From Sphaerisporangium perillae (GTDB lineage: Bacteria; Actinomycetota; Actinomycetes; Streptosporangiales; Streptosporangiaceae): a stretch of DNA of 64,000 nt. Positions 1-64,000 of this stretch are shown here, in pieces. A model generated the notes under the pieces. The model did no database searches and was not told where the DNA came from. It was given only the letters and a program-made list of their open reading frames with translations. The stretch is taken from the NCBI RefSeq assembly GCF_023276435.1, contig NZ_JALLPO010000003.1:186001-250000 (forward strand), written 5' to 3'. Both the position numbers and the translations under genes were made by a program. Each line of letters begins with the position of its first letter. The stretch's first letter is position 1.

Positions 1-205
1 ACTGCCCCTCCCGGTACTCGTAGACCGTGTCGCCCAACGCGAACCGTTTCACTCCTTGCGCGACCACAGCCAGCACCTTGCCGTAGGTCGTCGGCGTCGG
101 CGGCTGGGGGTGTTCGGCCTTGAAGATCAGCACGTCCTCGATGGAAGTCCTCAGATCAGGCCGAGCATGGCGGTTGAGAAGATCGCGTAATTCGTCGAGG
201 ACCAT
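1..205 (-). CDS. AraC-family regulator, N-terminal part (runs off the left edge)
   Basis: Reading leftward from ATG at 205 gives 68 residues with no stop before the window edge. The segment resembles the N-terminal effector/cupin domain of AraC regulators (AraC_N type): a start like MVLDELRDLLNRHARP, then a conserved stretch VVAQGVKRFALGDTVYEY, where family members carry a 'VAQGxKRvxLGd' strand pair. The AraC DNA-binding domain would lie outside the window. The 5' end is intact, and just upstream is a decayed transposon (225-552), so the promoter may have been altered by that insertion. Family assignment is good; the target genes are unknown. Confidence 0.75.
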   Translation of the reverse strand, partial: MVLDELRDLLNRHARPDLRTSIEDVLIFKAEHPQPPTPTTYGKVLAVVAQGVKRFALGDTVYEYREGQ

Positions 206-224
206 GATCCCGATTCAAGCAGCA

Positions 225-552
225 CCCGCGGACGGCGTCGATCTGGTGGTCGGGGTTCTGGTCAGCGGTCGAGACCCGCGCGCACCCGGTGCCGGCGCGA
301 CCAGCCCGCCGCCTGGTTGAACAGCGCCTGCGGGCCCTCGGCGTGCGTTCCTCGACGCCGAGCTGCGCGGCCAGGTGCTCGACCACCGGCCACGGAACAG
401 ACCGATGTACGGACCGTGCACATCTGGAGGGCGGACCCGAGCTGGTGATGCTTGGCCCGCCGCAGGGCGATCAGGTCCCGATCGACATCGTCCAGGAAGA
501 AGAACCGCTCCAGCTCGGGCCTCTCCGGACCTGCTCCGGGCGGTGCGGACAT
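225..552 (-). mobile_element. Remnant of a Tn3-family transposon (transposase N-terminus joined to resolvase fragment)
   Basis: From ATG at 552 about 48 codons match the N-terminal DUF4158 region of Tn3 transposases (ELERFFFLDDVDRDLIALRR, then HHQLGSALQMCTVR). The frame then breaks. Homology resumes in other frames as YIGLF and VVEHLAAQLGVEE near 345-410, so at least two indels are present. At about 234-284 the reading becomes CARVSTADQNPDHQIDA, the N-terminal hallmark of a serine resolvase, and then degenerates. Most of the transposase and resolvase is missing, so this is a dead chimera left by internal deletion. No terminal inverted repeats were recognised. Confidence 0.75.
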
Positions 553-557
553 GCTCA

Positions 558-589
558 GACGGCCGGCCGTTATGAAACGGCCGGCCGTC
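558..589 (-). terminator. 13-bp perfect hairpin downstream of tmsB
   Basis: GACGGCCGGCCGT (558-570) and ACGGCCGGCCGTC (577-589) pair perfectly around a six-base loop, TATGAA. The hairpin lies about 85 nt past the tmsB stop and just ahead of the transposase remnant. There is no U-run on either strand, so it would be an actinobacterial U-less terminator or a transposon-derived palindrome. Confidence 0.5.
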
Positions 590-674
590 AGAAGCGGTCG
601 AGCGAGTGCCCGCCGGTCGCCGCGGGCGGGACACGCCCCCGGCCGTCACGGGCGGCCGGGCACGTGACCGGTTG

Positions 675-1934
675 TCAGGGCCAGTCGATCGAGGGGCGCA
701 GCGGGACGCCCGACGTGCCGTTCTCGTCGAGCTTGACCCCGAGCACCTGGTGGAGCTGGACCTTGTTGCGCTCGAAGCCGACGATGCAGCCGGCCATGTA
801 GAGCCGCCAGACCCGCGCCGTGCCCTGCCCGACCTCCTCGACCGCCTCGTCCCAGTGGTCGTCGAGGTTGGCGACCCACTTCTCGAGGGTCTTGGCGTAG
901 TGCTCGCGGAGGTTCTCCTCGTGCCGGATCTCGAACCCGGTGTCCTCCATCTCGCGGATCAGATGGCCGACCGACTCCAGCTCGCCGTCGGGGAAGACGT
1001 ACCGGTTGATGAAGCCACCCTTGTTGATGGTCCGCTCTTTGCCGGTGGGCCGGGTGATGCAGTGGTTGAGCAGCCGGCCGCCGGGCTTGAGCTTGCCGTA
1101 CAGGAACCCGAAGTACCCGGCCAGCTGGTCCTTGCCGATGTGCTCGGTGAGCCCGATCGAGCTGACCGCGTCGAAGCCGCTTTCGGTGACGTCGCGGTAG
1201 TCGAGGTGACGGACCTCGGCCAGCTCCGACAGGCCGGCCTCGGCGATGGCCTTCTGCGCCCACTCGGCCTGCTGGCGCGACAGCGTCACGCCCAGGCCCT
1301 TCACGCCGTAGTGCTTGGCCGCGTGGATCACCATGCCGCCCCAGCCGCACCCGACGTCGAGCAGGCGCATGCCCGGCTTCAGGCCGAGCTTCTTGGCGAC
1401 CAGGTCGAACTTGGCGAACTGCGCCTCCTCCAGGGACGAGCCGTCCTCGGGGAAGGTCGCGCAGGTGTAGGCCATGGAAGGGCCGAGCACCCACTCGTAG
1501 AACCGGTTGGAGACGTCGTAGTGGTGATGGATCGCCTCGGCGTCACGCTGCTTGGCGTGGCGGCTGCCGAGCCTGGCCATCGCGCTGCGGCGTACCTCCT
1601 GCGGCGGCGGGGGAACGCGCATCAGCAGCGGCTTGAGCCCGAGCGACCGCGCGACGGAGATCTTCTCCCGCGCCGGCAGGTCGTCGAGGGTGAGCTGCGC
1701 CATCTCCGACAGCAGGGTGTACATGTCGCCGTGCACGTCGATGTGACCGGCGATGTAGGCCCGGGCGAGCCCCATCTCCCCGGGAGACTGGGCCAGGTAG
1801 GCCACCGCGATGGGCGACTTCACCTCGATGCGGACAGCGGCGCCCGACGGTCCGGCCTTGCTGCCGTCGTACGCGACGAACTCGACGTTCGCCTCCGGCC
1901 CGACGATCTTCTCGAAGATCTGGGCGAGTGTCAT
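675..1934 (-). CDS. tmsB: Fatty acid methyltransferase TmsB/BfaB (cyclopropane-fatty-acid synthase family)
   Basis: A 419-residue SAM-dependent methyltransferase of the CFA synthase/mycolic methyltransferase superfamily. Residues about 140-170 carry the CFA-family entry motif (AEAIHHHYDVSNRFYEWVLG), followed by the SAM loop LLDVGCGWGGM, TLSRQQAEWA, and the IGLTEHIG acidic region. In characterised actinobacteria TmsB/BfaB methylates the C9-C10 double bond of oleoyl phospholipid to a 10-methylene intermediate. The start at 1934 is chosen because GAGGAGGTT sits just ahead of the ATG; longer in-frame readings run into the upstream gene. It follows tmsA with a 13-bp gap, and that partnership supports a branched-chain rather than a cyclopropane product. 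Confidence 0.85.
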   Translation of the reverse strand: MTLAQIFEKIVGPEANVEFVAYDGSKAGPSGAAVRIEVKSPIAVAYLAQSPGEMGLARAYIAGHIDVHGDMYTLLSEMAQLTLDDLPAREKISVARSLGLKPLLMRVPPPPQEVRRSAMARLGSRHAKQRDAEAIHHHYDVSNRFYEWVLGPSMAYTCATFPEDGSSLEEAQFAKFDLVAKKLGLKPGMRLLDVGCGWGGMVIHAAKHYGVKGLGVTLSRQQAEWAQKAIAEAGLSELAEVRHLDYRDVTESGFDAVSSIGLTEHIGKDQLAGYFGFLYGKLKPGGRLLNHCITRPTGKERTINKGGFINRYVFPDGELESVGHLIREMEDTGFEIRHEENLREHYAKTLEKWVANLDDHWDEAVEEVGQGTARVWRLYMAGCIVGFERNKVQLHQVLGVKLDENGTSGVPLRPSIDWP

Positions 1935-1947
1935 GGAACCAACCTCC

Positions 1948-3330
1948 TCAACGCCCCCGTACGCATTTGTCGTAGAGGTCGAGCAGCCGTCCGCCCGGGT
2001 CGTAAGCCCGTTTGACCGGCCAGTAGGCGTCACCGTTGTAAAGACGCCAGAACTCCTCACGGGGGTAGAACGATGTCGAGTACAGGGACTTGTGGCCGCC
2101 CAGCTCATGCACGGAGTTCTCGATGAGACGGTTGTGGTAACCGTCGAACTGTCCGCGAGGCAAGGCGACCATGCCCCAGAACCCGAAGTTCACGTAGAGC
2201 TTTCCCGGCTCCAGCGGGTAGACCGGCCACTCGCCCGTGGCCTTGAGCGGGCACATCCATACGGGCGTCATGCCCACCTTGTCGTGGAAGAATTCGAGGA
2301 AGTCGGCGCCCTTCTCGACCGGCACCTCGACGTCCTGGATGACCGACTCCTGGGCCGGGTTGCCTCGCCACCGGTCGACCCGCGCCGTCACGCCGTACTT
2401 CTGGTCGAGCCCGACCAGCTTGCGGTAGACGTCCGAGCGCAGCCAGCGCCGGGGCATCAGCGAGCGCACGAGCGGCTGCTGCACGCCGTAGGCCCGCGAG
2501 CACCAGAACCAGTCGGTGTCCCAGCGCCACAGGTAGTCGCGGATGGTCAGCCAGTCGCGGGTGCGCGTGCGGATCGACTGGTAGTAGATGCGCATCCCGG
2601 TGTAGTCGGAGGCGTAGGGCGCCCGGTCGGCGAACTGCCCGACGGTGATGTACATCTCGCCGGGCTCGAAGAACGTGCCGTCGATGAAGTCGACCTTCTC
2701 GCCGTCGTACTGCCCGCTGTCGCAGATCTCCTGCATGGCCAGCATGCACTTGCCGGCGTCGGAGAACGGGATGTGCGTCAGCCGCACGAACGGCTGGACG
2801 GGGAGCAGCTTGATGCGCAGCCTCAGCGCGTAGCCCAGCGTGCCGTAGGAGTTGGGGAACGCCTTGAACAGCTCGCGGTGCTCGTTGTCCGCCGTGGCGA
2901 CGACGACGCGGCCGTCGCCGGTCAGGATCTCCATCTCCTCGACCGACTCGTGCGGCAGGCCGTGCCGGAAGCTGGAGGACTCGATGCCGAGCCCGGTGAC
3001 CGCGCCGCCCAGCGTGATCGTCTTGAGCTGCGGGACGACGTACGGCATGAGACCGGCCGGCAGCGTGGCGTCGACGAGGCGCTCATAGGTCGTCATACCC
3101 TGGACCTCGGCGGTCCTGGTCTCGGGGTCGACCTGGATGACCTTGTCGAGGTCACGCGCGGAGAGCTTGGCCGTCTTCCCCGCCTCGCGGAACCGGAAGA
3201 GGTTCGTGGTCGGCTTCGCGAGCCGCGGGGAGGCGCCCTCCGGGAGGGCGGTGTAGGACTCCCTGATCTGCTCGACAGCCCTTCGATGGGCTGTCATCTG
3301 GGCGGTCGTCCTCACCGTGCGATCTGGCAT
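1948..3330 (-). CDS. tmsA: FAD-binding oxidoreductase TmsA/BfaA (10-methylene reductase)
   Basis: A 460-residue FAD_binding_4/VAO-type flavoprotein. The FAD domain spans about residues 15-200, with TTYERLVDATLPAGLMPYVV, the phosphate-binding TLGGAVTGLGIESSSFRHG and SYGTLGYALRLRIKLLPV. The C-terminal half resembles the DWARF1/UfaA1-like domain. In the known system TmsA reduces the 10-methylene acyl chain with NADPH to 10-methylstearate (tuberculostearate). The ATG at 3330 has a GGGGGTGG ribosome site; an upstream in-frame ATG lacks one. It is first in the tmsA-tmsB operon, and the gene order (A before B) differs from the published B-A order. The fused alternative tmsC is not seen. Confidence 0.82.
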   Translation of the reverse strand: MPDRTVRTTAQMTAHRRAVEQIRESYTALPEGASPRLAKPTTNLFRFREAGKTAKLSARDLDKVIQVDPETRTAEVQGMTTYERLVDATLPAGLMPYVVPQLKTITLGGAVTGLGIESSSFRHGLPHESVEEMEILTGDGRVVVATADNEHRELFKAFPNSYGTLGYALRLRIKLLPVQPFVRLTHIPFSDAGKCMLAMQEICDSGQYDGEKVDFIDGTFFEPGEMYITVGQFADRAPYASDYTGMRIYYQSIRTRTRDWLTIRDYLWRWDTDWFWCSRAYGVQQPLVRSLMPRRWLRSDVYRKLVGLDQKYGVTARVDRWRGNPAQESVIQDVEVPVEKGADFLEFFHDKVGMTPVWMCPLKATGEWPVYPLEPGKLYVNFGFWGMVALPRGQFDGYHNRLIENSVHELGGHKSLYSTSFYPREEFWRLYNGDAYWPVKRAYDPGGRLLDLYDKCVRGR

Positions 3331-3519
3331 GCCACCACCCCCTATGACTAAGTACGTGGAGATCGTCGCTATGACGCTATCTCCTGTGTTGACCATCGAC
3401 CAGAGTAGACACGTTAAACCCGCGCAAACTCAGGGCCCCCCTTCAGACCCGTGTGGCGCAGGGGTTAGCGTCTTGTTCCCCATGGTGAGACGGCAGGCCG
3501 CACCCGCCGTAACAAGCGT

Positions 3520-3548
3520 TTGCTCGCTATCGTGATGCGGTCTATCGT
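3520..3548 (+). promoter_or_regulatory. Candidate sigma70-type promoter of mcr
   Basis: TTGCTC (3520-3525) and TATCGT (3543-3548) are 17 bp apart and lie 26 bp upstream of the mcr ATG, matching the TTGNNN-17-TANNNT pattern of actinobacterial housekeeping promoters. An AAGGGAGA ribosome site follows at about 3562. Confidence 0.4.
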
Positions 3549-3574
3549 CGGCATCGCACTCAAGGGAGACGGCC

Positions 3575-4786
3575 ATGAGTCGGAACGACGATCCGCACCC
3601 GCAGGACCAGGCCGGCCGGCGCGCCGCCGGCCCCGATCCGGACGCCTCGCGGACTCCGGAGGCAGGCCTTCAAGGCCCGCTGGCGGGCGTACGCGTGCTG
3701 GAGCTGGCCGGTCTCGCTCCAGGACCCTTCGCGGGGATGATGCTGGCCGACCACGGCGCCGAGGTCCTCCGGATCGACCGGGTCTCGACCGTCGCCGGGA
3801 GCGGCGACCGTCCCCGCTCCGACGTCATGGACCGCGGCAAGCGGACGATCGGGCTCGACCTGAAGTCACCCGACGGCGTCGCCGCCTTCAAGGAGCTGGC
3901 CGCCGGCGCCGACGTCGTCATCGAGGTGTTCCGGCCGGGCGTGGCCGAGCGCCTCGGCATCGGCCCCGCCGACCTGCACGCCGTCAACGACCGGCTCATC
4001 TACGGCCGCCTCACCGGCTGGGGCCAGGACGGCCCCCTCGCGCCGACCGCCGGGCACGACATCGACTACATCGCCATCGCCGGCATCCTGTCCATGCTCG
4101 GCCGGGAGGGCGGCAAGCCCACGCCGCCGATCAACATCCTCGGCGACTTCGCCGGCGGAGGCCTGATGCTGGCGTACGGCGTGCTGCTCGCCCTGTTCGA
4201 GCGCGAGCGCACCGGCCGGGGCAAGGTCATCGACGCCGCCATGGTGGACGGCGCGGCCACGCTGTTCGCGATGTTCTACCACGCCTCCCAGGCGGGCTTC
4301 TGGGGTCCGCGCGGCACCAACCTGCTCGACACCGGCGCCCCCATGTACGACACCTACGAGACCGCCGACGGGCGTCACGTCGCCGTCGGCTCCCTGGAAC
4401 CGGCCTTCTGGGCCGAACTCGTCGCCAGGACCGGCCTGACGGACCTGCCCGACCGCGACGACCGCGCCAACTGGCCCGAGATCCGCGAACGCCTCGCGGC
4501 GGCGTTCAAGTCCAAGACGCGCGCGGAGTGGGAGCAGATCTTCGAGGGCTCGGACGCGTGCGTCTCGCCCGTCCTGGACATGGGGGAGGCGGCGCGGCAC
4601 CCGCACAACACCGCGAGGGGCGCGTTCGTCGAGGTCGGCGGCGTCACCCAGCCCGTACCCGCGCCACGCCTGCTGGGCAGCGGCCACGGCGACCTCGCAC
4701 CGGCGACCCGGCTGCACGACCTGTCGGCGTGGGGCCTCCCCGACGACCGCGCGAAGGCCCTGCGCGAAGCGGGGATCCTGGCCTGA
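3575..4786 (+). CDS. mcr: Alpha-methylacyl-CoA racemase (CaiB/BaiF family)
   Basis: 403 residues, class III CoA-transferase fold. Racemase hallmarks are present: VRVLELAGLAPGPFAGMMLAD at about 39-59, DRGKRTIGLDLK, and the proton-shuttling pair His161 (AGHDIDYIAI) and Asp191 (LGDFAGGGLM), equivalent to His126/Asp156 of mycobacterial MCR. It epimerises (R)- and (S)-2-methylacyl-CoA so that branched acyl chains can enter beta-oxidation. About 33 extra Asp/Pro-rich residues precede the core compared with typical MCR. It is divergent from tmsA-tmsB, which suggests it serves turnover of the 10-methyl acids made by those genes. The ATG at 3575 has the ribosome site AAGGGAGA. Confidence 0.88.
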   Translation: MSRNDDPHPQDQAGRRAAGPDPDASRTPEAGLQGPLAGVRVLELAGLAPGPFAGMMLADHGAEVLRIDRVSTVAGSGDRPRSDVMDRGKRTIGLDLKSPDGVAAFKELAAGADVVIEVFRPGVAERLGIGPADLHAVNDRLIYGRLTGWGQDGPLAPTAGHDIDYIAIAGILSMLGREGGKPTPPINILGDFAGGGLMLAYGVLLALFERERTGRGKVIDAAMVDGAATLFAMFYHASQAGFWGPRGTNLLDTGAPMYDTYETADGRHVAVGSLEPAFWAELVARTGLTDLPDRDDRANWPEIRERLAAAFKSKTRAEWEQIFEGSDACVSPVLDMGEAARHPHNTARGAFVEVGGVTQPVPAPRLLGSGHGDLAPATRLHDLSAWGLPDDRAKALREAGILA

Positions 4787-4845
4787 CCCCAGGCCGGGAC
4801 CTGAACACTGCCACCGCCCCCGGCGATGCCCGTCATGCCCACTCC

Positions 4846-4862
4846 GCGCGACCTGGTCGCGC
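4846..4862. terminator. Short hairpin between convergent mcr and the GyrI-like gene
   Basis: GCGCGAC-CTG-GTCGCGC is a perfect 7-bp stem with a 3-base loop abutting the stop of the leftward gene. It probably serves as a bidirectional U-less terminator. Confidence 0.4.
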
Positions 4863-5369
4863 CTACGCCTGCGCGGCCTCCCTGCCGTAGGTCGCCTGGA
4901 CGGGGGTCTGGCCGGGCAGGACGGCCAGGTAGAGGTCGACCCCCGCCCGGTGGTGGACCTCGAGGTCGGTGGTGAAGGCGCGTGCCGGGACCCCGCCCGC
5001 CTCGGTGTGCCGCCACACCTGCTGCCAGGCCTCGATCAACGCCTGTGGCATCGGGCCATGGGCCTCGACCTTGAGCGACTGCACCCCCGGCACGCGGACC
5101 GCGACCATGCCCTCCGGCAACCCCGCCGCCGTGCGCACGGCCACGCCCACGATCTGGGTGTAGGCGCCCTGCAGACCGCTCTCGTAGTCGATCAGCACGG
5201 CATAAAGGTTCTCGTCCACGCGACCGGGCACGTGGGCGAAGGCCCCCGGCGCTCCCGCCCGCGCCCACAGGGCCGGCAGCTGCGCCCGCGAGGGATCGGC
5301 CTCCGCGGCGTTGGTGGTGCGCACGGCATGGCCGACGACGAGCACCTCCGGCCTTTCAACGATGATCAT
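4863..5369 (-). CDS. GyrI-like/AraC effector-binding domain protein (YdeE type)
   Basis: 168 residues forming a stand-alone GyrI-like small-molecule-binding domain. The N-terminal strand MIIVERPEVLVVGHAVRT, the central DENLYAVLIDYESGLQGAYTQIVG and the C-terminal FTTDLEVHHRAGVDLYLAVLP match the 'integron-associated effector-binding protein' pattern. There is no DNA-binding domain. Relatives bind amphipathic ligands or inhibit gyrase; the role here is unknown. GGAGG sits five bases ahead of the ATG, which overlaps the stop of a short upstream reading frame (5366-5452) by four bases. Confidence 0.75.
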   Translation of the reverse strand: MIIVERPEVLVVGHAVRTTNAAEADPSRAQLPALWARAGAPGAFAHVPGRVDENLYAVLIDYESGLQGAYTQIVGVAVRTAAGLPEGMVAVRVPGVQSLKVEAHGPMPQALIEAWQQVWRHTEAGGVPARAFTTDLEVHHRAGVDLYLAVLPGQTPVQATYGREAAQA

Positions 5370-5452
5370 AGCGCCTCCAACTCCAGGGCCACCTCGCCTG
5401 ACTCGATCGCGCGGTCAATGTATCCGCACCGGCGGATCGCCGTCTCGATCAT
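5366..5452 (-). CDS. Possible 28-residue upstream peptide coupled to the GyrI-like gene
   Basis: ATG at 5452 opens a 28-codon frame (MIETAIRRCGYIDRAIESGE...) whose TGA lies inside the ATG of the next gene (ATGA overlap), the normal sign of translational coupling. It contains the ribosome site of the downstream gene. It may be a leader peptide or the last helix of a lost gene: the frame stays open for about 12 further codons upstream before a TAA. No homology is recognised. Confidence 0.3.
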   Translation of the reverse strand: MIETAIRRCGYIDRAIESGEVALELEAL

Positions 5453-5548
5453 CGCGCACAGAGGAATCGGCAGGGGTGCCCGCTGAGCTTATCTAGCGAC
5501 ATATCGCCCAGCTGACCTGGGAAGCCCCATTGTTTACCATGAATCGCA

Positions 5549-7002
<1,454 letters not shown>

Positions 7003-7064
7003 CCCGCGTCGAGCGTCAGAGCGCCCGAGGCGAGCGCCGGCACCACCGGCGACCGGCACGCCGC

Positions 7065-7092
7065 GCGCCCCGCGTCCGATGACTCGGGGCGC
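7065..7092 (+). terminator. Hairpin after guaB1
   Basis: GCGCCCCG (7065-7072) pairs with CGGGGCGC (7085-7092) around a 12-base loop, 63-90 bases past the guaB1 stop. No U-run is present. Confidence 0.4.
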
Positions 7093-7211
7093 GGTGACGC
7101 GCGTCCTGGAACACCGGCAGGACAAGCAGTCGCGTCGAAGGGTGATAAGTCGCCCGCCTCGGGTAGATCGGAGCGGCAAGTGACCCCCTAGCCGCGGAGG
7201 CGAGATTTCCC

Positions 7212-8291
<1,080 letters not shown>

Positions 8292-8482
8292 TCGACTAGA
8301 GGCGTCGTGTATGGCAGGGCAGGGCGTGCGGAGGCATCGCGTGCGGGAAGACCCGTGGGGTGCCCTTGCCGCCCGTGAACCGTTGCGACCCCGTAGAGTC
8401 GTGCGGTCGGCCGAACGGCGGCCGGCGATCGGTCCAGGCGCTCCCGTTCACAGGTGGCGCGCAACCTAATCAAGGAGAACAC

Positions 8483-8857
8483 GTGGCACTCGAGAAGCCC
8501 GAGATCGACTTTCCGGAGGGCGACGCGCCGGCGGATCTCGAGATCGTAGACATCACCGTGGGAGACGGTGAGGAGGCCAAGCCGGGACACATGGTGAACG
8601 TGCACTATGTCGGCGTCGCGTTCTCCACTGGTGAGGAGTTCGACGCCTCGTGGAACCGTGGCGACTCCTTCCAGTTCCCGCTCGGCGCCGGTCGGGTCAT
8701 CGCCGGCTGGGACCAGGGTGTGGCCGGCATGCGCGTCGGCGGCCGTCGCCGCCTCACCATCCCGCCGCACCTGGGCTATGGCAATCGTGGCGCCGGCAAT
8801 GCCATCAAGCCGGGCGAGACGCTCATCTTCGTCGTCGACCTGCTCGGCGTGAGCTAG
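8483..8857 (+). CDS. FKBP-type peptidyl-prolyl cis-trans isomerase
   Basis: 124 residues, a single cytoplasmic FKBP domain. Active-site residues typical of the family are visible: VNVHYVGVAFSTGEEFDASW, FPLGAGRVIAGWDQGVAGMRVGG, IPPHLGYGNRGAG and LIFVVDLL. It catalyses proline isomerisation and folding. The GTG at 8483 preceded by AAGGAGA is the better start; a longer in-frame ATG upstream (8360) would add a basic, unrelated leader with no ribosome site. Confidence 0.92.
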   Translation: MALEKPEIDFPEGDAPADLEIVDITVGDGEEAKPGHMVNVHYVGVAFSTGEEFDASWNRGDSFQFPLGAGRVIAGWDQGVAGMRVGGRRRLTIPPHLGYGNRGAGNAIKPGETLIFVVDLLGVS

Positions 8858-9178
8858 TCCTCTACATGAGCCGACCACGCGGCGGAGCCGGCCGTCCGGC
8901 GGAAGTGCCACCGGATGCCCGGGGCGGATGCCTCGGCTCCGACCTGGGCTTCAGTGCGGTGAGCAACTCCGTCTGACTTCGTCGCGTGGCCGCCTCTTCC
9001 CGCCGGCGCGGGCCTCGGGCTCCCGGCCTTCCACTTGAGATCTCGGCCTGTTCTCCCCTGTCCGGCGCCGGTGTTCCCGGTGCCGTGGCGGCGGAAAAGG
9101 GTACGGCGACGCCCGGACCGCCTGTCCGAGGGTGCGCGGACTGCCCGGTATGAGCACGGTCGGCGGTGAACTGGCACG
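8858..9178. other. Gene-free spacer
   Basis: About 320 bases between the FKBP gene and the ligase gene. No supported gene, repeat or clear promoter is seen. The GC-rich open frames here show no protein-like pattern. Confidence 0.5.
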
Positions 9179-10714
9179 ATGAGACCTGTGTTGCTCATCG
9201 ACCTCGCGCGCACCTCGGTCGCCGTCGCGGCGGACTCCGCCCGCCTCGCCAAGATCGGACACCTCGCTGAGCTACTGGGCAGGGTGGAGCCGGGAGAGGC
9301 CGAGATCGCCGTGGCGTACTTGTCAGGGGAGTTGCCGCAGCGGCAGATCGGCGTCGGCTGGCGCACCCTGCAGGACCTTCCCGAGCCACGCCAGATCGCC
9401 AGCGCGACCCTGACCGAGGTCGACGACATGCTCAGCCAGATCAAGGCCTTGGCCGGACCGGGGTCGCAGGCCGCGAGGAAGGAGCTCGTCGGCGAGCTGT
9501 TCCGCTCGGTGACCCGCCAGGAACAGTCCTTCCTGCTGCGCCTCCTGGGCGGCGAGCTGCGGCAAGGGGCCTTGAACGGGGTCATGGTGGAGGCCGTCGC
9601 CAAGGCTTCGGGCACGCCGGCGGCGGAGGTGCGGCGCGCCCTCACGCTGCGAGGCTGGCTGCCCGCGGTGGGCGCCGCCGCGCTGACCGGCGGCGTGGAG
9701 GCCCTGCGCTCGTTCCACCTCGAGGTGGGCCGTCCCGTGTCCCCCATGCTGGCGCAGAGCGCCCCCAACGTGCCCGCGGCCCTGGAGAAGCTCGGCGGTG
9801 TCGCCGCCCTCGAATGGAAGCTCGACGGGATACGCGTTCAGGCGCACCGGTCCGGGTCGGAGGTCAAGGTGTTCACCAGGACCCTCGACGAGATCACCGC
9901 CCAGGTGCCCGAGCTGGTGGAGGCGGTGCTCGCGCTTCCGGCCGACGACATCGTGCTCGACGGGGAGGTCATCGCCCTGCGGCCCGACGGCCGGCCGGAA
10001 CCGTTCCAGGTGACCGCGAGCCGGGTCGCGAGCAGGACCGACACCGCCCGCCTGCGCGAGACCACACCGCTGAGCGTGTTCTTCTTCGACGCGTTGCGCG
10101 TGGGCGGCGTGGACCTGCTCGATCTCCCCGACAGCGAGCGGCACGCGGCGCTGGCGCGGGCGGTGCCGGCCGAGCTGCTGACCCCTCGCCTCGTCACCGC
10201 CGACCCCGAAGAGGGCATGGCGTTCTTCGCGGAGGTCGTCCGGCGGGGACACGAGGGGGTCGTGGCCAAGTCGCCCGCCACACCGTACGCCGCCGGACGG
10301 CGTGGCGCCGGGTGGGTGAAGGTGAAGCCCCGTCACACCCTCGACCTGGTGGTGCTGGCAGCCGAGTGGGGGCACGGGCGGCGCCAGGGCAAGCTGTCCA
10401 ACCTGCACCTGGGTGCCAGGGATCCGGAGTCGGGCGACTTCGTGATGCTGGGCAAGACGTTCAAGGGTCTGACGGACGAGCTTCTGGCCTGGCAGACCGA
10501 GCGGTTCCTGGCACTTGCCGAGGGTCCGAGCGACGAGTGGGTGGTCAGGGTCCGCCCCGAGATGGTGGTCGAAGTCGCCTTCGACGGCGTGCAACGCTCG
10601 CCGCGCTACCCCGGCGGCATGGCGCTGAGGTTCGCCAGAGTGCTGCGCTACCGGCCCGACAAGCGCGCCGAGGACGCCGACACCGTCGACTCCGTCCGCG
10701 AACTACTTTTCTGA
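9179..10714 (+). CDS. ATP-dependent DNA ligase (LigB-like)
   Basis: 511 residues. The N-terminal DNA-binding domain occupies about 1-175 ([40 protein letters not shown]). The adenylation domain follows, with motif [11 protein letters not shown] (nucleophilic Lys near 213), motif [12 protein letters not shown] and motif [10 protein letters not shown]. The OB fold carries [15 protein letters not shown]. This is the arrangement of mycobacterial LigB, an accessory nick-sealing enzyme distinct from NAD-dependent LigA. The start is uncertain: ATG 9179, GTG 9188 and TTG 9191 are all in frame, and homologues begin at the equivalent of the last two. No ribosome site is present, so a leaderless message is possible. 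Confidence 0.9.
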
Positions 10715-10760
10715 CCACACCCCACACCCACCTCCGACCCGCGAACTCCTAACCGTCCCA

Positions 10761-10860
10761 CGCGCTTCCCTGACCTGCCGCTCCGCCGTCCGGCCGACCA
10801 CGGCGCGCCTTCCCTGACCCGCCGCTCCGCCGTCCGGCCGACCACCGCGCGCCTTATCCG
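10761..10860. repeat. 43/44-bp tandem repeat, two copies plus a degenerate third
   Basis: 10761-10803 and 10804-10847 are near-identical (both contain CGCTCCGCCGTCCGGCCGAC), and a third, decayed copy starts at 10848. The array lies between the ligase stop and the promoter of the RlpA-like gene. Confidence 0.75.
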
Positions 10861-10947
10861 AGCCTCCGCTCCGGGGTCCGGCGGGGCTGTGTGCTTCTGG
10901 TCGCGCCACACGTGTGCCGGGTGGCGGCCCTTACCGGCGGGGTTGAT

Positions 10948-10979
10948 CACGTAGAGAGTGACTTATATCACTTTACGTG
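10948..10979 (+). promoter_or_regulatory. Nested palindrome resembling a Crp/FNR-family operator upstream of the RlpA-like gene
   Basis: AGTGA-CTTATA-TCACT (10957-10972) has perfect arms and the N6 spacing of actinobacterial Crp/GlxR sites (TGTGA-N6-TCACA). It is enclosed by CACGTA (10948-10953) and TACGTG (10974-10979). The surrounding 60 bp is unusually AT-rich for this genome, as expected of a promoter. Confidence 0.5.
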
Positions 10980-11153
10980 TGCTTTACTCCCTTTACTGCC
11001 TCTTTGTCCCATATGGTGCTGCGAATTACGCAGTGGGCGTTTCGCGCTCGCTACGTGCCGGGACGTCGGTGCGTTCTCCCAGGTCCGCGTCTTCAGCGCT
11101 CCCCCGCGCTGTCGTCCCGTGTCCTTGTCGCCTACCTAGGACCGTGATTCCCC

Positions 11154-12014
11154 TTGGGCCTGCACGCCTCCCCCACCCGTTGGTACGAGAAGAGCCTCCC
11201 CTGGTCGCGTAGCGGCACGAAGCGGCGCGGAAGGTCCGTCGCCGTCGTGACCGTCGTGGTGGCGGCCGCGTGCGCGGGCGCCTGGGTCGTCGTTAGCGGT
11301 GAATCCACGTCCACCAACTCCGGCCCGCACCCGGCCGCTCGGCCGATCACCTCCGGGGCTCTTTCGAGCACCGCCGGCGGCGCGGTCCAGATGACCGGCG
11401 CGTTCGGCGCCTTCGGGACCCCCGGCGGGTTCGGGACTTCCCGGCCGTCCGGACCCGGGAGCCCGGCCGGCGCGGCTCTGAGCCTCCTTGCCCCTCAGGC
11501 GGCCGGTAGCACCCCGCCGGGAACGTCACCCGCACCTACGCCGGACCGCACCGCCTCCCGGACGAAGGCTCCCTCAGCCGTCACGGCCCGGGAAGGCGGT
11601 CCCGCCACGGCAGGGACCCGCACTGAGGCGGCGGGAACGACGGAGGGCACCGCGAGCGCCCCCACGAAGGCCACCAAGTCCGCCAATGCCTCGAAGAAGA
11701 AAAGCGCCTCCAAGGAGGCCAAGGTCATCGCGTTGGGCAGGTGCGGAGCCTCCTTCTACGACGAGGGTCAGATGACCGCCAGCGGCGAGCGGTTCAACCC
11801 GAACGCGATGACGGCGGCCCACAAGACCCTCCCCATGGGAAGCAGGGTGCGCGTCACCAACCCGGCAAACGGCAAGACCGTTACGGTCCGGATCAACGAC
11901 CGGGGACCCTTCGTGGGCGGACGCTGCCTGGACCTGTCCCGCGCCGCGTTCGACGCCATCGGCAACCTCGACACTGGCGCGATGACCGTCAAGTACGCCG
12001 TTCTCGCCCGCTGA
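11154..12014 (+). CDS. RlpA-like double-psi beta-barrel protein, membrane-anchored
   Basis: 286 residues. A basic N-terminus is followed by one transmembrane/signal-anchor helix (about 29-47, VAVVTVVVAAACAGAWVVV). A 140-residue Ser/Thr/Pro/Lys-rich wall-spanning linker comes next, then a C-terminal DPBB domain (about 195-286): GRCGASFYDEGQMTASGERF, MTAAHKTLPMGSRVRVTNP, TVRINDRGPF and CLDLSRAAFDAIG. Family members are septal lytic transglycosylases or cell-wall-binding proteins; RlpF-like catalytic residues cannot be confirmed here. The start is a TTG at 11154; no better in-frame ATG precedes the helix. Confidence 0.8.
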   Translation: MGLHASPTRWYEKSLPWSRSGTKRRGRSVAVVTVVVAAACAGAWVVVSGESTSTNSGPHPAARPITSGALSSTAGGAVQMTGAFGAFGTPGGFGTSRPSGPGSPAGAALSLLAPQAAGSTPPGTSPAPTPDRTASRTKAPSAVTAREGGPATAGTRTEAAGTTEGTASAPTKATKSANASKKKSASKEAKVIALGRCGASFYDEGQMTASGERFNPNAMTAAHKTLPMGSRVRVTNPANGKTVTVRINDRGPFVGGRCLDLSRAAFDAIGNLDTGAMTVKYAVLAR

Positions 12015-12049
12015 CCGCCCCTCGCGGCCGACAAGGGTGGCCGGCCGGG

Positions 12050-12658
12050 TCATTTGATCAGGCGTACCGTGAGGGGGTACCGGAACGGGGCGTCGCTCAG
12101 CGCGGTGGCCGCGCCGACGACACCGAGCACCAGGGCCGCGACCCAGATCACCGGGATCAAGATGATCCCGACGACGGTGAACGGCAGCAGGATGGTGGCG
12201 CCGAGCACCGTCAGGTGGAAGTTCAGCGACTCGATCGCATGCTGCCGGATGTACGGGGAGGTCCGTCCACCGGTCAGCAGCATGATGAGCGGGCCGATGA
12301 CCGACAGGCCGAAGAGCGGGAGCACGTGCGCGGCGACGGCACCGAGCCGGTCGCCGCCCGTGAGCGGCATGGCGTAGTGCGGTCGCACCTGCGGCGCCGG
12401 CGCCGGCGCGCTCGGCACGACCCGCGACGGATACAGATCGCGCATGATCGGGGCGAGGTCGGCGTGGGTACGCGCGGTCATCGCGAGGTGGAGCCGCTCG
12501 TCGAACTCTTCCTTGTCGAGCCTGCCCTCCGAATACGCGACGGTGACGTGCTCGACTACCTGGTCGCGGTCCTGGTTGGTCACTCGAAGCTGAGGGTGAG
12601 GCGCTGGCCCCCACCCTCCGGTGGACGGTGTCGCCGAAGGTCTCACTACCCCTGCCAT
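12050..12658 (-). CDS. DUF1707/DUF4870 membrane protein
   Basis: 202 residues. Residues about 25-70 form a DUF1707 (SHOCT-like) domain, VTNQDRDQVVEHVTVAYSEG then LDKEEFDERLHLAMTARTHA. A proline-rich hinge follows. The C-terminal half is a DUF4870 Tic20-like membrane domain with three to four helices (AAHVLPLFGLSVIGPLIMLL, SLNFHLTVLGATILLPFTVV, ILIPVIWVAALVLGVVGAA). The ATG at 12658 gives the usual short leader; an in-frame ATG 60 bases upstream is less likely. Function unknown; relatives are abundant actinobacterial envelope proteins. Confidence 0.82.
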   Translation of the reverse strand: MAGVVRPSATPSTGGWGPAPHPQLRVTNQDRDQVVEHVTVAYSEGRLDKEEFDERLHLAMTARTHADLAPIMRDLYPSRVVPSAPAPAPQVRPHYAMPLTGGDRLGAVAAHVLPLFGLSVIGPLIMLLTGGRTSPYIRQHAIESLNFHLTVLGATILLPFTVVGIILIPVIWVAALVLGVVGAATALSDAPFRYPLTVRLIK

Positions 12659-12803
12659 TAGCGGCCGTACCTTTCTGATAGAACCGGTCGTGTTTCTCAT
12701 TCTTGGCGTCATGACCAAGCCGGTCTATCCGGAACAACCCCGACACGACCCCGATGTGGCCCCGAGGCCCCCATTTGTCGCCCGCTCCAGGTATACAAGG
12801 GAT

Positions 12804-13148
12804 ATGGGATGGCGGGATCGCTATGGAATTCGTCGGCTGCGTGGGCCGAAGATCGCCAAGTTCGACCGGGAGGCCAACGACGGCGACATCGAGGCGTTGA
12901 TCGCCTTCGCGAAGTCCCGGCAGGGCGTGGAGTTCTACGTCGAGCCGGAGACCTTCGCCACCGACACCACCGCGGTCGCCGTGGCCCATGACGGCGAATG
13001 GACGCGCCGCCGAGTCGGCTCCCCCGCCGTCATCATCAAGGTGGCCAGAAATCTCGCGCTCCCTGTCTACGACGTCCAGCTCACCGGTTATCCGCGCAGG
13101 ATGCGGGCCTACAACGAGCGACGCCGAAACAGCACGCCGCAAGAGTGA
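12804..13148 (+). CDS. Conserved hypothetical protein, 114 residues
   Basis: Starts at ATG 12804 (MGWRDRYGIRRLRGPKIAKF). It is a soluble alpha/beta protein with a strand-rich centre (FYVEPETFATDTTAVAVAHD) and a basic C-terminus (YPRRMRAYNERRRN). The length and motifs look like a small actinobacterial orphan family. A TATACA element just before AAGGG and the ATG could be the -10 of a near-leaderless message. Further upstream in-frame starts would overlap the divergent DUF1707 gene. No function assigned. Confidence 0.6.
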   Translation: MGWRDRYGIRRLRGPKIAKFDREANDGDIEALIAFAKSRQGVEFYVEPETFATDTTAVAVAHDGEWTRRRVGSPAVIIKVARNLALPVYDVQLTGYPRRMRAYNERRRNSTPQE

Positions 13149-13227
13149 GCCCCATTCCCGCCACCTGAACGAGCGGCCTCCCCGCCTTCTCGACGAGAGT
13201 TCCTCTTCCGCGCGCATCGTGCACTCG

Positions 13228-14310
13228 CTATGGGACGCCGACGGTGTGCTCATCGAGGAGGCCCAGCATGGGATGGAGCCAGTCCATGCGCGGAGGGCCC
13301 ATGCTCGCGTCGAGCTCCTCCGGGGTCGGCATGCGATGTCGCAGGATGTCGGGGCTGATGAGCTGCTGGAGCCCCTGCGCCAGAAGGTTGGCCATGGAGT
13401 AGGACGGGTCGGCGGCCAGCGCGCGCTCGACGGCGATGCCGGCCAGCGCCGAGTCGCCGCGCCGCCAGGCCGCGGCCCCCAGCAGTGAGGCGACCGGAGG
13501 CACGAACGAAGGCTCGAGCCTGCGGGTGAGGTCTGTCCACAGCGCTACGTGAGTGTCCTGGGTGGTGTCGTCCATGAGCGTCCACGCCTCGTCACGGATG
13601 CGGATCACGGAGAGATCGATGCCGAGCCGGGCGGCCTCGTGATCGGGCAGCCGCCCTTGCCGCTGGAAGCCGTCCAGGGATCGGCGCACCCGGGCCACCC
13701 CTTCGGCGACGAACTCGGCGGGGACATCTAGGGGGCAAGGTGTGCCGGCGAGCCTTGCCCGCACCTGCGCGGCCACCGACCGGGTCGCCTCGCGCATCTT
13801 GACCCGTGCCGCTCCCTCGACGGGGGCCACCGACCGCTCCAGGCTGTCCCTGCCGGGCAGCGCCACCAGCCCTCCGAAGGTGGCCTGCGCGGCGACCTCC
13901 CCGGTCGTCGGGTCGTATGGCCGGCCCTCGGGCGGGCAGCACTCGACGCGCGTGCAGACATAGGACCAGTAGCGTGCGCCCTCGGCCCGGAGGGCTTCGA
14001 TGACCGCGATGCCGGCGTCGGCGAGCAGCCGCCTGACCTCGTCCATGGCCGGAGTCACGAGAGCGCCGTCACCGAACCCGGCGAGGATCGTGTGCGTGGC
14101 CTCCTCGCGCCGGAGGAGCGGAACAAGCCGATCGAGCGCTCCCGGCGGTATCGGGAGATCCCACCTCGTGGTGACCCGCAGCCGACCACGCACGCCTTTG
14201 CCGGCGAACGCGATGACGACGAGGCTGTCGGCAGGATGGAAGCCCAGGATGTAGGGCACGGCCCCGAGGATGTCGTCGGGGGAGGTGAGGAGTATCGGAG
14301 ATGGCGTCAT
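13228..14310 (-). CDS. DUF4192-domain protein
   Basis: 360 residues from ATG 14310 (an ATG 15 bases further upstream is also possible). It matches the actinobacterial DUF4192 family from end to end: ILLTSPDDILGAVPYILGFHPADSLVVIAF at the start (shortened: TSPDDILGAVPYILGFHP), a YWSYVC strand followed by CCPPEG and a PTTGEVAAQATFGG segment. The C-terminal third is helical with AAAWRRGDSALAGIAVERAL, where TPR-like packing is suggested. Function unknown; members are common near DNA metabolism genes. It is convergent with the 114-residue hypothetical gene. Confidence 0.85.
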   Translation of the reverse strand: MTPSPILLTSPDDILGAVPYILGFHPADSLVVIAFAGKGVRGRLRVTTRWDLPIPPGALDRLVPLLRREEATHTILAGFGDGALVTPAMDEVRRLLADAGIAVIEALRAEGARYWSYVCTRVECCPPEGRPYDPTTGEVAAQATFGGLVALPGRDSLERSVAPVEGAARVKMREATRSVAAQVRARLAGTPCPLDVPAEFVAEGVARVRRSLDGFQRQGRLPDHEAARLGIDLSVIRIRDEAWTLMDDTTQDTHVALWTDLTRRLEPSFVPPVASLLGAAAWRRGDSALAGIAVERALAADPSYSMANLLAQGLQQLISPDILRHRMPTPEELDASMGPPRMDWLHPMLGLLDEHTVGVP

Positions 14311-14399
14311 GCACGCAAGGATCACCTGCTCGCAGCGGCGCCATCACGGTGAGTGAGATTCTGTGGACAACGAACCGAACGGCATTCAGGTCATGGTCG

Positions 14400-15200
14400 T
14401 CAGGGGCGAGGCGGACCGCCGGCGGGGCCGCCGGGCACGAGCCGGGCGCGGACCATGATGGTCGCACCCGCGACGGCGGCGGGCATGGCCACCACCGCGC
14501 CGAAGGGAATGAGGAAGATCAGGAAGACCAGCACCCCGAACCCGAGAGCTGGTGACCGATCGGCGCGGAGCACCGCGAAACGCTGCTTACGCGCGAGCCC
14601 TCTGCGCTCCATGGCCAGCGCGGTCAGCTCCACCGTGAGGAAGAAGCCCGACACGGCGGCGCCCAGCACCGGGACCACGGTCTGGCCGATCACCGGCACG
14701 AAGCCGAGGACGAACAGCGGGATGGTGAACATCAGCACGTACACCAGCGTGATCAGGCTGTCGCGCACGGACCGGGCGATCGACCGCCAGAGCGGTATGT
14801 CGGCCGCCTTCTCGACACCGCCCATGTCCTCCTCCACGCGCTCGGAGAGCTTCTCGTAGAACGGCTCGCCGATCGCGAGCGTGGCGGCGGTGAAGGTGAT
14901 GACGGCCAGTACGAGCCCGAGCGCGAAGACGACGAGGCCGAGCAGGAACCGCAGACCGTCGCGGGCGACCTCGCTCCAGTCGTCGGCGAACGGCGTGGCC
15001 CACGAGGCGAGGTCCCCCGCGTGATTGCCCAGCAGCACCAGGGCGACGATGTAGAGCACGAGCGCGATCAGGGCCGGGATGAGCCCGAAGAGCCATTGCC
15101 GCGGGTTGCGCGCGACCCAGCCGAGGCCCTGGAAGAAGTATTTGATCCCGTCGGCGAAGCCACCGATCCCGCGGCGGATGGGCTGCCCGATGCTGTTCAT
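14400..15200 (-). CDS. EI24/CysZ-family membrane protein
   Basis: 266 residues with an N-terminal amphipathic entry (GIGGFADGIKYFFQGLGWVA) and at least four long hydrophobic segments (WLFGLIPALIALVLYIVALV, FLLGLVVFALGLVLAVITF, LITLVYVLMFTIPLFVLGFV, GFGVLVFLIFLIPFGAVVAM). The central motif IGEPFYEKLSERVEEDMGG is the EI24 signature. E. coli CysZ, a distant relative, transports sulfate; the actinobacterial clade is uncharacterised. The ATG at 15200 is the only good start. Confidence 0.85.
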   Translation of the reverse strand: MNSIGQPIRRGIGGFADGIKYFFQGLGWVARNPRQWLFGLIPALIALVLYIVALVLLGNHAGDLASWATPFADDWSEVARDGLRFLLGLVVFALGLVLAVITFTAATLAIGEPFYEKLSERVEEDMGGVEKAADIPLWRSIARSVRDSLITLVYVLMFTIPLFVLGFVPVIGQTVVPVLGAAVSGFFLTVELTALAMERRGLARKQRFAVLRADRSPALGFGVLVFLIFLIPFGAVVAMPAAVAGATIMVRARLVPGGPAGGPPRP

Positions 15201-15240
15201 GCCCGGCAGGGTAACGCCTCCCGTCCGGACAGTCGCAAGA

Positions 15241-15843
15241 TCAGCGCAAAGATCCCTGTTTCCAGAGAGATGTCACAGGAACTCCCAGCTCCGCGAAGAG
15301 GCGGCGGAGCAGGGGCAACGAGATGCCGAGCACGTTGCCGTGGTCTCCGTCGATGCCGTCCACGAACCAGCCGCCGAGGCCGTCCAAGGTGAAGGCGCCC
15401 GCCACGCGCACCGGCTCCCCGCTGCCGGCGTAGGCCGCGATCTCCTCATCGCTGGGCGTGCCGAAGCGCACGACGGTCGAGCCGACCTCGGCCGCCTCCG
15501 CTCCCGTCGCGGCGTCGATCACACAGTGCCCGGTGAGGAGCCTGCCCGTACGGCCGCGCATCGCCCGCCACCGCGCGACGGCCTCCTCGGGCGAGGCGGG
15601 CTTGCCGTGCGCGCGCCCGTCGAGCTCCAGGACGGAGTCACAGCCGATGACCAGGCCCTCGGAGAGGCCCTCCGCCACCACCGACGCCTTCGCGCGCGCC
15701 AGGGTGAGGCAGAGATCGGCGGGTGTGTCGGCGGTGACGGCCTCTTCGTCTACGCCGCTGACGATCACTGCAGGGTCGAGCCCGGCGTTGCGCAGGAGCG
15801 CCAGCCGGGCAGGCGAAGAGGAGGCGAGGACGATCTCTGTCAT
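15241..15843 (-). CDS. maf: Maf-family nucleotide pyrophosphatase
   Basis: 200 residues with the Maf signature at the N-terminus ([20 protein letters not shown]), the catalytic acidic loop [20 protein letters not shown] and the C-terminal [20 protein letters not shown]. Maf proteins hydrolyse non-canonical or pyrimidine nucleoside triphosphates and affect septation. The start at 15843 places the Ser-Ser-Pro motif at the usual distance; longer in-frame readings would run into the repeat array upstream. Confidence 0.92.
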
Positions 15844-15990
15844 GTCTCCCGAGCCTACTGCGGTCCCCGCGAACGTTGGCCCTGCCGCCCGGCACGACGA
15901 CGACGCCGGCGAGCCGTCCACGAACGTTCGCCGGGTTCCCCGCCGCATGGTGGCGCCGACATCGCCGCACCACTACTCGCCGCCGCGGCG

Positions 15991-16406
15991 CCAATACACC
16001 GGCACCACAGGACGAAACGGGGAAGTCACCCAGGCGAAGGTGAGTGACACCCAGCCACACGACACGCAAGCACGCCATCACGGCGCCCACGCGCAGGCAC
16101 CGTACAGGACGAAACGGGGAAATCACCCCGGCCGAGGTAAATGACACCGAGCCAGAGAACGCGCAAGCTCGCCGTCGCGCTGCCCATGCGCAGGCACCGC
16201 ACGGGACGATATGGAGAGGTCACCCGGCCGAAGTGAGTGGCACCGAACTACAGGACGCGCAAGCTCGCCGTCGTGGTATCGGTGTGCAGGCACCGGACGG
16301 GACGAAATGGAAAGGTCACCCGGCCGAAGTGAGTGGCACCGAACTACAGGACGCGCAAGCTCGCCGTCGGTGAGTGGCGCCGGGTTAGAGGACGCGCAGG
16401 CTGGAT
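15991..16406. repeat. 96-97 bp tandem array (four full copies plus a partial) seeded by the 3' end of the neighbouring gene
   Basis: Copies begin near 15991, at 16094, 16191 and 16287, with a partial copy from about 16371 that runs into the 3' end of the gene at 16385-17428. Each unit contains a GGACGAAAYGGRRARRTCACC block and, in copies 2-4, the segment GACGCGCAAGCTCGCC. On the minus strand that segment reads A-S-L-R-V-L-stop, almost the same as the S-S-L-R-V-L-stop that ends the neighbouring gene. Copies 3 and 4 are nearly identical over 80 bp, while 1 and 2 are more diverged, so the array grew from the gene side. Confidence 0.8.
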
Positions 16407-17428
16407 ATCAGGGTGTTGATGTCGGGGCGGCGCTTCTTCTGGGCGTCGGGAATCGTGATGAAGACCATGGCAGGCTTGGCGGAGGGGACGTCGATCAGGG
16501 CGACGGCCGCGGTCGAGACGCGCTTCTTGCCGTCGACCTTGTAGTGCACCTGGTAGCCGAGGAGCCAGCCCTTCTGCTTGCCCGCCTTGATCGCCTGTGA
16601 CGCGGTCCACGTGATGGTGGATCCGTCCGGGTGGTAGTTGAGGGTCCAGCGTGCCGCCAGGTAGGCGGTGTCCTTGAGCTCGTCCTGGATCGCGATCGGG
16701 ACCGGGCACGTCGCCAGCATCCCGCGGTGGCCCGCTCCCTTCACCACGGGAAGCACCCGGCGCGTGCCGAACGGCGCGGACTTCACGAGCTTCCAGGCCT
16801 TCGTGAAGCGCGTGAACGTGATGCCGGACCGCTTGTCCTTCACCCGCCCCTTAGTGGGAGCGCCTCGCCCGGGGAAGTCGGCGAGCTTGCGTACGGAGGG
16901 CGGCGCGGGGACGCGCGGGTCCGCCTCGGCGGCGGCGAGCGCGCTCCTGCCGGGCACCGGGGTCGGCACCGGGGTCGCCCCGGCCTGCGCGGAGACGGCG
17001 GAGGGTCCCGAGGCCCCGGAGGTCGCGGAAGTCCCGGGTGCCGTGGTCCCCGATGCCGCGGCGGACGGCGCCGCGGAGGAGGCCAGGGCCGAGGGGTCCA
17101 CCGAAGCCGAGGGATCCGCCGAGGCCGAGAAGTCCGCCGAAGCCGAAGGGGCGGAGGGGTCCGAGGGGTCCGAGGACGCGGCCGGCGGAGACGAAGCCGG
17201 GAGCGCGGACGCGGCCGTGGGCGCCGGCTTCCCCCGGTCCACCACGAGGAAGACCACGGCCGCCGCCACGACGGCCAGGGTGGCGACGCCCCCGACGGCG
17301 ATCCGGTAGATGACGCGCATCGGCAGGTCGCCCAGCCGGGCGATCAGCGAGCGCCTGGCGGGCGGAGGTGACGGCGGAGGCTCCTCGATCGTGATCTTCG
17401 GCAGCGGTGCGGTCTCCGCTTCTGCCAT
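16385..17428 (-). CDS. Membrane-anchored protein with Ser/Ala/Pro-rich stalk and conserved C-terminal domain
   Basis: 347 residues. A cytoplasmic Pro-rich head (ITIEEPPPSPPPARRS) leads to one transmembrane helix at about 45-67 (VGGVATLAVVAAAVVFLVVD). A roughly 100-residue stalk of SAxxDPSAS-like repeats follows, then a soluble extracellular domain of about 150 residues (DKRSGITFTRFTKAWKLVKS, AARWTLNYHPDGSTITWTAS, VSTAAVALIDVPSAKPAMVF). The domain is unrecognised but looks conserved and folded. The ATG at 17428 lacks a strong ribosome site; an in-frame ATG at 17509 would add 27 residues. The last codons are duplicated in the adjacent repeat array. Confidence 0.65.
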   Translation of the reverse strand: MAEAETAPLPKITIEEPPPSPPPARRSLIARLGDLPMRVIYRIAVGGVATLAVVAAAVVFLVVDRGKPAPTAASALPASSPPAASSDPSDPSAPSASADFSASADPSASVDPSALASSAAPSAAASGTTAPGTSATSGASGPSAVSAQAGATPVPTPVPGRSALAAAEADPRVPAPPSVRKLADFPGRGAPTKGRVKDKRSGITFTRFTKAWKLVKSAPFGTRRVLPVVKGAGHRGMLATCPVPIAIQDELKDTAYLAARWTLNYHPDGSTITWTASQAIKAGKQKGWLLGYQVHYKVDGKKRVSTAAVALIDVPSAKPAMVFITIPDAQKKRRPDINTLISSLRVL

Positions 17429-17681
17429 TACGTACGTTGGGACGGCCTTGGTCCCGTAGTTCCCACCCACCCCATTTGGCACGAGGGGAGCGTACGACAA
17501 ATCCCCCATTCATGCCCGAGTTCCCGATCACACTTCGGGAACGAGTCCCTACCGCATAGAGGTTTTCGTACGCTCTGACCTTTGCGTTCACGCCCCGGTC
17601 AACGGTTCTCGCGGGCGGGCCGGCCAGGGCTCCAGGGCCCGTACCAGCAAAAACGATCATGGACCAGGGCGCCCGACGGAA

Positions 17682-18389
17682 CTACCGGGACGGGTCGCGA
17701 AGGGGACCCCACCCGGCGGGACGGTGGCCGCCGGCCCGCAGCCAGGGGGCGTCGGCGACGACCGTTCGCGAGCCAGGTTCGATCTCGGTGAATCCCGCGT
17801 CACGCACGACCGGAAGCCCGCTTTCCACCAGCGCCGCCCACCGCCGCGGTCCCGCGGTGCGCACGGCGACCGGCAGGCCGTCCGCGTGCCAGGCCGAACG
17901 GGTCGGCTCGTCGGTGCCCCACCAGGCGAGCTGGGCCGCGTGCCCGGCCTGGGCCATCGCCTTGCCCGCCGACATGTCCAGCGACGGGTTGAACCAGAGC
18001 ACCGCGGCACCGGGAGGGGGCGGCTCCGGCGGCGCGGCGTCGGTGAGGTCGGTGCCCGAGACCTGCAGGCGGGACAGCTCTTTGGGCCAGGCGTCGAGCG
18101 GGATCGGCGGGTGCACCCGCACCTCGGCCGAGCGCAGCGTGACCGTGATGCCCGGCAGTTCCTGCACGCGTCGCCACTCGGTCCCCCTGGCCCGGCGCAC
18201 GACCTTCCTGATGCCGATGGTCTCCCACGCCTGCACGGCCTCCGCCCACTCGCCGCTCACCGCGCGCTCGTCGGTCAGCAGGGTGAGCACGGCCAGCGCC
18301 GCCGCCTCGAGGGCATCGGTGCGCTCGGGCGGCGTGGCACGCTCGATGCGGACGACTAAGGGGAGCACTCTCTGGTCTGGCCCGTTCAC
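17682..18389 (-). CDS. PTH2-type aminoacyl/peptidyl-tRNA hydrolase domain protein
   Basis: 235 residues. The C-terminal half carries the PTH2 signature SLDMSAGKAMAQAGHAAQLAW (about 138-158; the Lys and Gln-x-x-His-Ala-Ala segment is the family hallmark), followed by VAVRTAGPRRWAALVESGLP. The N-terminal half (about 1-120) is an extra helical domain seen in actinobacterial members, RIERATPPERTDALEAAALA onward. PTH2 enzymes release tRNA from peptidyl- or D-aminoacyl-tRNA. The assignment to the superfamily is good; the substrate is not determined. Confidence 0.75.
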   Translation of the reverse strand: MNGPDQRVLPLVVRIERATPPERTDALEAAALAVLTLLTDERAVSGEWAEAVQAWETIGIRKVVRRARGTEWRRVQELPGITVTLRSAEVRVHPPIPLDAWPKELSRLQVSGTDLTDAAPPEPPPPGAAVLWFNPSLDMSAGKAMAQAGHAAQLAWWGTDEPTRSAWHADGLPVAVRTAGPRRWAALVESGLPVVRDAGFTEIEPGSRTVVADAPWLRAGGHRPAGWGPLRDPSR

Positions 18390-18477
18390 GCCCCAAGGAT
18401 CTCAGGCCCGCAGCGGTAGCGGTCCAAGACGTCCATCCTTTGGACGCGGGCCCGCGGGCCCGCGGGCGTGGGGGAGG

Positions 18478-19881
18478 TCAGGCGCGTGAGCCGGTCACGG
18501 CCACCGGTTCTTGGGTCGTGGCGCCGCCGGGAGTGGCGCCGCCGGCGTTCCTGGCGATCCGCAGCGACATGATCGCGGCGATCGCGCAGAGCAGCCCCGC
18601 CCCGTACCAGGCCGCGTCGTAGTGACCGAGGTGGTCGCGGGTCACGCCGGCGGCCACCGCGGCGATGGCGGCGCCGATCTGGTGGGAGGCGAACACCCAG
18701 CCGAACACCACGGCACCGTCCGGCCCGTAGATCGTGCGGCACAGCGCCACGGTCGGGGGCACGGTGGCGACCCAGTCGAGGCCGTAGAAGATGATGAAGA
18801 CCAGCATGCTCGGCTCGGGCGTCGAGGCGAACAGGACCGGCAGCACCAGCAGCGAGGCGCCGCGCAGGGCGTAGTACGCGCCGAGCAGCAGCCGCGGGTC
18901 GACCTTGTCGCTGAGCCAGCCGGAGAACACCGTCCCGGCGATGTCGAAGACGCCGATGAGGGCGAGGAGGCCGGCGGCGGTGGTCTCGGCCATTCCGTGA
19001 TCGTGGGCGGCCGGGATGAAGTGGGTGCCCACCAGGCCGTTGGTGCTGGCGCCGCAGATGGCGAAGCCGCCCGCCAGGTACCAGAAGGACCGGGTGCGGG
19101 CCGCGGACCTCAGCACGGTGATCGCCCGCACGGCGGCGCCGCCGCGCCGCGCCGCCGGTGCGACGGGGGTTTCGCCTCGCGCCGGGGCGGCCGTGCGGCC
19201 ACTCCCTCCGGATGAGAGCGCGGGTGCGGGCAGGTCGCCATCGGCGACCGGGGCGGGGGGCTCGGCACCGAGGGCGGTGAGGCCGACCTCCTCGGGGCGG
19301 TCGCGGAGCAGGAACCAGACGAGCGGGACGACGGCCAGCGCGGCTCCCGCGACGACCAGGGCGGCGACCCGCCATCCCGGTCCTTCGGCGATCCACGCGA
19401 GCACGGGCAGGAAGATGAGCTGGCCGGCGGCTCCTCCGGCGGTGAGCACGCCGGTGACGATGCCCCGGTGGCGTACGAACCACCGGTCGGTGACCGTGGC
19501 GACGAAGACCAGTGCCATCGAGCCGGTGCCGAGCCCGACCAGCACTCCCCAGCAGGCGACGAGCTGCCAGCTCGCCGTCATGAACACGGTGAGCCCGCTG
19601 CCGAGGGCGACGAGCAGCAAGGCGCAGGCCACGACGCGGCGCATGCCGAGGCGGTCCATCAGGGCGGCGGCGAAGGGCGCGGTCAGGCCGTACAGCATCA
19701 GGTTGACCGAGACGGCGAGGGAGATGGTCCCCCGGGTCCAGCCGAAGTCCTCCTCGAGCGGGGTGATGAGGACTCCCGGAGTGGCGCGGAATCCCGCGGC
19801 CCCGACTATCGCGACGAAGGCGACCGCGGCCACCACCCAGGCCCGATGCAGTCGTGGCCTTCGCTTCACGTTCAAGGTCAT
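18478..19881 (-). CDS. MFS transporter, 12 transmembrane segments
   Basis: 467 residues. Two six-helix halves flank a Pro/Ala/Gly-rich central loop (about 205-260). Typical MFS motif A is seen between helices 2 and 3 (AALMDRLGMRRV), and FSGWLSDKVDPR is its counterpart in the second half. The N-terminal half resembles oxalate/formate or monocarboxylate permeases (FRATPGVLITPLEEDFGWTR). The substrate is unknown. It is divergent from the GlxA-type regulator at 19952, only 70 bp away, which suggests regulation by that protein. The start at 19881 follows the family; upstream in-frame ATG codons overlap the divergent promoter. Confidence 0.82.
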   Translation of the reverse strand: MTLNVKRRPRLHRAWVVAAVAFVAIVGAAGFRATPGVLITPLEEDFGWTRGTISLAVSVNLMLYGLTAPFAAALMDRLGMRRVVACALLLVALGSGLTVFMTASWQLVACWGVLVGLGTGSMALVFVATVTDRWFVRHRGIVTGVLTAGGAAGQLIFLPVLAWIAEGPGWRVAALVVAGAALAVVPLVWFLLRDRPEEVGLTALGAEPPAPVADGDLPAPALSSGGSGRTAAPARGETPVAPAARRGGAAVRAITVLRSAARTRSFWYLAGGFAICGASTNGLVGTHFIPAAHDHGMAETTAAGLLALIGVFDIAGTVFSGWLSDKVDPRLLLGAYYALRGASLLVLPVLFASTPEPSMLVFIIFYGLDWVATVPPTVALCRTIYGPDGAVVFGWVFASHQIGAAIAAVAAGVTRDHLGHYDAAWYGAGLLCAIAAIMSLRIARNAGGATPGGATTQEPVAVTGSRA

Positions 19882-19951
19882 GCCGACATAGTGGATGACC
19901 TGGCCATACCCGGCGAGTGGCTTGAAAGCCAATATGTGCAAGGATCGGGCC

Positions 19952-21004
19952 ATGGCTCATCGCATCGTGGTCCTCGCACTCGACCACTTCGCCACTCTTG
20001 ACCTGGGCATTCCCGGGCAGGTCTTCTGGATCGCCGAGGACGCCGACGGCCGCCCGCTGTACGAGGTGATCACGTGCAGCCCCGGCGGGCGCCCCGTACG
20101 CGGATCGGCCGGGTACAGCGTGCTCCCCGACCACGACCTGTCGGCCCTGCGCACGGCGGACACCGTGGTGGTCCCGGGCATCCACGGCGGGTCGCCGATG
20201 CTCGACGGCACGCTGGACGGCGAGGTGCGGGACGCCCTGCGGGAGGCGGCCGCCCGATCGCGGATGATGTCGATCTGCACGGGCGCGTTCGTGCTGGCCG
20301 CCGCGGGGCTGCTCGACGGGCGGCCGGCGACGACCCACTGGAGGAACACCGATCTGTTCCGGTCGCTGTACCCCCGCGTCCTGCTCGACCCCGACGTGCT
20401 GTTCATCGACGACGGCGACCTGCTCACCTCCGCCGGGGTCGCCTCCGGCATCGACCTGTGCCTCCACGTCATCCGCCGCGACCACGGGAGCGAGGTGGCC
20501 AACCGGGTCGCCCGGCGCTGCGTCACCCCGCCCTGGCGGGAGGGCGGCCAGGCGCAGTTCATCGAGCGGCCGCTGCCCGAGCCCGGAGGCGCCACGACCG
20601 CCCCCACCAGGGCGTGGATGCTCGAACGGCTGGGAGAGCAGCTCGACCTGCCCACCCTCGCCAGGCACGCGCGCATGAGCGTGCGCACGTTCACCCGCCG
20701 CTTCCGCGAGGAGACCGGCCTGAGCCCCGCGCGGTGGCTCATCAGGCAGCGGGTGGAGCACGCCCGCCACCTGCTGGAGACCACCGACCTCCCCGTCGAC
20801 CAGGTGGCCGCCCGGGCGGGCTTCGGCACGGCCGTCTCGCTGCGCCAGCATCTGCACGCCACGGTGGGGGTGGCGCCCCTGACCTACCGGCACACCTTCA
20901 AGCCCGCCGCCTCCGCCCCCTACTCCCCCGGCGCCTCCTCCCGGCCCATTCCGTCCGGGCAGGACGGCTCGCGCTCTGTCGCCGGAGCAACCGGTGAGTC
21001 ATGA
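19952..21004 (+). CDS. GlxA-family transcriptional regulator (DJ-1/PfpI domain plus AraC HTH)
   Basis: 350 residues. An N-terminal DJ-1/PfpI-like domain (about 1-180) has IVVLALDHFATLDLGIPGQV, the nucleophile-elbow-like MMSICTGAFVLAAAGLLDGR and TTHWRNTDLF. The C-terminal AraC-type double HTH covers about 220-315 (LPTLARHARMSVRTFTRRFR, VDQVAARAGFGTAVSLRQHL). Members usually control catabolic or detoxification genes. ATG 19952 has the ribosome site AAGGA; the divergent MFS gene is its likely target. Confidence 0.88.
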   Translation: MAHRIVVLALDHFATLDLGIPGQVFWIAEDADGRPLYEVITCSPGGRPVRGSAGYSVLPDHDLSALRTADTVVVPGIHGGSPMLDGTLDGEVRDALREAAARSRMMSICTGAFVLAAAGLLDGRPATTHWRNTDLFRSLYPRVLLDPDVLFIDDGDLLTSAGVASGIDLCLHVIRRDHGSEVANRVARRCVTPPWREGGQAQFIERPLPEPGGATTAPTRAWMLERLGEQLDLPTLARHARMSVRTFTRRFREETGLSPARWLIRQRVEHARHLLETTDLPVDQVAARAGFGTAVSLRQHLHATVGVAPLTYRHTFKPAASAPYSPGASSRPIPSGQDGSRSVAGATGES

Positions 21005-21040
21005 TGGCGGTCCGACAGATTGGCGGGTGAGCAGGTGACC

Positions 21041-22921
21041 ATGTCGTACGCGGACGCCTTCGCGAAGAGCATCGCCGACCCCGACGGATTCTGGGGTCAG
21101 GCCGCCGAGGCCGTGACCTGGGATCGCGCGCCCGCGAAGGTGCTCGACGACGGCGCGGCGCCGTTCTACCGGTGGTTCGCCGGCGGGGAGCTCAACACCT
21201 GCCACAACGCCCTCGACCGGCATGTGGCCGGCGGGCGCGGGGACCAGGCCGCGCTGATATACGACAGCCCGGTCACCGGCACGGCTCGCACCTACACCTA
21301 CGCGGAGCTGCTGGAGCAGGTCGCGCGGTTCGCCGGGGTCCTGCGCTCGCTCGGAGCCGGCAAGGGCGACCGGGTGGTCATCTACATGCCCATGGTGCCG
21401 GAGGCGGTCGTGGCCATGCTGGCCTGCGCCCGCCTCGGCGCCGTGCACTCGGTGGTGTTCGGCGGCTTCGCCCCCCGCGAGCTGGCCGTACGCATCGACG
21501 ACGCCCGGCCGGCGGTCGTCGTGTCGGCCACGTGCGGCATCGAGCCGTCAAGGATCGTCGAGTACAAGCCGATGCTCGACAGCGCGCTGGAGATGGCCGA
21601 GCACACGCCCGCGCACTGCGTGATCCTCCAGCGTGAGCAGGCTCCCGCGACGCTGGTGCCCGGGCGCGACCTCGACTGGCACGAGGCGATGGCCGCGGCC
21701 GAGCCCGCCGAGTGCGTGCCGGTCGCCGCCACCGATCCGCTCTACATCCTGTACACCAGCGGCACCACGGGGAAGCCCAAGGGCGTCGTGCGCGACAACG
21801 GCGGCCACGCGGTCGCGTTGCTGTGGAGCATGCGCAACGTCTACGACATCGCGCCCGGGGAGGTCTTCTGGGCGGCCTCCGACGTGGGCTGGGTGGTCGG
21901 CCACTCCTACATCGTGTACGGCCCGCTGCTGCTGGGCGCGACGTCGATCCTGTACGAGGGCAAGCCGGTGGGCACGCCGGACGCCGGGGCGTTCTGGCGG
22001 GTGATCTCCGACTACGGGGTGAACGCCCTGTTCACCGCGCCGACGGCGTTCCGCGCGATCAAGAAGGAGGACCCGGAGGCGTCGCTCCTGGCCGAGCATG
22101 ACATCTCGTCGCTCAGGACGCTGTTCCTGGCGGGTGAGCGGCTCGACCCGGACACCTACCACTGGGCCACCGACAGGCTGGGCGTGCCGGTCGTGGACCA
22201 CTGGTGGCAGACCGAGACCGGCTGGGCCGTCGCCGCCAACCTGCGCGGGCTCGACCCCATGCCGATCAAGCCGGGCTCCCCCACCGTCCCGGTGCCCGGA
22301 TACGACGTGCGGGTCCTCGACATCGTCGGCGAGCGCTGCGCTCCGGGAGTGGACGGCGCGATTTGCGTACGGCTGCCGCTCCCCCCGGGCACGCTGCCCA
22401 CGCTCTGGCGGGACGACGAGCGTTACCTGGCGTCCTACCTGTCCGCCTATCCGGGGTACTACCTGACCGGCGACGGCGGCCATGTCGACGAGGACGGCTA
22501 CCTGTTCGTCATGGGGCGTACCGACGACGTCATCAACGTGGCCGGGCACCGCCTGTCCACCGGTTCGATGGAGGCCGCGCTCGCGGGCCATCCCGCCGTG
22601 GCCGAATGCGCGGTGATCGGGGTCGCGGACGAGCTGAAGGGGCAGGTGCCGCGCGGCCTGGTGGTGCTCAAGAGCGGAGTCGAGATCGACCACGGCAGCC
22701 TGCGCGACGAACTGGTCCGCATGGTGCGCGACCAGGTGGGGGCCGTCGCCGGCCTGAAGCGGGTGGACATCGTGCCGGGGCTGCCCAAGACGCGCTCGGG
22801 GAAGATCCTCCGCAAGACCATGCGGGGCATCGCCGACGGCGCCGACGAGCCGGTGCCCTCCACGATCGAGGACGCCTCCGTGCTGGACGCGCTGCGCCCG
22901 GTGCTCAGAACGCACCGCTGA
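21041..22921 (+). CDS. prpE: Propionyl-CoA synthetase / short-chain acyl-CoA synthetase
   Basis: 626 residues, ANL superfamily. An ACAS_N domain at the start (MSYADAFAKSIADPDGFWGQ, NTCHNALDRHV) is followed by the AMP-binding P-loop LYILYTSGTTGKPKGVVRDN, DHWWQTETGWAVAANLRG and the C-terminal swivel with GYLFVMGRTDDVINVAGHRL and catalytic Lys in PKTRSGKILRK. The VVRDNGGHAVAL and SDVGWVVGHSYIVY segments are typical of PrpE rather than Acs. It activates propionate (or butyrate/acetate) to the CoA thioester. ATG 21041 has a GAGCAGG ribosome site; a TTG 21 bases upstream is less likely. It is followed by a bidirectional hairpin. Confidence 0.9.
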   Translation: MSYADAFAKSIADPDGFWGQAAEAVTWDRAPAKVLDDGAAPFYRWFAGGELNTCHNALDRHVAGGRGDQAALIYDSPVTGTARTYTYAELLEQVARFAGVLRSLGAGKGDRVVIYMPMVPEAVVAMLACARLGAVHSVVFGGFAPRELAVRIDDARPAVVVSATCGIEPSRIVEYKPMLDSALEMAEHTPAHCVILQREQAPATLVPGRDLDWHEAMAAAEPAECVPVAATDPLYILYTSGTTGKPKGVVRDNGGHAVALLWSMRNVYDIAPGEVFWAASDVGWVVGHSYIVYGPLLLGATSILYEGKPVGTPDAGAFWRVISDYGVNALFTAPTAFRAIKKEDPEASLLAEHDISSLRTLFLAGERLDPDTYHWATDRLGVPVVDHWWQTETGWAVAANLRGLDPMPIKPGSPTVPVPGYDVRVLDIVGERCAPGVDGAICVRLPLPPGTLPTLWRDDERYLASYLSAYPGYYLTGDGGHVDEDGYLFVMGRTDDVINVAGHRLSTGSMEAALAGHPAVAECAVIGVADELKGQVPRGLVVLKSGVEIDHGSLRDELVRMVRDQVGAVAGLKRVDIVPGLPKTRSGKILRKTMRGIADGADEPVPSTIEDASVLDALRPVLRTHR

Positions 22922-22936
22922 ACGGGCGGTGAGACG

Positions 22937-22966
22937 CCGATGCCGCCTGCTATGAGGCGGCATCGG
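22937..22966. terminator. 12-bp perfect hairpin between prpE and tRNA-Ala copy 1
   Basis: CCGATGCCGCCT (22937-22948) pairs perfectly with AGGCGGCATCGG (22955-22966) around a six-base loop. It lies 16 bases past the prpE stop and downstream of the oppositely oriented tRNA gene, so it probably ends both transcripts. No U-run on either side. Confidence 0.7.
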
Positions 22967-22984
22967 GATGAGATGTGCGGGGTG

Positions 22985-23057
22985 TGGAGCTATGGGGATT
23001 CGAACCCCAGACCTCCTCCATGCCATGGAGGCGCGCTACCAGCTGCGCCATAGCCCC
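22985..23057 (-). tRNA. tRNA-Ala(GGC), copy 1
   Basis: 73 bases fold as a cloverleaf: acceptor GGGGCTA with TAGCTCC (including the G3:U70 pair that marks alanine tRNAs) and discriminator A. The anticodon stem CCTCC/GGAGG encloses the loop ATGGCAT, giving anticodon GGC, and the T arm is GGGGTTCGAATCCCC. CCA is not encoded. It is identical to the copies at 28828 and 62212. Confidence 0.97.
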
Positions 23058-23238
23058 TGGTGACGCCACGGACGGCCATCCGGCCGCGTGGTGCCCCGCC
23101 AGTGTATCGGACTTCGCCCCGCGAGCCGAACCGCTCGGACGTCCCAGGCCGCCCCCTGACGCGGTACCGGGGCCGGGGCGACGTCGCTCGGACGCCCGCC
23201 CACGCCGGCCGGGGTGCCACGACTGCGATAAAAGCGTT

Positions 23239-23291
23239 CAACTACCAATAGTGGCCATCCAACTACGAAAGGTGTCCGCGTTTGCTACTTT
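23239..23291 (+). promoter_or_regulatory. Leaderless promoter with CAACTAC direct repeats before the cyclodipeptide synthase
   Basis: TACTTT (23286-23291) is a -10 element 7 bp before the ATG at 23298, and there is no ribosome site, so the message is probably leaderless. CAACTAC occurs at 23239-23245 and again at 23260-23266, 21 bp start to start (two helical turns), which suggests an activator or repressor binding side by side. Confidence 0.4.
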
Positions 23292-23297
23292 CCGGGC

Positions 23298-23987
23298 ATG
23301 AGGAACGTCACCGTCCGGCCCCTGACGAGCACCTGTTCGCGCATCGTGGCCGGGCGCGAGCACGCCCTCGTGGGCGTCAGCGCGCTGAACGGATACTTCT
23401 CGCAGGCCACGATCACCGAGCTGCTGCGCTGGGCCCTCGCGACGTTCGCCCGGGTGGACGTGCTCCTGCCGGGCAGCGAGTTGGAGAGCACCCTGCGCGG
23501 GCGCGGCCACGCGGCGGGCAAGGTCAGGCGCAAGGCCAGGATGGCGATCAACAACACCCGCAACCGGGTCAGGCGGGCGCTCGGCGACCTGGGCGCCGCC
23601 CCCGGCTCGGTCGCCGTGTTCAGCTGGTCCGACCTCACCGCCAACCGGCCCTACACGGCCATGCGCGCCACGGCCGAACGGCTGTACGCGACCGACGCCG
23701 CCTTCCGTGACGCCTGCCTCGAGGCGGTCGTACCGGTGATCTCCAGCGGTCCGGAGGAGGCGGTGAGCCGCGAGAGGGCCGAGATCGCGGTGCCGTTCCT
23801 GCTGGGCGAGTTACCGCTCGTGGTCGACACCCCGGCGATCCTTGGCACCGGCTCGTCGGTGTTCTGCTACCCCCGTCCGATGCCGCTGGTCAGCCACCTG
23901 TACGGGGGCCTTCTTCCCATCTCGCGCGCTCCCGGGCAGGGTTTCCTGGTCACCACGCTGTCACGCGTTGACACCACGTCTCACTGA
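23298..23987 (+). CDS. tRNA-dependent cyclodipeptide synthase (CDPS) with unusual active-site residues
   Basis: 229 residues, usual CDPS length. CDPSs take two aminoacyl-tRNAs and release a 2,5-diketopiperazine by ping-pong catalysis on a serine. Visible landmarks: ALVGVSALNGYFS at 23-35 with nucleophile Ser28 (AlbC Ser37) and Asn31 (Asn40); the basic tRNA-binding helix GKVRRKARMAINNTRNRVRR (74-93); Glu171 (Glu182); Tyr191 (Tyr202). Two positions differ from AlbC: Phe167 where Tyr178 is expected, and Pro192 where NYH-subfamily enzymes have His203. The mixture Asn40/Pro203 sits between the NYH and XYP subfamilies. A rare TTA codon (23811) hints at bldA-type control. It is followed 44 bp later by an EF-hand gene; no oxidase or methyltransferase directly follows. 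The product cannot be predicted. Confidence 0.9.
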   Translation: MRNVTVRPLTSTCSRIVAGREHALVGVSALNGYFSQATITELLRWALATFARVDVLLPGSELESTLRGRGHAAGKVRRKARMAINNTRNRVRRALGDLGAAPGSVAVFSWSDLTANRPYTAMRATAERLYATDAAFRDACLEAVVPVISSGPEEAVSRERAEIAVPFLLGELPLVVDTPAILGTGSSVFCYPRPMPLVSHLYGGLLPISRAPGQGFLVTTLSRVDTTSH

Positions 23988-24031
23988 GGGTAACGATTAG
24001 GCGCCCACGCGCCCGCCCGCTAGGAGCCGAG

Positions 24032-24580
24032 ATGCATTCGAGCCCCCACGCGCTCAACGCCGGATCCGCGTTCGACACCAGCGATGTCGACCAGGACGGC
24101 TACATCGACAAGGAGGACATGCGCCTGGTCGGCATCCAGCTGGCCGACCGTCTCGGCCTCTCCGCCGACGCGCCCTCCCGCGTCGGCCTGCTGGACGCCT
24201 ACGCCCACGTCTGGGAGAACGTCATGGCCGCGGTCGGCACCGACGACACCGGCCGCATCAGCCGGCAGAGGTACATCGAGTACGCCGTCTCCCCCACGCT
24301 CGACCGCACCCGGTTCATCGTGGCGATCGTCTGGCCTATCACCGACGCGCTGTGGGACGCGCTGGACGCCGACGGCGACCAGCGGCTCAGCATGGAGGAG
24401 TACCTCCGCCTCTGGGCGGCCTACGAGGTCGAGACCGCCGAGGCGCGCGAGGCGTTCATCCTGCTGGACACCGACGGCGACGGCCATCTCGGCAAGGACG
24501 AGTTCGCCCAGGCGATGTACGACTTCTACTTCAGCGACGATCCCCGGAAGGCCGCCGTCCCGATCCTCGGGCGGTCCTGA
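24032..24580 (+). CDS. Four-EF-hand calcium-binding protein (calerythrin/CASP-like)
   Basis: 182 residues. Canonical 12-residue loops are visible at DVDQDGYIDKED (about 18-29), DADGDQRLSMEE (about 110-121) and DTDGDGHLGKDE (about 147-158); a fourth loop near 70 (GTDDTGRISRQR) is degenerate. The layout is that of calerythrin and sarcoplasmic calcium-binding-like proteins of actinomycetes, probably soluble Ca2+ buffers or sensors. It starts 44 bp after the CDPS stop on the same strand, so it is likely co-transcribed. What calcium would do for diketopiperazine production is unknown. Confidence 0.87.
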   Translation: MHSSPHALNAGSAFDTSDVDQDGYIDKEDMRLVGIQLADRLGLSADAPSRVGLLDAYAHVWENVMAAVGTDDTGRISRQRYIEYAVSPTLDRTRFIVAIVWPITDALWDALDADGDQRLSMEEYLRLWAAYEVETAEAREAFILLDTDGDGHLGKDEFAQAMYDFYFSDDPRKAAVPILGRS

Positions 24581-24619
24581 CCGCGCTCCGCGGCCGGCGG
24601 CCCCACCTGGCCGGTCCCC

Positions 24620-26119
24620 TCACCGCAGCGAGCCTGCTGTGCGGATCAGCTCGGCCAGCTCGGTGACCATGGGGTCCTCGGTCGCCGTCGCCAGCCGTCC
24701 CGCGTGCTCCGCCAGGGCGCCGAGGCTCTCGGTGAACAGCTCGTCGTCGGCGTGCCTCAGCCGCTGGGCGAAGGCGGCGACCACCGCGTCCACCTGGAGC
24801 CGCGGCGGCGCCGAGCCCCACAGGGAGCCCGACAGCTCCGAGAGGTCCACCGCGCGGCTGGTCTCCGCGGGCTCGCGGGTGTCGGGGTCCTGCCAGCGCA
24901 CCGTCGCCATGGCGAGCTGCCCGGACGTGCCCGGGCGCAGGCGCACGGCGTAGAGCGCGGTGACCGCGTGGCCGGGCCCCACCTCACCGCCGTCCTTGGC
25001 GTCGTTACGGAAGTCCTCCTGCGCCAGCGCCCGGTTCTCGTACCCGAGCAGCCGGTAGGACGCGACGGTGGCCGGGTTGAAGGCCACCTGCGCCTTGGCG
25101 TCGCGGGCCCGCAGGTCCAGGCTCGCCGGCAGTCGCTCCACGAAGATCTCGCGCGCCTCCTCCCGGGAGGCGACGTAGACCGCGGCGCCGTCGCCGTGGT
25201 CGGCGAGCTGCTCCATCAGCGTGTCGCCGTACTCGCGCCCGACGCCGACGCACAGCAGCGTGATCCGGCGTCCGGCGTACTCCTCGACCCGGTCGAGGAT
25301 GCCCTGCCAGGAGGTGTCGCCGTTGTTGGCCAGGCCGTCGGAGAGCAGGATGACGCGGTTGGTCGCGACCGGCCGGAAGGCGCGGGACGCCTCCTCGTAC
25401 CCGGTGACCAGCCCGGCCTCCAAGTTGGTCGAGCCTTCTGTGACGAGCGTGTCGATGGCGGCGTGCAGGTCGTCGCGCTCGCCGGCCGGGGTCATGGGGA
25501 GGCGCAGCCGCGCCCGGTCGCTGAAGGAGACGATCGACACCTGGTCGCCCGGCCCCAGCTGGTCCACCAGCGTGTGGAGGGCGTCGCGCACCAGGTCCAG
25601 CCGGCCGGGGTCGCGCATGGAGCCCGAGACGTCCACCACGAAGGTGAGGCTGGCGGGCCGGCGGGCGGCGGCGTCGGCGGTGCGGGTCTGCAGGCCCACT
25701 CTCAGCAGCGCGGTGCCGTCCGCCGCGCCCTTGGCCCCGTCGAGCTGGAGGGCGAAGCCGTCGCCGGGCGGCTCGGGGTATCCCTGCCGGAAGGCGTTGA
25801 CGAACTCCTCTGGCCTGACCTGCGCCGGGTCGGGCAGGCGGCCCTCCTTCAGGCTGCCGCGCGCGTAGCCGTAGGAGGCGGTGTCGACGTCCAGGGCGAA
25901 GGTGGAGATCTGGTCCGCCGGTTCGTCCCGTGCCTCGCCCGGCGGGCTCGGCGCGGTGGGTGCGGACTCGCTGCGCGCGGGCGCCGCCTGGTCCTGGCCC
26001 GTGCCGCCGGCGGGGCGGGACGGTTCGCGCGCGCCGGACGTCTCGTTGGAGCTTGCGCCGCAGGCGGAGACGAGCAGGGCGAGCGCGATCAGAACGCAGA
26101 CGAGGATTCGTGACTTCAT
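24620..26119 (-). CDS. von Willebrand factor A-domain lipoprotein (YfbK-like)
   Basis: 499 residues. A lipoprotein signal with lipobox LVSAC at residues 15-19 (Cys19 acylated) is followed by a Ser/Pro/Ala-rich tether, then a vWF_A N-terminal region (FALDVDTASYGYARGSLKEG). The vWA domain has a complete MIDAS: DVSGS, the Thr in EGSTNLEAG and Asp in LLSDGLANNG. A C-terminal DUF3520 domain follows (GHAVTALYAVRLRPGTSGQL). The protein would sit on the outer face of the membrane and bind a partner through a metal ion. ATG 26119 is preferred because it begins the signal peptide. Confidence 0.87.
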   Translation of the reverse strand: MKSRILVCVLIALALLVSACGASSNETSGAREPSRPAGGTGQDQAAPARSESAPTAPSPPGEARDEPADQISTFALDVDTASYGYARGSLKEGRLPDPAQVRPEEFVNAFRQGYPEPPGDGFALQLDGAKGAADGTALLRVGLQTRTADAAARRPASLTFVVDVSGSMRDPGRLDLVRDALHTLVDQLGPGDQVSIVSFSDRARLRLPMTPAGERDDLHAAIDTLVTEGSTNLEAGLVTGYEEASRAFRPVATNRVILLSDGLANNGDTSWQGILDRVEEYAGRRITLLCVGVGREYGDTLMEQLADHGDGAAVYVASREEAREIFVERLPASLDLRARDAKAQVAFNPATVASYRLLGYENRALAQEDFRNDAKDGGEVGPGHAVTALYAVRLRPGTSGQLAMATVRWQDPDTREPAETSRAVDLSELSGSLWGSAPPRLQVDAVVAAFAQRLRHADDELFTESLGALAEHAGRLATATEDPMVTELAELIRTAGSLR

Positions 26120-26219
26120 AGGAGGCTCCCTCGGTGTCACCTCCTACGACGGCCCCTCGGGTGCCGGTGGCCGGACCCGTCACCTAAGCGACCGCGAACC
26201 GTGCCCGCGCCGTGACCAC

Positions 26220-26873
26220 TCAGAAAGTGTTTCTCCGGCAGTTGAGGAACAACTGCATTTCGAGTGGTTCGTCCTCGGTCGCGGGAACGTATGCGAGGTC
26301 CATCTGCTCGCGCACGCTGAAACCGGCCTCCTCGACGACGGCCCGTAGCGCATATCTGGCATATCCCGTCATCCGTAATGACGTGTCCAGAACGCGGATC
26401 GGCACGTCGTCGACGTCCATCTCGACCATGCCAAGGGCCAGCCAGCCGCCGGGTACGAGCAGCTCGTGCAGGCGCAGGAGCGTCGCCATGATCTCGTCCC
26501 GCCGGAGCATCGACAGCGAGAAGTAGGCCACGATCGCGTCGAACCGGCCGAGGTCCTCGTCGACCTCGACGACGTCGAGCCTGCGCAGGTCCGCCTCGGG
26601 CACGTTCCTGCGGGCGAGGGCCAGCATGACGGGCGAGATGTCGATGCCCGTCACCTCGCACCCGGCGTCCACCAGTTGCCTGGCCGTCGGCATGCCCGTG
26701 CCGCACCCGACGTCGAGCACCCGGGCGCCGGGGCGGAGCTTTCGCAGTATCCATTCAGCCGAGGCGATCTGGCCGCCCTTGTAGGGAAACGCCTCGTCGT
26801 ACCGATCGCCGATGCGGTCGAAGGCATCGGCCTGAGCGGCCCGATGCGCCGGGCGCGAGCGTCTCGCTGTCAT
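26220..26873 (-). CDS. Class I SAM-dependent methyltransferase
   Basis: 217 residues. Post-I motifs of the Rossmann methyltransferase fold: ARVLDVGCGTGMPTARQLVD (SAM loop), EVTGIDISPVMLALARRNVP (acidic ribose-binding), FDAIVAYFSLSMLRR (motif IV) and LLVPGGWLALGMVEMDVDDV. The substrate is unknown. The ATG at 26873 has GGTGG just upstream; a GTG nine bases earlier is also in frame. It is a stand-alone gene downstream (by 1.6 kb, opposite strand) of the CDPS, so a tailoring role is conceivable but not shown. Confidence 0.8.
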   Translation of the reverse strand: MTARRSRPAHRAAQADAFDRIGDRYDEAFPYKGGQIASAEWILRKLRPGARVLDVGCGTGMPTARQLVDAGCEVTGIDISPVMLALARRNVPEADLRRLDVVEVDEDLGRFDAIVAYFSLSMLRRDEIMATLLRLHELLVPGGWLALGMVEMDVDDVPIRVLDTSLRMTGYARYALRAVVEEAGFSVREQMDLAYVPATEDEPLEMQLFLNCRRNTF

Positions 26874-27043
26874 CCATTCCACCCAACACTGAGCCGTCTC
26901 TTTGCTCTAATTAGATAGAGGGATACCACACGCCAAGTCAAGGCCAGTCAGGACATGAGTTGACGCTATAACGCTACATATAATGATCAGCGCTTTATGA
27001 GCGCGGGGAAAAGCACCCGACCCGTACCGCCCCGGAGGCGGCG

Positions 27044-27487
27044 ATGAACGATCCGTACCGTGAGGCGCAGGCGGCACGTGCCGGCGGCAGGCGGAGAGGG
27101 CGGTCGCCTCTGATCATCGCCTTGCTGCTGTCCGCCCTGGTGGTCTTCCAGCTCTCCGCGCGGGCTCTCGCGCTGGCCGGCCCGCCCGCGCCGGTGACCG
27201 GCGGGGTACGGGCGCCTGTTCAGGCCCTGCCATGGGACCGGGAACGTTCAGCCCTGCTCGGCCAGTGTGATCGAGGCGTAATCGGCGACCGCGCGGTAGC
27301 CCAGGGCCTGGTAGATGGAGTTCGACGTCGGGTTGGCCAGGTCGGTGAAGAGCAGGAGCAGGTCGGCGCCCGCCTCCTCGGCCGCGCGGGTCGCGCCGTG
27401 GGTCACCGCCGCGCCGTACCCGCGCCTGCGGGCCTCCGGCGGGGTGTACACCGGGCCGATGCGCGACATGCCGATGATCGGGCGTGA
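27044..27487 (+). CDS. Doubtful small membrane protein
   Basis: CCGGAGGCG followed by ATG at 27044 opens a frame of 147 codons. Only the first 60 or so look protein-like: a basic N-terminus, then one hydrophobic helix (PLIIALLLSALVVFQLSARA). The rest is antisense to the end of the frameshifted acetyltransferase and has the Arg/Gly-rich look of a shadow frame. It may be a truncated gene whose true end was lost, or a chance frame. Confidence 0.25.
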   Translation: MNDPYREAQAARAGGRRRGRSPLIIALLLSALVVFQLSARALALAGPPAPVTGGVRAPVQALPWDRERSALLGQCDRGVIGDRAVAQGLVDGVRRRVGQVGEEQEQVGARLLGRAGRAVGHRRAVPAPAGLRRGVHRADARHADDRA

Positions 27488-28068
27488 GAAGCCCGCCATC
27501 GCGACCGGCCTGCCGCCGTCCTCCAGGATCACGAACTCGCCCCGCCCGATGCGGTGCTTGACCTGCGGCGTGGGGTCGCCGCGCCCGGCGTCGGGCTCGG
27601 CTCCTCCAGGAAGGCCTCCATCCACCGCACGACCAGCTCCACGTCACCCTCGTCCGCGAGGCGCCCGGCGCCGTCGTACGACGGCGGCAGGAGGGTGTCC
27701 AGGCGGTAGAGGCGCTGTGAGATGCGGCCCGACTCGCGGCGCCCGGACGCGGCGGCGAAGGCGTCGGTCTGCGCCAGCGGCCCGCTCACCCCTGACAGAT
27801 CGCGGTCGCGCAGCCCCTCGGCGAGCGGGGCCACCGAGTCGAGCGGGATGTCTCCGAGCAGCAGCGGGTAGGGCGGCGTGTGCAGGACGGCGCCGCGCAC
27901 CTCCCCGCCGGCGGTGAACCAGCCGAGCAGGGGACCGTCGAGCCACAGGCCGTGGCGCATGCGGCCCAGCACGGTCAGCGGGACCGTGTTGCGCACGGGG
28001 TCGCGGCGCAGCCACGCCTCGGCGGCGTCCGGGAACTCGTCAAGGGTCGCGGCGAACCTCCACACCAT
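27248..28068 (-). pseudogene. GNAT-family N-acetyltransferase broken by a frameshift
   Basis: The N-terminal half reads from 28068 to about 27600 (MVWRFAATLDEFPDAAEAWL ... VVRWMEAFLEEP), a GNAT_N-like domain. The catalytic half continues in another frame to 27248, with FVILEDGGRPVAMAGFSRPI, the acetyl-CoA loop RRRGYGAAVTH and LFTDLANPTSNSIYQALGYR. The junction lies at about 27599-27602, where a C appears to be missing from a CCC run (GAGGAGCCGAGCCC). One base restored would give a single 270-residue protein, so this is a recent mutation or a sequencing error. Confidence 0.8.
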
Positions 28069-28125
28069 GCGGGACAGTGTGCCAGCGATCGAGCGAGGCC
28101 AGCGAACCGTTTTCCCGTGCGCGCG

Positions 28126-28734
28126 TCAGAACTCGTCGGCGCCGGTCACCTGGCTGATCGGGAAGACGTGGCGAGAGGCGGCGCAGATGGTCTCCAGGAC
28201 GTGGACGGGCGTGCCGTCGGTGGCGTACGCCGCGCGCACGATCTGCACGATCCACTCCCCCGGGTCGAGCCGCAGCGTCTCGCGCTCGAAGCCGGTGGGC
28301 CGGCGCGCGAGCAGTTCCTCCTCGGCGTGGCCGAAGCGGTGGCCGAGGGCCTCGATGCCGGCCTGCAGGCTCGGGCGGATGAAGCCGGGGGCGCCGAGCG
28401 GGGTGCCGCCGAAGAGGTCGAGGCGGAAGTAGCTGGTGGCGATGCGCACGGGGACGCCGTCGGCCAGCAGCAGCTTGCGCCGCGCCAGCACGTCCTGCCC
28501 GGGGTCGACGCGCAGCGCCTCGGCGATGCGCGCGCTGGCGGGCTCGGGGCCGACCTGGAGCATGCGCCGGCCCGGCCGGATGCCCTGCCGCTCGGCCTCG
28601 GCGACGAACAGCGACGCGGCGGCGCGGACGGCCGGCTCGGTGGGCAGCGTGCGCCGCACCACCACCCGGGGCTCCGCGATCGCGCCGCCGCCGGCCTGCG
28701 CCGCGTCGATGTCCACGAACCCCTGCCCTCTCAC
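28126..28734 (-). pseudogene. GntR/HutC-type regulator lacking its DNA-binding domain (UTRA domain only)
   Basis: 202 residues from GTG 28734. From about residue 45 the protein is a UTRA ligand-binding domain: RMLQVGPEPASARIAEALRV, RIATSYFRLDLF, EALGHRFGHAEEELLARRPT and EWIVQIVRAAYATDGTPVHV. In-frame codons just upstream read TIRRVRGQGF, the wing of a GntR winged helix, then a TAG at about 28761. The helix-turn-helix has therefore been cut off, about 65 bp from the tRNA-Ala gene. It could survive as a stand-alone UTRA protein, but truncation is the simpler reading. Confidence 0.65.
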
Positions 28735-28787
28735 CCGCCGGATCGTCCGCCCGCCACTCTAACGGCGCCCTGCCCCCGGCACGCGAA

Positions 28788-28816
28788 AGGCCACCTCCGC
28801 TGATGGGAGGTGGCCT
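28788..28816 (-). terminator. Intrinsic terminator of tRNA-Ala copy 2
   Basis: On the minus strand AGGCCACCTCC and GGAGGTGGCCT pair perfectly (11 bp, 7-base loop) followed by TTTCG, 12 bases past the tRNA 3' end. Confidence 0.85.
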
Positions 28817-28827
28817 CTGCCGCAGGG

Positions 28828-28900
28828 TGGAGCTATGGGGATTCGAACCCCAGACCTCCTCCATGCCATGGAGGCGCGCTACCAGCTGCGCCATAGCCCC
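28828..28900 (-). tRNA. tRNA-Ala(GGC), copy 2
   Basis: Identical over all 73 bases to copy 1 (anticodon GGC, G3:U70 pair, no encoded CCA). It lies between a truncated GntR gene and a sigma-factor fragment, in the same orientation as the other copies. Confidence 0.97.
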
Positions 28901-29105
28901 TTGCGATGCGCGGACAGTCTATAGGAACTCGACCACCGCGTGGGAACCGAAGACGTCGAGCACGGCCGTTGGTGGTCACCGTCCCATTTCGCCGCCTCCT
29001 GCGGCGGCGCACCTCTCACGATCACCAAGCAGTACATCGAACACCAGCGTCGCCCCACCTGATCTCCCGGATCCGCGCTACACGCTCTGAGTTCGTCCCG
29101 CCTGA

Positions 29106-29346
29106 CGACGCGCCGGGGTCACCTATCGGATTCTCGGCAGCGCCGCGGACGCCGAGGATGTGGTCCAGGAGGCGTGGCCGCGCTGGGCGCAGGTCGACCC
29201 CGCGCAGGTCGAGGACCCGAGGGCCTACTTGGTCCGGGTGACCAGCAGGCTGGCCATCGACCGGCTGAGAAGGGTGAAGGCGCGGCGCGAGGCCTACGTC
29301 GGCCCGTGGCTCCCCGAGCCGATCAGCACCGAGCCTGACGCGGCGC
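29106..29346 (+). pseudogene. Fragment of an ECF41/SigJ-type sigma factor
   Basis: About 80 in-frame codons after a TGA at 29103 match the middle of an ECF41 sigma factor: VTYRILGSAADAEDVVQEAW (region 2.1-2.2), DPRAYLVRVTSRLAIDRLRR (region 2.4) and ARREAYVGPWLPEPI, a phrase specific to this group. The N-terminal 20 or so residues, region 4 and the SnoaL-like tail are missing, so both ends are truncated. Confidence 0.8.
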
Positions 29347-29358
29347 CGGGTCCCGGCT

Positions 29359-29400
29359 GTTCCCATGCCCTGGTCCGGGGTGGGAACAGAGCATGGGAAC
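29359..29400. repeat. 10-bp inverted repeat after the sigma fragment
   Basis: GTTCCCATGC (29359-29368) and GCATGGGAAC (29391-29400) are exact inverted copies 22 bases apart. It sits just past the stop of the leftward MFS gene, so it may end that transcript, or mark the end of a lost element. Confidence 0.5.
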
Positions 29401-29414
29401 GTGAGCCGCGCCGG

Positions 29415-30644
29415 TCAGGCCGGCTCGTCTTCCAGGTAGCGGTCGCCGGCCGCGTACCAGCCGGTGAGGACCTGCGCCACGATCACCGCGAACAGGAGCA
29501 CGAACGGCAGCGTCCATCCGCCGGTCGCCGAGTACAGCACCCCGACGACGAGCGGGCCGGCGCCGGCGATGAGGTACCCGGTGCTCTGGGCGAAGGCGGA
29601 CAGGGCCGAGGTGACCTCCGCCGTGCGGGTGCGCAGCGCGAACATCGTCAGGGCGAGCGGGAAGGAGCCCATTCCCACGCCGACGACCAGCACCCAGATC
29701 CACAGCGTGGCGGCCGGGCCCACCAGCATGCCGGTGAAGCCGGCGACGTACAGCAGGGCGAGACCGGCGACCATCGGACGCTGGTCCCGCACGCGCGCGG
29801 CGATCGCCGGCACGGCCAGCGAGACGGGGATGCCGAGGGCCGAGAAGACGGCCATGCTCAGGCCGGCCTCGCCGCTGGTGTACCCCTTGTCCTGCAGAAG
29901 TTGCGGCAGCCAGCCGAACATCACGTAGGCGATGAGCGACTGGGTGCCGAAGTACCCCGCGATCGCCCAGGCAAGACGGCTGCGCACCAATGCTCGCGGC
30001 CCGGCGTCCTCTCGCCCGCTGTCCCGCTCCGGCTCACTGCGCGAAAGCGCAAGCCACGGAATGGCGGCCACAGCGGCGAGTGCCGCCCACACACCGAGGG
30101 CGACGTGCCAGTTGCCGTCGGCGGCCCGTTCGATCGGGACCGTCGCGGCTGCGGCAAGCATGGTGCCGACGGCCAGAGCCGTCGCGTACAGGGTCGTCAT
30201 GGTCCCGGTGCGGTGCGGGAAGTGGCGCTTGATCAGGGCCGGGATCAGCACGTTGCCGATCGCGCCCCCGGAGAGCGCCAGCACGCTCGCGGCCAGGAAC
30301 ACGGCGCTTGAGTCGATCATGACGCGCAGGAGCAGCCCGGCGCCGAGGAGCAGGAGCGCTCCGAGCAGCAGGCGGTGCTCACCGGTGCGCCGGGCGAGCG
30401 CGGGGGTCGCCGCGCCGAACACGGCGAAGCAGAGCACGGGCAGCGTGGTCAGCAGGCCCGCGACCACCCCTGACATGCCGAGTGCTCCGGTGACCTGGTC
30501 CAGGACCGGGCCGACGCTCGTGACGGCGGTGCGGAGGTTGAGCGCCGCCAGCACGATGCCGAGCGTCACCAGCCACGTGAGCGGCATCGCCGGCCCGCGT
30601 CGCGGTGCGACCGTCGTTGCCGGGTCCTGTGCGAGCACGCTCAT
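29415..30644 (-). CDS. CynX/NimT-family MFS transporter
   Basis: 409 residues, 12 predicted helices. The first helix has the CynX/NimT signature TLGIVLAALNLRTAVTSVGP, followed by LALSGGAIGNVLIPALIKRH and, in the second half, MVAGLALLYVAGFTGMLVG and MGSFPLALTMFALRTRTAEV. Family members export cyanate or 2-nitroimidazole or confer resistance; the substrate is unknown. ATG 30644 is the only sensible start. A palindromic site lies about 60 bp upstream. Confidence 0.85.
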   Translation of the reverse strand: MSVLAQDPATTVAPRRGPAMPLTWLVTLGIVLAALNLRTAVTSVGPVLDQVTGALGMSGVVAGLLTTLPVLCFAVFGAATPALARRTGEHRLLLGALLLLGAGLLLRVMIDSSAVFLAASVLALSGGAIGNVLIPALIKRHFPHRTGTMTTLYATALAVGTMLAAAATVPIERAADGNWHVALGVWAALAAVAAIPWLALSRSEPERDSGREDAGPRALVRSRLAWAIAGYFGTQSLIAYVMFGWLPQLLQDKGYTSGEAGLSMAVFSALGIPVSLAVPAIAARVRDQRPMVAGLALLYVAGFTGMLVGPAATLWIWVLVVGVGMGSFPLALTMFALRTRTAEVTSALSAFAQSTGYLIAGAGPLVVGVLYSATGGWTLPFVLLFAVIVAQVLTGWYAAGDRYLEDEPA

Positions 30645-30701
30645 GCGGGGCGCCGACCTCCGTAAAGTCCAAGAGACATCGAATCATGGGATGACTGGAT
30701 G

Positions 30702-30726
30702 TCCGTTATGTTAACAGACTTACGGA
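30702..30726 (-). promoter_or_regulatory. Possible operator upstream of the CynX/NimT gene
   Basis: TCCGT (30702) and ACGGA (30722) flank GTTAAC in an AT-rich dyad, and GATGTC occurs on both sides as a direct repeat. It is a candidate repressor site for the leftward permease; no specific regulator is implied. Confidence 0.3.
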
Positions 30727-30778
30727 TGTCGCTCTGCCCCGGGGTGAGGGAAGCCCGGCGGGGCCCTCCCCGTAGCGG

Positions 30779-30814
30779 CGAGAGGGGGACGGGCACGGGC
30801 CCGTCCCCCTCTCG
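30779..30814 (-). terminator. 16-bp perfect hairpin after the SRPBCC gene
   Basis: CGAGAGGGGGACGGGC pairs with GCCCGTCCCCCTCTCG around a four-base loop, 17 bases past the stop at 30831. It is a very stable U-less terminator. Confidence 0.8.
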
Positions 30815-30830
30815 TTCCGCTCCGGCGGCG

Positions 30831-31568
30831 TCAGGCGAGGCGCTCGGGGGTGAGCGGCGGCTCGTCGTCCCAGCGCGGGGTGCCCTGAGGCGAGACGGGC
30901 CCGCTGCCGGGGGCCGGGAGCGGGGTCTCCGGCGGGTACTCGCGCTGGACCGGCTGCGGCGGCATCGGCTCACCGGCGCCGTACGCGGGCCCGGTTCCGG
31001 TGGCCGTGCCCGGCATGCTCGCCGGCGTCACTCCGGGGCCGGCGGTGGTCCCCGTGCCCGGCATCACGTCCGCGTCCGGCGCCATACGGGACGCGGCGCT
31101 GGAGTCGCCGTCGAGCGGCGCGGGCACCTCGCCGCGCCAGCCGCCCGTCTCGTGGCCCCGCGACTCGACGAACTTCTTGAAGCGCTCGAGGTCCCCGTGC
31201 ACCCGCATGCGGACGAGCTGCAGCTTGTCGCCGACCGTCTCGACGACCCCCTCGGGCTCGAACTCCATCTGGAGCATGACCCGGGTGCTGTCGTCGTCGA
31301 GGGGGTGGAAGGTCACCACGCCGCCCTGGCGCGGCTCCTCCAGGGAGCGCCAGGCCACCCGCTCGTCGGGGCGCTGTTCGGTGATCTCCGCCTCGAACTC
31401 ACGGTGCACGCCTGCGACCTGGACGCTCCAGGCCAAGCGGGTGTCGTCGATCTGCTTGACCGACTCCACCCCTTCCATGAACTCGGGGAAGCTCTCGAAC
31501 TGGGTCCACTGGTTGTAGGCCGTCCGCACGGGCACGGCCACGTCGACCGAATGCTCGATGGTGCTCAT
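30831..31568 (-). CDS. SRPBCC/polyketide-cyclase-like protein with Pro/Gly-rich tail
   Basis: 245 residues. Residues 1-145 form a START/SRPBCC fold of the 'cyclase/dehydrase' family: TIEHSVDVAVPVRTAYNQWT, FPEFMEGVESVKQIDDTRLA, WRSLEEPRQGGVVTFHPLDD and VHGDLERFKKFVESRG. The remaining 100 residues are disordered, rich in Pro, Gly and Ala. Short relatives are common stress-associated proteins in actinomycetes; the ligand is unknown. The ATG at 31568 has a strong GGAAGGAGG ribosome site. Confidence 0.82.
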   Translation of the reverse strand: MSTIEHSVDVAVPVRTAYNQWTQFESFPEFMEGVESVKQIDDTRLAWSVQVAGVHREFEAEITEQRPDERVAWRSLEEPRQGGVVTFHPLDDDSTRVMLQMEFEPEGVVETVGDKLQLVRMRVHGDLERFKKFVESRGHETGGWRGEVPAPLDGDSSAASRMAPDADVMPGTGTTAGPGVTPASMPGTATGTGPAYGAGEPMPPQPVQREYPPETPLPAPGSGPVSPQGTPRWDDEPPLTPERLA

Positions 31569-31624
31569 CAGGCTTCCTCCCTTTCTGTGGGTACGGAGAC
31601 CTGACCTGCCCTCAAGGAAGTGCG

Positions 31625-32002
31625 CTATTCGGACTTTCTCGTATGAAAAATCCAATACAGCCCGATCAGCGGCAGCACCAGGGGGACGAACCCGTAACCG
31701 CTGCCGAAGCCCGACCACACGGTGGCGCGCGGGAACGCCGCGGCGTCCATCACGCTCAGCGCGCCCACGATCAGGACCCCGGCCAGCTCGATCGCGCAGG
31801 CCGCGAGGGCCGTACGGCGGGCGCCGCGGGCGAGCGCCACGTAGACCGCGGCCGCGAAGGCGGACAGCAGGTAGGCCAGCGGGGCCTCGTGGAACCGCGT
31901 CGCTATCTGCACGCCGGCGCGGGCGCCGGCCGCGAGCGCGAAGACGCCGTAGACGGCGACGAGCAGACGCCCCGGGCCGGTGTTCACCGGGGCGCCGGTC
32001 AT
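31625..32002 (-). CDS. Small integral membrane protein (four helices)
   Basis: 125 residues with four hydrophobic stretches (LLVAVYGVFALAAGARAGVQ, APLAYLLSAFAAAVYVALAR, ALAACAIELAGVLIVGALSV, GFVPLVLPLIGLYWIFHTRK). Function unknown; a conserved actinobacterial pair with the gene just upstream, whose stop overlaps this ATG by four bases (ATGA), so the two are translationally coupled and may form a complex. Confidence 0.75.
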   Translation of the reverse strand: MTGAPVNTGPGRLLVAVYGVFALAAGARAGVQIATRFHEAPLAYLLSAFAAAVYVALARGARRTALAACAIELAGVLIVGALSVMDAAAFPRATVWSGFGSGYGFVPLVLPLIGLYWIFHTRKSE

Positions 32003-32361
32003 GGTGTCCCCTGCCAGATCTGCAGCAGCCTGCCGACCATGACCGGGATGGCGAAGCAGGCGACGGCGGCGACCGCGGGCCCCCACCGGGTGCGCTCGCC
32101 GAGCGCCCAGAACGCCGCGACGGGCGGTATCACGATCGAGCCCAGGAGGTAGCCGACGAACGTCGCCGTCTCGCCGGAGCCCTCGCCGCCGATCACCTTG
32201 ACGATGCCGATGACGGCCTGCGCCAGCAGCGCGAGCTCCAGCACCCCGAGCCCGGCCAGCAGCACGACGCCCATCGGCCTGTCCCTGATGGCCACGATCA
32301 CGCACAGCACCGCGAGCACCAGCGCCCCGATGATCAGAGCCGTGGCCAGGGGGCCGATCAT
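31999..32361 (-). CDS. Small integral membrane protein, partner of the 31625 gene
   Basis: 120 residues, four helices (TALIIGALVLAVLCVIVAIR, VVLLAGLGVLELALLAQAVI, FVGYLLGSIVIPPVAAFWAL, GPAVAAVACFAIPVMVGRLL). It begins the two-gene operon at ATG 32361. No enzymatic motif is seen. Confidence 0.75.
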   Translation of the reverse strand: MIGPLATALIIGALVLAVLCVIVAIRDRPMGVVLLAGLGVLELALLAQAVIGIVKVIGGEGSGETATFVGYLLGSIVIPPVAAFWALGERTRWGPAVAAVACFAIPVMVGRLLQIWQGTP

Positions 32362-32432
32362 CGCGCGGCCGTGAGACTCGGGAACATGGCACGTAGGTTA
32401 TCGGCCGCCCGCCCCGGCCCCTCGCGCGAGGA

Positions 32433-32466
32433 GCCCTCTCCCCCGGCACGCGCCGGAGGAGAGGGC
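32433..32466 (-). terminator. Hairpin after the DUF11 gene
   Basis: A 9-bp stem (GCCCTCTCC/GGAGAGGGC) stacks on a 5-bp stem (CCGGC/GCCGG) with a four-base loop, 37 bases past the stop at 32503. Confidence 0.7.
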
Positions 32467-32502
32467 CGATGGAGATGGGAGGGGACGATGGTCGCCCACC
32501 GG

Positions 32503-33369
32503 TCAGCGGCAGTTCACCAGGACCACCGACACGACGGTGCACCGCACCTGGCCGGCGTCGTTGGCGGCCACGGGGTCGGCCGGGTCGGAGGCCGTGCGGG
32601 TGGCGGTGAAGGTGTAGGGCACGCCGATGTTCAGCAGCCCCACCGGGACGGAGAACTTCCTGGTCACCGTCGCGCCGAGGCCGACCTGCCCAATCGTGCA
32701 GGTCACGGTGCCCGAGCCGGTGCCGCAGTCACCGGACACGGCGCTGAGCCCGGCCGGGAGCGGCGTGGTGACGGTCGCATGACGCAGCACGCCCGGCCCG
32801 TTGTCGGTGACCCGCACCGTGAACTCGATCTTCGGGACGAGCAGGGCCAGCCTGGGCGTGGCGGTCAGGCTCACGGCCGCGTCCGCCTCGCTGACGATGG
32901 TCAGGACGGGACCTGTGACGATCTCCGAGGCGTAGTTGGAGCCGCGCAGCTCGCCCTGGAACGCCTGCTCGCCGGGCTCGGCGTCCTGGCCGATCTCGAG
33001 CGTGAAGGCGACGGTGGCCGAGGCGCCACCCGACAGCGCCCCGACGGGTGCCTGGAAGCCGATGGGCCCGCTCGCGTCCGAGACCGTGGTGCACGCCCCG
33101 ATCGCCCCGGTGCATCCGGTGAGGGCCGCGTAGGACGGGAGCGCCGCCGGGGTGGTGAACACCCGGGCCGTGGCGTTGAGGACCGTGAAGGAGTGGATGT
33201 TGGTGACCGTGACGGTGACCGTGACCGGGTCACCGGCGTTCACCTGGGACGCCGACAGGGCGAGCGCCACCTCGGGCGGGTCGGCGGAGGCGGGGGTGGC
33301 GAGGAGCGGGGACATGACCATCGCGATGGCCGTGACCACCAGTGCGAGGGGGTGCCGGAGGGGTCTCAT
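32503..33369 (-). CDS. Secreted DUF11-repeat protein
   Basis: 288 residues. A Sec signal peptide occupies residues 1-29 (basic MRPLRH, hydrophobic ALVVTAIAMVMSPLLA, cleavage after ASA). Two DUF11-like beta-sandwich repeats follow: VALALSASQVNAGDPVTVTV and VSLTATPRLALLVPKIEFTV, the second with the classic DNGPGVLRHATVTTPLPAGL phrase. Two Cys pairs (GCTGAIGAC and CGTGSGTVTC) could form disulfides. There is no LPXTG anchor, so the protein is probably released. Function unknown; such proteins are usually surface or adhesin-like. Confidence 0.82.
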   Translation of the reverse strand: MRPLRHPLALVVTAIAMVMSPLLATPASADPPEVALALSASQVNAGDPVTVTVTVTNIHSFTVLNATARVFTTPAALPSYAALTGCTGAIGACTTVSDASGPIGFQAPVGALSGGASATVAFTLEIGQDAEPGEQAFQGELRGSNYASEIVTGPVLTIVSEADAAVSLTATPRLALLVPKIEFTVRVTDNGPGVLRHATVTTPLPAGLSAVSGDCGTGSGTVTCTIGQVGLGATVTRKFSVPVGLLNIGVPYTFTATRTASDPADPVAANDAGQVRCTVVSVVLVNCR

Positions 33370-33530
33370 CGCAGCCTTTCGATCTCGAAGACCTGGACCT
33401 TCCGACTATCGCGCCTGATATCCCCTAGGGCAGCGAATCGCGGTTATTTGGTGACCATACGTAGTGACCAGTTGTGGACATATGCCCGGTGTCAACGCAT
33501 GGCTCGCTCCAAGCGTCCACCGTGATCGAC

Positions 33531-33740
33531 TCAGGGCAGGGACAGCTCGGCCGCGATGCCGTCGAGCAGCCATTTAAGGCCCCGCTCGAAGTTGTCATCC
33601 GCCGCGCGGACGCCGCCGGCCGGCAGCGGCGCGAGGTTGGGATACTCGCCGCTCGCCATCAACTCGGCGAGGTAGGGCCGCGGGAGCGCGTCGCGTTCTT
33701 CCCCGCTCACCCCGTCACAGCGCGGCCCCTCGATCTCCAC
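33531..33740 (-). pseudogene. C-terminal remnant of a TetR-family regulator
   Basis: About 70 codons read as the end of a TetR_C_1 domain: LPRPYLAELMASGEYPNLAP and DDNFERGLKWLLDGIAAEL. A further 15 or so upstream codons stay open, but the HTH and most of the ligand domain are absent. No ribosome site supports translation. Confidence 0.6.
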
Positions 33741-33989
33741 GACCTCGCGGACGACGTGACGCCACCGCCTGCGTCCCGGGTGACGTGTGCCGCCGGAGCA
33801 GCGCTCATCCGGTGCGAAATATGGCCATTTACAGATAAATGTCTCTTTCGCTCGAAAGCAGTGTTACGAGAAGTTGTGTCTGTTGCTGGTGATTCGAGAG
33901 TTATAGTGGTGGCTTTGGTGGTTGCGGAGTAATTCCTGGCCGGTCACTCGTGGAACGCCTGGTCGCTCCATGCTTCATAGGGGGCACAC
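33741..33989. other. AT-rich promoter region before the ATP-grasp gene
   Basis: About 250 bases with no gene. The stretch 33815-33930 is markedly AT-rich for this genome and contains TTATAGT (33901-33907), a possible -10. No correctly spaced -35 is obvious. AGGGGG precedes the GTG at 33990. Confidence 0.4.
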
Positions 33990-35312
33990 GTGGGAAGCGC
34001 GGCGATCGAGGCGGACCGCTCCGTCCCCGCCTTGATCGTCAAAATCGGGCACTACCCCCTGCACCACGGCGGGGTGGGCGCGATCCGCAGCCTCGGCCGC
34101 CTCGGCGTCCCCATGTACGCGGTCACCGAGGACCGGTACACCCCGGCCGCCGCCTCCCGCTACCTCACCGGCGCCTTCGTCTGGCCGACGACCGGCCTGG
34201 AGGAGGGCGAGCGGCTGGTCGAAGGGCTGCTCGACATCGGGCGGCGCATCGGGCGGCCCACCGTGCTGATCCCCACCGACGAGGAAGCGGCCGTCCTCAT
34301 CGCCGAGCACGGCGACGAGCTGCGCGACCGCTTCCTGTTCCCCGCCGTGGACCCCGCGCTGCCCCGCATGCTCGCGAGCAAGCGCGGCCTGCACGAGCTG
34401 TGCGAGCAGTACGGGGCGCCGACACCCGGGGCGGCGTTCCCCGCCTCCTACGACGAGGTCGCCCGGTACGCCGCCGAGGCGCGCTTCCCCGTGGTCGCCA
34501 AGAACCTCGAGGCCTTCGAACGGCGCAGGGCCCCCGTCGTCGGCGGCACCACCCGCCTGGACGACGCCGAGCAGCTGCTGGCACTCGCGCGGATGTGGGG
34601 CGACGCGCCCAGCGTGATCCTCCAGGACTACCTGCCCCGCGAGGAGGCGGAGGACTGGATCGTCCACCTGTACTGCGACGCCAACTCCGCCTGCCTGGTC
34701 CGCTTCACCGGCGTCAAGGTGCGCTCCTGGCCCCCACACGCGGGCATGACCGCCTGCGCCTACGCCGTCCCGAACCCCGCCCTGGCCGACCTGGCCACCC
34801 GCTTCATCAAGGACATCGGCTTCCAGGGCGTCGCCGACCTCGACTGGCGGTACGACCGCCGTGACGGGCGGTACAAGCTGCTGGACTTCAACCCGCGCAT
34901 GGGCGCGCAGTTCCGGCTGTTCGAGACCGAGGCGGGCGTCGACGTCGTCCGCGCCCTGCACCTGGACCTCACCGGCCGCGAGGTGCCTGCGTCGGCACAG
35001 ATCGACGGGCGCCGCATGGTCGTGGAGAATATCGACCTGCCGGCGCTGCTGGCCTACCGGCGCAGCGGCTACACCACCCCGTCCGCGCCGGCCCGGGCCA
35101 GCGGTACCGAGCTGGCGTGGGTGGCGCGCGACGACCCGCGTCCGTTCTTCATGATGATCGTCCGATTCATCGGACCCGGGTTCGCGCATCTGCTCCAGAT
35201 GTGGCGCTCCCGGCGCCGTCCCAACCCGGCGGCCCGGGGACACGGCCTGCGCGCCCTTCCCACCGTCCTCGCCGGCCGCCTCCGCCGTGTCACCAGAAAG
35301 GGTGCAGCATGA
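33990..35312 (+). CDS. ATP-grasp protein (carboxylate-amine ligase type)
   Basis: 440 residues. A pre-ATP-grasp domain (VKIGHYPLHHGGVGAIRSLG, VLIPTDEEAAVLIAEHGDEL) precedes an ATP-grasp core, with FPVVAKNLEAFERRR (ATP-binding Lys), SVILQDYLPREEAEDWIVHL and the metal-binding end YKLLDFNPRMGAQFRLFETE. Enzymes of this fold join a carboxylate to an amine or thiol. The C-terminal 80 residues are basic with a hydrophobic patch (FFMMIVRFIGPGFAHLLQMW), which could bind membranes. The substrate is unknown. Its TGA overlaps the ATG of the flavoprotein (ATGA), so the two are translated together. GTG 33990 follows AGGGGG. Confidence 0.82.
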   Translation: MGSAAIEADRSVPALIVKIGHYPLHHGGVGAIRSLGRLGVPMYAVTEDRYTPAAASRYLTGAFVWPTTGLEEGERLVEGLLDIGRRIGRPTVLIPTDEEAAVLIAEHGDELRDRFLFPAVDPALPRMLASKRGLHELCEQYGAPTPGAAFPASYDEVARYAAEARFPVVAKNLEAFERRRAPVVGGTTRLDDAEQLLALARMWGDAPSVILQDYLPREEAEDWIVHLYCDANSACLVRFTGVKVRSWPPHAGMTACAYAVPNPALADLATRFIKDIGFQGVADLDWRYDRRDGRYKLLDFNPRMGAQFRLFETEAGVDVVRALHLDLTGREVPASAQIDGRRMVVENIDLPALLAYRRSGYTTPSAPARASGTELAWVARDDPRPFFMMIVRFIGPGFAHLLQMWRSRRRPNPAARGHGLRALPTVLAGRLRRVTRKGAA

Positions 35313-36463
35313 CCCCCGTCGTCGTCATCGGAGCCGGGCCCTACGGTCTGTCCACCACCGCGCACCTGCGTGGGCGTGGCCTCGACGTGCGCACCTTCGG
35401 CTCGCCCATGGCGAGCTGGCGCGAGCAGATGCCCGCCGGCATGCGCCTGAAGTCGACGCCCAGCGCCTCCAGCATGTCGGCCCCCGCCCCCGGGCACACC
35501 CTCGCCGCCTACCTCGCCGAGACGGGCCTGCCCGCGCTCGGCGAGCACGACACCGTGCCCGTCGAGCAGTTCGTGGACTACGGCATGTGGTTCCAGTCGC
35601 GGCTCGTGAGCGACGTCGAGCAGGTGCGGGTGGCCTCCCTCGACGAGGAGGGCGGGCGGTTCCACCTCAAGCTCGACTCCGGCGAGGAGTTGGAGACCGC
35701 GAAGGTGGTGGTCGCCAGCGGCCTGACCGGCTTCGCGCACGTGCCCGAGGAACTGCGCGCGCTGGAGCCGGGTCTGGTGACGCACTCCTCCGAGCACGCC
35801 GACCTGACCCCGTTCGCCGGCCGCGACGTCGTGGTGGTCGGCGCCGGCCAGTCGGCCCTGGAGACCGCCGCGCTGCTGCACGAGGCCGGCGCGTCGGTGC
35901 GGATCCTCGCCCGGCGCGAGGTCCGCTGGGGCGGCGACCCCACGCAGGGCAGGCGGCTCGCGCCCGACACCTGCCTCGGCCCCTCCTGGGCGCTGTACGC
36001 GTTCGCCAACCTGGCGCCGACGTTCCGGTTCCTGCCGGCCGAGACCCGGCTGCACCTGGTGAAGAGGGTGCTCGGCCCGCTCGGATCGTGGTGGCTGAGG
36101 GACCGCGTCGTCGGCGGCGTGCCGATCACCCCCGGCACGCGCCTGCTCGGCGCCCGGGAGTCCGGCGGCAAGGTGCTGCTCGCCACCGCCTCCGGCGCGT
36201 TCACCGCCGACCACGTGATCGCCGCCACCGGCTACCAGGTGAACCTCGACGCGCTGGACTTCCTCGGCTCCGGCGTACGCGCCCGGCTGGCCAGGGCGGG
36301 CGGCTTCCCCCGGCTGAACGGCGGCTTCGAATCGTCGGTCCCCGGGCTGTACTTCACCGGCCTGCCGGCGGCGGCGAGCTTCGGCCCGCTGCTGCGGTTC
36401 GTGTGCGGCACCGAGTTCGCCTCCCCCCGGCTCGCCGGCGCCCTCGCCGCCACCCTCCGCTGA
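35309..36463 (+). CDS. FAD/NAD(P)-binding monooxygenase-like flavoprotein
   Basis: 384 residues. An N-terminal dinucleotide-binding motif (VVVIGAGPYGLSTTAHLRGR) and a second Rossmann motif at about 175 (GRDVVVVGAGQSALETAALL) mark the FMO/NMO two-domain architecture. The C-terminal VIAATGYQVNLDALDFLG is the ATG-containing hinge of these enzymes. The protein resembles lysine/ornithine N-monooxygenases and FMOs but is shorter and not a clear member of either. It is coupled to the ATP-grasp gene, so it may oxidise the amide or amine that gene makes. It ends four bases before the convergent aldehyde dehydrogenase stop. Confidence 0.8.
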   Translation: MTPVVVIGAGPYGLSTTAHLRGRGLDVRTFGSPMASWREQMPAGMRLKSTPSASSMSAPAPGHTLAAYLAETGLPALGEHDTVPVEQFVDYGMWFQSRLVSDVEQVRVASLDEEGGRFHLKLDSGEELETAKVVVASGLTGFAHVPEELRALEPGLVTHSSEHADLTPFAGRDVVVVGAGQSALETAALLHEAGASVRILARREVRWGGDPTQGRRLAPDTCLGPSWALYAFANLAPTFRFLPAETRLHLVKRVLGPLGSWWLRDRVVGGVPITPGTRLLGARESGGKVLLATASGAFTADHVIAATGYQVNLDALDFLGSGVRARLARAGGFPRLNGGFESSVPGLYFTGLPAAASFGPLLRFVCGTEFASPRLAGALAATLR

Positions 36464-36467
36464 CACC

Positions 36468-38009
36468 TCACGTAGAGGGCAACAGCGTGTAGCCGGGGAA
36501 GTTGCCCGGCAGGCGCTCGCCGTCCGGGCCGAGGGTGACGGCCCGCACCAGCAGCTCGCCTCCGACGAACGCGCCCCGCCAGGACGCGCCGAGACCGCCG
36601 AACAGCTCCTCGCGGTCGCCGCGCGAGCGGGGCGCGTTGATCCCCACCTTGAACGCGCGGACCTCGCCAGCCAGCCGGCGGGCGGTCTCCTCCTCGTCGC
36701 AGGAGATGGTGGCCACCAGCGCCCCGTTGCTGGCGTTCATGGCCGCCAGGAACTCGGCCTCGGTGTCCACCGGCACGACGGTGTCGACCGGGCCGAACGG
36801 CTCGGCGTGGCCGAGCGGAGAGGAGCCCGGCGGCGCGAGAAGCGCCACCGGCGCCAGGTAGGCGGAGGTGTCCTGGCCGGGAAGGAACCTGCCGTCCTCG
36901 AGCGAGCCCCGGTAGAGGGGGACGCCGCCCCGGGCGACGGCCTCGTCCACCTGGTCTGCCAGCTCCTTGGCCTTCGTGCTGTTGATCAGCGGCCCGAAGT
37001 CGAGCTCGGGCAGCGGGTCGGCGGGATCCTCCACGGCCAGCGGATGGCCGAAGCGCACCGAGCCGACGGCCGACAGGTAGGCCGAGAGGAACTCGTGGAA
37101 CAGCGAGCGCTGCACCACGAACCGGGGATAGGCGGTGCAACGCTGCTTGGCGTAGTCGAAGGTCTTCCGCAGCTGACCCGCCAGCAGGTCCCAGCCGCCG
37201 TACTCCCAGACGCCCCAGCAGTTGAGCCCCTCCTGCTCCAGGACGTGCCGGCGGTCCAGGCCGGCGAGCGAGGCCGCGACCTGCGCACCGGCGCCCCGGC
37301 CCCCGACGAATGAGACGCATCCGAGGTCCGGGCCGCGCACCAGCGCCGGGGACAGCTCGCCTCCCCCGCCGCTCACCAGCGTCACCGGCAGGCCCTCGTG
37401 GACGGCGAGCGCGCAGGCCAGCGTGAGGCACGCCAGCCCGCCGTCGGTGGGCGTCTTGGCGATGACGGCGTTGCCCGCCAGGGCCTGCACGAGCATGGCG
37501 TGCATGAGCACGCTCATCGGATAGTTCCAGCTGGCGATGTTGCTGACCGGGCCGTTCAGCGGGCCGCGGCCGTCCAGCATGCCGTCGATCTCGGCGACGT
37601 ACCAGCGGACGCCCTCGACGCACCGGTCGACGTCCGCGCACGCGGCCTTCCACGGCTTGCCGATCTCCCACACCAGCAGCAGCGCCAGCAGGTCGCGGTG
37701 GGCCTCGATCGCGTCGAGCGCGGCCGTGACCCGCGCGGCGCGCTCCCGCAGCGGCACATGGCGCCACTCCCGGTGCTCGTCGACGCTCGCGCGCACCGCC
37801 TTGAAGGCGGCCGGCCGGTCGAGGCGGGGCGGCCCGGCCAGGACGGTGCCGTCGACCGGGGAGAAGTCCGGCGCCGGCCGGCCGTCCCGCCGCCAGCGGC
37901 CTCCCCACCGGTTGAGCACGCGATCGTCGTGGAACGCCTCGGGCGCCGCCGAGCGGCACCGTTCGTAGGCGTCGGACCAGGAGGTGGCGGGTTTGAGCAC
38001 GAGCGACAT
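36468..38009 (-). CDS. Aldehyde dehydrogenase family protein in the glyoxylate operon
   Basis: 513 residues, NAD(P)-dependent ALDH fold. Catalytic Cys291 is in KQRCTAYPRF, the general base is Glu258 in VLEQEGLN (families usually show ELGG), and Asn162 is in ASWNYPMSVL. The E-x-E-G form of the Glu loop and the length mark a divergent clade. The gene follows gcl with a 15-bp gap and a GGAGG ribosome site, so it is in the glyoxylate operon. Oxidation of a C2-C3 aldehyde (glycolaldehyde, tartronate semialdehyde) or acylating reduction of oxalyl-CoA are possible roles; the sequence does not decide. Confidence 0.8.
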   Translation of the reverse strand: MSLVLKPATSWSDAYERCRSAAPEAFHDDRVLNRWGGRWRRDGRPAPDFSPVDGTVLAGPPRLDRPAAFKAVRASVDEHREWRHVPLRERAARVTAALDAIEAHRDLLALLLVWEIGKPWKAACADVDRCVEGVRWYVAEIDGMLDGRGPLNGPVSNIASWNYPMSVLMHAMLVQALAGNAVIAKTPTDGGLACLTLACALAVHEGLPVTLVSGGGGELSPALVRGPDLGCVSFVGGRGAGAQVAASLAGLDRRHVLEQEGLNCWGVWEYGGWDLLAGQLRKTFDYAKQRCTAYPRFVVQRSLFHEFLSAYLSAVGSVRFGHPLAVEDPADPLPELDFGPLINSTKAKELADQVDEAVARGGVPLYRGSLEDGRFLPGQDTSAYLAPVALLAPPGSSPLGHAEPFGPVDTVVPVDTEAEFLAAMNASNGALVATISCDEEETARRLAGEVRAFKVGINAPRSRGDREELFGGLGASWRGAFVGGELLVRAVTLGPDGERLPGNFPGYTLLPST

Positions 38010-38024
38010 GTGGTGCCTCCTCAG

Positions 38025-39752
38025 TCAGTCCGACCAGTCGACGGCGAGCGCCATCTCGGGGAGCGGCTCGTACTCGGTGATCGCGTCGAGGGACGGGCCC
38101 ATGGCGGCGTTGGCCTCCCGTTCGACCATCACCTCGACGAGCACGGGGAGCCGCTCCCGCTCCGCCGTGCCGCTCGCCCAGGCCAGGGCGCCCGCCAGAT
38201 CGCCGGGAGCCTCGACCTTCCTCGCCGGGCAGCCGAAGGCCTCCATGAGCTTGACGTGGTCGATGCCGCCCTCGCCGTAGTGCAGGTCGACCGCGTAGTT
38301 CATGTCGTAGGGCATCTCCGCCTGCCGGATCAGCCCGAGATACTCGTTGTTGATCATCACGATCACGAAGGGGATGCGGTACTGGGCCGCCACCGCGATC
38401 TCCTCCATGAGGAACTGGAAGGAGTAGTCGCCGACGACGGCCACGACCTGCCGGTCAGGATGGGCGCACTTGACCCCGATCGCCGCGGGGATCTCCCAGC
38501 CGAGCGGCCCCGCCTGGCCGCAGACCAGGTAGCGGCGGGGCAGATAGGTCTTCTGGAACTGGCCCGACCAGATCTGGTAGAGCCCGATGGCGGTGACGAA
38601 CGTGGTGTCCCTGCCGAAGAACTCGTTGATCTCCTTGAAGACCCGGGGCGGCTTGATGGGCACGTCGTCGAAGTCGTCGCGCCGGGACAGCGTCCCGCGC
38701 AGCTCCGCGACCCGCCGCGGCCAGCGTCCCGCCTTGCGGGGCGGCCCGGTGCGGCGGGCCTCGTCGACCATCGCCAGCAGCGCCGGTCTGGCGTGCCCCA
38801 CCACACCGAGATCGGGCTCGAAGACCCGGCCGATCTGCGTGGGCTCGATGTCCACGTGGATGAAACGGCGCCCGCGCCGGTAGGTCTCCAGATCTCCGGT
38901 GTGCCGGTCGCCGAACCGCGCTCCGACGGCCAGCACCAGATCGCTCTCCAGGAACGCGGCGTTGCCCCAGCGCGTCTGGGTCTGGGTGCCGGCCATCCCG
39001 GCGAACAGCGGGTGGTCCTCGGGGAAGGCGCCCTTCCCCATGAGCGTCACCTGGACCGGCACCTGCAGATGCTCGGCGAGCGTGCGCAACTCGCACGCGG
39101 CGTCGGCGATGACCACGCCGCCACCGGCCAGGATCATCGGCCGCCGCGCCTCGGCGAGCATGCTCATCGCCGCCCGCACGAACGTCGGAGGCGGCGCCGG
39201 CATGTCCACCGGGAAGGGCTCGTCGAGCTCCTCGTCGTACAGGCACGTGCCGCGTTGCACGTCGATCGGCAGATCGATGAGCACCGGCCCGGGGCGGCCG
39301 GACCGCGCGACGCGGAACGCCTCGCGGAAGACCCACGGCGCCTGCGCGGGCTCCTTGAGCTGCACCGCCCACTTGGTGACCGGCCTGGCGATCTCCACGA
39401 TGTCCACCGCCTGGAACGACTCCTGGTGGAGCTTGCCGCGTGGAGCCTGCCCGGTGACGCAGATCATCGGGATGGAGTCGGCGAGCGCGGTGTACAACCC
39501 GGTGATCATGTTGGTGCCCGCCGGGCCCGAGGTGCCCAGGCAGACGCCGACGTTGCCGGTGACCCGGGCCCAGCCGTCGGCGGCGTGCGTGCCGCCCTCC
39601 TCGTGGCGCACGGTGATGTGCCGGATCGAGCTTTTCCGCATCGCGGCGTACAGGGGGAGGATCGCCGCGCCGGGGATGCCGAAGACGGTGTCGACGCCCT
39701 CGGATTCCAGAACGGCGACGACGGCCTCCATGCAGGGCATCCGCTTCATCAC
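38025..39752 (-). CDS. gcl: Glyoxylate carboligase (tartronate-semialdehyde synthase)
   Basis: 575 residues, ThDP-dependent enzyme colinear with E. coli Gcl: VFGIPGAAILPLYAAMRKSS, GVCLGTSGPAGTNMITGLYT, GQAPRGKLHQESFQAVDIVE, VHIDIEPTQIGRVFEPDLG-like VDIEPTQIGRVFEPDLG, and the ThDP motif GDYSFQFLMEEIAVAAQYRI ... NNEYLGLIRQ. It condenses two glyoxylates to tartronate semialdehyde plus CO2. The residue equivalent to Val51 of E. coli Gcl, the hallmark lack of the canonical glutamate, is Glu51 here (RHEEGGTHAADG). Function as Gcl is still favoured by overall similarity and by garR and hyi. ATG 39752 or the next ATG are both possible. Upstream lies a solitary IS605-type end. Confidence 0.87.
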   Translation of the reverse strand: MMKRMPCMEAVVAVLESEGVDTVFGIPGAAILPLYAAMRKSSIRHITVRHEEGGTHAADGWARVTGNVGVCLGTSGPAGTNMITGLYTALADSIPMICVTGQAPRGKLHQESFQAVDIVEIARPVTKWAVQLKEPAQAPWVFREAFRVARSGRPGPVLIDLPIDVQRGTCLYDEELDEPFPVDMPAPPPTFVRAAMSMLAEARRPMILAGGGVVIADAACELRTLAEHLQVPVQVTLMGKGAFPEDHPLFAGMAGTQTQTRWGNAAFLESDLVLAVGARFGDRHTGDLETYRRGRRFIHVDIEPTQIGRVFEPDLGVVGHARPALLAMVDEARRTGPPRKAGRWPRRVAELRGTLSRRDDFDDVPIKPPRVFKEINEFFGRDTTFVTAIGLYQIWSGQFQKTYLPRRYLVCGQAGPLGWEIPAAIGVKCAHPDRQVVAVVGDYSFQFLMEEIAVAAQYRIPFVIVMINNEYLGLIRQAEMPYDMNYAVDLHYGEGGIDHVKLMEAFGCPARKVEAPGDLAGALAWASGTAERERLPVLVEVMVEREANAAMGPSLDAITEYEPLPEMALAVDWSD

Positions 39753-39763
39753 ATCTCCTTGAG

Positions 39764-40016
39764 CGTGGAGACTCCCGCTTTCGAGCGGGAGAGGAAACGC
39801 GGCGCGATGCCGCGGAGTTCGGTAACGTGTTCGACGGTGGGGATGACCAAGTCACCCAACGCGTGACCAGGAGTGTCCTGGCCGCCGGGCCGGCGGACAG
39901 GTGAAACGCCTGTGGAGTTGGCGTAAGACCTCAAAGAGAATCCTCTCTGGCGGGCGACCGGCGGTGCAGCAGGAAGATCCACGGGTGACCGTGGAATCCC
40001 CTCCCTTCAGGGAGGG
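39764..40016 (+). ncRNA. Omega-RNA (reRNA)-like structured right end of an IS605/TnpB element
   Basis: Five perfect or near-perfect hairpins follow each other on the plus strand: CTCCCGCT-TTCG-AGCGGGAG (39772-39791), CGCGGC-GCGAT-GCCGCG (39798-39814), CCAGGA-GTG-TCCTGG (39867-39881), TCCACGG-GTGA-CCGTGGA (39978-39995) and CCCTCCC-TTCA-GGGAGGG (39999-40016). The last sits in GAATCCCCTCCCTTCAGGGA, the style of 3' end found on IS605-family elements, where the transposon end and the TnpB guide-RNA scaffold coincide. Any guide would begin within garR (40024 on). No tnpB gene remains, so the RNA would have to work in trans. Confidence 0.5.
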
Positions 40017-40023
40017 AAGGAGG
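39847..40023 (+). pseudogene. C-terminal remnant of TnpB (IS605-family OrfB)
   Basis: After a TGA at 39844 the frame reads PSHPTRDQECPGRRAGGQ, then VKRLWSWRKTSKRILSGGRP and AVQQEDPRVTVESPPFREGR, which resembles the ragged Pro/Arg-rich tail of actinobacterial TnpB proteins. Nothing of the RuvC core survives. The tail is overlapped by the hairpins of the omega-RNA candidate, as is normal at the 3' end of tnpB. Confidence 0.5.
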
Positions 40024-40902
40024 TCAGGTGTTCAGCCTTTCGATCACCTTGAGCAGCGCGGAGTGGTCGAGCGAGCCGTGCCCCTGCGCCTTGGCGGCGG
40101 CCATGAGCTCGGCGACGACGCCGGTGAGCGGAAGCGCGACGCCCGCGCGACGCGCCGCGGCGATCGCGATCCCCATGTCCTTGTGGTGCAGGTCGATCCG
40201 GAAGCCGGGGGCGAACTCCCGCTTGATCATGGAGTGCCGGCGCAGTTCGAGGATCCGGGAGCCCGCCAGCCCGCCCGCGAGCACGTCCAGCCCGCTCTCG
40301 GGGTCGACCCCCGAGGCCTCCAGCAGGATGATCGCCTCGGCGACCAGCCCGTAGATGCCGCCCACGACGAGCTGGTTGGCCGCCTTGACGGTCTGCCCCG
40401 CGCCGGAGGGGCCGACGTGCCGGAGCGTCGTGCCGAGCACCGCCAGCAGCGGGCGCACCGCCTCGTAGTCGTCCGGGTCGCCCCCGACCATGATCGAAAG
40501 CGTCCCGTCGATCGCGCCCCGCTCGCCTCCGCTGACCGGCGCGTCCAGCGGCCTGATGCCCTTGATCGTCGCGGCCTGCGCCACCCGGAGGGAGGTCTCG
40601 GGCTTGATCGTGCTCATGTCCACGTGGAACATGCCGGGCCTGCCGTGCTCGAGCAGCCCGTCGGCGCCGAAGGCCACCTCCTCGACCTGCGGCGAGTCCG
40701 GCAGCATGGTGATCACGACGTCCGCCCCGGCGACCGCCTCCGGCACCGACGCGGCCCCCTTGCCGCCGACGTCGATCAGCCGCCGCACACCCTCAGGGCT
40801 CAGGTCGTACCCGGTCACCACGTACCCCGCCCTGACCAGGTTCGCCGCCATCGGCCCACCCATGATCCCAAGCCCGACGAACGCGGCGTTCACAACGCCC
40901 AC
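40024..40902 (-). CDS. garR: 2-hydroxy-3-oxopropionate (tartronate semialdehyde) reductase
   Basis: 292 residues of the beta-hydroxyacid dehydrogenase family: NAD(P) fold AAFVGLGIMGGPMAANLVRA, substrate-binding PLDAPVSGGERGAIDGTLSI, and the catalytic helix GAGQTVKAANQLVVGGIYGL with Lys near 171. It reduces tartronate semialdehyde from Gcl to D-glycerate. The start is GTG at 40902 (or a GTG 12 bases later that begins directly with NAAFVGLG). It precedes gcl on the same strand, with 270 bp of IS605-type remnant between them, and follows hyi. Confidence 0.9.
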   Translation of the reverse strand: MGVVNAAFVGLGIMGGPMAANLVRAGYVVTGYDLSPEGVRRLIDVGGKGAASVPEAVAGADVVITMLPDSPQVEEVAFGADGLLEHGRPGMFHVDMSTIKPETSLRVAQAATIKGIRPLDAPVSGGERGAIDGTLSIMVGGDPDDYEAVRPLLAVLGTTLRHVGPSGAGQTVKAANQLVVGGIYGLVAEAIILLEASGVDPESGLDVLAGGLAGSRILELRRHSMIKREFAPGFRIDLHHKDMGIAIAAARRAGVALPLTGVVAELMAAAKAQGHGSLDHSALLKVIERLNT

Positions 40903-41029
40903 CCCACCCGCACGACACCCAGGCGCCCTCGGCCCGGCGCCCCACCCCCGTCACACACAAGCGGCCGTTCCTCGCACTTGTTCGTTCCTCGGTCAGGGCA
41001 CCGGCGCGCCGGAGCACTTCTCATCCTGT

Positions 41030-41857
41030 TCAATGCCTTCGCTCCTTCTTCAGCCAGGTGAAGCTCTCGGCGCTCGGGCCCGCCGGCCGGTATTCGAGGC
41101 CGACGTGGCCCCGGTAGCCGACGGCGCCGAGACGCTCGAAGATCAGGTCGTACGGCATGGCGGCCGTGCCCGGCTGCCCGCGGCCGGGGTCGTCGGCGAC
41201 CTGCACGTGGCCGAACCGGCCGGCGTGCCGGTCGATCAGCTCGAGCACGTCCTCTCCCATGCGGTGCAGGTGGTACAGGTCGGCGAGGAAGGCCACGTTG
41301 GCCGCGCCGGTCTCGTCGATCAGATCGAACGCCGCGGCGGAGGAGGTGATCGGGTAGCCGGGGTTCTCGTGGGAGTTGAGCGCCTCCACCACGACCGTGG
41401 CGCCGATCGCGGCCGCCGCCTCGGCCGCCCGGGCCAGGTGGGTGAGCGCCAGTTCGCGTTGCGCCGCCTCGGCCAGGCCGGGAACGCGGTTGCCGTAGAG
41501 CGCGTTGAGCACCCGGCAGCCGAGCGACTCGGCCAGCCCGGCCGCGACGTCCACGTTGGCCAGGAACCGCGCCGCGCCGCCGGGCCGCGACAGCAGACCG
41601 CGCTCGCCCGCGGCCATGTCGCCGGCGTCGAAGTTGAGGCCCACCAGGCGCACCCCGGCGTCCTGGATGGATCTGCGCAGGGCGTCGAGGTCGGCGTCGG
41701 GCGGGTCGGGACGATCGAACGGCCACCACAGCTCGACGGCGTCGAACCCGGCCTTCGCGGCGGCCTCCGGCCGCTGGAGCAGGGGCAGCTCGGTGAACAG
41801 GATGGAGAGGTTGACGTCGAACGCCAGACCGTCGGACGGGGGCACACTGAAGCTCAT
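41030..41857 (-). CDS. hyi: Hydroxypyruvate isomerase
   Basis: 275 residues, TIM-barrel xylose-isomerase-like family. The Hyi pattern is clear: FDVNLSILFTELPLLQRPEA at the start, AGFDAVELWWPFDRPDPPDA, VVVEALNSHENPGYPITSSA (metal ligand Glu), FLADLYHLHRMGEDVLELI and the C-terminal YRGHVGLEYRPAG. It interconverts hydroxypyruvate and tartronate semialdehyde. ATG 41857 has a GGGGAGGC ribosome site. First gene of the hyi-garR-gcl-aldehyde dehydrogenase set. Confidence 0.92.
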   Translation of the reverse strand: MSFSVPPSDGLAFDVNLSILFTELPLLQRPEAAAKAGFDAVELWWPFDRPDPPDADLDALRRSIQDAGVRLVGLNFDAGDMAAGERGLLSRPGGAARFLANVDVAAGLAESLGCRVLNALYGNRVPGLAEAAQRELALTHLARAAEAAAAIGATVVVEALNSHENPGYPITSSAAAFDLIDETGAANVAFLADLYHLHRMGEDVLELIDRHAGRFGHVQVADDPGRGQPGTAAMPYDLIFERLGAVGYRGHVGLEYRPAGPSAESFTWLKKERRH

Positions 41858-41936
41858 CGGCCGCCTCCCCGACTCCGCCCCTGCGAGCAGCCCTTCATCG
41901 ACCGCCCAGGACACAGGCAGCGCGGCGCACACTCCG

Positions 41937-42010
41937 CCGAACCGGCCCCGCGCCCCACAGCCGCGCCCCAAGAACCCCGGGCACGACGCTCCACCGAACC
42001 GGCCCCGCGC
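41937..42010. repeat. 17-bp direct repeat between hyi and sucD
   Basis: CCGAACCGGCCCCGCGC occurs at 41937-41953 and 41994-42010, the second copy ending just before the sucD stop. Possibly a local duplication. Confidence 0.6.
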
Positions 42011-42011
42011 G

Positions 42012-42899
42012 TCATGATCGTGCCCCGAGGAGCTCGCGCATGAGGCGGGCGGTCTCGCTCGGGGTCTTGCCGACCCGGACACCGACCTTCTCCAGCGCCT
42101 CCTTCTTGGCCTGCGCCGTACCCGCCGAACCCGACACGATCGCACCGGCATGCCCCATGGTCTTGCCCTCCGGCGCGGTGAACCCCGCCACATAGGCCAC
42201 CACCGGCTTGGTCACACGCTCCTCGATGTAAGCCGCCGCACGCTCCTCGGCGTCACCACCGATCTCACCGATCATCACGATCGCATCAGTGCCCGGATCG
42301 GCCTGGAACGCCTCCAGCGCATCGATGTGCGTCGTCCCGATCACCGGGTCGCCACCGATGCCCACAGCCGTGGAGAACCCCACATCACGCAGCTCGTACA
42401 TCAGCTGATAGGTCAGCGTCCCCGACTTGCTCACCAGACCGATACGACCCGCCGTGGTGATGTCCGCCGGAATGATGCCGGCGCTCGCCTGCCCTGGGCT
42501 GATGAGGCCCGGGCAGTTCGGGCCGATCACGCGGGTCGTCCCGGCGGCCCGGGCGCGCGCCAGGAACCGGATGGTGTCGTGGACGGGGACGCCTTCGGTG
42601 ATGACCACGCACAGGCCGATGCCCGCGTCGATGGCCTCCTCGACGGCGCTCCGGGTGAACCTCGGCGGGACGAACACCACCGAGACGTCCGCTCCCGTCC
42701 GCTCGGCGGCCTCGGCGACCGTGCCGAAGACGGGGAGCCGGCGATCGGCGAAGTCGACGGCCTGCCCGCCCTTGCCGGGGGTGACCCCGGCGACGACTTC
42801 GGTGCCGGCGGCGAGCATGCGCGCCGTGTGGCGGGCGCCCTCGGCGCCGGTCATGCCCTGGACGAGCACCTTGCTGTCCTTGGTCAGGAAGACGGCCAT
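42012..42899 (-). CDS. sucD: Succinate-CoA ligase subunit alpha
   Basis: 295 residues. The CoA-binding start ([20 protein letters not shown]), [20 protein letters not shown], the phospho-histidine loop [13 protein letters not shown] (active His in MGHAGA) and [20 protein letters not shown] are all conserved. With sucC it forms succinyl-CoA from succinate, CoA and a nucleoside triphosphate. A copy placed inside this catabolic cluster is probably additional to the TCA-cycle pair. Malate-CoA ligase (MtkB) is a close relative and cannot be excluded. ATG 42899; sucC lies 151 bp upstream. Confidence 0.88.
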
Positions 42900-43050
42900 C
42901 GTCGCTGCTCCTCTCGGCCGCCCGCACGGCCCGTCTGATCCGCCGCACGCCCCACCGCGCCGGCTACCCGATCTGCCTGATGCGCCGCGCCGGCCTTGCG
43001 ATGTGGTCTCGCGACCGTCGGCTCGCGCGTCGTCGCGCCGCCTGCCAGGC

Positions 43051-44220
43051 TCATGCCGCGGCCAGCCTTGCCGCGAGCTCCGCGGCGGCGTCCATGGTCG
43101 GGACGACGCGGACCAGCGGATGCCGGGCCGCGTCGAGGACGGCGAGGCCGGCCTCGGCGTTATTGCCGTCCAGCCGCACCACGATCGGGTGGCGCAGCCC
43201 TCGGTCGCCCAGCATCTCCAGCGCGGAGACGATGCCGTTCGCGACCGCGTCACACGCGGTGATGCCGCCGAAGACGTTCACCAGCACCGCCCGCACGTCC
43301 GGATCGGACAGGACGATCTCCAGCGCGTCGGCCATCACCTGGGCGGAGGCCCCTCCCCCGATGTCGAGGAAGTTGGCCGGACGCGCCCCGCCCGCGCTCT
43401 CGCCCGCGTACGCCACGACGTCGAGCGTCGACATGACCAGGCCCGCGCCGTTGCCGATCACCCCGACCTCGCCGTCGAGCTTGACGTAGTTGAGCCCTCT
43501 GCTCGCCGCCCTCGCCTCAAGGCCGGCGGATCCTCCCGCCGGGGCGTCGGCGAAGGCGTCGCGGTCGTGGCGGAAGGCGGCGTTGTCGTCGAGGGTGACC
43601 TTGCCGTCGAGGGCGAGCACCCGGCCGTCCTGGGTGCAGGCCAGCGGGTTGACCTCCACCAGAAGCGCGTCCTCCTCGGCCATGACGCGCCACAGGCGCA
43701 CCAGGACGTCGGCGACGGCCGCGTGGACCTCCGCGGGGAGGCCGGCGCGTGCGGCGAGCAGCCCGGCGGTCTCGGCGTCCACGCCGCGTGCCGGGTCCAC
43801 CGGCATCATGGCCAGCGCCTCCGGCCTGGTCGCGGCGACCTCCTCGATGTCCATCCCGCCCTCGCTCGACACCATGGCGAGGAACGTCTTGTTCGCCCGG
43901 TCGACGAGGTAGGCGGCGTAGTACTCCTCGAAGGCCACCGTGGCGCGCTCGACGAGCACGGTCTCGGCCGTGTGGCCCTTGATGTCCATGCCGAGCACCT
44001 TGGCGGCCTCGGTGTGCGCCGAGGCGGGGCCGGGCGCGGGGCGCACTCCGCCCGCCTTGCCCCGGCCGCCGGTCTTCACCTGGGCCTTGATGACGGTGGG
44101 CCCGGCCAGCTCCGTCGCCGCCGACCGGGCCTCCTCGGGCGTGGCTGCGACCCGGCCCGGCGGGACGGGGACGCCGTGCCGCGCGAAGAGCTGCTTCGCC
44201 TGGTACTCGTACAGGTCCAT
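43051..44220 (-). CDS. sucC: Succinate-CoA ligase subunit beta
   Basis: 389 residues. ATP-grasp domain from the start ([57 protein letters not shown]) and the C-terminal CoA-ligase domain ([60 protein letters not shown]). It pairs with sucD downstream. Its promoter gap (44221-44317), shared with a divergent permease, holds two copies of the GntR-type operator. ATG 44220. Confidence 0.88.
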
Positions 44221-44243
44221 CGCGTCTCCTTATGCGCTTCTTC

Positions 44244-44261
44244 CATACGGTATACCGTATG
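44244..44261. promoter_or_regulatory. GntR-type operator A (sucC side)
   Basis: CATACGGTATACCGTATG, the centre of a 26-bp perfect palindrome (44240-44265). It is the best match to the 18-bp motif found in six promoter gaps of the island, built of CATAC-N-GTAT units whose centres are 7 bp apart. Confidence 0.75.
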
Positions 44262-44295
44262 GAAGAACAGCCGTCCAGGCCTCGACAGGAAACTG

Positions 44296-44320
44296 CATTC
44301 GGTATATTCCATACTGTATG
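44296..44320 (+). promoter_or_regulatory. GntR-type operator B overlapping a leaderless start
   Basis: CATTCGGTATA (centre 44301) and CATACTGTATG (centre 44315) are 14 bp apart. The second overlaps the ATG (44318) of the permease, and TATATT (44303-44308) is a likely -10, so a repressor here would cover the promoter and start codon. Confidence 0.7.
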
Positions 44321-45619
44321 GAGAAACCGCGATTGGTCCGCGACTGGCGCGGACGCCCCTACCTCGTCGGCCCCGACGCACGCGATCTCACCGGGCGGCC
44401 GAGGAACTGGATGTTCTGGCTGCCATGGGCGGCGATGGTCGCCATCGCCCCCCTGCAGTACGGGTACGCCGCCGCCACGCCGGCCCTGATCACCCTCCGC
44501 GGCGGCTCGGCACTCGCGGCCTTGCTGCCGCTGGCCGCCTGGATCGTCTGCCAGGCCGTCACCGCCGTCCCCGCCATCCATCTGGTGCGGCGCGGGCGGC
44601 TCAGCCCGCGCGGGGCGCTGTGGGCCGGCGCCGCGCTGAGCGGCGCGGCGCTGCTCGCGGTCGCCGCGGCCGGCGGCCCCCCGGCCGTCCTGATCGGGTA
44701 CGCGCTGCTCGGAGGGGCCGGAGGCGGCCTGGTGTACGGCGTCTGCACCGAGACCGTCGCGCGGTGGTATCCCGAGCGGCCGGCGACGCGGGTCGGCTTC
44801 GTGACCGGCGCCTACGCCTACGGCGCCGCGCCGCTCGCGCTCGTCGCCGGGCTGGACCCCCATAGCCTCCAGCCGGCGTTCGCCGTCTCGGCCGTCATCG
44901 CGCTGGCGGCCGTAGGAGTGGCGGCGCACTTCGTCCGGCTTCCCCCGCCGCACTGGTGGCCCTCGGAGGTGGACCCCCGCCGCCACGCCCTCGACCGGCT
45001 GATCCTGCGCAGGACGCCTCCGGCCGTGCGGCAGTTCTCCATGGGCCAGGCGCTTCGGACCGGCGCGCTGTCCCGCCTGGCGGCGATCCTGGCCTGCGCC
45101 GGAGCGGTGTCGCTCTTCGACGTCGTGGCGCTCGCCACAGCGGGGAAGGCCGCACCCTGGATCGCGCTCACCCTGCTGATCACGCTCAACGGGGCCGGGC
45201 GGGCCTGCGCGATGCTGGTCTCCGAGCGGGTCGGCCGCAGGCGCGTGCTCGGCGCGGTGCTGGCGCTGCTCGGCGCCGGCCAGCTCGTGCTGGCGGCCGG
45301 CCTGGCGGCGCGGTCGGCGCCGCTGGTGATCCTCGGGGCCGTGCTCGCCGGCGCGGGAGGCGGGGCGTTCTACCCGCTCATCGCCGGCCTGGTGCGCGAG
45401 TTCTTCGGCGAGGAGCGCACGGCGGAGATCCACGGCGTGGTCTACAGCGCCAAGGCGGTGGCGGGCGTGCTCGGCATCGGCCTGGCGGCCCTGCCGGCGA
45501 TCTCCGCGAGCCCCGCGGCGGCCTTCGTCCTCATGGCCGCGGTCGCCCTGCTCTCCGCCGCGGCGAGCCTCGGCCTGCGCGTGCCGGGGCGTCCGGCCAC
45601 GCTCCCGACCCAGGTGTGA
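44318..45619 (+). CDS. OFA-family (oxalate/formate antiporter-like) MFS permease 1
   Basis: 433 residues, 12 helices. The pre-helix-1 segment RGRPYLVGPDARDLTGRPRN matches the second permease in this window (46781-48166), as do YGVCTETVARWYPERPATRV and FFGEERTAEIHGVVYSAKAV. OFA permeases exchange divalent oxalate for monovalent formate. The ATG at 44318 has no ribosome site and lies 9 bp after a TATATT element, so translation is probably leaderless. Divergent from sucC. Confidence 0.75.
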   Translation: MEKPRLVRDWRGRPYLVGPDARDLTGRPRNWMFWLPWAAMVAIAPLQYGYAAATPALITLRGGSALAALLPLAAWIVCQAVTAVPAIHLVRRGRLSPRGALWAGAALSGAALLAVAAAGGPPAVLIGYALLGGAGGGLVYGVCTETVARWYPERPATRVGFVTGAYAYGAAPLALVAGLDPHSLQPAFAVSAVIALAAVGVAAHFVRLPPPHWWPSEVDPRRHALDRLILRRTPPAVRQFSMGQALRTGALSRLAAILACAGAVSLFDVVALATAGKAAPWIALTLLITLNGAGRACAMLVSERVGRRRVLGAVLALLGAGQLVLAAGLAARSAPLVILGAVLAGAGGGAFYPLIAGLVREFFGEERTAEIHGVVYSAKAVAGVLGIGLAALPAISASPAAAFVLMAAVALLSAAASLGLRVPGRPATLPTQV

Positions 45620-45646
45620 TCGAGTTCACCCAGGCCGGTACAGCGT

Positions 45647-45664
45647 CAGACTGTATGCTGTAGG
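45647..45664 (+). promoter_or_regulatory. GntR-type operator C (upstream of gntR)
   Basis: CAGACTGTATGCTGTAGG follows the 18-bp consensus with four changes, 73 bp ahead of the regulator gene. It fits autoregulation. TTGACG (45669-45674 region) just after it may be a -35. Confidence 0.55.
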
Positions 45665-45737
45665 CAGTTGACGAAAAACTTTTCAGCGGGCCCGTGACAC
45701 TGCGGGCCCTGTCACATCCCTTTCTGGAGTTGAGGAA

Positions 45738-46484
45738 ATGTCCCGGCCCGATCTGGCGAGCACCACAGCCGCACCCAAGATCGCGCGTCCCGTCCCGCTA
45801 CGCGAAAGCGTCTTCGAGGCGCTGCTCGAGCAGATCATCAGCGGGCACCTCCGCCCCGGCCAGCATCTCGCCGAGAGCGAACTCGCCGAGATGCTCGGGG
45901 TCTCCCGCCAGCCGATCAGAGAGGCGCTCCAGCTCCTCAGCGGCGAGGGCTGGGTCGACCTGCATCCCGGCCACGGCGCGTTCGTGCACGCCCCGACCGC
46001 CGAGGAGGCCGACCAGCTCCTCGCCGTACGGGCGCTCCTCGAGACCGAGGCCGCCCGTCTGGCGGCCCTCAACCGCACCGACGAGGGCCTGGCCCGGCTG
46101 CGCGCGCTCTGCTCGCGCGGCATGGCCGCCATGGAGGCCGACGACGTCGACGGCGCGGTCACGGCCAACTCCCAGCTGCACGCCACGGTCATGGAGCTGT
46201 CCGGCAACGCCGTCCTCGGCGACCTCGCCGCACAGGTCTCCCGCAGGGTCCGGTGGTACCACACGCCGGTGGCCCGCCAGCGCGGCCGGGCCTCCTGGGA
46301 GGAGCACACCGCGCTGATCGACGCGATCGCCGCCGGCGACGCCGGCCTGGCCGGCGAGATCATGAAGAACCACACCGAGCAGACCCGCCATCTGTACCTG
46401 AGCCAGCTCGGCGAGGAGGAGCCGGTCGAGCCGATCCCCAGCAAGCGCAGGAAGCGGCGGGCGCCCGCCTCGTTCGGAAGTTGA
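45738..46484 (+). CDS. GntR-family regulator, FCD (FadR/VanR) subfamily
   Basis: 248 residues. The winged HTH is at about 20-85 (LRESVFEALLEQIISGHLRP, ESELAEMLGVSRQPIREALQ, EGWVDLHPGHGAFV). The all-helical FCD effector domain lies at 90-225, with metal/ligand residues in LLETEAARLAA, NSQLHATVMELSGN (Asn/His) and WEEHTALIDAIAAGD. The C-terminal tail is basic (SKRRKRRAPAS). FCD regulators sense organic acids and bind short TAC/GTA dyads, so this is the natural candidate to bind the six CATAC-N-GTAT operators of the island. Likely ligands are oxalate, glyoxylate or an acyl-CoA. Confidence 0.88.
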   Translation: MSRPDLASTTAAPKIARPVPLRESVFEALLEQIISGHLRPGQHLAESELAEMLGVSRQPIREALQLLSGEGWVDLHPGHGAFVHAPTAEEADQLLAVRALLETEAARLAALNRTDEGLARLRALCSRGMAAMEADDVDGAVTANSQLHATVMELSGNAVLGDLAAQVSRRVRWYHTPVARQRGRASWEEHTALIDAIAAGDAGLAGEIMKNHTEQTRHLYLSQLGEEEPVEPIPSKRRKRRAPASFGS

Positions 46485-46570
46485 CGCAGATGTCATCCAC
46501 AGCTCGCTCCGGCGAAACATTCCGGAAGGAGATTAACCACGAGGGCGAAATCGCTTGTCTCCACGGAACA

Positions 46571-46635
46571 CGTGTGGCGACGCGCCCGCCGCCGAGGCCG
46601 GGGACGCCTCGGGACGGCGAACGCGTCGCCACACG
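46571..46635. terminator. Nested inverted repeat between convergent gntR and permease 2
   Basis: CGTGTGGCGACGCG (46571-46584) and CGCGTCGCCACACG (46622-46635) are exact inverted copies; inside them CCGAGGC pairs with GCCTCGG. The structure lies 87 bases past gntR and could form a two-storey hairpin ending both transcripts. The following 46681-46770 also holds short direct repeats (GGACCCGTCACCC; GAGCGAGGGCGGGGC). Confidence 0.55.
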
Positions 46636-46780
46636 CCCGTACTGTTCTCACCTACCGGTGCTGACGCGACCTTCACCTGAGGACCCGTCACCCACCTGGG
46701 GACCCGTCACCCCCATCCGTCCGGCCGCTGACGTGCCGAGCGAGGGCGGGGCGAGCGAGGGCGGGGCGACGTCCGAGAGG

Positions 46781-48166
46781 TCAGCCAGAGGCCTGCTCGG
46801 ACGCGGGTGCCAGAGTCGCACCGGCCGGCACGGCGGCCGGCTCGGAGCGGCCTGACCGCCCGGGCTGGCGCAGCGCCAGCGAGAGCAGGCCTGCCGCGAG
46901 GCTGGTCGTGCCCGCGATGATGAACGCCCCGCCGTACCCCCACGAGCCGATCACGACCGCGCCCATCCCCGACCCGAGCAGGCCGCTGACCAGCTTGGAG
47001 GAGTAGACCAGGCCGTAGTTCGTCGCGTTGTTGTTCTCCCCGAAGAAGTCCGCGGTCATGGCCGCGAACAGCGGGAAGATCGCTCCGCCGCCGAACCCTG
47101 AGATCATGGACGCCAGCAGGAAGAGCGGCATGTTGTGGATCGACCCCGACCACAGCACGGCGTACTGCGCCAGACCAAGGACCACGCACACGATCGTGAG
47201 CGTCTGCCGCCGGCCGACCAGGTCGGAGATCCAGCCGATCACGCCGCGGCCGGTGCCGTTCACTATCGCCTTCAGGCTCATCGCGAGGGCGACGATGCCC
47301 CCGGCGAACCCCATCTCCTTTCCGAACGGCACCTGGAAGGCGATGCCGAAGATGTTCACGCCCGCCGTGCAGAGCAGGCACACCCACATCAGGGGCAGCA
47401 TGCCGGTCTTGACGGCCTCCAGCGGCGTGTACTGCCGCACCGCGGGCGGGTTCTTGCGCAGGGCGCGCGTGTCGACCTGCCCTTTCAGCGGGTCGACGTG
47501 GCCCGGCCACCAGTTCTTCGGCGGGTCCTTGAGGAACAGCCCGGCGATGAACACGACGGCCAGCACGTACACGCCCACGAGATCCAGCACCGACTGGTAG
47601 TTCTCGGGATGCATGTACGAGGTGAATATGAAGACGAAGGGCACGGCGCCGTAGGCGAAACCGCCGTTGACGAAGCCGGTCTTGCCGCCGCGCCGCTCTG
47701 GATACCACTTGGCGACCATGTTGACGCAGGTGGCGTAGACCAGGCCGGCGCCCCCACCGCCGAACAGGCCGAAGCCGAGGTAGGCCCAGAAGATGTTCGG
47801 GGCGTGGCTGAGCGCCAGGAAGCCGAGGAAGGCTCCCACCGCTCCGAGCATCATGGCCGCCCGCGCCGAGAGCTTGCCGCTCTCCCGCAGGTAGCCGGCC
47901 GGGAAGGCCACCGCAGCCTGGAAGAACACCCAGACGCTGAGCAGCCAGAAGATGTTGGTCGACGACCATCCGTGTGCTTCGTGCAGCGTCTCCTCCGCCG
48001 AGCCGAAGGCGTACTCCGAGACGCTGATGCCCATCATGCCGATCCACGGCAGGAGCACCATCAGCCAGCGTGGCCGGCCCATGATGTCACGCGGGCTCTC
48101 GCCCATCCGATAGATGCGGCCATTACTGTCGGTGATCTCCCGAAAACCTGGTGTTACAGTGGTCAT
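46781..48166 (-). CDS. OFA-family (oxalate/formate antiporter-like) MFS permease 2
   Basis: 461 residues, 12 helices. The entry GRIYRMGESPRDIMGRPRWL, WLLSVWVFFQAAVAFPAGYL, YATCVNMVAKWYPERRGGKT, the loop MWVCLLCTAGVNIFGIAFQV and ADFFGENNNATNYGLVYSSK are typical of the oxalate/formate antiporter family. It is a paralogue of permease 1 but more conserved. No operator copy was found upstream, so its control may differ. ATG 48166. Confidence 0.82.
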   Translation of the reverse strand: MTTVTPGFREITDSNGRIYRMGESPRDIMGRPRWLMVLLPWIGMMGISVSEYAFGSAEETLHEAHGWSSTNIFWLLSVWVFFQAAVAFPAGYLRESGKLSARAAMMLGAVGAFLGFLALSHAPNIFWAYLGFGLFGGGGAGLVYATCVNMVAKWYPERRGGKTGFVNGGFAYGAVPFVFIFTSYMHPENYQSVLDLVGVYVLAVVFIAGLFLKDPPKNWWPGHVDPLKGQVDTRALRKNPPAVRQYTPLEAVKTGMLPLMWVCLLCTAGVNIFGIAFQVPFGKEMGFAGGIVALAMSLKAIVNGTGRGVIGWISDLVGRRQTLTIVCVVLGLAQYAVLWSGSIHNMPLFLLASMISGFGGGAIFPLFAAMTADFFGENNNATNYGLVYSSKLVSGLLGSGMGAVVIGSWGYGGAFIIAGTTSLAAGLLSLALRQPGRSGRSEPAAVPAGATLAPASEQASG

Positions 48167-48254
48167 GAGAATCGCTTTCTTCGGCGCTGACCAGTGCTCC
48201 TCTGTTCCCCCGTCGTCGTTCTCGGCCGGCGCGGCGTACCGCGCGCGGCATCGC

Positions 48255-48272
48255 TCCCCGGCCTTGTGGCCG
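48255..48272 (-). terminator. Hairpin downstream of the acyl-CoA synthetase operon
   Basis: CCCGGCC-TTGT-GGCCGGG, a perfect 7-bp stem between the end of the synthetase gene and the start of permease 2. Confidence 0.45.
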
Positions 48273-48375
48273 GGTCGTGCTCAGGTGCGTGCCGGCATGC
48301 GGCCTCCTCTCCCGCCCCGCTGGGCGGAGCGGTCCGGACACGTTCCATCAGGGGCCGTCACGGCAGGGCGGGCCG

Positions 48376-48404
48376 GGCGGTGGACCGCCAGATGATCCAC
48401 CGCC
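48376..48404 (-). terminator. Hairpin just past the acyl-CoA synthetase stop
   Basis: GGCGGTGGA (48376-48384) and TCCACCGCC (48396-48404) pair perfectly, 26 bases after the stop of the leftward gene. It probably ends the TPP enzyme-frc-synthetase operon. Confidence 0.55.
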
Positions 48405-48429
48405 TGGAGCACGCCTCCGCCGCGCCCGC

Positions 48430-50562
48430 TCAGCCGAGCAGGCCGGCCGCCCTGGCCCAGCGGTATTTCGCCCCGAGGACCGCCACGGGCTTCTCGGTGG
48501 TGTAGGGGTAGGCGACGATGCCGTGGTCGAAGAGGTAGTCGCAGGCCTCCTCGACCTCGGTGTCACCGGCCAGCGACGCGACCACCGGCTTGACGTGGCC
48601 CTTCTCCCGCTCCTCGGCCACCACTTGGGCGATGAGCTCGGCGAAGACCATGGGCGGGGTCACGATGGTGTGCCAGTAGCCGAGGACCAGCGCGTGGATG
48701 CGCGGGTCGGAGAGGCCGAGCCGCACGGTGTTCGCGTACGTGCTCGGCGGCTCGCCGCCGGTGATGTCGATCGGGTTGCCCGCGGCCCCGAAAGGCGGGA
48801 TGTAGGCGCGGAACGCCTCGTCCAGGTCCGGCGGGATGTCCATGAGGGAAAGCCCGTTGTCGACGCAGGCGTCGGAGAGCAGGACGCCCGAGCCGCCCGC
48901 CCCGGTGATGATGACGACGTTCTCCCCCTGCGGGGTGGGCAGGAGCGGGAGCGAGCGGGCGTACTCCAGCATGTCGTTCAGCCCGGGAGCCCGGACGACC
49001 CCGGCCTGGCGCAGGATGTCGTCGTACACCTTGTCGTCGCCGGCCAGCGCGCCGGTGTGCGAGCCCGCCGCCCGCGCGCCCATGGCGGTGCGCCCGGCCT
49101 TGAGCACGATCACCGGCTTATGGCGCGAGACCCGCCTCGCCGCCTCGACGAAGCCCCGCCCGTCCTTGAGGTCCTCCATGTGCATGGCCACGCAGCGGGT
49201 GTTGTCGTCCTGCTCGAAGAAGGTCAGCAGGTCGTCCTCGTCGATGTCGGCCTTGTTGCCGACGCCGACGATCGCCGACACGCCCATCTTGGTGGTGCGG
49301 CTGAAGCCCAGGATGGCCATGCCGATGCCGCCGCTCTGCGAGGTGAGCGCCACGCTCCCCTTCACGTCGTAGGGGGTGCAGAACGTGGCGCAGAGGTTCT
49401 CCGGCGTGTAGTAGTAGCCGTAGATGTTGGGGCCGAGCAGCCGCACGCCGTGCCGGCGGGCGATCTCGACGATCTCGGCCTGGCCCTCGTGGTTGCCCGT
49501 CTCCCCGAAGCCGGAAGGGATCATGATGGCGCCGCCGACACCCTTGGCTCCGGCCTCTTCCAGCGCGCCGGCCACGAACTTCGCCGGGATCGCGAACACC
49601 GCGACGTCCACCTCGTAGGGCACGTCGGCGACGCTCGGGTAGGCGGGCAGCCCCATGATCTCGGAGGCCTTCGGGTTGATCGGGAAGATCTGACCCTGGT
49701 AGCCGCCGTCGATGAGGTTGCGCATGACCGAGTTGCCGATCTTGCCGTTCTCCGCCGAGGCGCCGATCACGGCGACGGACCTGGGCTTGAAGATGCGGTT
49801 CATCGAGGCGAGGATCTCCTCGCGAGGTAAGCGCTCGACGGGCCGCACCGGCTCGGGGTCGAGCAGGATGCGCACGTCCGCCGCGGTCGCCCCGGACGCG
49901 CTCGCGAACACGGGGTTGAGGTCGACCTCGGAGATCTCGGGGAAGTCGGCGACGAGGGCGCCGACTCGTTCGATCATGGTGGCGAGCGCCTCCCGGTCGG
50001 CTCCCTCGCCGCCGCGCACGCCGCGCAGCACCTCCGCCGCCTTGATGTCGTCGAGCATGCCGAGCGCCTCGCCGTGGGTGAGCGGCGCCAGGCGGAACGT
50101 CACGTCCTTCAGCACCTCCACCAGCACGCCGCCGAGGCCGAAGGCGACCACCTTGCCGAACGTGGGGTCGGTGACCGCTCCGATGATCACCTCGTGCCCG
50201 CCGTCGAGCATCCGCTGCACCTGGACGCCGTCGATGGCCGCGTCGGGATCGTAGGCGCGGGCGGCCGCCGTGATGCGGTCGTACGCGGCGCGCACCTCCT
50301 CGGGAGTGCGCAGCCCGACGATGACGCCGCCGGCCTCCGTCTTGTGCAGGATGTCCGGCGAGACGATCTTCATGACCACCGGCAGCCCGATGTCGGCGGC
50401 GATCCGCGCGGCCTCCTCCGGTGAGGTGGCGAGGCCCTCGCCGGGTGTGGTGATGCCGTACGCCTCGCAGAGCCTCCTGCCCTCGGGCGCGGTCAGCGCC
50501 GTGCGGCCCTCGGCGCGGGCCTTCTCCAGGACCTCGCGGACCGTCTCTTCGCTTCCCGCCAT
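48430..50562 (-). CDS. ADP-forming acyl-CoA synthetase (acetate-CoA ligase family)
   Basis: 710 residues with ATP-grasp first (about 10-230: EGRRLCEAYGITTPGEGLAT, PVVMKIVSPDILHKTEAGGV, EVIIGAVTDPTFGKVVAFGL, EVDLNPVFA), then the CoA-binding and flavodoxin-like succinyl-CoA-synthetase domains (RSVAVIGASAENGKIGNSVM, VALTSQSGGIGMAILGF, MGARAAGSHTGALAGDDKVY with the phospho-His). NDP-forming ligases make acyl-CoA from a carboxylate, or run in reverse to gain ATP. The partner operon suggests oxalate, formate or glycolate as substrate. The start overlaps the frc stop (TGATG). Confidence 0.85.
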   Translation of the reverse strand: MAGSEETVREVLEKARAEGRTALTAPEGRRLCEAYGITTPGEGLATSPEEAARIAADIGLPVVMKIVSPDILHKTEAGGVIVGLRTPEEVRAAYDRITAAARAYDPDAAIDGVQVQRMLDGGHEVIIGAVTDPTFGKVVAFGLGGVLVEVLKDVTFRLAPLTHGEALGMLDDIKAAEVLRGVRGGEGADREALATMIERVGALVADFPEISEVDLNPVFASASGATAADVRILLDPEPVRPVERLPREEILASMNRIFKPRSVAVIGASAENGKIGNSVMRNLIDGGYQGQIFPINPKASEIMGLPAYPSVADVPYEVDVAVFAIPAKFVAGALEEAGAKGVGGAIMIPSGFGETGNHEGQAEIVEIARRHGVRLLGPNIYGYYYTPENLCATFCTPYDVKGSVALTSQSGGIGMAILGFSRTTKMGVSAIVGVGNKADIDEDDLLTFFEQDDNTRCVAMHMEDLKDGRGFVEAARRVSRHKPVIVLKAGRTAMGARAAGSHTGALAGDDKVYDDILRQAGVVRAPGLNDMLEYARSLPLLPTPQGENVVIITGAGGSGVLLSDACVDNGLSLMDIPPDLDEAFRAYIPPFGAAGNPIDITGGEPPSTYANTVRLGLSDPRIHALVLGYWHTIVTPPMVFAELIAQVVAEEREKGHVKPVVASLAGDTEVEEACDYLFDHGIVAYPYTTEKPVAVLGAKYRWARAAGLLG

Positions 50563-51788
50563 CAGATCACTCCGTTCCGTCGCAGCTCCGCGACCGTGTC
50601 GGCCGAGAGGCCGATACCCGCGTAGATCTCCTCGTTGTGCTCGCCCAGCAGGGGCGGGGTGGTCACCGTGACCGGGGAGTCGGAGAGCTGGATGGGGCTG
50701 CCGACGGTCGCGAAGGTGCCTCGCTCGGGATGCTCTACCTCGACGATCACGCCCTGCTCCCTCAGCGTCTCGTCCTCGATGAGCTCCTTGGTCGACAGGA
50801 TCGGCCCGCACGGGATGTCCTCGGCGTTGAGCGCGTCGAGCACCGTCCACTTGTCGTGCAGGCGGGTCCACTCCTCGATGAGCTGGAACATCTTGTCCAG
50901 CTTCGGCAGCCGGGCCTCCGGCGTCGCCCACTCGGGGTCGTCCGCCAGCTCGGGCCGGCCGATGATGCGGGCGATCGGCCGCCAGCCGGGTGGCTGGACG
51001 ATCACGTAGATGTAGTCGTTGGGGCCGCCGGGGGCGCACTTCACCGCCCAGCCGGGCTGCCCGCCTCCCGAGGCGTTGCCCGACCGGGGCACCTCGTCGC
51101 CGAAGGCCTTGTTCGGATACTCGGCCAGCGACCCCTGCGCGAGCCGCTGCTGGTCGCGCAGCTTGACCCGGCACAGATTCAGCACGGCGTGCTGCATGGC
51201 GACCTGGACCCGCTGCCCCCTGCCGGTGGTGCCGCGCTGGTACAGGGCGGCCAGGATGCCCGCGACCGTGTGGATGCCCGTGCCTGAGTCGCCGATCTGC
51301 GCTCCGGTCGCGAGCGGCGGGCCGTCCTCGAAGCCGGTGGTGCTCATGGAGCCGCCCATCGCCTGCGCGACGACCTCGTAGGCCTTGAACCCGGCGTAAC
51401 GCCCGGGCCCGAACCCCTTGATCGAGGCGTACACCAGGCGTGGGTTGATCTCCTGGAGGCGCTCCCAGGTGAAACCCATGCGGTCGACGGCGCCGGGGCC
51501 GAAGTTCTCCACCAGGACGTCGGCCTCGCGGACCAGCTCGGTGAAGATCTCCTTGCCGCGGTCGCTCTTCATGTTGAGAGTGATGCTCTTTTTGTTGCAG
51601 TTGAGCATCGTGAAGTAAAGGCTGTCCACGTCCGGGACGTCGCGTAGCTGCTTGCGGGTGATGTCGCCGGAGGGCGACTCCAGCTTGACGACGTCGGCGC
51701 CGAGCCAGCCGAGGATCTGGGTGCAGGACGGTCCGGACTGCACGTGGGTCATGTCGAGGACGCGGACACCTTCGAGTGCTCTGCTCAT
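50562..51788 (-). CDS. frc: Formyl-CoA:oxalate CoA-transferase
   Basis: 408 residues, class III CoA transferase strongly resembling Oxalobacter Frc throughout: [20 protein letters not shown], the Asp nucleophile Asp167 in [51 protein letters not shown] and the glycine loop [13 protein letters not shown]. It moves CoA from formyl-CoA (or succinyl-CoA) to oxalate. It lies between the TPP enzyme (12 bp upstream) and the acyl-CoA synthetase (overlapping start). Confidence 0.93.
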
Positions 51789-51800
51789 CGCGGGGTTCCC

Positions 51801-53504
51801 CTACTTGTACATCGTCTGGTTCATGGTCCCGGGGGCGTACACGTCCGGGTCGATCCATACGTTGATCAGCGCGGGCTTGCCGGACTCGCGGGCCCGCTCC
51901 AGCGCCGGCCGGATGCCGGCCGGGTCGCGGACCTCCTCGCCGTGGCCGCCCAGCATCCGGGCGAACTCGTCGTACCGGACGTCGCCGAGGGTGTTGCCGA
52001 CCCTGCCCCTGGCCTCGCCGTACTTGGCGGCCTGGCCATAGCGGATCTGGTTCATGGAGGAGTTGTTGCCGATGATCCCGATGAAGGGCAGGTCGAAGCG
52101 GACCATGGTCTCGAAGTCCCAGCCGGTGAGGCTGAACGCGCCGTCGCCGAAGAGGCAGACCACGTCCTTGTCGCGCTGGGCGTGCTTGGCGGCCATCGCG
52201 AAGGCCACGCCGACGCCGAGCGTGCCGAGCGGCCCGGGATCCATCCAGTGGCCGGGCGACTTGGGCTGCACGACCTGGCCGGAGAAGGTGACGATGTCGC
52301 CGCCGTCGCCGATGTAGATGGTGTCCTCGGTGAGGAACTCGTTGATCTCGTGGACGAGCCGGTAGGGGTCGATGGGCCGGGCGTCCGACAGCTGCCGGGG
52401 CAGGCGCTTCTGGTACGCCTTGGTCTCGACCTCGCGCAGCTCCTCCATCCACCTCTTGCGCCGGGCGCTGCCGTTGTCCTCCCGGCCGGTCGCGGCGGCG
52501 GCCGCGGCGGAGAGCACCAGCCCGGCGTCGCCGACGATGCCGAGGTCGATGTCGCGGTTCTTGCCCACCGTGCGGTAGTCGAGGTCGATCTGCACCACGG
52601 TCGCCTCGGGCGAGAGCCGCTTGCCGTACCCCATGCGGAAGTCGAACGGCGTGCCGACGATGATGATCAGGTCGGCGTTGGAGAAGGCGTACCGGCGGGA
52701 GAGCTGGTAGTGGTGGGGGTCGCCGGGCGGCAGCGTGCCGCGCCCCGAGCCGTTCATGTACGCCGGCACGTTGAGCGCGCGGACGAAGTCGATGGCGTCG
52801 GCGGTGGCCCTGCACGTCCACACCTGGCTGCCCAGCAGGACGCACGGCTTCTCGGAGTGGGCGATGAGGTCGCCGAGGCGCTCGATGGCCGCGGGGTCGC
52901 CGGCCTGGCGGGTGGAGGCACGGTAGCGCCCGGCCTGCGGGATGCGCGCCTTGTCCAGCGGAATTGAGGCGTCCAGGACGTCACGCGGGATCTCCAGGAA
53001 CGACGGCCCGGGCGCGCCGTGGTAGCACTCGCGGAACGCCATGGACACCAGGTCGGCCACCCGTTCGGTGGAGGGCACGGTGGCCGCGAACTTGGTGATC
53101 GGCGTCATCATGTCGACGTGCGGCAGGTCTTGCAGTGAGCCCATCTTGTGCTGGCTCAGCGCCCCCTGGCCGCCGATGAGCAGCATGGGGCTCTCGGCCC
53201 TGAAGGCGTTGGCGACGCCGGTCACCGCGTCGGTGGTGCCCGGCCCGGCCGTCACGACCGCGCACCCCGGCTTGCCGGTGACCCGCGCGTAGCCGTCGGC
53301 CGCGTGCGCCGCCACCTGCTCGTGGCGTACGTCTATCACCTCGATGCCCTCGTCGACGCAGCCGTCGTAGATGTCGATGATGTGGCCGCCACAGAGCGTG
53401 AAGATCACATCGACGCCCTCCGCCTTCAGGGCCTTGGCCACGAGATGGCCGCCCGAGATGCGCTCGGGGGCGGGTTCGGCGGGCGGGGTCGCTGGTTCGG
53501 GCAT
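51801..53504 (-). CDS. ThDP enzyme of the oxalyl-CoA decarboxylase / 2-hydroxyacyl-CoA lyase group
   Basis: 567 residues. Three ThDP domains: the N-terminal Glu-containing segment VIDVRHEQVAAHAADGYARV, a central region with HKMGSLQDLPHVDMMTPITK, and the C-terminal ThDP motif FGDGAFSLTGWDFETMVRFD with GNNSSMNQIRYGQ. The C-terminus ends in APGTMNQTMYK. With frc directly downstream, oxalyl-CoA decarboxylase is the expected role (oxalyl-CoA to formyl-CoA plus CO2), but several segments look closer to bacterial 2-hydroxyacyl-CoA lyases than to Oxalobacter Oxc. ATG 53504 follows GAGAGGACGG. Two operator motifs lie in its promoter gap. Confidence 0.75.
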   Translation of the reverse strand: MPEPATPPAEPAPERISGGHLVAKALKAEGVDVIFTLCGGHIIDIYDGCVDEGIEVIDVRHEQVAAHAADGYARVTGKPGCAVVTAGPGTTDAVTGVANAFRAESPMLLIGGQGALSQHKMGSLQDLPHVDMMTPITKFAATVPSTERVADLVSMAFRECYHGAPGPSFLEIPRDVLDASIPLDKARIPQAGRYRASTRQAGDPAAIERLGDLIAHSEKPCVLLGSQVWTCRATADAIDFVRALNVPAYMNGSGRGTLPPGDPHHYQLSRRYAFSNADLIIIVGTPFDFRMGYGKRLSPEATVVQIDLDYRTVGKNRDIDLGIVGDAGLVLSAAAAAATGREDNGSARRKRWMEELREVETKAYQKRLPRQLSDARPIDPYRLVHEINEFLTEDTIYIGDGGDIVTFSGQVVQPKSPGHWMDPGPLGTLGVGVAFAMAAKHAQRDKDVVCLFGDGAFSLTGWDFETMVRFDLPFIGIIGNNSSMNQIRYGQAAKYGEARGRVGNTLGDVRYDEFARMLGGHGEEVRDPAGIRPALERARESGKPALINVWIDPDVYAPGTMNQTMYK

Positions 53505-53526
53505 CAGAGGCCGTCCTCTCAAAGTG

Positions 53527-53544
53527 CATACTGCATACCGTATG
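53527..53544. promoter_or_regulatory. GntR-type operator D (TPP enzyme promoter)
   Basis: CATACTGCATACCGTATG differs from operator A at two positions, 23 bp before the leftward ATG at 53504. Confidence 0.72.
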
Positions 53545-53644
53545 AAGCCAATCGTTAACCCGGTGGTCGCACCTTGTCCAGACCCTTTCGGTGACGGCCG
53601 CTCTCTTTTGGCCGGCGGACACGGATCCTTGACCCTCGGATTTC

Positions 53645-53662
53645 CATACTGTATACCGAATA
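53645..53662. promoter_or_regulatory. GntR-type operator E (PanE2-like promoter)
   Basis: CATACTGTATACCGAATA, 30 bp ahead of the rightward GTG at 53692. It shares the 187-bp divergent gap with operator D. Confidence 0.7.
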
Positions 53663-53691
53663 CAATCGTCGACGCGAGGACGGAGCTGTTC

Positions 53692-54681
53692 GTGAAGATC
53701 GCTGTTCTTGGCGCCGGCGCCATCGGTGCGTATGTGGGCGCCGCCCTGTGCAGGGCGGGCGTCGAGGTGCATCTCATCGCCCGCGGCGAGCACCTCGCCG
53801 CCATGCGCCGGTCCGGTGTGCGCGTGCTGAGCCCCCGGGGTGACTTCACCGGTCATCCCCACGCCACCGACGACCCCCATGAGGTCGGCCCGGTGGACCA
53901 TGTGTTCCTCGGCCTGAAGGCCAACGCCTACGCGGCCGCCGGGCCGATGATCCTGCCCCTGCTGCACGAGACGACCTCCATCGTGGCCGCCCAGAACGGC
54001 ATCCCCTGGTGGTACTTCCACCGGCTGCCCGGGCCCTACGAGGGCTACCGCATCCAGAGCGTCGACCCCGGCGGGAGCGTCACGGCCGCCCTGCCGCTGG
54101 AGCGCGCGATCGGATGCGTCGTGTACGCCGCCACCGAGATCGAGGCGCCCGGAGTCGTCCGCCACCTGGAGGGCACGCGCTTCTCGATCGGCGAGCCCGA
54201 CGGCTCGACGTCGGGCCGCTGCACGGCCTTCAGCGCGGCCATGATCGAGGGCGGCCTCAAATGCCCGGTCGAGCCCGACCTGCGGCACGACATCTGGGTC
54301 AAGCTCATGGGCAACATCGCGTTCAACCCCATCAGCGCGCTCGCCCGGGCGACGATGGCCGGCATCTGCCGCCACCGCCGCGCCCGCGAGCTCGTCGTCG
54401 CGATGATGCGCGAGACCGTCGATGTCGCCCAGCGGGTCGGCTGCGACCCCCGGATCTCCATCGAGCGCCGCATCGCCGGAGCCGAGCGGGCCGGCGAGCA
54501 CAAGACCTCCACCCTCCAGGATCTGGAGAAGGGCAAACCCCTTGAGCTGGACGTGCTCCTGGCGGCGGTGGTCGAGCTGGCCGACCTCACCGGCGCGCAG
54601 GTCCCCACGCTTCGGTCGATCCACGCCGTGACCGACCTGCTCGACGAGCAGGTGCGCCGCGGCCTTGTCCCTACGCTGTAG
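53692..54681 (+). CDS. PanE2-like ketopantoate-reductase-family enzyme, candidate oxalyl-CoA reductase
   Basis: 329 residues of the ApbA/PanE family: IAVLGAGAIGAYVGAALCRA (NADPH), the catalytic Lys in ELDLLWVKL-type segment HDIWVKLMGNIAFNPISALA, and AAQNGIPWWYFHRLPGPYEG. The QNGIPWWYF phrase and the C-terminal ERRIAGAERAGEHKTSTLQD are typical of the PanE2 branch. In Methylobacterium extorquens PanE2 reduces oxalyl-CoA to glyoxylate. Placement beside frc and the TPP enzyme, with gcl and garR in the island, makes the same reaction likely. GTG 53692. Confidence 0.72.
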   Translation: MKIAVLGAGAIGAYVGAALCRAGVEVHLIARGEHLAAMRRSGVRVLSPRGDFTGHPHATDDPHEVGPVDHVFLGLKANAYAAAGPMILPLLHETTSIVAAQNGIPWWYFHRLPGPYEGYRIQSVDPGGSVTAALPLERAIGCVVYAATEIEAPGVVRHLEGTRFSIGEPDGSTSGRCTAFSAAMIEGGLKCPVEPDLRHDIWVKLMGNIAFNPISALARATMAGICRHRRARELVVAMMRETVDVAQRVGCDPRISIERRIAGAERAGEHKTSTLQDLEKGKPLELDVLLAAVVELADLTGAQVPTLRSIHAVTDLLDEQVRRGLVPTL

Positions 54682-54686
54682 AACCA

Positions 54687-54711
54687 CATACGGTAAATCG
54701 CATACAGTATT
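54687..54711. promoter_or_regulatory. GntR-type operator F (fdh promoter)
   Basis: CATACGGTAAA (centre 54692) and CATACAGTATT (centre 54706), 14 bp apart as in operator B, lie 26 bp before the GTG of the formate dehydrogenase catalytic gene. Confidence 0.7.
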
Positions 54712-54736
54712 CCCCGCCCGCTCGGAGGACACGGAC

Positions 54737-56725
54737 GTGAAGAAGAAGCGAGCCGAGCACTACGACCGGCTGACCCATCCCCTCGTACGTGAGGACGGAG
54801 TCCTGCGGCGGGCCACCTGGGAGGAGGCACTCCAGCGCGCCGCCGAGGGTTTCCGCCGCAACATCGCCCGCCACGGCCCCGACGCGTTCGCCATGCTGTC
54901 GTGCGCCCGCTCGACCAACGAGATGAACTACGTGGCGCAGAAGTTCACCCGCGTCGTCGCCGGCACCAACAACGTCGACTCCTGCAACCGCACCTGCCAC
55001 GCGCCGAGCGTCGCCGGGCTGTCCGCCGCCTTCGGCAGCGGCGGCGGCACCTCCTCCTACCAGGAGATCGAGGACACCGACGTCATCATCATGTGGGGGT
55101 CCGCGGCGCGCAACGCCCACCCGATCTTCTTCCACCACGTGCTCAAAGGCATCCGCAAGGGCGCCCGCATGTTCGCCGTCGACCCCCGCAGGACCGGGAC
55201 GGCCCAATGGGCCGACCGATGGCTCGGGCTCAACGTCGGCACCGACATCCCGCTCGCCCACGCGGTCGCACGCGAGATCATCCACGCCGGTCTGCACAAC
55301 ACGGCCTTCATCGAGCGGGCCACCGAGGGGTTCGAGGAGTTCGCCGCCTCGGTGGAGCCGTGGACCCTCGCCGCCGCCGAGCAGGTTACCGGCGTGCCCG
55401 CGCACGCGATCCGGGAGCTCGCCCACACCTACGCCCGCGCCGACCGCGCCCAGCTCTGCTGGACGCTCGGCATCACCGAGCATCACAACGCCACCGACAA
55501 CGTGCGCGCGCTGATCAACCTCTCCCTGCTCACCGGGCACGTCGGCCGGTACGGCTCCGGCCTGTCGCCGCTGCGCGGGCAGAACAACGTCCAGGGCGGC
55601 GGCGACATGGGCGCCATCCCCAACCGGCTGCCCGGGTTCCAGGACATCCTCGATCCGGGGATCCGCGCCAGGTTCGAGCAAGAGTGGCAGGCCCCGATCC
55701 AGCCCGGCTACGGCCTGACGCTCACCGGCATGCTGGAGGCCATGGCCGAGGGCAAGGTCACCACCTGCTACCTCATCGGCGAGAACCCCGTGCAGTCCGA
55801 GGCCGACTCGCTGAGCTGCGTCAAGCGCCTGAGCATGCTCGACCACCTCGTCGTCCAGGACATCTTCCTCACCAAGACCGCCCAGATGGCCGACGTCGTA
55901 CTGCCGGCCGCCGCGGCCTGGTGCGAGAGCGAGGGCACCTTCACCAACAGCGAGCGCCGGGTGCAGCGCGTGCGCAAGGCCGTGTCACCGCCGGGCGAGG
56001 CCCGCGACGACATTTGGATCCTGTGCGAGCTGGCCCGCCGCCTCGGCCACGACTGGCACTACGAGAGCTCCGAGCAGGTGTGGGACGAGATCCGCAGGAT
56101 GTCGCCCGCGCACGCCGGCATGAGCTACCAGCGCCTGGCCGACCTGCAGGGCATCCAGTGGCCGTGCCCCTCGGAGGACTCCGTCGAGCCGCCCTTCCTT
56201 CACGGGCGGCTGTGGGAGACCGACCCGGCACGCAGGGGCGCTCCCGCGCCGTTCGCCGTCCTGCGGCACTCGCCCCCCGTGGACCTGCTCGACGAGGAGT
56301 ACCCCCTGCGTCTCACCACCGGCCGCACGCTCGACTCCTACAACACCGGCGTCCAGTCGTCCGGCTTCGCCTCCCCGCTGCGCGCCGGCGAGCGCGTCCA
56401 GCTCTCCCCCGAGGACGCCTCGCGGCTCGGCCTCACCCTCGGCGAGGAGGTCCGGATCAGCTCGCGGCGCGGGTCGGTCGTCGCCCCGGTCCACATCGAC
56501 CCGGGGCTGCGTCCCGGCCTGGTCTTCATGACCATGCACTTCCCCGACGAGGTCGACACCAACGCCCTGACCATCGAGGCCACCTGCCCCATCGCCGGCA
56601 CGGCCGAGTTCAAGGCCGCCGCCGTCCGCGTCGACAAGCTCACCGGCGACGGCGGGGCGGCCCTTTCCCATAGCGGCCAGGTCGCCGCCGGCGCAGGCGA
56701 GTTCCTCGCCGCGAAGGCCAGGTGA
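54737..56725 (+). CDS. Formate dehydrogenase catalytic part (molybdopterin domain only)
   Basis: 662 residues covering just the Mo-bisPGD catalytic and dinucleotide-binding domains of FdsA/FdhF-type enzymes. Active-site segment NNVDSCNRTCHAPSVAGL: Cys87 (TGC) replaces selenocysteine 140 of E. coli FdhF as Mo ligand, followed by His88. LRGQNNVQGGGDMGAIPNRL and IGENPVQSEADSLSCVKRL are conserved. The usual N-terminal [4Fe-4S] domain is absent; the protein begins at DRLTHPLVREDGVLRRATWE, exactly after the point where that domain would end. That missing part is encoded at 58831-59799. GTG 54737 follows GGAGGA. First gene of the fdh operon. Confidence 0.9.
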   Translation: MKKKRAEHYDRLTHPLVREDGVLRRATWEEALQRAAEGFRRNIARHGPDAFAMLSCARSTNEMNYVAQKFTRVVAGTNNVDSCNRTCHAPSVAGLSAAFGSGGGTSSYQEIEDTDVIIMWGSAARNAHPIFFHHVLKGIRKGARMFAVDPRRTGTAQWADRWLGLNVGTDIPLAHAVAREIIHAGLHNTAFIERATEGFEEFAASVEPWTLAAAEQVTGVPAHAIRELAHTYARADRAQLCWTLGITEHHNATDNVRALINLSLLTGHVGRYGSGLSPLRGQNNVQGGGDMGAIPNRLPGFQDILDPGIRARFEQEWQAPIQPGYGLTLTGMLEAMAEGKVTTCYLIGENPVQSEADSLSCVKRLSMLDHLVVQDIFLTKTAQMADVVLPAAAAWCESEGTFTNSERRVQRVRKAVSPPGEARDDIWILCELARRLGHDWHYESSEQVWDEIRRMSPAHAGMSYQRLADLQGIQWPCPSEDSVEPPFLHGRLWETDPARRGAPAPFAVLRHSPPVDLLDEEYPLRLTTGRTLDSYNTGVQSSGFASPLRAGERVQLSPEDASRLGLTLGEEVRISSRRGSVVAPVHIDPGLRPGLVFMTMHFPDEVDTNALTIEATCPIAGTAEFKAAAVRVDKLTGDGGAALSHSGQVAAGAGEFLAAKAR

Positions 56726-56731
56726 GGCGCG

Positions 56732-58834
56732 GTGGACCTCCGGTTCCGCGACGCCGAGCCCACCGATGACGAGCGCGCCGCCGTCGACGCCGTCCTCGGG
56801 CCGCCGCCCTCCTCCTGGCACGGCGGCCTGCGCACCGAGGACGACCTGCACTTCGCCGCGGGAGGACGCGAGGCGCGCGATCAGCGCAACCTGCTCCTGC
56901 CGGCTCTGCACGCCGTGAACGACCGCGTCGGATGGATCAGCGAGGGCGCGCTCGACTACATCTGCCGCCGCCTCACCGTCCCGCCCGCCGAGGCCTACGG
57001 GGTGGCGAGCTTCTACTCGCTGCTGTCTCTCAAGCCGCGCCCCGCCCGCGTGCTGCACGTCTGCACCGACCTGGCGTGCCAGGCCCGCGGGGCGCAGGAG
57101 GTGCGGCGGCACGTCCAGGAACGGCTCGGCCCGCCCGGCACGTCCTGGACACCGAGCCCGTGCCTTGGCCTGTGCGAGCGGGCCCCCGCCGCCCTGGCCC
57201 TGGAAGCCGGCGAGACCCCGAAGTCCACCGTGTACGCGCCTGCCCTCCCGGACGGCGGCCCCGCCAGCGGCACCCGGGCCGGCGGCCGGGCGGCCGGCGG
57301 AGCCAATGCCGGCGACACCGACAGCGCCGCCGGCCAGGCGAACGTCCAGCTCCACGATCCGCAGACCGAGCGGCCCGACGGTCCTGCGACCGGCGGCGCC
57401 CGCGGCCCGGGGGGCGATGGCGGTCAGGGGGCGCGCATCCTGCTCGGGCGGGAGGAACCCTCCGCCGCCTCCGCCGTGCCGCAGGCGGGTGACCCGTCCC
57501 TGGTGCTGCTGCGCCGGGTCGGCGCGGTCGACCCGGCCAGCCTGGACGACTACCGGGCGGCCGGAGGGTACGCCGCGCTCCGCCGGGCCTTCGAGCTCGG
57601 CCCGCTCGGGGTCGTCCAGGAGGTCACCGAGTCAGGGCTCGTCGGCCGCGGCGGCGCGGCGTTCCCCGCCGGGCGCAAGTGGGCCGCCGTGGCGAGCCGG
57701 CCCGCCCGTCCGCACTACCTGGTCTGCAACGCAGACGAGAGCGAGCCCGGCACCTTCAAAGACCGGGTGCTCATGGAGGGCGACCCGTACGCCCTCGTCG
57801 AGGCCATGACCATCGCCGGGTACGCCACCGGCTGCGCCAAGGGCTACCTGTACATCCGCGCGGAGTACCCCCGGGCCACCGCCCGGATGCGGCACGCGAT
57901 CGCCACGGCCCACGCCCGCGGCCTGCTGGGCGAGGACATCCTCGGCCAGGGGTTCGCCTTCGACATCGAGATCCGCAGGGGCGCCGGCGCGTACATCTGT
58001 GGCGAGGAGACGGCGATCTTCAACTCGATCGAGGGCTACCGCGGCGAGCCGCGCAGCAAGCCGCCGTTCCCGGTCGACAGGGGGCTCTTCGGCATGCCCA
58101 CCGTGGTCAACAACGTCGAGACGCTGGCCAACGTGCTCCCCATCCTCCTGAACGGCGCCGCCGCCTACGCCCGCACGGGCACCGAGGGCTCCACCGGCAC
58201 CAAGCTGTTCTGCGTCTCCGGCGGCGTGGCCAGGCCCGGGGTCTACGAGTTGCCGTTCGGCGCGACGCTGCGCGAACTGCTCGCCCTCGCGGGAGGGCCG
58301 CCCGCCGACCTGCGGGCCGTGCTGCTGGGCGGGGCCGCGGGCGCGTTCGTCCGACCCGACGAGCTGGACATCCCGCTCACCTTCGAGGGCACCCGGGCGG
58401 CGGGGGCGACCCTGGGCTCCGGCGTGGTGCTGGTCCTGGACGGCAGCGTCGACCTGGCCGGCATCCTCGTGCGCATCGCCGAGTTCTTCCGCGACGAGTC
58501 CTGCGGGCAGTGCGTGCCCTGCCGCGTGGGCACCGTGCGGCAGGAGGAGGCCCTGCACCGCCTCAGCCGCGCCCCGAAGGCCGAGGACCTCACGCTGCTC
58601 CGCGAGGTCGGCCAGGCCATGCGCGACGCGTCCATCTGCGGGCTCGGCCAGACGGCCTGGAACGCGGTCGAGTCCGCCATCGACCGCCTCGGCGCCTTCC
58701 CGCTCCCCTCAGCCCCCCTCACCGCCTCCGTCGGCGCCGGTTCGGCGGCCTCGCCCGCGCCGTCCCTGGTCCGCGCCGCTTCTCCGGCTGCCCCGGTCGC
58801 CCTGCCCGTCCCCTCTCCCCCGGAGGCGTCATGA
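56732..58834 (+). CDS. Formate dehydrogenase diaphorase part, FdsG-FdsB (NuoE-NuoF) fusion
   Basis: 700 residues. NuoE-like domain at 25-165 with [2Fe-2S] ligands in VCTDLACQARG and PCLGLC. A Gly/Ala/Pro-rich linker of about 70 residues follows (170-240). Then comes the NuoF-like domain: FMN/NAD loop GLVGRGGAAFPAGRKWAAVA (about 305), CNADESEPGTFKDRVLMEGD, AYICGEETAIFNSIEGYRGE and the [4Fe-4S] motif ESCGQCVPCRVGT (about 589) with a fourth Cys in SICGLG. It passes electrons from the Mo site to NAD+. The Pro/Ala-rich tail ends with an ATGA overlap onto the Fe-S gene. Confidence 0.9.
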   Translation: MDLRFRDAEPTDDERAAVDAVLGPPPSSWHGGLRTEDDLHFAAGGREARDQRNLLLPALHAVNDRVGWISEGALDYICRRLTVPPAEAYGVASFYSLLSLKPRPARVLHVCTDLACQARGAQEVRRHVQERLGPPGTSWTPSPCLGLCERAPAALALEAGETPKSTVYAPALPDGGPASGTRAGGRAAGGANAGDTDSAAGQANVQLHDPQTERPDGPATGGARGPGGDGGQGARILLGREEPSAASAVPQAGDPSLVLLRRVGAVDPASLDDYRAAGGYAALRRAFELGPLGVVQEVTESGLVGRGGAAFPAGRKWAAVASRPARPHYLVCNADESEPGTFKDRVLMEGDPYALVEAMTIAGYATGCAKGYLYIRAEYPRATARMRHAIATAHARGLLGEDILGQGFAFDIEIRRGAGAYICGEETAIFNSIEGYRGEPRSKPPFPVDRGLFGMPTVVNNVETLANVLPILLNGAAAYARTGTEGSTGTKLFCVSGGVARPGVYELPFGATLRELLALAGGPPADLRAVLLGGAAGAFVRPDELDIPLTFEGTRAAGATLGSGVVLVLDGSVDLAGILVRIAEFFRDESCGQCVPCRVGTVRQEEALHRLSRAPKAEDLTLLREVGQAMRDASICGLGQTAWNAVESAIDRLGAFPLPSAPLTASVGAGSAASPAPSLVRAASPAAPVALPVPSPPEAS

Positions 58835-59799
58835 CCGTCCCGCTGCCCCCGCCCCGGCGGCTCGTCGAGCTGACCGTGGACGGCGCCCCTGTACGGGTGC
58901 CGGAGGGGTCCACGATCCTGGACGCCTGCGGCGGAGCCGGCCAGGACATCCCCACCCTCTGCTACGGCGACACGCTGACCCCGAAGAACGCCTGCCGGGT
59001 GTGCATGGTGGAGGTGGAGGGCTCGCGCACCCTCGTCCCGGCGTGCTCCCGTAAGGCGGAGGCCGGCATGGTCGTCGGCACCTCCACCGAGCGGGCCCGG
59101 CACAGCCGTAAGGTCGTCCTCGAGCTTCTCGGCTCCTCGGTCGACCTGTCGACCACGCCCCGCGCGGCCGAATGGCTCGCCGAGTACGGCGCCCGGCCCG
59201 GCCGCTTCGGCGAGGACGCCGCGAAGGTCGAGCAGCCTGTGAAGGTCGACAACGACCTCTACGTGCGCGACTACGACAAGTGCATCCTGTGCTACAAGTG
59301 CGTCGACGCCTGCGGCGAGCAGTGGCAGAACAGCTTCGCCATCACGGTCGCGGGGCGAGGCTTCGACGCCACGATCTCCACCGAGTTCGACGCCCCGCTC
59401 ACCGACTCGGCCTGCGTCTACTGCGGCAACTGCGTCGAGGTCTGCCCGACCGGCGCCCTGTCGTTCAAGAGCGAGTTCGACATGCGCCAGGCGGGCACCT
59501 GGGAGGAGTCACGGCAGACCCAGACGACCACCATCTGCAGCTACTGCGGGGTGGGCTGCAACCTGACCCTGCACGTCCAGGACGACCAGATCGTCAAGGT
59601 CACCTCGCCACACGACAACCCCGTGACCCACGGCAACCTCTGCATCAAGGGCCGCTTCGGCTACCAGCACGTCCAGAACCTCCCCTCCCCCGGCACCTCC
59701 GGCACGCCCCGCGCCACGTCGGCCGGCGACATCACCTCTCCCGGCACCGCCCCGCCCCGCGCCGACGCCACCGAGGTCGCGACGGGAGGCAGGACGTGA
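58831..59799 (+). CDS. Formate dehydrogenase Fe-S part (detached N-terminus of the alpha subunit)
   Basis: 322 residues. [2Fe-2S] plant-type domain with Cys44, Cys55, Cys58 and Cys72 (PTLCYGDTLTPKNACRVCMV, PACS). The next domain keeps HSRKVVLELL but lacks the Cys residues of the usual His-Cys3 [4Fe-4S] motif. Two [4Fe-4S] motifs follow (DKCILCYKCVDAC, CVYCGNCVEVCPTG), then the catalytic-subunit [4Fe-4S] domain (ICSYCGVGCNLTLHV ... GNLCIKGRFGYQHVQ). It stops where the molybdopterin domain should start; instead a Pro/Thr/Ala tail of about 40 residues is added. It overlaps fdhD by four bases (GTGA). Confidence 0.88.
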   Translation: MTVPLPPPRRLVELTVDGAPVRVPEGSTILDACGGAGQDIPTLCYGDTLTPKNACRVCMVEVEGSRTLVPACSRKAEAGMVVGTSTERARHSRKVVLELLGSSVDLSTTPRAAEWLAEYGARPGRFGEDAAKVEQPVKVDNDLYVRDYDKCILCYKCVDACGEQWQNSFAITVAGRGFDATISTEFDAPLTDSACVYCGNCVEVCPTGALSFKSEFDMRQAGTWEESRQTQTTTICSYCGVGCNLTLHVQDDQIVKVTSPHDNPVTHGNLCIKGRFGYQHVQNLPSPGTSGTPRATSAGDITSPGTAPPRADATEVATGGRT

Positions 59800-60647
59800 G
59801 CCGGGTGACCGTACGGCGCCCCATCCTCCGGCTGCGGGACACGGCGCTGACGCGCAGGGTCGACATGCTGGCGGCCGAGGAGCCGCTGGAGATCCGGCTG
59901 GACGGCAAGCCGCTGACGGTAACGATGCGCACCCCTGGGGACGACTTCGACCTGGCCGCCGGCTTCCTGGTCAGCGAGGGCGCCATCGGCTCGCCCGGCG
60001 AGATCCGCTCGATCCGCTACTGCGCGGGCGCCACCGTGGACGGCGGCAACACCTACAACGTGCTCGACGTGCGGCTCGGCCCCGGAGCCGTGGCCCTGAC
60101 CACCTCGCTGGAGCGCAACTTCTACACCACCTCCTCCTGCGGGGTCTGCGGCAAGGCGTCGCTGGAGGCGGTCCGCACGGTCGCCCGCTGGCCGGTGGAG
60201 GACGACCCCGTCCGGCTGACGGCCGGGGTCATCGCGGCGCTGCCTGATCGGCTGCGCGCCGCCCAGCGGGTGTTCGACCGCACCGGCGGCCTGCACGCCG
60301 CCGGGCTGTTCACCCCCGACGGGGAGCCGCTGTGCGTGCGGGAGGACGTCGGCCGCCACAACGCCGTGGACAAACTGCTCGGCTGGGCTCTGCGCGACGG
60401 CAGGCTGCCCCTTCGGTCCACGGTGCTCATGGTCTCGGGGCGTGCCTCGTTCGAGCTGGTCCAGAAGGCCGTCATGGCGGGCGTTCCCGCCCTCGCCGCC
60501 GTCTCGGCCCCCTCGTCCCTCGCGGTCGAACTGGCGGCGGAGTCCGGGCTGACCCTCATCGGCTTCCTGCGCGGCGACTCCATGAACGTCTACACCGGCG
60601 AGAACCGCATCGCCTTCCCATCACCCGTCCTTGGGCGCCGCCCTTGA
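59796..60647 (+). CDS. fdhD: Formate dehydrogenase accessory sulfurtransferase FdhD
   Basis: 283 residues. FdhD signature: EPLEIRLDGKPLTVTMRTPG, FDLAAGFLVSEGAIGSPGEI, the sulfur-carrying Cys pair in SSCGVCGKASLE (about 112-119), GGLHAAGLFTPDGEPLCVRE and DVGRHNAVDKLLGWAL. It delivers sulfur from the IscS-type desulfurase to the Mo-bisPGD cofactor of formate dehydrogenase. GTG 59796 is coupled to the preceding stop. Last gene of the fdh operon. Confidence 0.94.
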   Translation: MSRVTVRRPILRLRDTALTRRVDMLAAEEPLEIRLDGKPLTVTMRTPGDDFDLAAGFLVSEGAIGSPGEIRSIRYCAGATVDGGNTYNVLDVRLGPGAVALTTSLERNFYTTSSCGVCGKASLEAVRTVARWPVEDDPVRLTAGVIAALPDRLRAAQRVFDRTGGLHAAGLFTPDGEPLCVREDVGRHNAVDKLLGWALRDGRLPLRSTVLMVSGRASFELVQKAVMAGVPALAAVSAPSSLAVELAAESGLTLIGFLRGDSMNVYTGENRIAFPSPVLGRRP

Positions 60648-60697
60648 ACCACTACCGCTGCCGCACCGGCGGGCCGGAGACGGGGAAGTCACGCGTA

Positions 60698-60717
60698 GCG
60701 CCCTGCGAAACGGGCGC
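60698..60717. terminator. Hairpin between convergent fdhD and alditol oxidase
   Basis: GCGCCC (60698-60703) and GGGCGC (60712-60717) pair around TGCGAAAC. Outer arms CCGCAC (60661-60666) and GTGCGG (60721-60726) extend the structure. Confidence 0.45.
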
Positions 60718-60733
60718 GTAGTGCGGCCAAGGG

Positions 60734-62287
<1,554 letters not shown>

Positions 62288-62582
62288 TCACCGCTCGGGG
62301 TGTTCCCCTCGCGGCGCTCGGAGAGCATATAGCGACACCCTCCCGTTGACCTAATCGATATCTTCCGGCCGCCCGGAGTTCCGGCGACCGGCACGGGCCG
62401 TCCTCGGCCACACCGGGCCGGGACCTCCGGCGCCGCCTCGGCCTGAACCACCGCCGGCGACCCCGCAGGGAAGCGATCTTGGACGAACGCACGAACAAGC
62501 CGCCGCTATTAGTGCGACCGGACGAATCCCCCGCCCTCGACCTGTCATACGGTCGCGGTAACCATGGATCGGAGGGTGACAC

Positions 62583-63620
62583 TTGTCCGTTGAGCTCCAC
62601 CACGGCGCCGTCGTCGCGGATACGCACAACGACCTACTCATGGCGGTCGCCGAGCGCCCGCCGCAGCGGTGGGCGTCGTTCTTCCGCGAACGGTGGCTGC
62701 CCCAGCTTCGGGAGGGCGGGGTGGACCTGCAGGTTCTGCCCGTCTTCATCGACGATCGGTACCGGCCGGAGGGCGCGCTCCGGCAGACGCTCCGCATGAT
62801 CGAATGCGCGCACGTCCTCGCCGAGGGCAACGCCGACGCGGTGCGGCTCTGCCTCGACGGCGCGCAGGTCGACCAGACCCTCGCGGAGGGCAGGATCGCC
62901 CTGGTCCTCGCCATGGAGAGCATGCCCGGCCTGGACGCCTCCGTCGAACTGCTGCCCATCCTGCACCGGCTGGGCGTACGGGTCGCCTCGATCGCCCACT
63001 GGGGCCGCACGCCGCTGGCGGACGGCAGCGGCGAGGACGCCACCGGCGGCCGGCTCACCGAGGCCGGGGTGGCGGCGGTACGGGAGATGGAACGGCTCGG
63101 CATGATCTTCGATGTCTCCCACCTGGGCGCCCGCGGGGTCGAGCATGTGCTGGAACTCGCGACCCGTCCGGTGATGGCGACCCACTCCTCGGCGCGCGCC
63201 CTGCGCGACCACCACCGCAACCTCACCGACGACCAGATCCGCGGCGTCGCCGCGACCGGCGGCGTGGTGTGCGTCAACTTCTTCCCGGCCTTCCTGTCGG
63301 AGGACCCGGTCGACTACACCGTGGACCGGCTGGTGGAGCACATCGCCCACATCGCGGACGTCGGCGGGATGGACCATGTCGGCCTCGGCCCGGACTTCGT
63401 CCGCGAAGTCCTGCACGACGTCACTCCCCCGTGCTGCGAGGACCTCGGTTACGGCGAGATCGACCCCATGGCCGTCCTGCCCGGCCTCGACGGCCCGCGC
63501 GGCCTCCCTTTGGTCACCGAGGCCCTGATCAAGCACGATTTCGCCGAGGACGACCTCCTGAAGATCCTCGGCGGCAACGTGCGGCGGCTGTTCCGCGCCG
63601 AGCTGGGGCGGCCCCGGTGA
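62583..63620 (+). CDS. Membrane-dipeptidase (peptidase M19) family protein
   Basis: 345 residues of the renal dipeptidase family. Zinc ligands: His/Asp in VVADTHNDLLMAV (15-17 region), the bridging Glu in LVLAMESMPGLD, two His in FDVSHLGARG and ATHSSARALRDHHRNLTDDQ, and Asp in HVGLGPDFVRE. It cleaves dipeptides, including D-amino-acid ones. The start is TTG 62583 after GGAGGGTG. Its stop overlaps the next GTG (GTGA), so it is in an operon with the M20 gene. Confidence 0.88.
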   Translation: MSVELHHGAVVADTHNDLLMAVAERPPQRWASFFRERWLPQLREGGVDLQVLPVFIDDRYRPEGALRQTLRMIECAHVLAEGNADAVRLCLDGAQVDQTLAEGRIALVLAMESMPGLDASVELLPILHRLGVRVASIAHWGRTPLADGSGEDATGGRLTEAGVAAVREMERLGMIFDVSHLGARGVEHVLELATRPVMATHSSARALRDHHRNLTDDQIRGVAATGGVVCVNFFPAFLSEDPVDYTVDRLVEHIAHIADVGGMDHVGLGPDFVREVLHDVTPPCCEDLGYGEIDPMAVLPGLDGPRGLPLVTEALIKHDFAEDDLLKILGGNVRRLFRAELGRPR

Positions 63621-64000
63621 TCCTCGACACCATGCTCGCCGACCTGGAAGAACTCGTCGTCAGCGAGTCGTTCTCCGCCGACCACCAGGCGGTGGCCCGC
63701 AGCGCCCGGGTGGTCGCCGACCAGGGGCGCAGAATGCTCGGCAGCCCTCCCGAGACGCTCGTGATCGACGGGGTGACCCACCTGCGGTGGAGCTTCGGCA
63801 CGCCCAAGGTGCTGCTGGTCGGCCACCACGACACGGTCTGGCCGATCGGCTCCCTGCGGACCCGTCCCTGGTCCGTCGCCGACGGGATCGCCCGGGGGCC
63901 GGGGGTGTTCGACATGAAGGCCGGGCTGGTCCAGATGTTCCACGCTCTGGCCACCCTGCCGTCGCCGGACGGCGTGTGCGTGCTGGTCACCGGGGACGAG
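63617..64000 (+). CDS. M20-family metallopeptidase, N-terminal part (runs off the right edge)
   Basis: 128 residues from GTG 63617 with no stop before the window end. VLLVGHHDTVWPIGSLRTRP holds the first zinc His and Asp of M20 peptidases (carboxypeptidase G2/ArgE group), GPGVFDMKAGLVQMFHAL the bridging Asp, and VLVTGDE the start of the catalytic Glu motif. It is coupled to the dipeptidase, so both probably act in peptide or amino-acid scavenging. Confidence 0.85.
   Translation, partial: MILDTMLADLEELVVSESFSADHQAVARSARVVADQGRRMLGSPPETLVIDGVTHLRWSFGTPKVLLVGHHDTVWPIGSLRTRPWSVADGIARGPGVFDMKAGLVQMFHALATLPSPDGVCVLVTGDE

Follow-up and report, generated by a model that had tools for sequence, protein, structure and literature searches.

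Heptad-phased GntR-type hexamer arrays as candidate operators of an oxalate-catabolism island in Sphaerisporangium perillae

Within the window of Sphaerisporangium perillae DNA analysed here, 64,000 nucleotides in length, an oxalate-catabolism island carries six operators distributed over four intergenic gaps, so that each promoter has its own. Each operator consists of three to four units on a 7-bp register, a unit being the GntR-type hexamer GTMKAC with a single spacer base. We consider it probable that the FCD/GntR protein encoded in the island is an autoregulated repressor of these genes that reads the tandem arrays and is released from them by a ligand. The regulator family is ordinary and already known; the tight word spacing and the start-codon overlap are unusual, the operator geometry appears to be a new variant, and no comparable operator report for an oxalate island was found in a search of the open-access literature. 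The features discussed are as follows, with promoter elements being predictions.

43051-44220, minus strand: SucC-like ligase, which heads the sucC-sucD-hyi-garR-gcl-ALDH run
44243-44262, minus strand: sucC operon operator array, CCATAC-G-GTATAC-C-GTATGG
44249-44254, minus strand: putative sucC -10 TATACC, inside the array, with putative -35 TGGACG at 44272-44277; letters conserved across loci
44282-44310, plus strand: putative permease 1 promoter, TCGACA-17-TATTCC; pattern matched in 42 of 51 loci
44295-44321, plus strand: operator array of permease 1; the last of its four heptad units overlaps the ATG at 44318-44320
44318-45619, plus strand: MFS permease 1, oxalate/formate antiport-like (all NCBIfam matches below cut-off)
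45615-45630, plus strand: CRP-like palindrome TGTGATCGAGTTCACC, which overlaps the stop codon of permease 1
45646-45672, plus strand: gntR operator array, TCAGAC-T-GTATGC-T-GTAGGC-A-GTTGAC
45738-46484, plus strand: VanR-like FCD/GntR regulator, a candidate for binding every array
50562-51788, minus strand: formyl-CoA transferase Frc (665 bits, cut-off 504)
51801-53504, minus strand: TPP enzyme related to oxalyl-CoA decarboxylase / 2-hydroxyacyl-CoA lyase (241 against the canonical oxalyl-CoA decarboxylase model TIGR03254, below its cut-off of 739.4)
53526-53545, minus strand: operator array of the TPP enzyme-frc-acyl-CoA synthetase run
53552-53557 and 53575-53580, minus strand: putative TPP-enzyme promoter, -10 TAACGA and -35 TGGACA, just upstream of the array
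53629-53634 and 53652-53657, plus strand: putative PanE-like promoter, -35 TTGACC and -10 TATACC, the -10 inside the array
53644-53663, plus strand: PanE-like gene operator array
53692-54681, plus strand: PanE/ApbA-type reductase
54686-54712, plus strand: fdhA operator array, ACATAC-G-GTAAAT-C-GCATAC-A-GTATTC
54737-56725, plus strand: formate dehydrogenase alpha subunit (643.5 bits, cut-off 666)

Operator arrays on a 7-bp register

All six motif sequences described by the sequence-only reading are present at the coordinates it gave when the DNA is read directly, and its six operators are real, one per promoter, but they occupy four gaps rather than six: the sucC/permease 1 gap contains those at 44244 and 44296, and the TPP-enzyme/PanE-like gap those at 53527 and 53645. 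The pairs of CATAC-N-GTAT boxes that it placed 14 bp apart at 44296 and 54687 are indeed repeats, but the first box at 44296 is CATTC, and both are really four-unit 7-bp arrays with a weak inner unit: GCATTC (44295), GTATAT (44302), CCATAC (44309) and GTATGG (44316, the last by direct sequence reading) before permease 1, and ACATAC (54686), GTAAAT (54693), GCATAC (54700) and GTATTC (54707) before fdhA. The 18-bp motif is likewise present in the arrays, but one GTMKAC hexamer per 7 bp describes the unit better than an 18-bp matrix does. The placing of the motif in every promoter gap was an overstatement, since by the hexamer-array score the region upstream of permease 2 contains an array in none of seven loci, including the window.

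The four gaps, 460 bp in all, contain eight hexamer pairs matching at 10 or more of 12 positions, compared with a mean of 0.14 in shuffles, none of 2000 of which reach eight; elsewhere there are 16 such pairs in the rest of the window and 20 in 80 kb from other parts of the genome. The exact 11-bp box CATACNGTATG occurs at two places in the 9.3 Mb genome, both within the island, and with one mismatch at 33 places, seven of them in the island (reversed control, 23). The 7-bp register that had been proposed holds across loci: hexamer pairs in 135 upstream regions (divergent gaps entered once for each gene) number 150 at 7 bp, 68 at 14 bp and 26 at 21 bp, against 2.9-3.6 in shuffles (3.4 at 7 bp), and 111 upstream regions of other genes contain 1, 2 and 1 pairs at these spacings. 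The latter regions have a peak of their own at 12 bp (29 pairs).

It is hardly credible that the motif reflects chance or ordinary promoter sequence. TATAC letters are common to -10 elements, and loose scans lie at or near background, with 80 matches against 75.1 expected in the window (up to 3 mismatches), 36 oriented matches against 22 in the control for an 18-bp pattern genome-wide (up to 3 mismatches) and 9 against 5 for a 19-bp pattern in this genome (up to 2 mismatches), none of which separates from background; strict genome counts and the hexamer-array score are used in place of these uninformative scans. Against a chance origin stand those strict counts, the shuffles and the 7-bp excess, together with the presence and absence within the genus and the array counts per gene given below. 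Frequent matches at unrelated promoters, which the sequence-only reading had named as grounds for abandoning it, are not seen at one mismatch, although looser patterns reach background. A match at C41:38147, considered as a regulon site, was rejected as a likely TetR operator, since it is flanked by genes for an ABC transporter and a TetR protein; another, at C47:45672, precedes an OmpR-type regulator gene that is present in only 2 of 11 genus genomes.

Conservation of the arrays and of gntR

With an array scored as a best hexamer triple of at least 14/18 (the neighbour's array can count in divergent gaps), arrays lie upstream of sucC in 18 of 20 cases, permease 1 in 17 of 17, gntR in 35 of 41, the TPP enzyme in 20 of 22, panE in 15 of 19 and fdhA in 13 of 15, counts that are not independent because most of the fetched loci come from one GTDB family; seven other genes of the same loci have an array in 0 of 111 upstream regions. 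Within the genus the 18-bp motif (up to one mismatch) is present in all five genomes that have the island and in none of the six that lack it, and two Pseudonocardia islands contain CATACGGTATGCAGTATG before the TPP enzyme gene. In three genus genomes, distal MFS genes of the OFA type also carry an array, no more than about 10 bp from the ATG; any hexamer pair of at least 10/12 is found in 14 of 30 OFA-type loci (-300 to +60), not all near the start, and we therefore claim the transporter as a regulon member only in those three genomes.

In L060, L061 and L067 the 20 kb retrieved contain gntR but nothing else of the island, and the array is still there, as it is where only fdhD (L073) or only frc and the TPP enzyme gene (L062) are nearby. 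It is missing at six of the 41 gntR upstream regions, namely L080 and five from two-copy genomes (L082, L084, L087, L090 and L093). The gntR and TPP enzyme genes co-occur in 119 of 123 genomes (Fisher p 2e-58, kinship ignored), and 28 genomes have gntR without the TPP enzyme; eight candidates were scored per genome in the first gntR search, and a second search followed for control genomes. Among the controls picked for gntR absence G022 alone is usable, a clean natural negative in which both a close gntR and the array before the TPP enzyme gene are absent. G074 was rejected, with gntR present in pieces on several contigs, and G110 and G217 were unsuitable, both assemblies being fragmented and the G217 contig ending at the expected gntR position; in these two the TPP enzyme gene is preceded by an array and no close gntR was found.

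We infer the binding of the GntR protein, and G110 and G217 could be taken as cases in which another regulator occupies the arrays. This is very improbable, given that the gntR promoter carries an array inside and outside the island, that gntR and the TPP enzyme co-occur so strongly and that the hexamer fits the FadR-subfamily consensus, as excerpted from its source. The dedicated GntR regulon originally suggested is the best reading, given that the same genes are preceded by arrays in different genera, that gntR promoters beyond the island also have one and that the regulator accompanies the island.

The regulator and its relatives

The regulator belongs to the FCD subfamily of the GntR superfamily (PF00392, 74.4 bits, cut-off 27; PF07729, 96.9 bits, cut-off 24.3). 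Its best NCBIfam match, PhnR TIGR03338, scores 111.2, below the cut-off of 271.5, and the NanR model NF003011 gives 93.3 bits, below 260. The best fold matches are VanR-type FCD proteins, a group whose effector domain has six helices and lacks the additional one of the FadR group, and DSSP gives the model one long helix (158-198); the fold matches make the regulator a candidate member of this group. H148, H190, H212 and N144 are invariant in 42 of 42 sequences and would provide the three His plus Asp/Asn of metal-binding FCD proteins; the His spacing of 42/22 is similar to the 44/22 of HypR and 40/22 of TM0439.

The closest parallel with a DNA-bound structure is Atu1419, a VanR-group FCD repressor of Agrobacterium fabrum that binds ATGTATACAT via Arg45 (PMC7797058). 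The fold, the recognition-helix Arg, the three-His metal site and the GTATAC core are alike, with the invariant S56 R57 Q58 P59 x R61 E62 A63 aligning with the Atu1419 SRTPVREAL helix, and its sites overlap the -10 and repress a catabolic cluster including its own operon, as we infer here. Atu1419, however, binds as a tetramer, with looping, to single 10-bp palindromes, of which two are separated by 190 bp, in place of three to four hexamers every 7 bp, and has Thr46 where Gln58 is found here.

The same regulator and regulon could also operate with a single dimer reading an ATAC-N-GTAT dyad, a palindrome of 13-18 bp, so that the 7-bp register represents two interlocked dyads. The strongest site, at 44244, is a perfect palindrome, and in distant gntR operators such as those of L091 and L092 one hexamer is the complement of the other (GTAGAC-T-GTCTAC). 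We nonetheless find this unlikely: the arrays conform to the FadR-subfamily rule NyGTM-N0-1-KACNy (a GT/AC hexamer), in which GT and AC, according to the excerpted source, are 2 or 3 nt apart and so fit inside the hexamer; the Atu1419 target is a 10-bp palindrome with a GTATAC core; and the arrays run to three or four units, hexamer pairs also recur at 14 and 21 bp, and some arrays, that of gntR among them, have no overall symmetry, all of which argues for tandem hexamers.

Short tandem repeats have a precedent in NanR, the E. coli sialic acid repressor, three dimers of which bind (GGTATA)3 cooperatively, at least two closely spaced repeats being needed (PMC8012715). NanR differs in having direct GGTATA repeats rather than GT/AC hexamers on a 7-bp register, and a 32-residue N-terminal extension where about 20 residues precede the first helix here. 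Its repeats are reportedly more widely spaced than those of the arrays. NagQ and FarR are HutC-subfamily GntR regulators, of another subfamily and effector domain, listed with direct-repeat motifs in the excerpted PMC4494728 (NagQ with the seven-letter TGGTATT); the comparison is by listed motif, and a 7-bp precedent is possible. HypR of S. coelicolor, as described in the available part of PMC6608401, is another near counterpart, an actinobacterial six-helix FCD repressor with a three-His site and an operator over its own gene's -10; its motif is CTNTGC(A/C)ATGTCAC, its targets are hydroxyproline genes, and a 7-bp array is not reported there.

Promoter placement and proposed mechanism

The arrays appear to overlap or follow the predicted -10 elements, making repression, including autorepression, the likeliest outcome. 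The promoter and conserved-letter alignment covered loci up to L076; all 17 sucC loci in this range were anchored (three distant loci were left out), and anchors were lost, mostly because tblastn starts were off by a few residues, for permease 1 in L059, L071 and L076, for the TPP enzyme in L062 and L066 and for gntR in L073. A new detail is that the permease 1 ATG forms the end of its operator, as it does in 49 of 51 loci (at least 45% identity, at least 130 bp upstream, identical duplicates dropped), and the position of the putative promoter would imply a leaderless message. That the GntR protein activates these genes is quite improbable; FadR activates or represses by position and CitO is an activator (excerpted PMC6608401), but the arrays lie on or downstream of the predicted -10 (weakest for fdhA), and Atu1419 and, in the same excerpt, HypR repress from sites at the -10 or start.

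In the mechanism we propose, the GntR repressor would recognise three to four tandem GTMKAC hexamers in each operator, set at 7-bp intervals, and block initiation when bound on or right after the -10 or, for permease 1, up to the start codon; a pathway ligand, probably a small carboxylate coordinated by the FCD metal site, would release it, and a CRP-type regulator probably activates gntR. The tandem units would suit a NanR-like cooperative binder, and we tentatively entertain one dimer per heptad, such that three to four dimers stack cooperatively around 20-27 bp, more tightly than NanR, with the permease 1 stack covering the leaderless start codon, blocking polymerase and possibly ribosome entry, and the phased CRP site setting the regulator level. 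Oxalate use is tied to the soil oxalate-carbonate cycle, and the arrays offer a candidate regulator and operator code for it in soil actinobacteria (Sphaerisporangium, Nonomuraea, Planotetraspora, Pseudonocardia and others), a clean system for how closely GntR dimers pack on DNA, a natural instance in which a leaderless start would be repressed and, if the effector is confirmed, a possible oxalate or glyoxylate biosensor.

Also new is the near-fixed distance of the CRP-like site, which lies 43-45 bp before the gntR array in 49 of 50 loci (permease 1 at least 40% and gntR at least 55% identity, adjacent, on one strand, identical duplicates dropped); in the sole miss, L214, the palindrome is present and the array pattern is unmatched. 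A looser search finds a match in 20 of 41 gntR upstream regions, at least one of them stray (L094), and none in L060, L061, L062, L067 and L073, loci in which gntR does not follow permease 1; L077 and L081 have a match despite having no permease 1 nearby.

Heptad arrays in the island promoters

All six motif sites proposed by the sequence-only reading are present in the window, and they fall in four intergenic gaps such that each promoter has one operator.

Motif sites by intergenic gap
sucC/permease 1: two sites
permease 1/gntR: one site
TPP enzyme/PanE-like gene: two sites
PanE-like gene/fdhA: one site

Some details of that description require revision. The site at 44296, said to open with a CATAC box, begins with CATTC, and the two sites described as box pairs 14 bp apart do exist but are both arrays of four units, one inner unit being weak (for permease 1, the final unit was taken by reading the window sequence). 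The placement in every promoter gap is too strong, since the gap upstream of permease 2 has an array in none of seven loci.

The repeating element is a GTMKAC hexamer (M is A or C, K is G or T) followed by one spacer base, and outer units often deviate from it at one or two positions. The 135 upstream sequences of the six genes, each at most 150 bp long, contain, with one mismatch allowed in hexamers, 150 hexamer pairs at a distance of 7 bp, 68 at 14 bp and 26 at 21 bp, compared with 3.4, 3.6 and 2.9 in shuffles, divergent gaps entering once per gene and relatives not being independent; the 111 upstreams of seven other genes in the same loci contain 1, 2 and 1 such pairs. Arrays were also scored as triples reaching at least 14/18 within 130 bp, as do 0.2-1.4% of shuffles; in divergent gaps a neighbour's array may supply a gene's positive. 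None of the 111 upstreams of the seven comparison genes has an array. The operator code is real and conserved.

Loci with an array upstream of each gene
sucC: 18/20
permease 1: 17/17
gntR: 35/41
TPP enzyme: 20/22
PanE-like gene: 15/19
fdhA: 13/15

The 9.3-Mb genome contains the exact 11-bp box at two places, both inside the island. With one mismatch there are 33 places, seven of them in the island, and 23 for the reversed control, a number close to that of the matches outside the island. The 18-bp pattern with three mismatches gives 36 oriented matches versus 22 for the control, and a 19-bp pattern with two mismatches gives 9/5, 10/3, 11/3, 8/7 and 5/4 (pattern/control) in five genus genomes. 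The expectation of rare, island-bound sites holds at strict mismatch limits, but looser patterns lie near the background and blend into it. With at most one mismatch, the 18-bp pattern is found in each of the five genus genomes that have the TPP enzyme but in none of the six that lack it, while the control has no match in any of the 11, and all but two of the places are inside the island. These two, C47:45672 in the window's own genome (G000) and C2:169898 in G001, each precede an OmpR-type regulator gene. The sequence at both is GGATACAGRATACGGTATG (L136 9672-9690 on G000:C47 and L236 3899-3917 on G001:C2), and this response regulator gene occurs in only these 2/11 genus genomes. A heptad-like sequence, CGTACAGCATACGGCATGACGTACG (L138 9648-9672, G000:C41), is located between genes for an ABC transporter and a TetR protein and is perhaps a TetR operator.

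The GntR regulator and its probable link to the arrays

The product of gntR (45738-46484, + strand) exceeds the cut-offs for both GntR and FCD domains, and its AlphaFold model (mean pLDDT 88) has VanR-type FCD proteins as nearest structures (7u5q, PmiR 7xp1, Atu1419 6z74/6za3, and McbR). The kind of regulator is already known. Recognition helix residues S56 R57 Q58 P59 and R61 E62 A63, and metal-site residues N144, H148, H190 and H212, are invariant in a 42-sequence alignment. Atu1419 targets the 10-bp palindrome ATGTATACAT, the G of its GT is read by Arg45, and binding is lost when that G and its partner are changed (PMC7797058); the FadR-subfamily consensus is given as NyGTM-N0-1-KACNy (PMC4494728). 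By these precedents, one hexamer would be the core of one dimer's site. The closest tandem precedent found is NanR, with three dimers on (GGTATA)3 (PMC8012715); NagQ (TGGTATT) and FarR are also listed with direct repeats (PMC4494728) and may be further tandem precedents.

Among 341 family genomes the regulator (E <= 1e-50) is present in 147 and the TPP enzyme (E <= 1e-200) in 123, with both in 119, the regulator alone in 28 and the TPP enzyme alone in four (Fisher p 2e-58, kinship ignored). In one of these four (G074) the regulator is split over several contigs and arrays are present; G110 and G217, both fragmented assemblies, have an array and no close regulator was found in them, and G022 has neither. 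Two islands of Pseudonocardia, a genus of another family than Sphaerisporangium, carry CATACGGTATGCAGTATG 5' of the TPP enzyme gene. The array at the gntR promoter is kept where the 20 kb covered contain no other island gene (loci L060, L061 and L067), fdhD alone (L073), or just the two genes for Frc and the TPP enzyme (L062), and Streptomyces rhizoryzae (L224) has a 12/12 hexamer pair at this promoter with fdhD near. Counting against the link, the array is absent from the gntR promoters of L082, L084, L087, L090, L093 and L080. The first five each come from genomes with two gntR copies, and their gntR is perhaps a paralogue with different targets. The gntR copies in these five loci show 59-61% identity.

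The conserved arrays, the co-occurrence of regulator and island, and the array at gntR promoters outside the island make the dedicated GntR regulon of the sequence-only reading quite probable, and the sequences argue well for an autoregulated FCD/GntR repressor with the arrays as candidate operators. In the open-access literature (titles and abstract starts, with subscription journals mostly outside) we found no report of frc-type oxalate genes under the control of a GntR protein; in excerpts of a Pandoraea proteome study GntR regulators appear only as counts (PMC5987411). GlcR of Paracoccus, a GntR repressor of glycolate oxidase, is an analogue, distinct from the present system (PMC11323563). 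The features that appear new are the 7-bp array, a start codon inside an operator, and the fixed phase of a CRP-like site.

Putative promoter anatomy and the CRP-like site

Promoters were assigned from conserved letters and reading of the window sequence, and the positions of the arrays relative to these putative promoters fit repression.

Putative promoters and their arrays
PanE-like gene: TTGACC-17-TATACC, -10 within array
sucC: TGGACG-17-TATACC, -10 within array
TPP enzyme: TGGACA-17-TAACGA, array immediately downstream
permease 1: TCGACA-17-TATTCC, array follows
fdhA: TTGTCC-18-TACGGT, weaker, overlaps coding end of PanE-like gene

The permease 1 promoter pattern is matched in 42 of 51 distinct loci. 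The ATG of permease 1 is supplied by the last CATACNGTATG box of the array (44310-44320), which is present in 50/51 loci; in 49/51 its ATG shares the reading frame of the homologous region and no stop codon intervenes. Since the stretch behind the -10 is too short to accommodate a ribosome-binding site, the permease 1 message is likely leaderless.

A CRP-like palindrome, TGTGATCGAGTTCACC, lies at 45615-45630, before gntR. Among the 50 distinct loci with gntR immediately behind permease 1, 49 carry GTGW-N6-WCAC at 43-45 bp upstream of the array's GTAGGC portion; in the remaining one (L214) the palindrome is present and the array pattern is unmatched. In the loci of the promoter alignment, none of the five remaining gaps was found to contain GTGA-N6-TCAC. 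If the -10 is TATGCT/TATACT, the centre of the palindrome would fall at about -42.5 to -44.5, not far from -41.5, where class II CRP sites lie. The genome encodes a Crp (best solved relatives 3i54 and 3d0s, of the Crp/Fnr family, with 4byy also high), and we infer that it may activate gntR.

Pathway genes and a possible wider regulon

Frc scores 665 bits, above its equivalog cut-off of 504. A glyoxylate carboligase exceeds the cut-off in one model (877 vs 791) and falls narrowly below it in another (706 vs 711). The alpha subunit of formate dehydrogenase scores slightly under its threshold (643.5 bits vs 666), and permeases 1 and 2 are oxalate/formate antiporter-like but under every cut-off. 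The TPP enzyme (51801-53504) was rejected as a canonical oxalyl-CoA decarboxylase, its score of 241 being far below the curated cut-off of 739; among solved structures it is closest to 2-hydroxyacyl-CoA lyases (top) and oxalyl-CoA decarboxylases. With this enzyme and the permeases below their cut-offs, the name oxalate island rests on Frc and context.

A wider regulon would predict arrays near a distal OFA/monocarboxylate-type transporter, and such arrays lie about 10 bp or less from its ATG in three genus genomes, on contig C39 of the window's own genome, in G002 and in G009. The C39 gene is of the MFS type (L137 7966-9384). Its second copy, on C110, has no hexamer pair of at least 10/12, and the pattern is patchy, 14 of 30 OFA-type transporter loci having any such pair. 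Loci L078 and L083 contain a tandem pair of fdhA-like genes between panE and fdhBC, and in L083 the additional copy appears as separate pieces.
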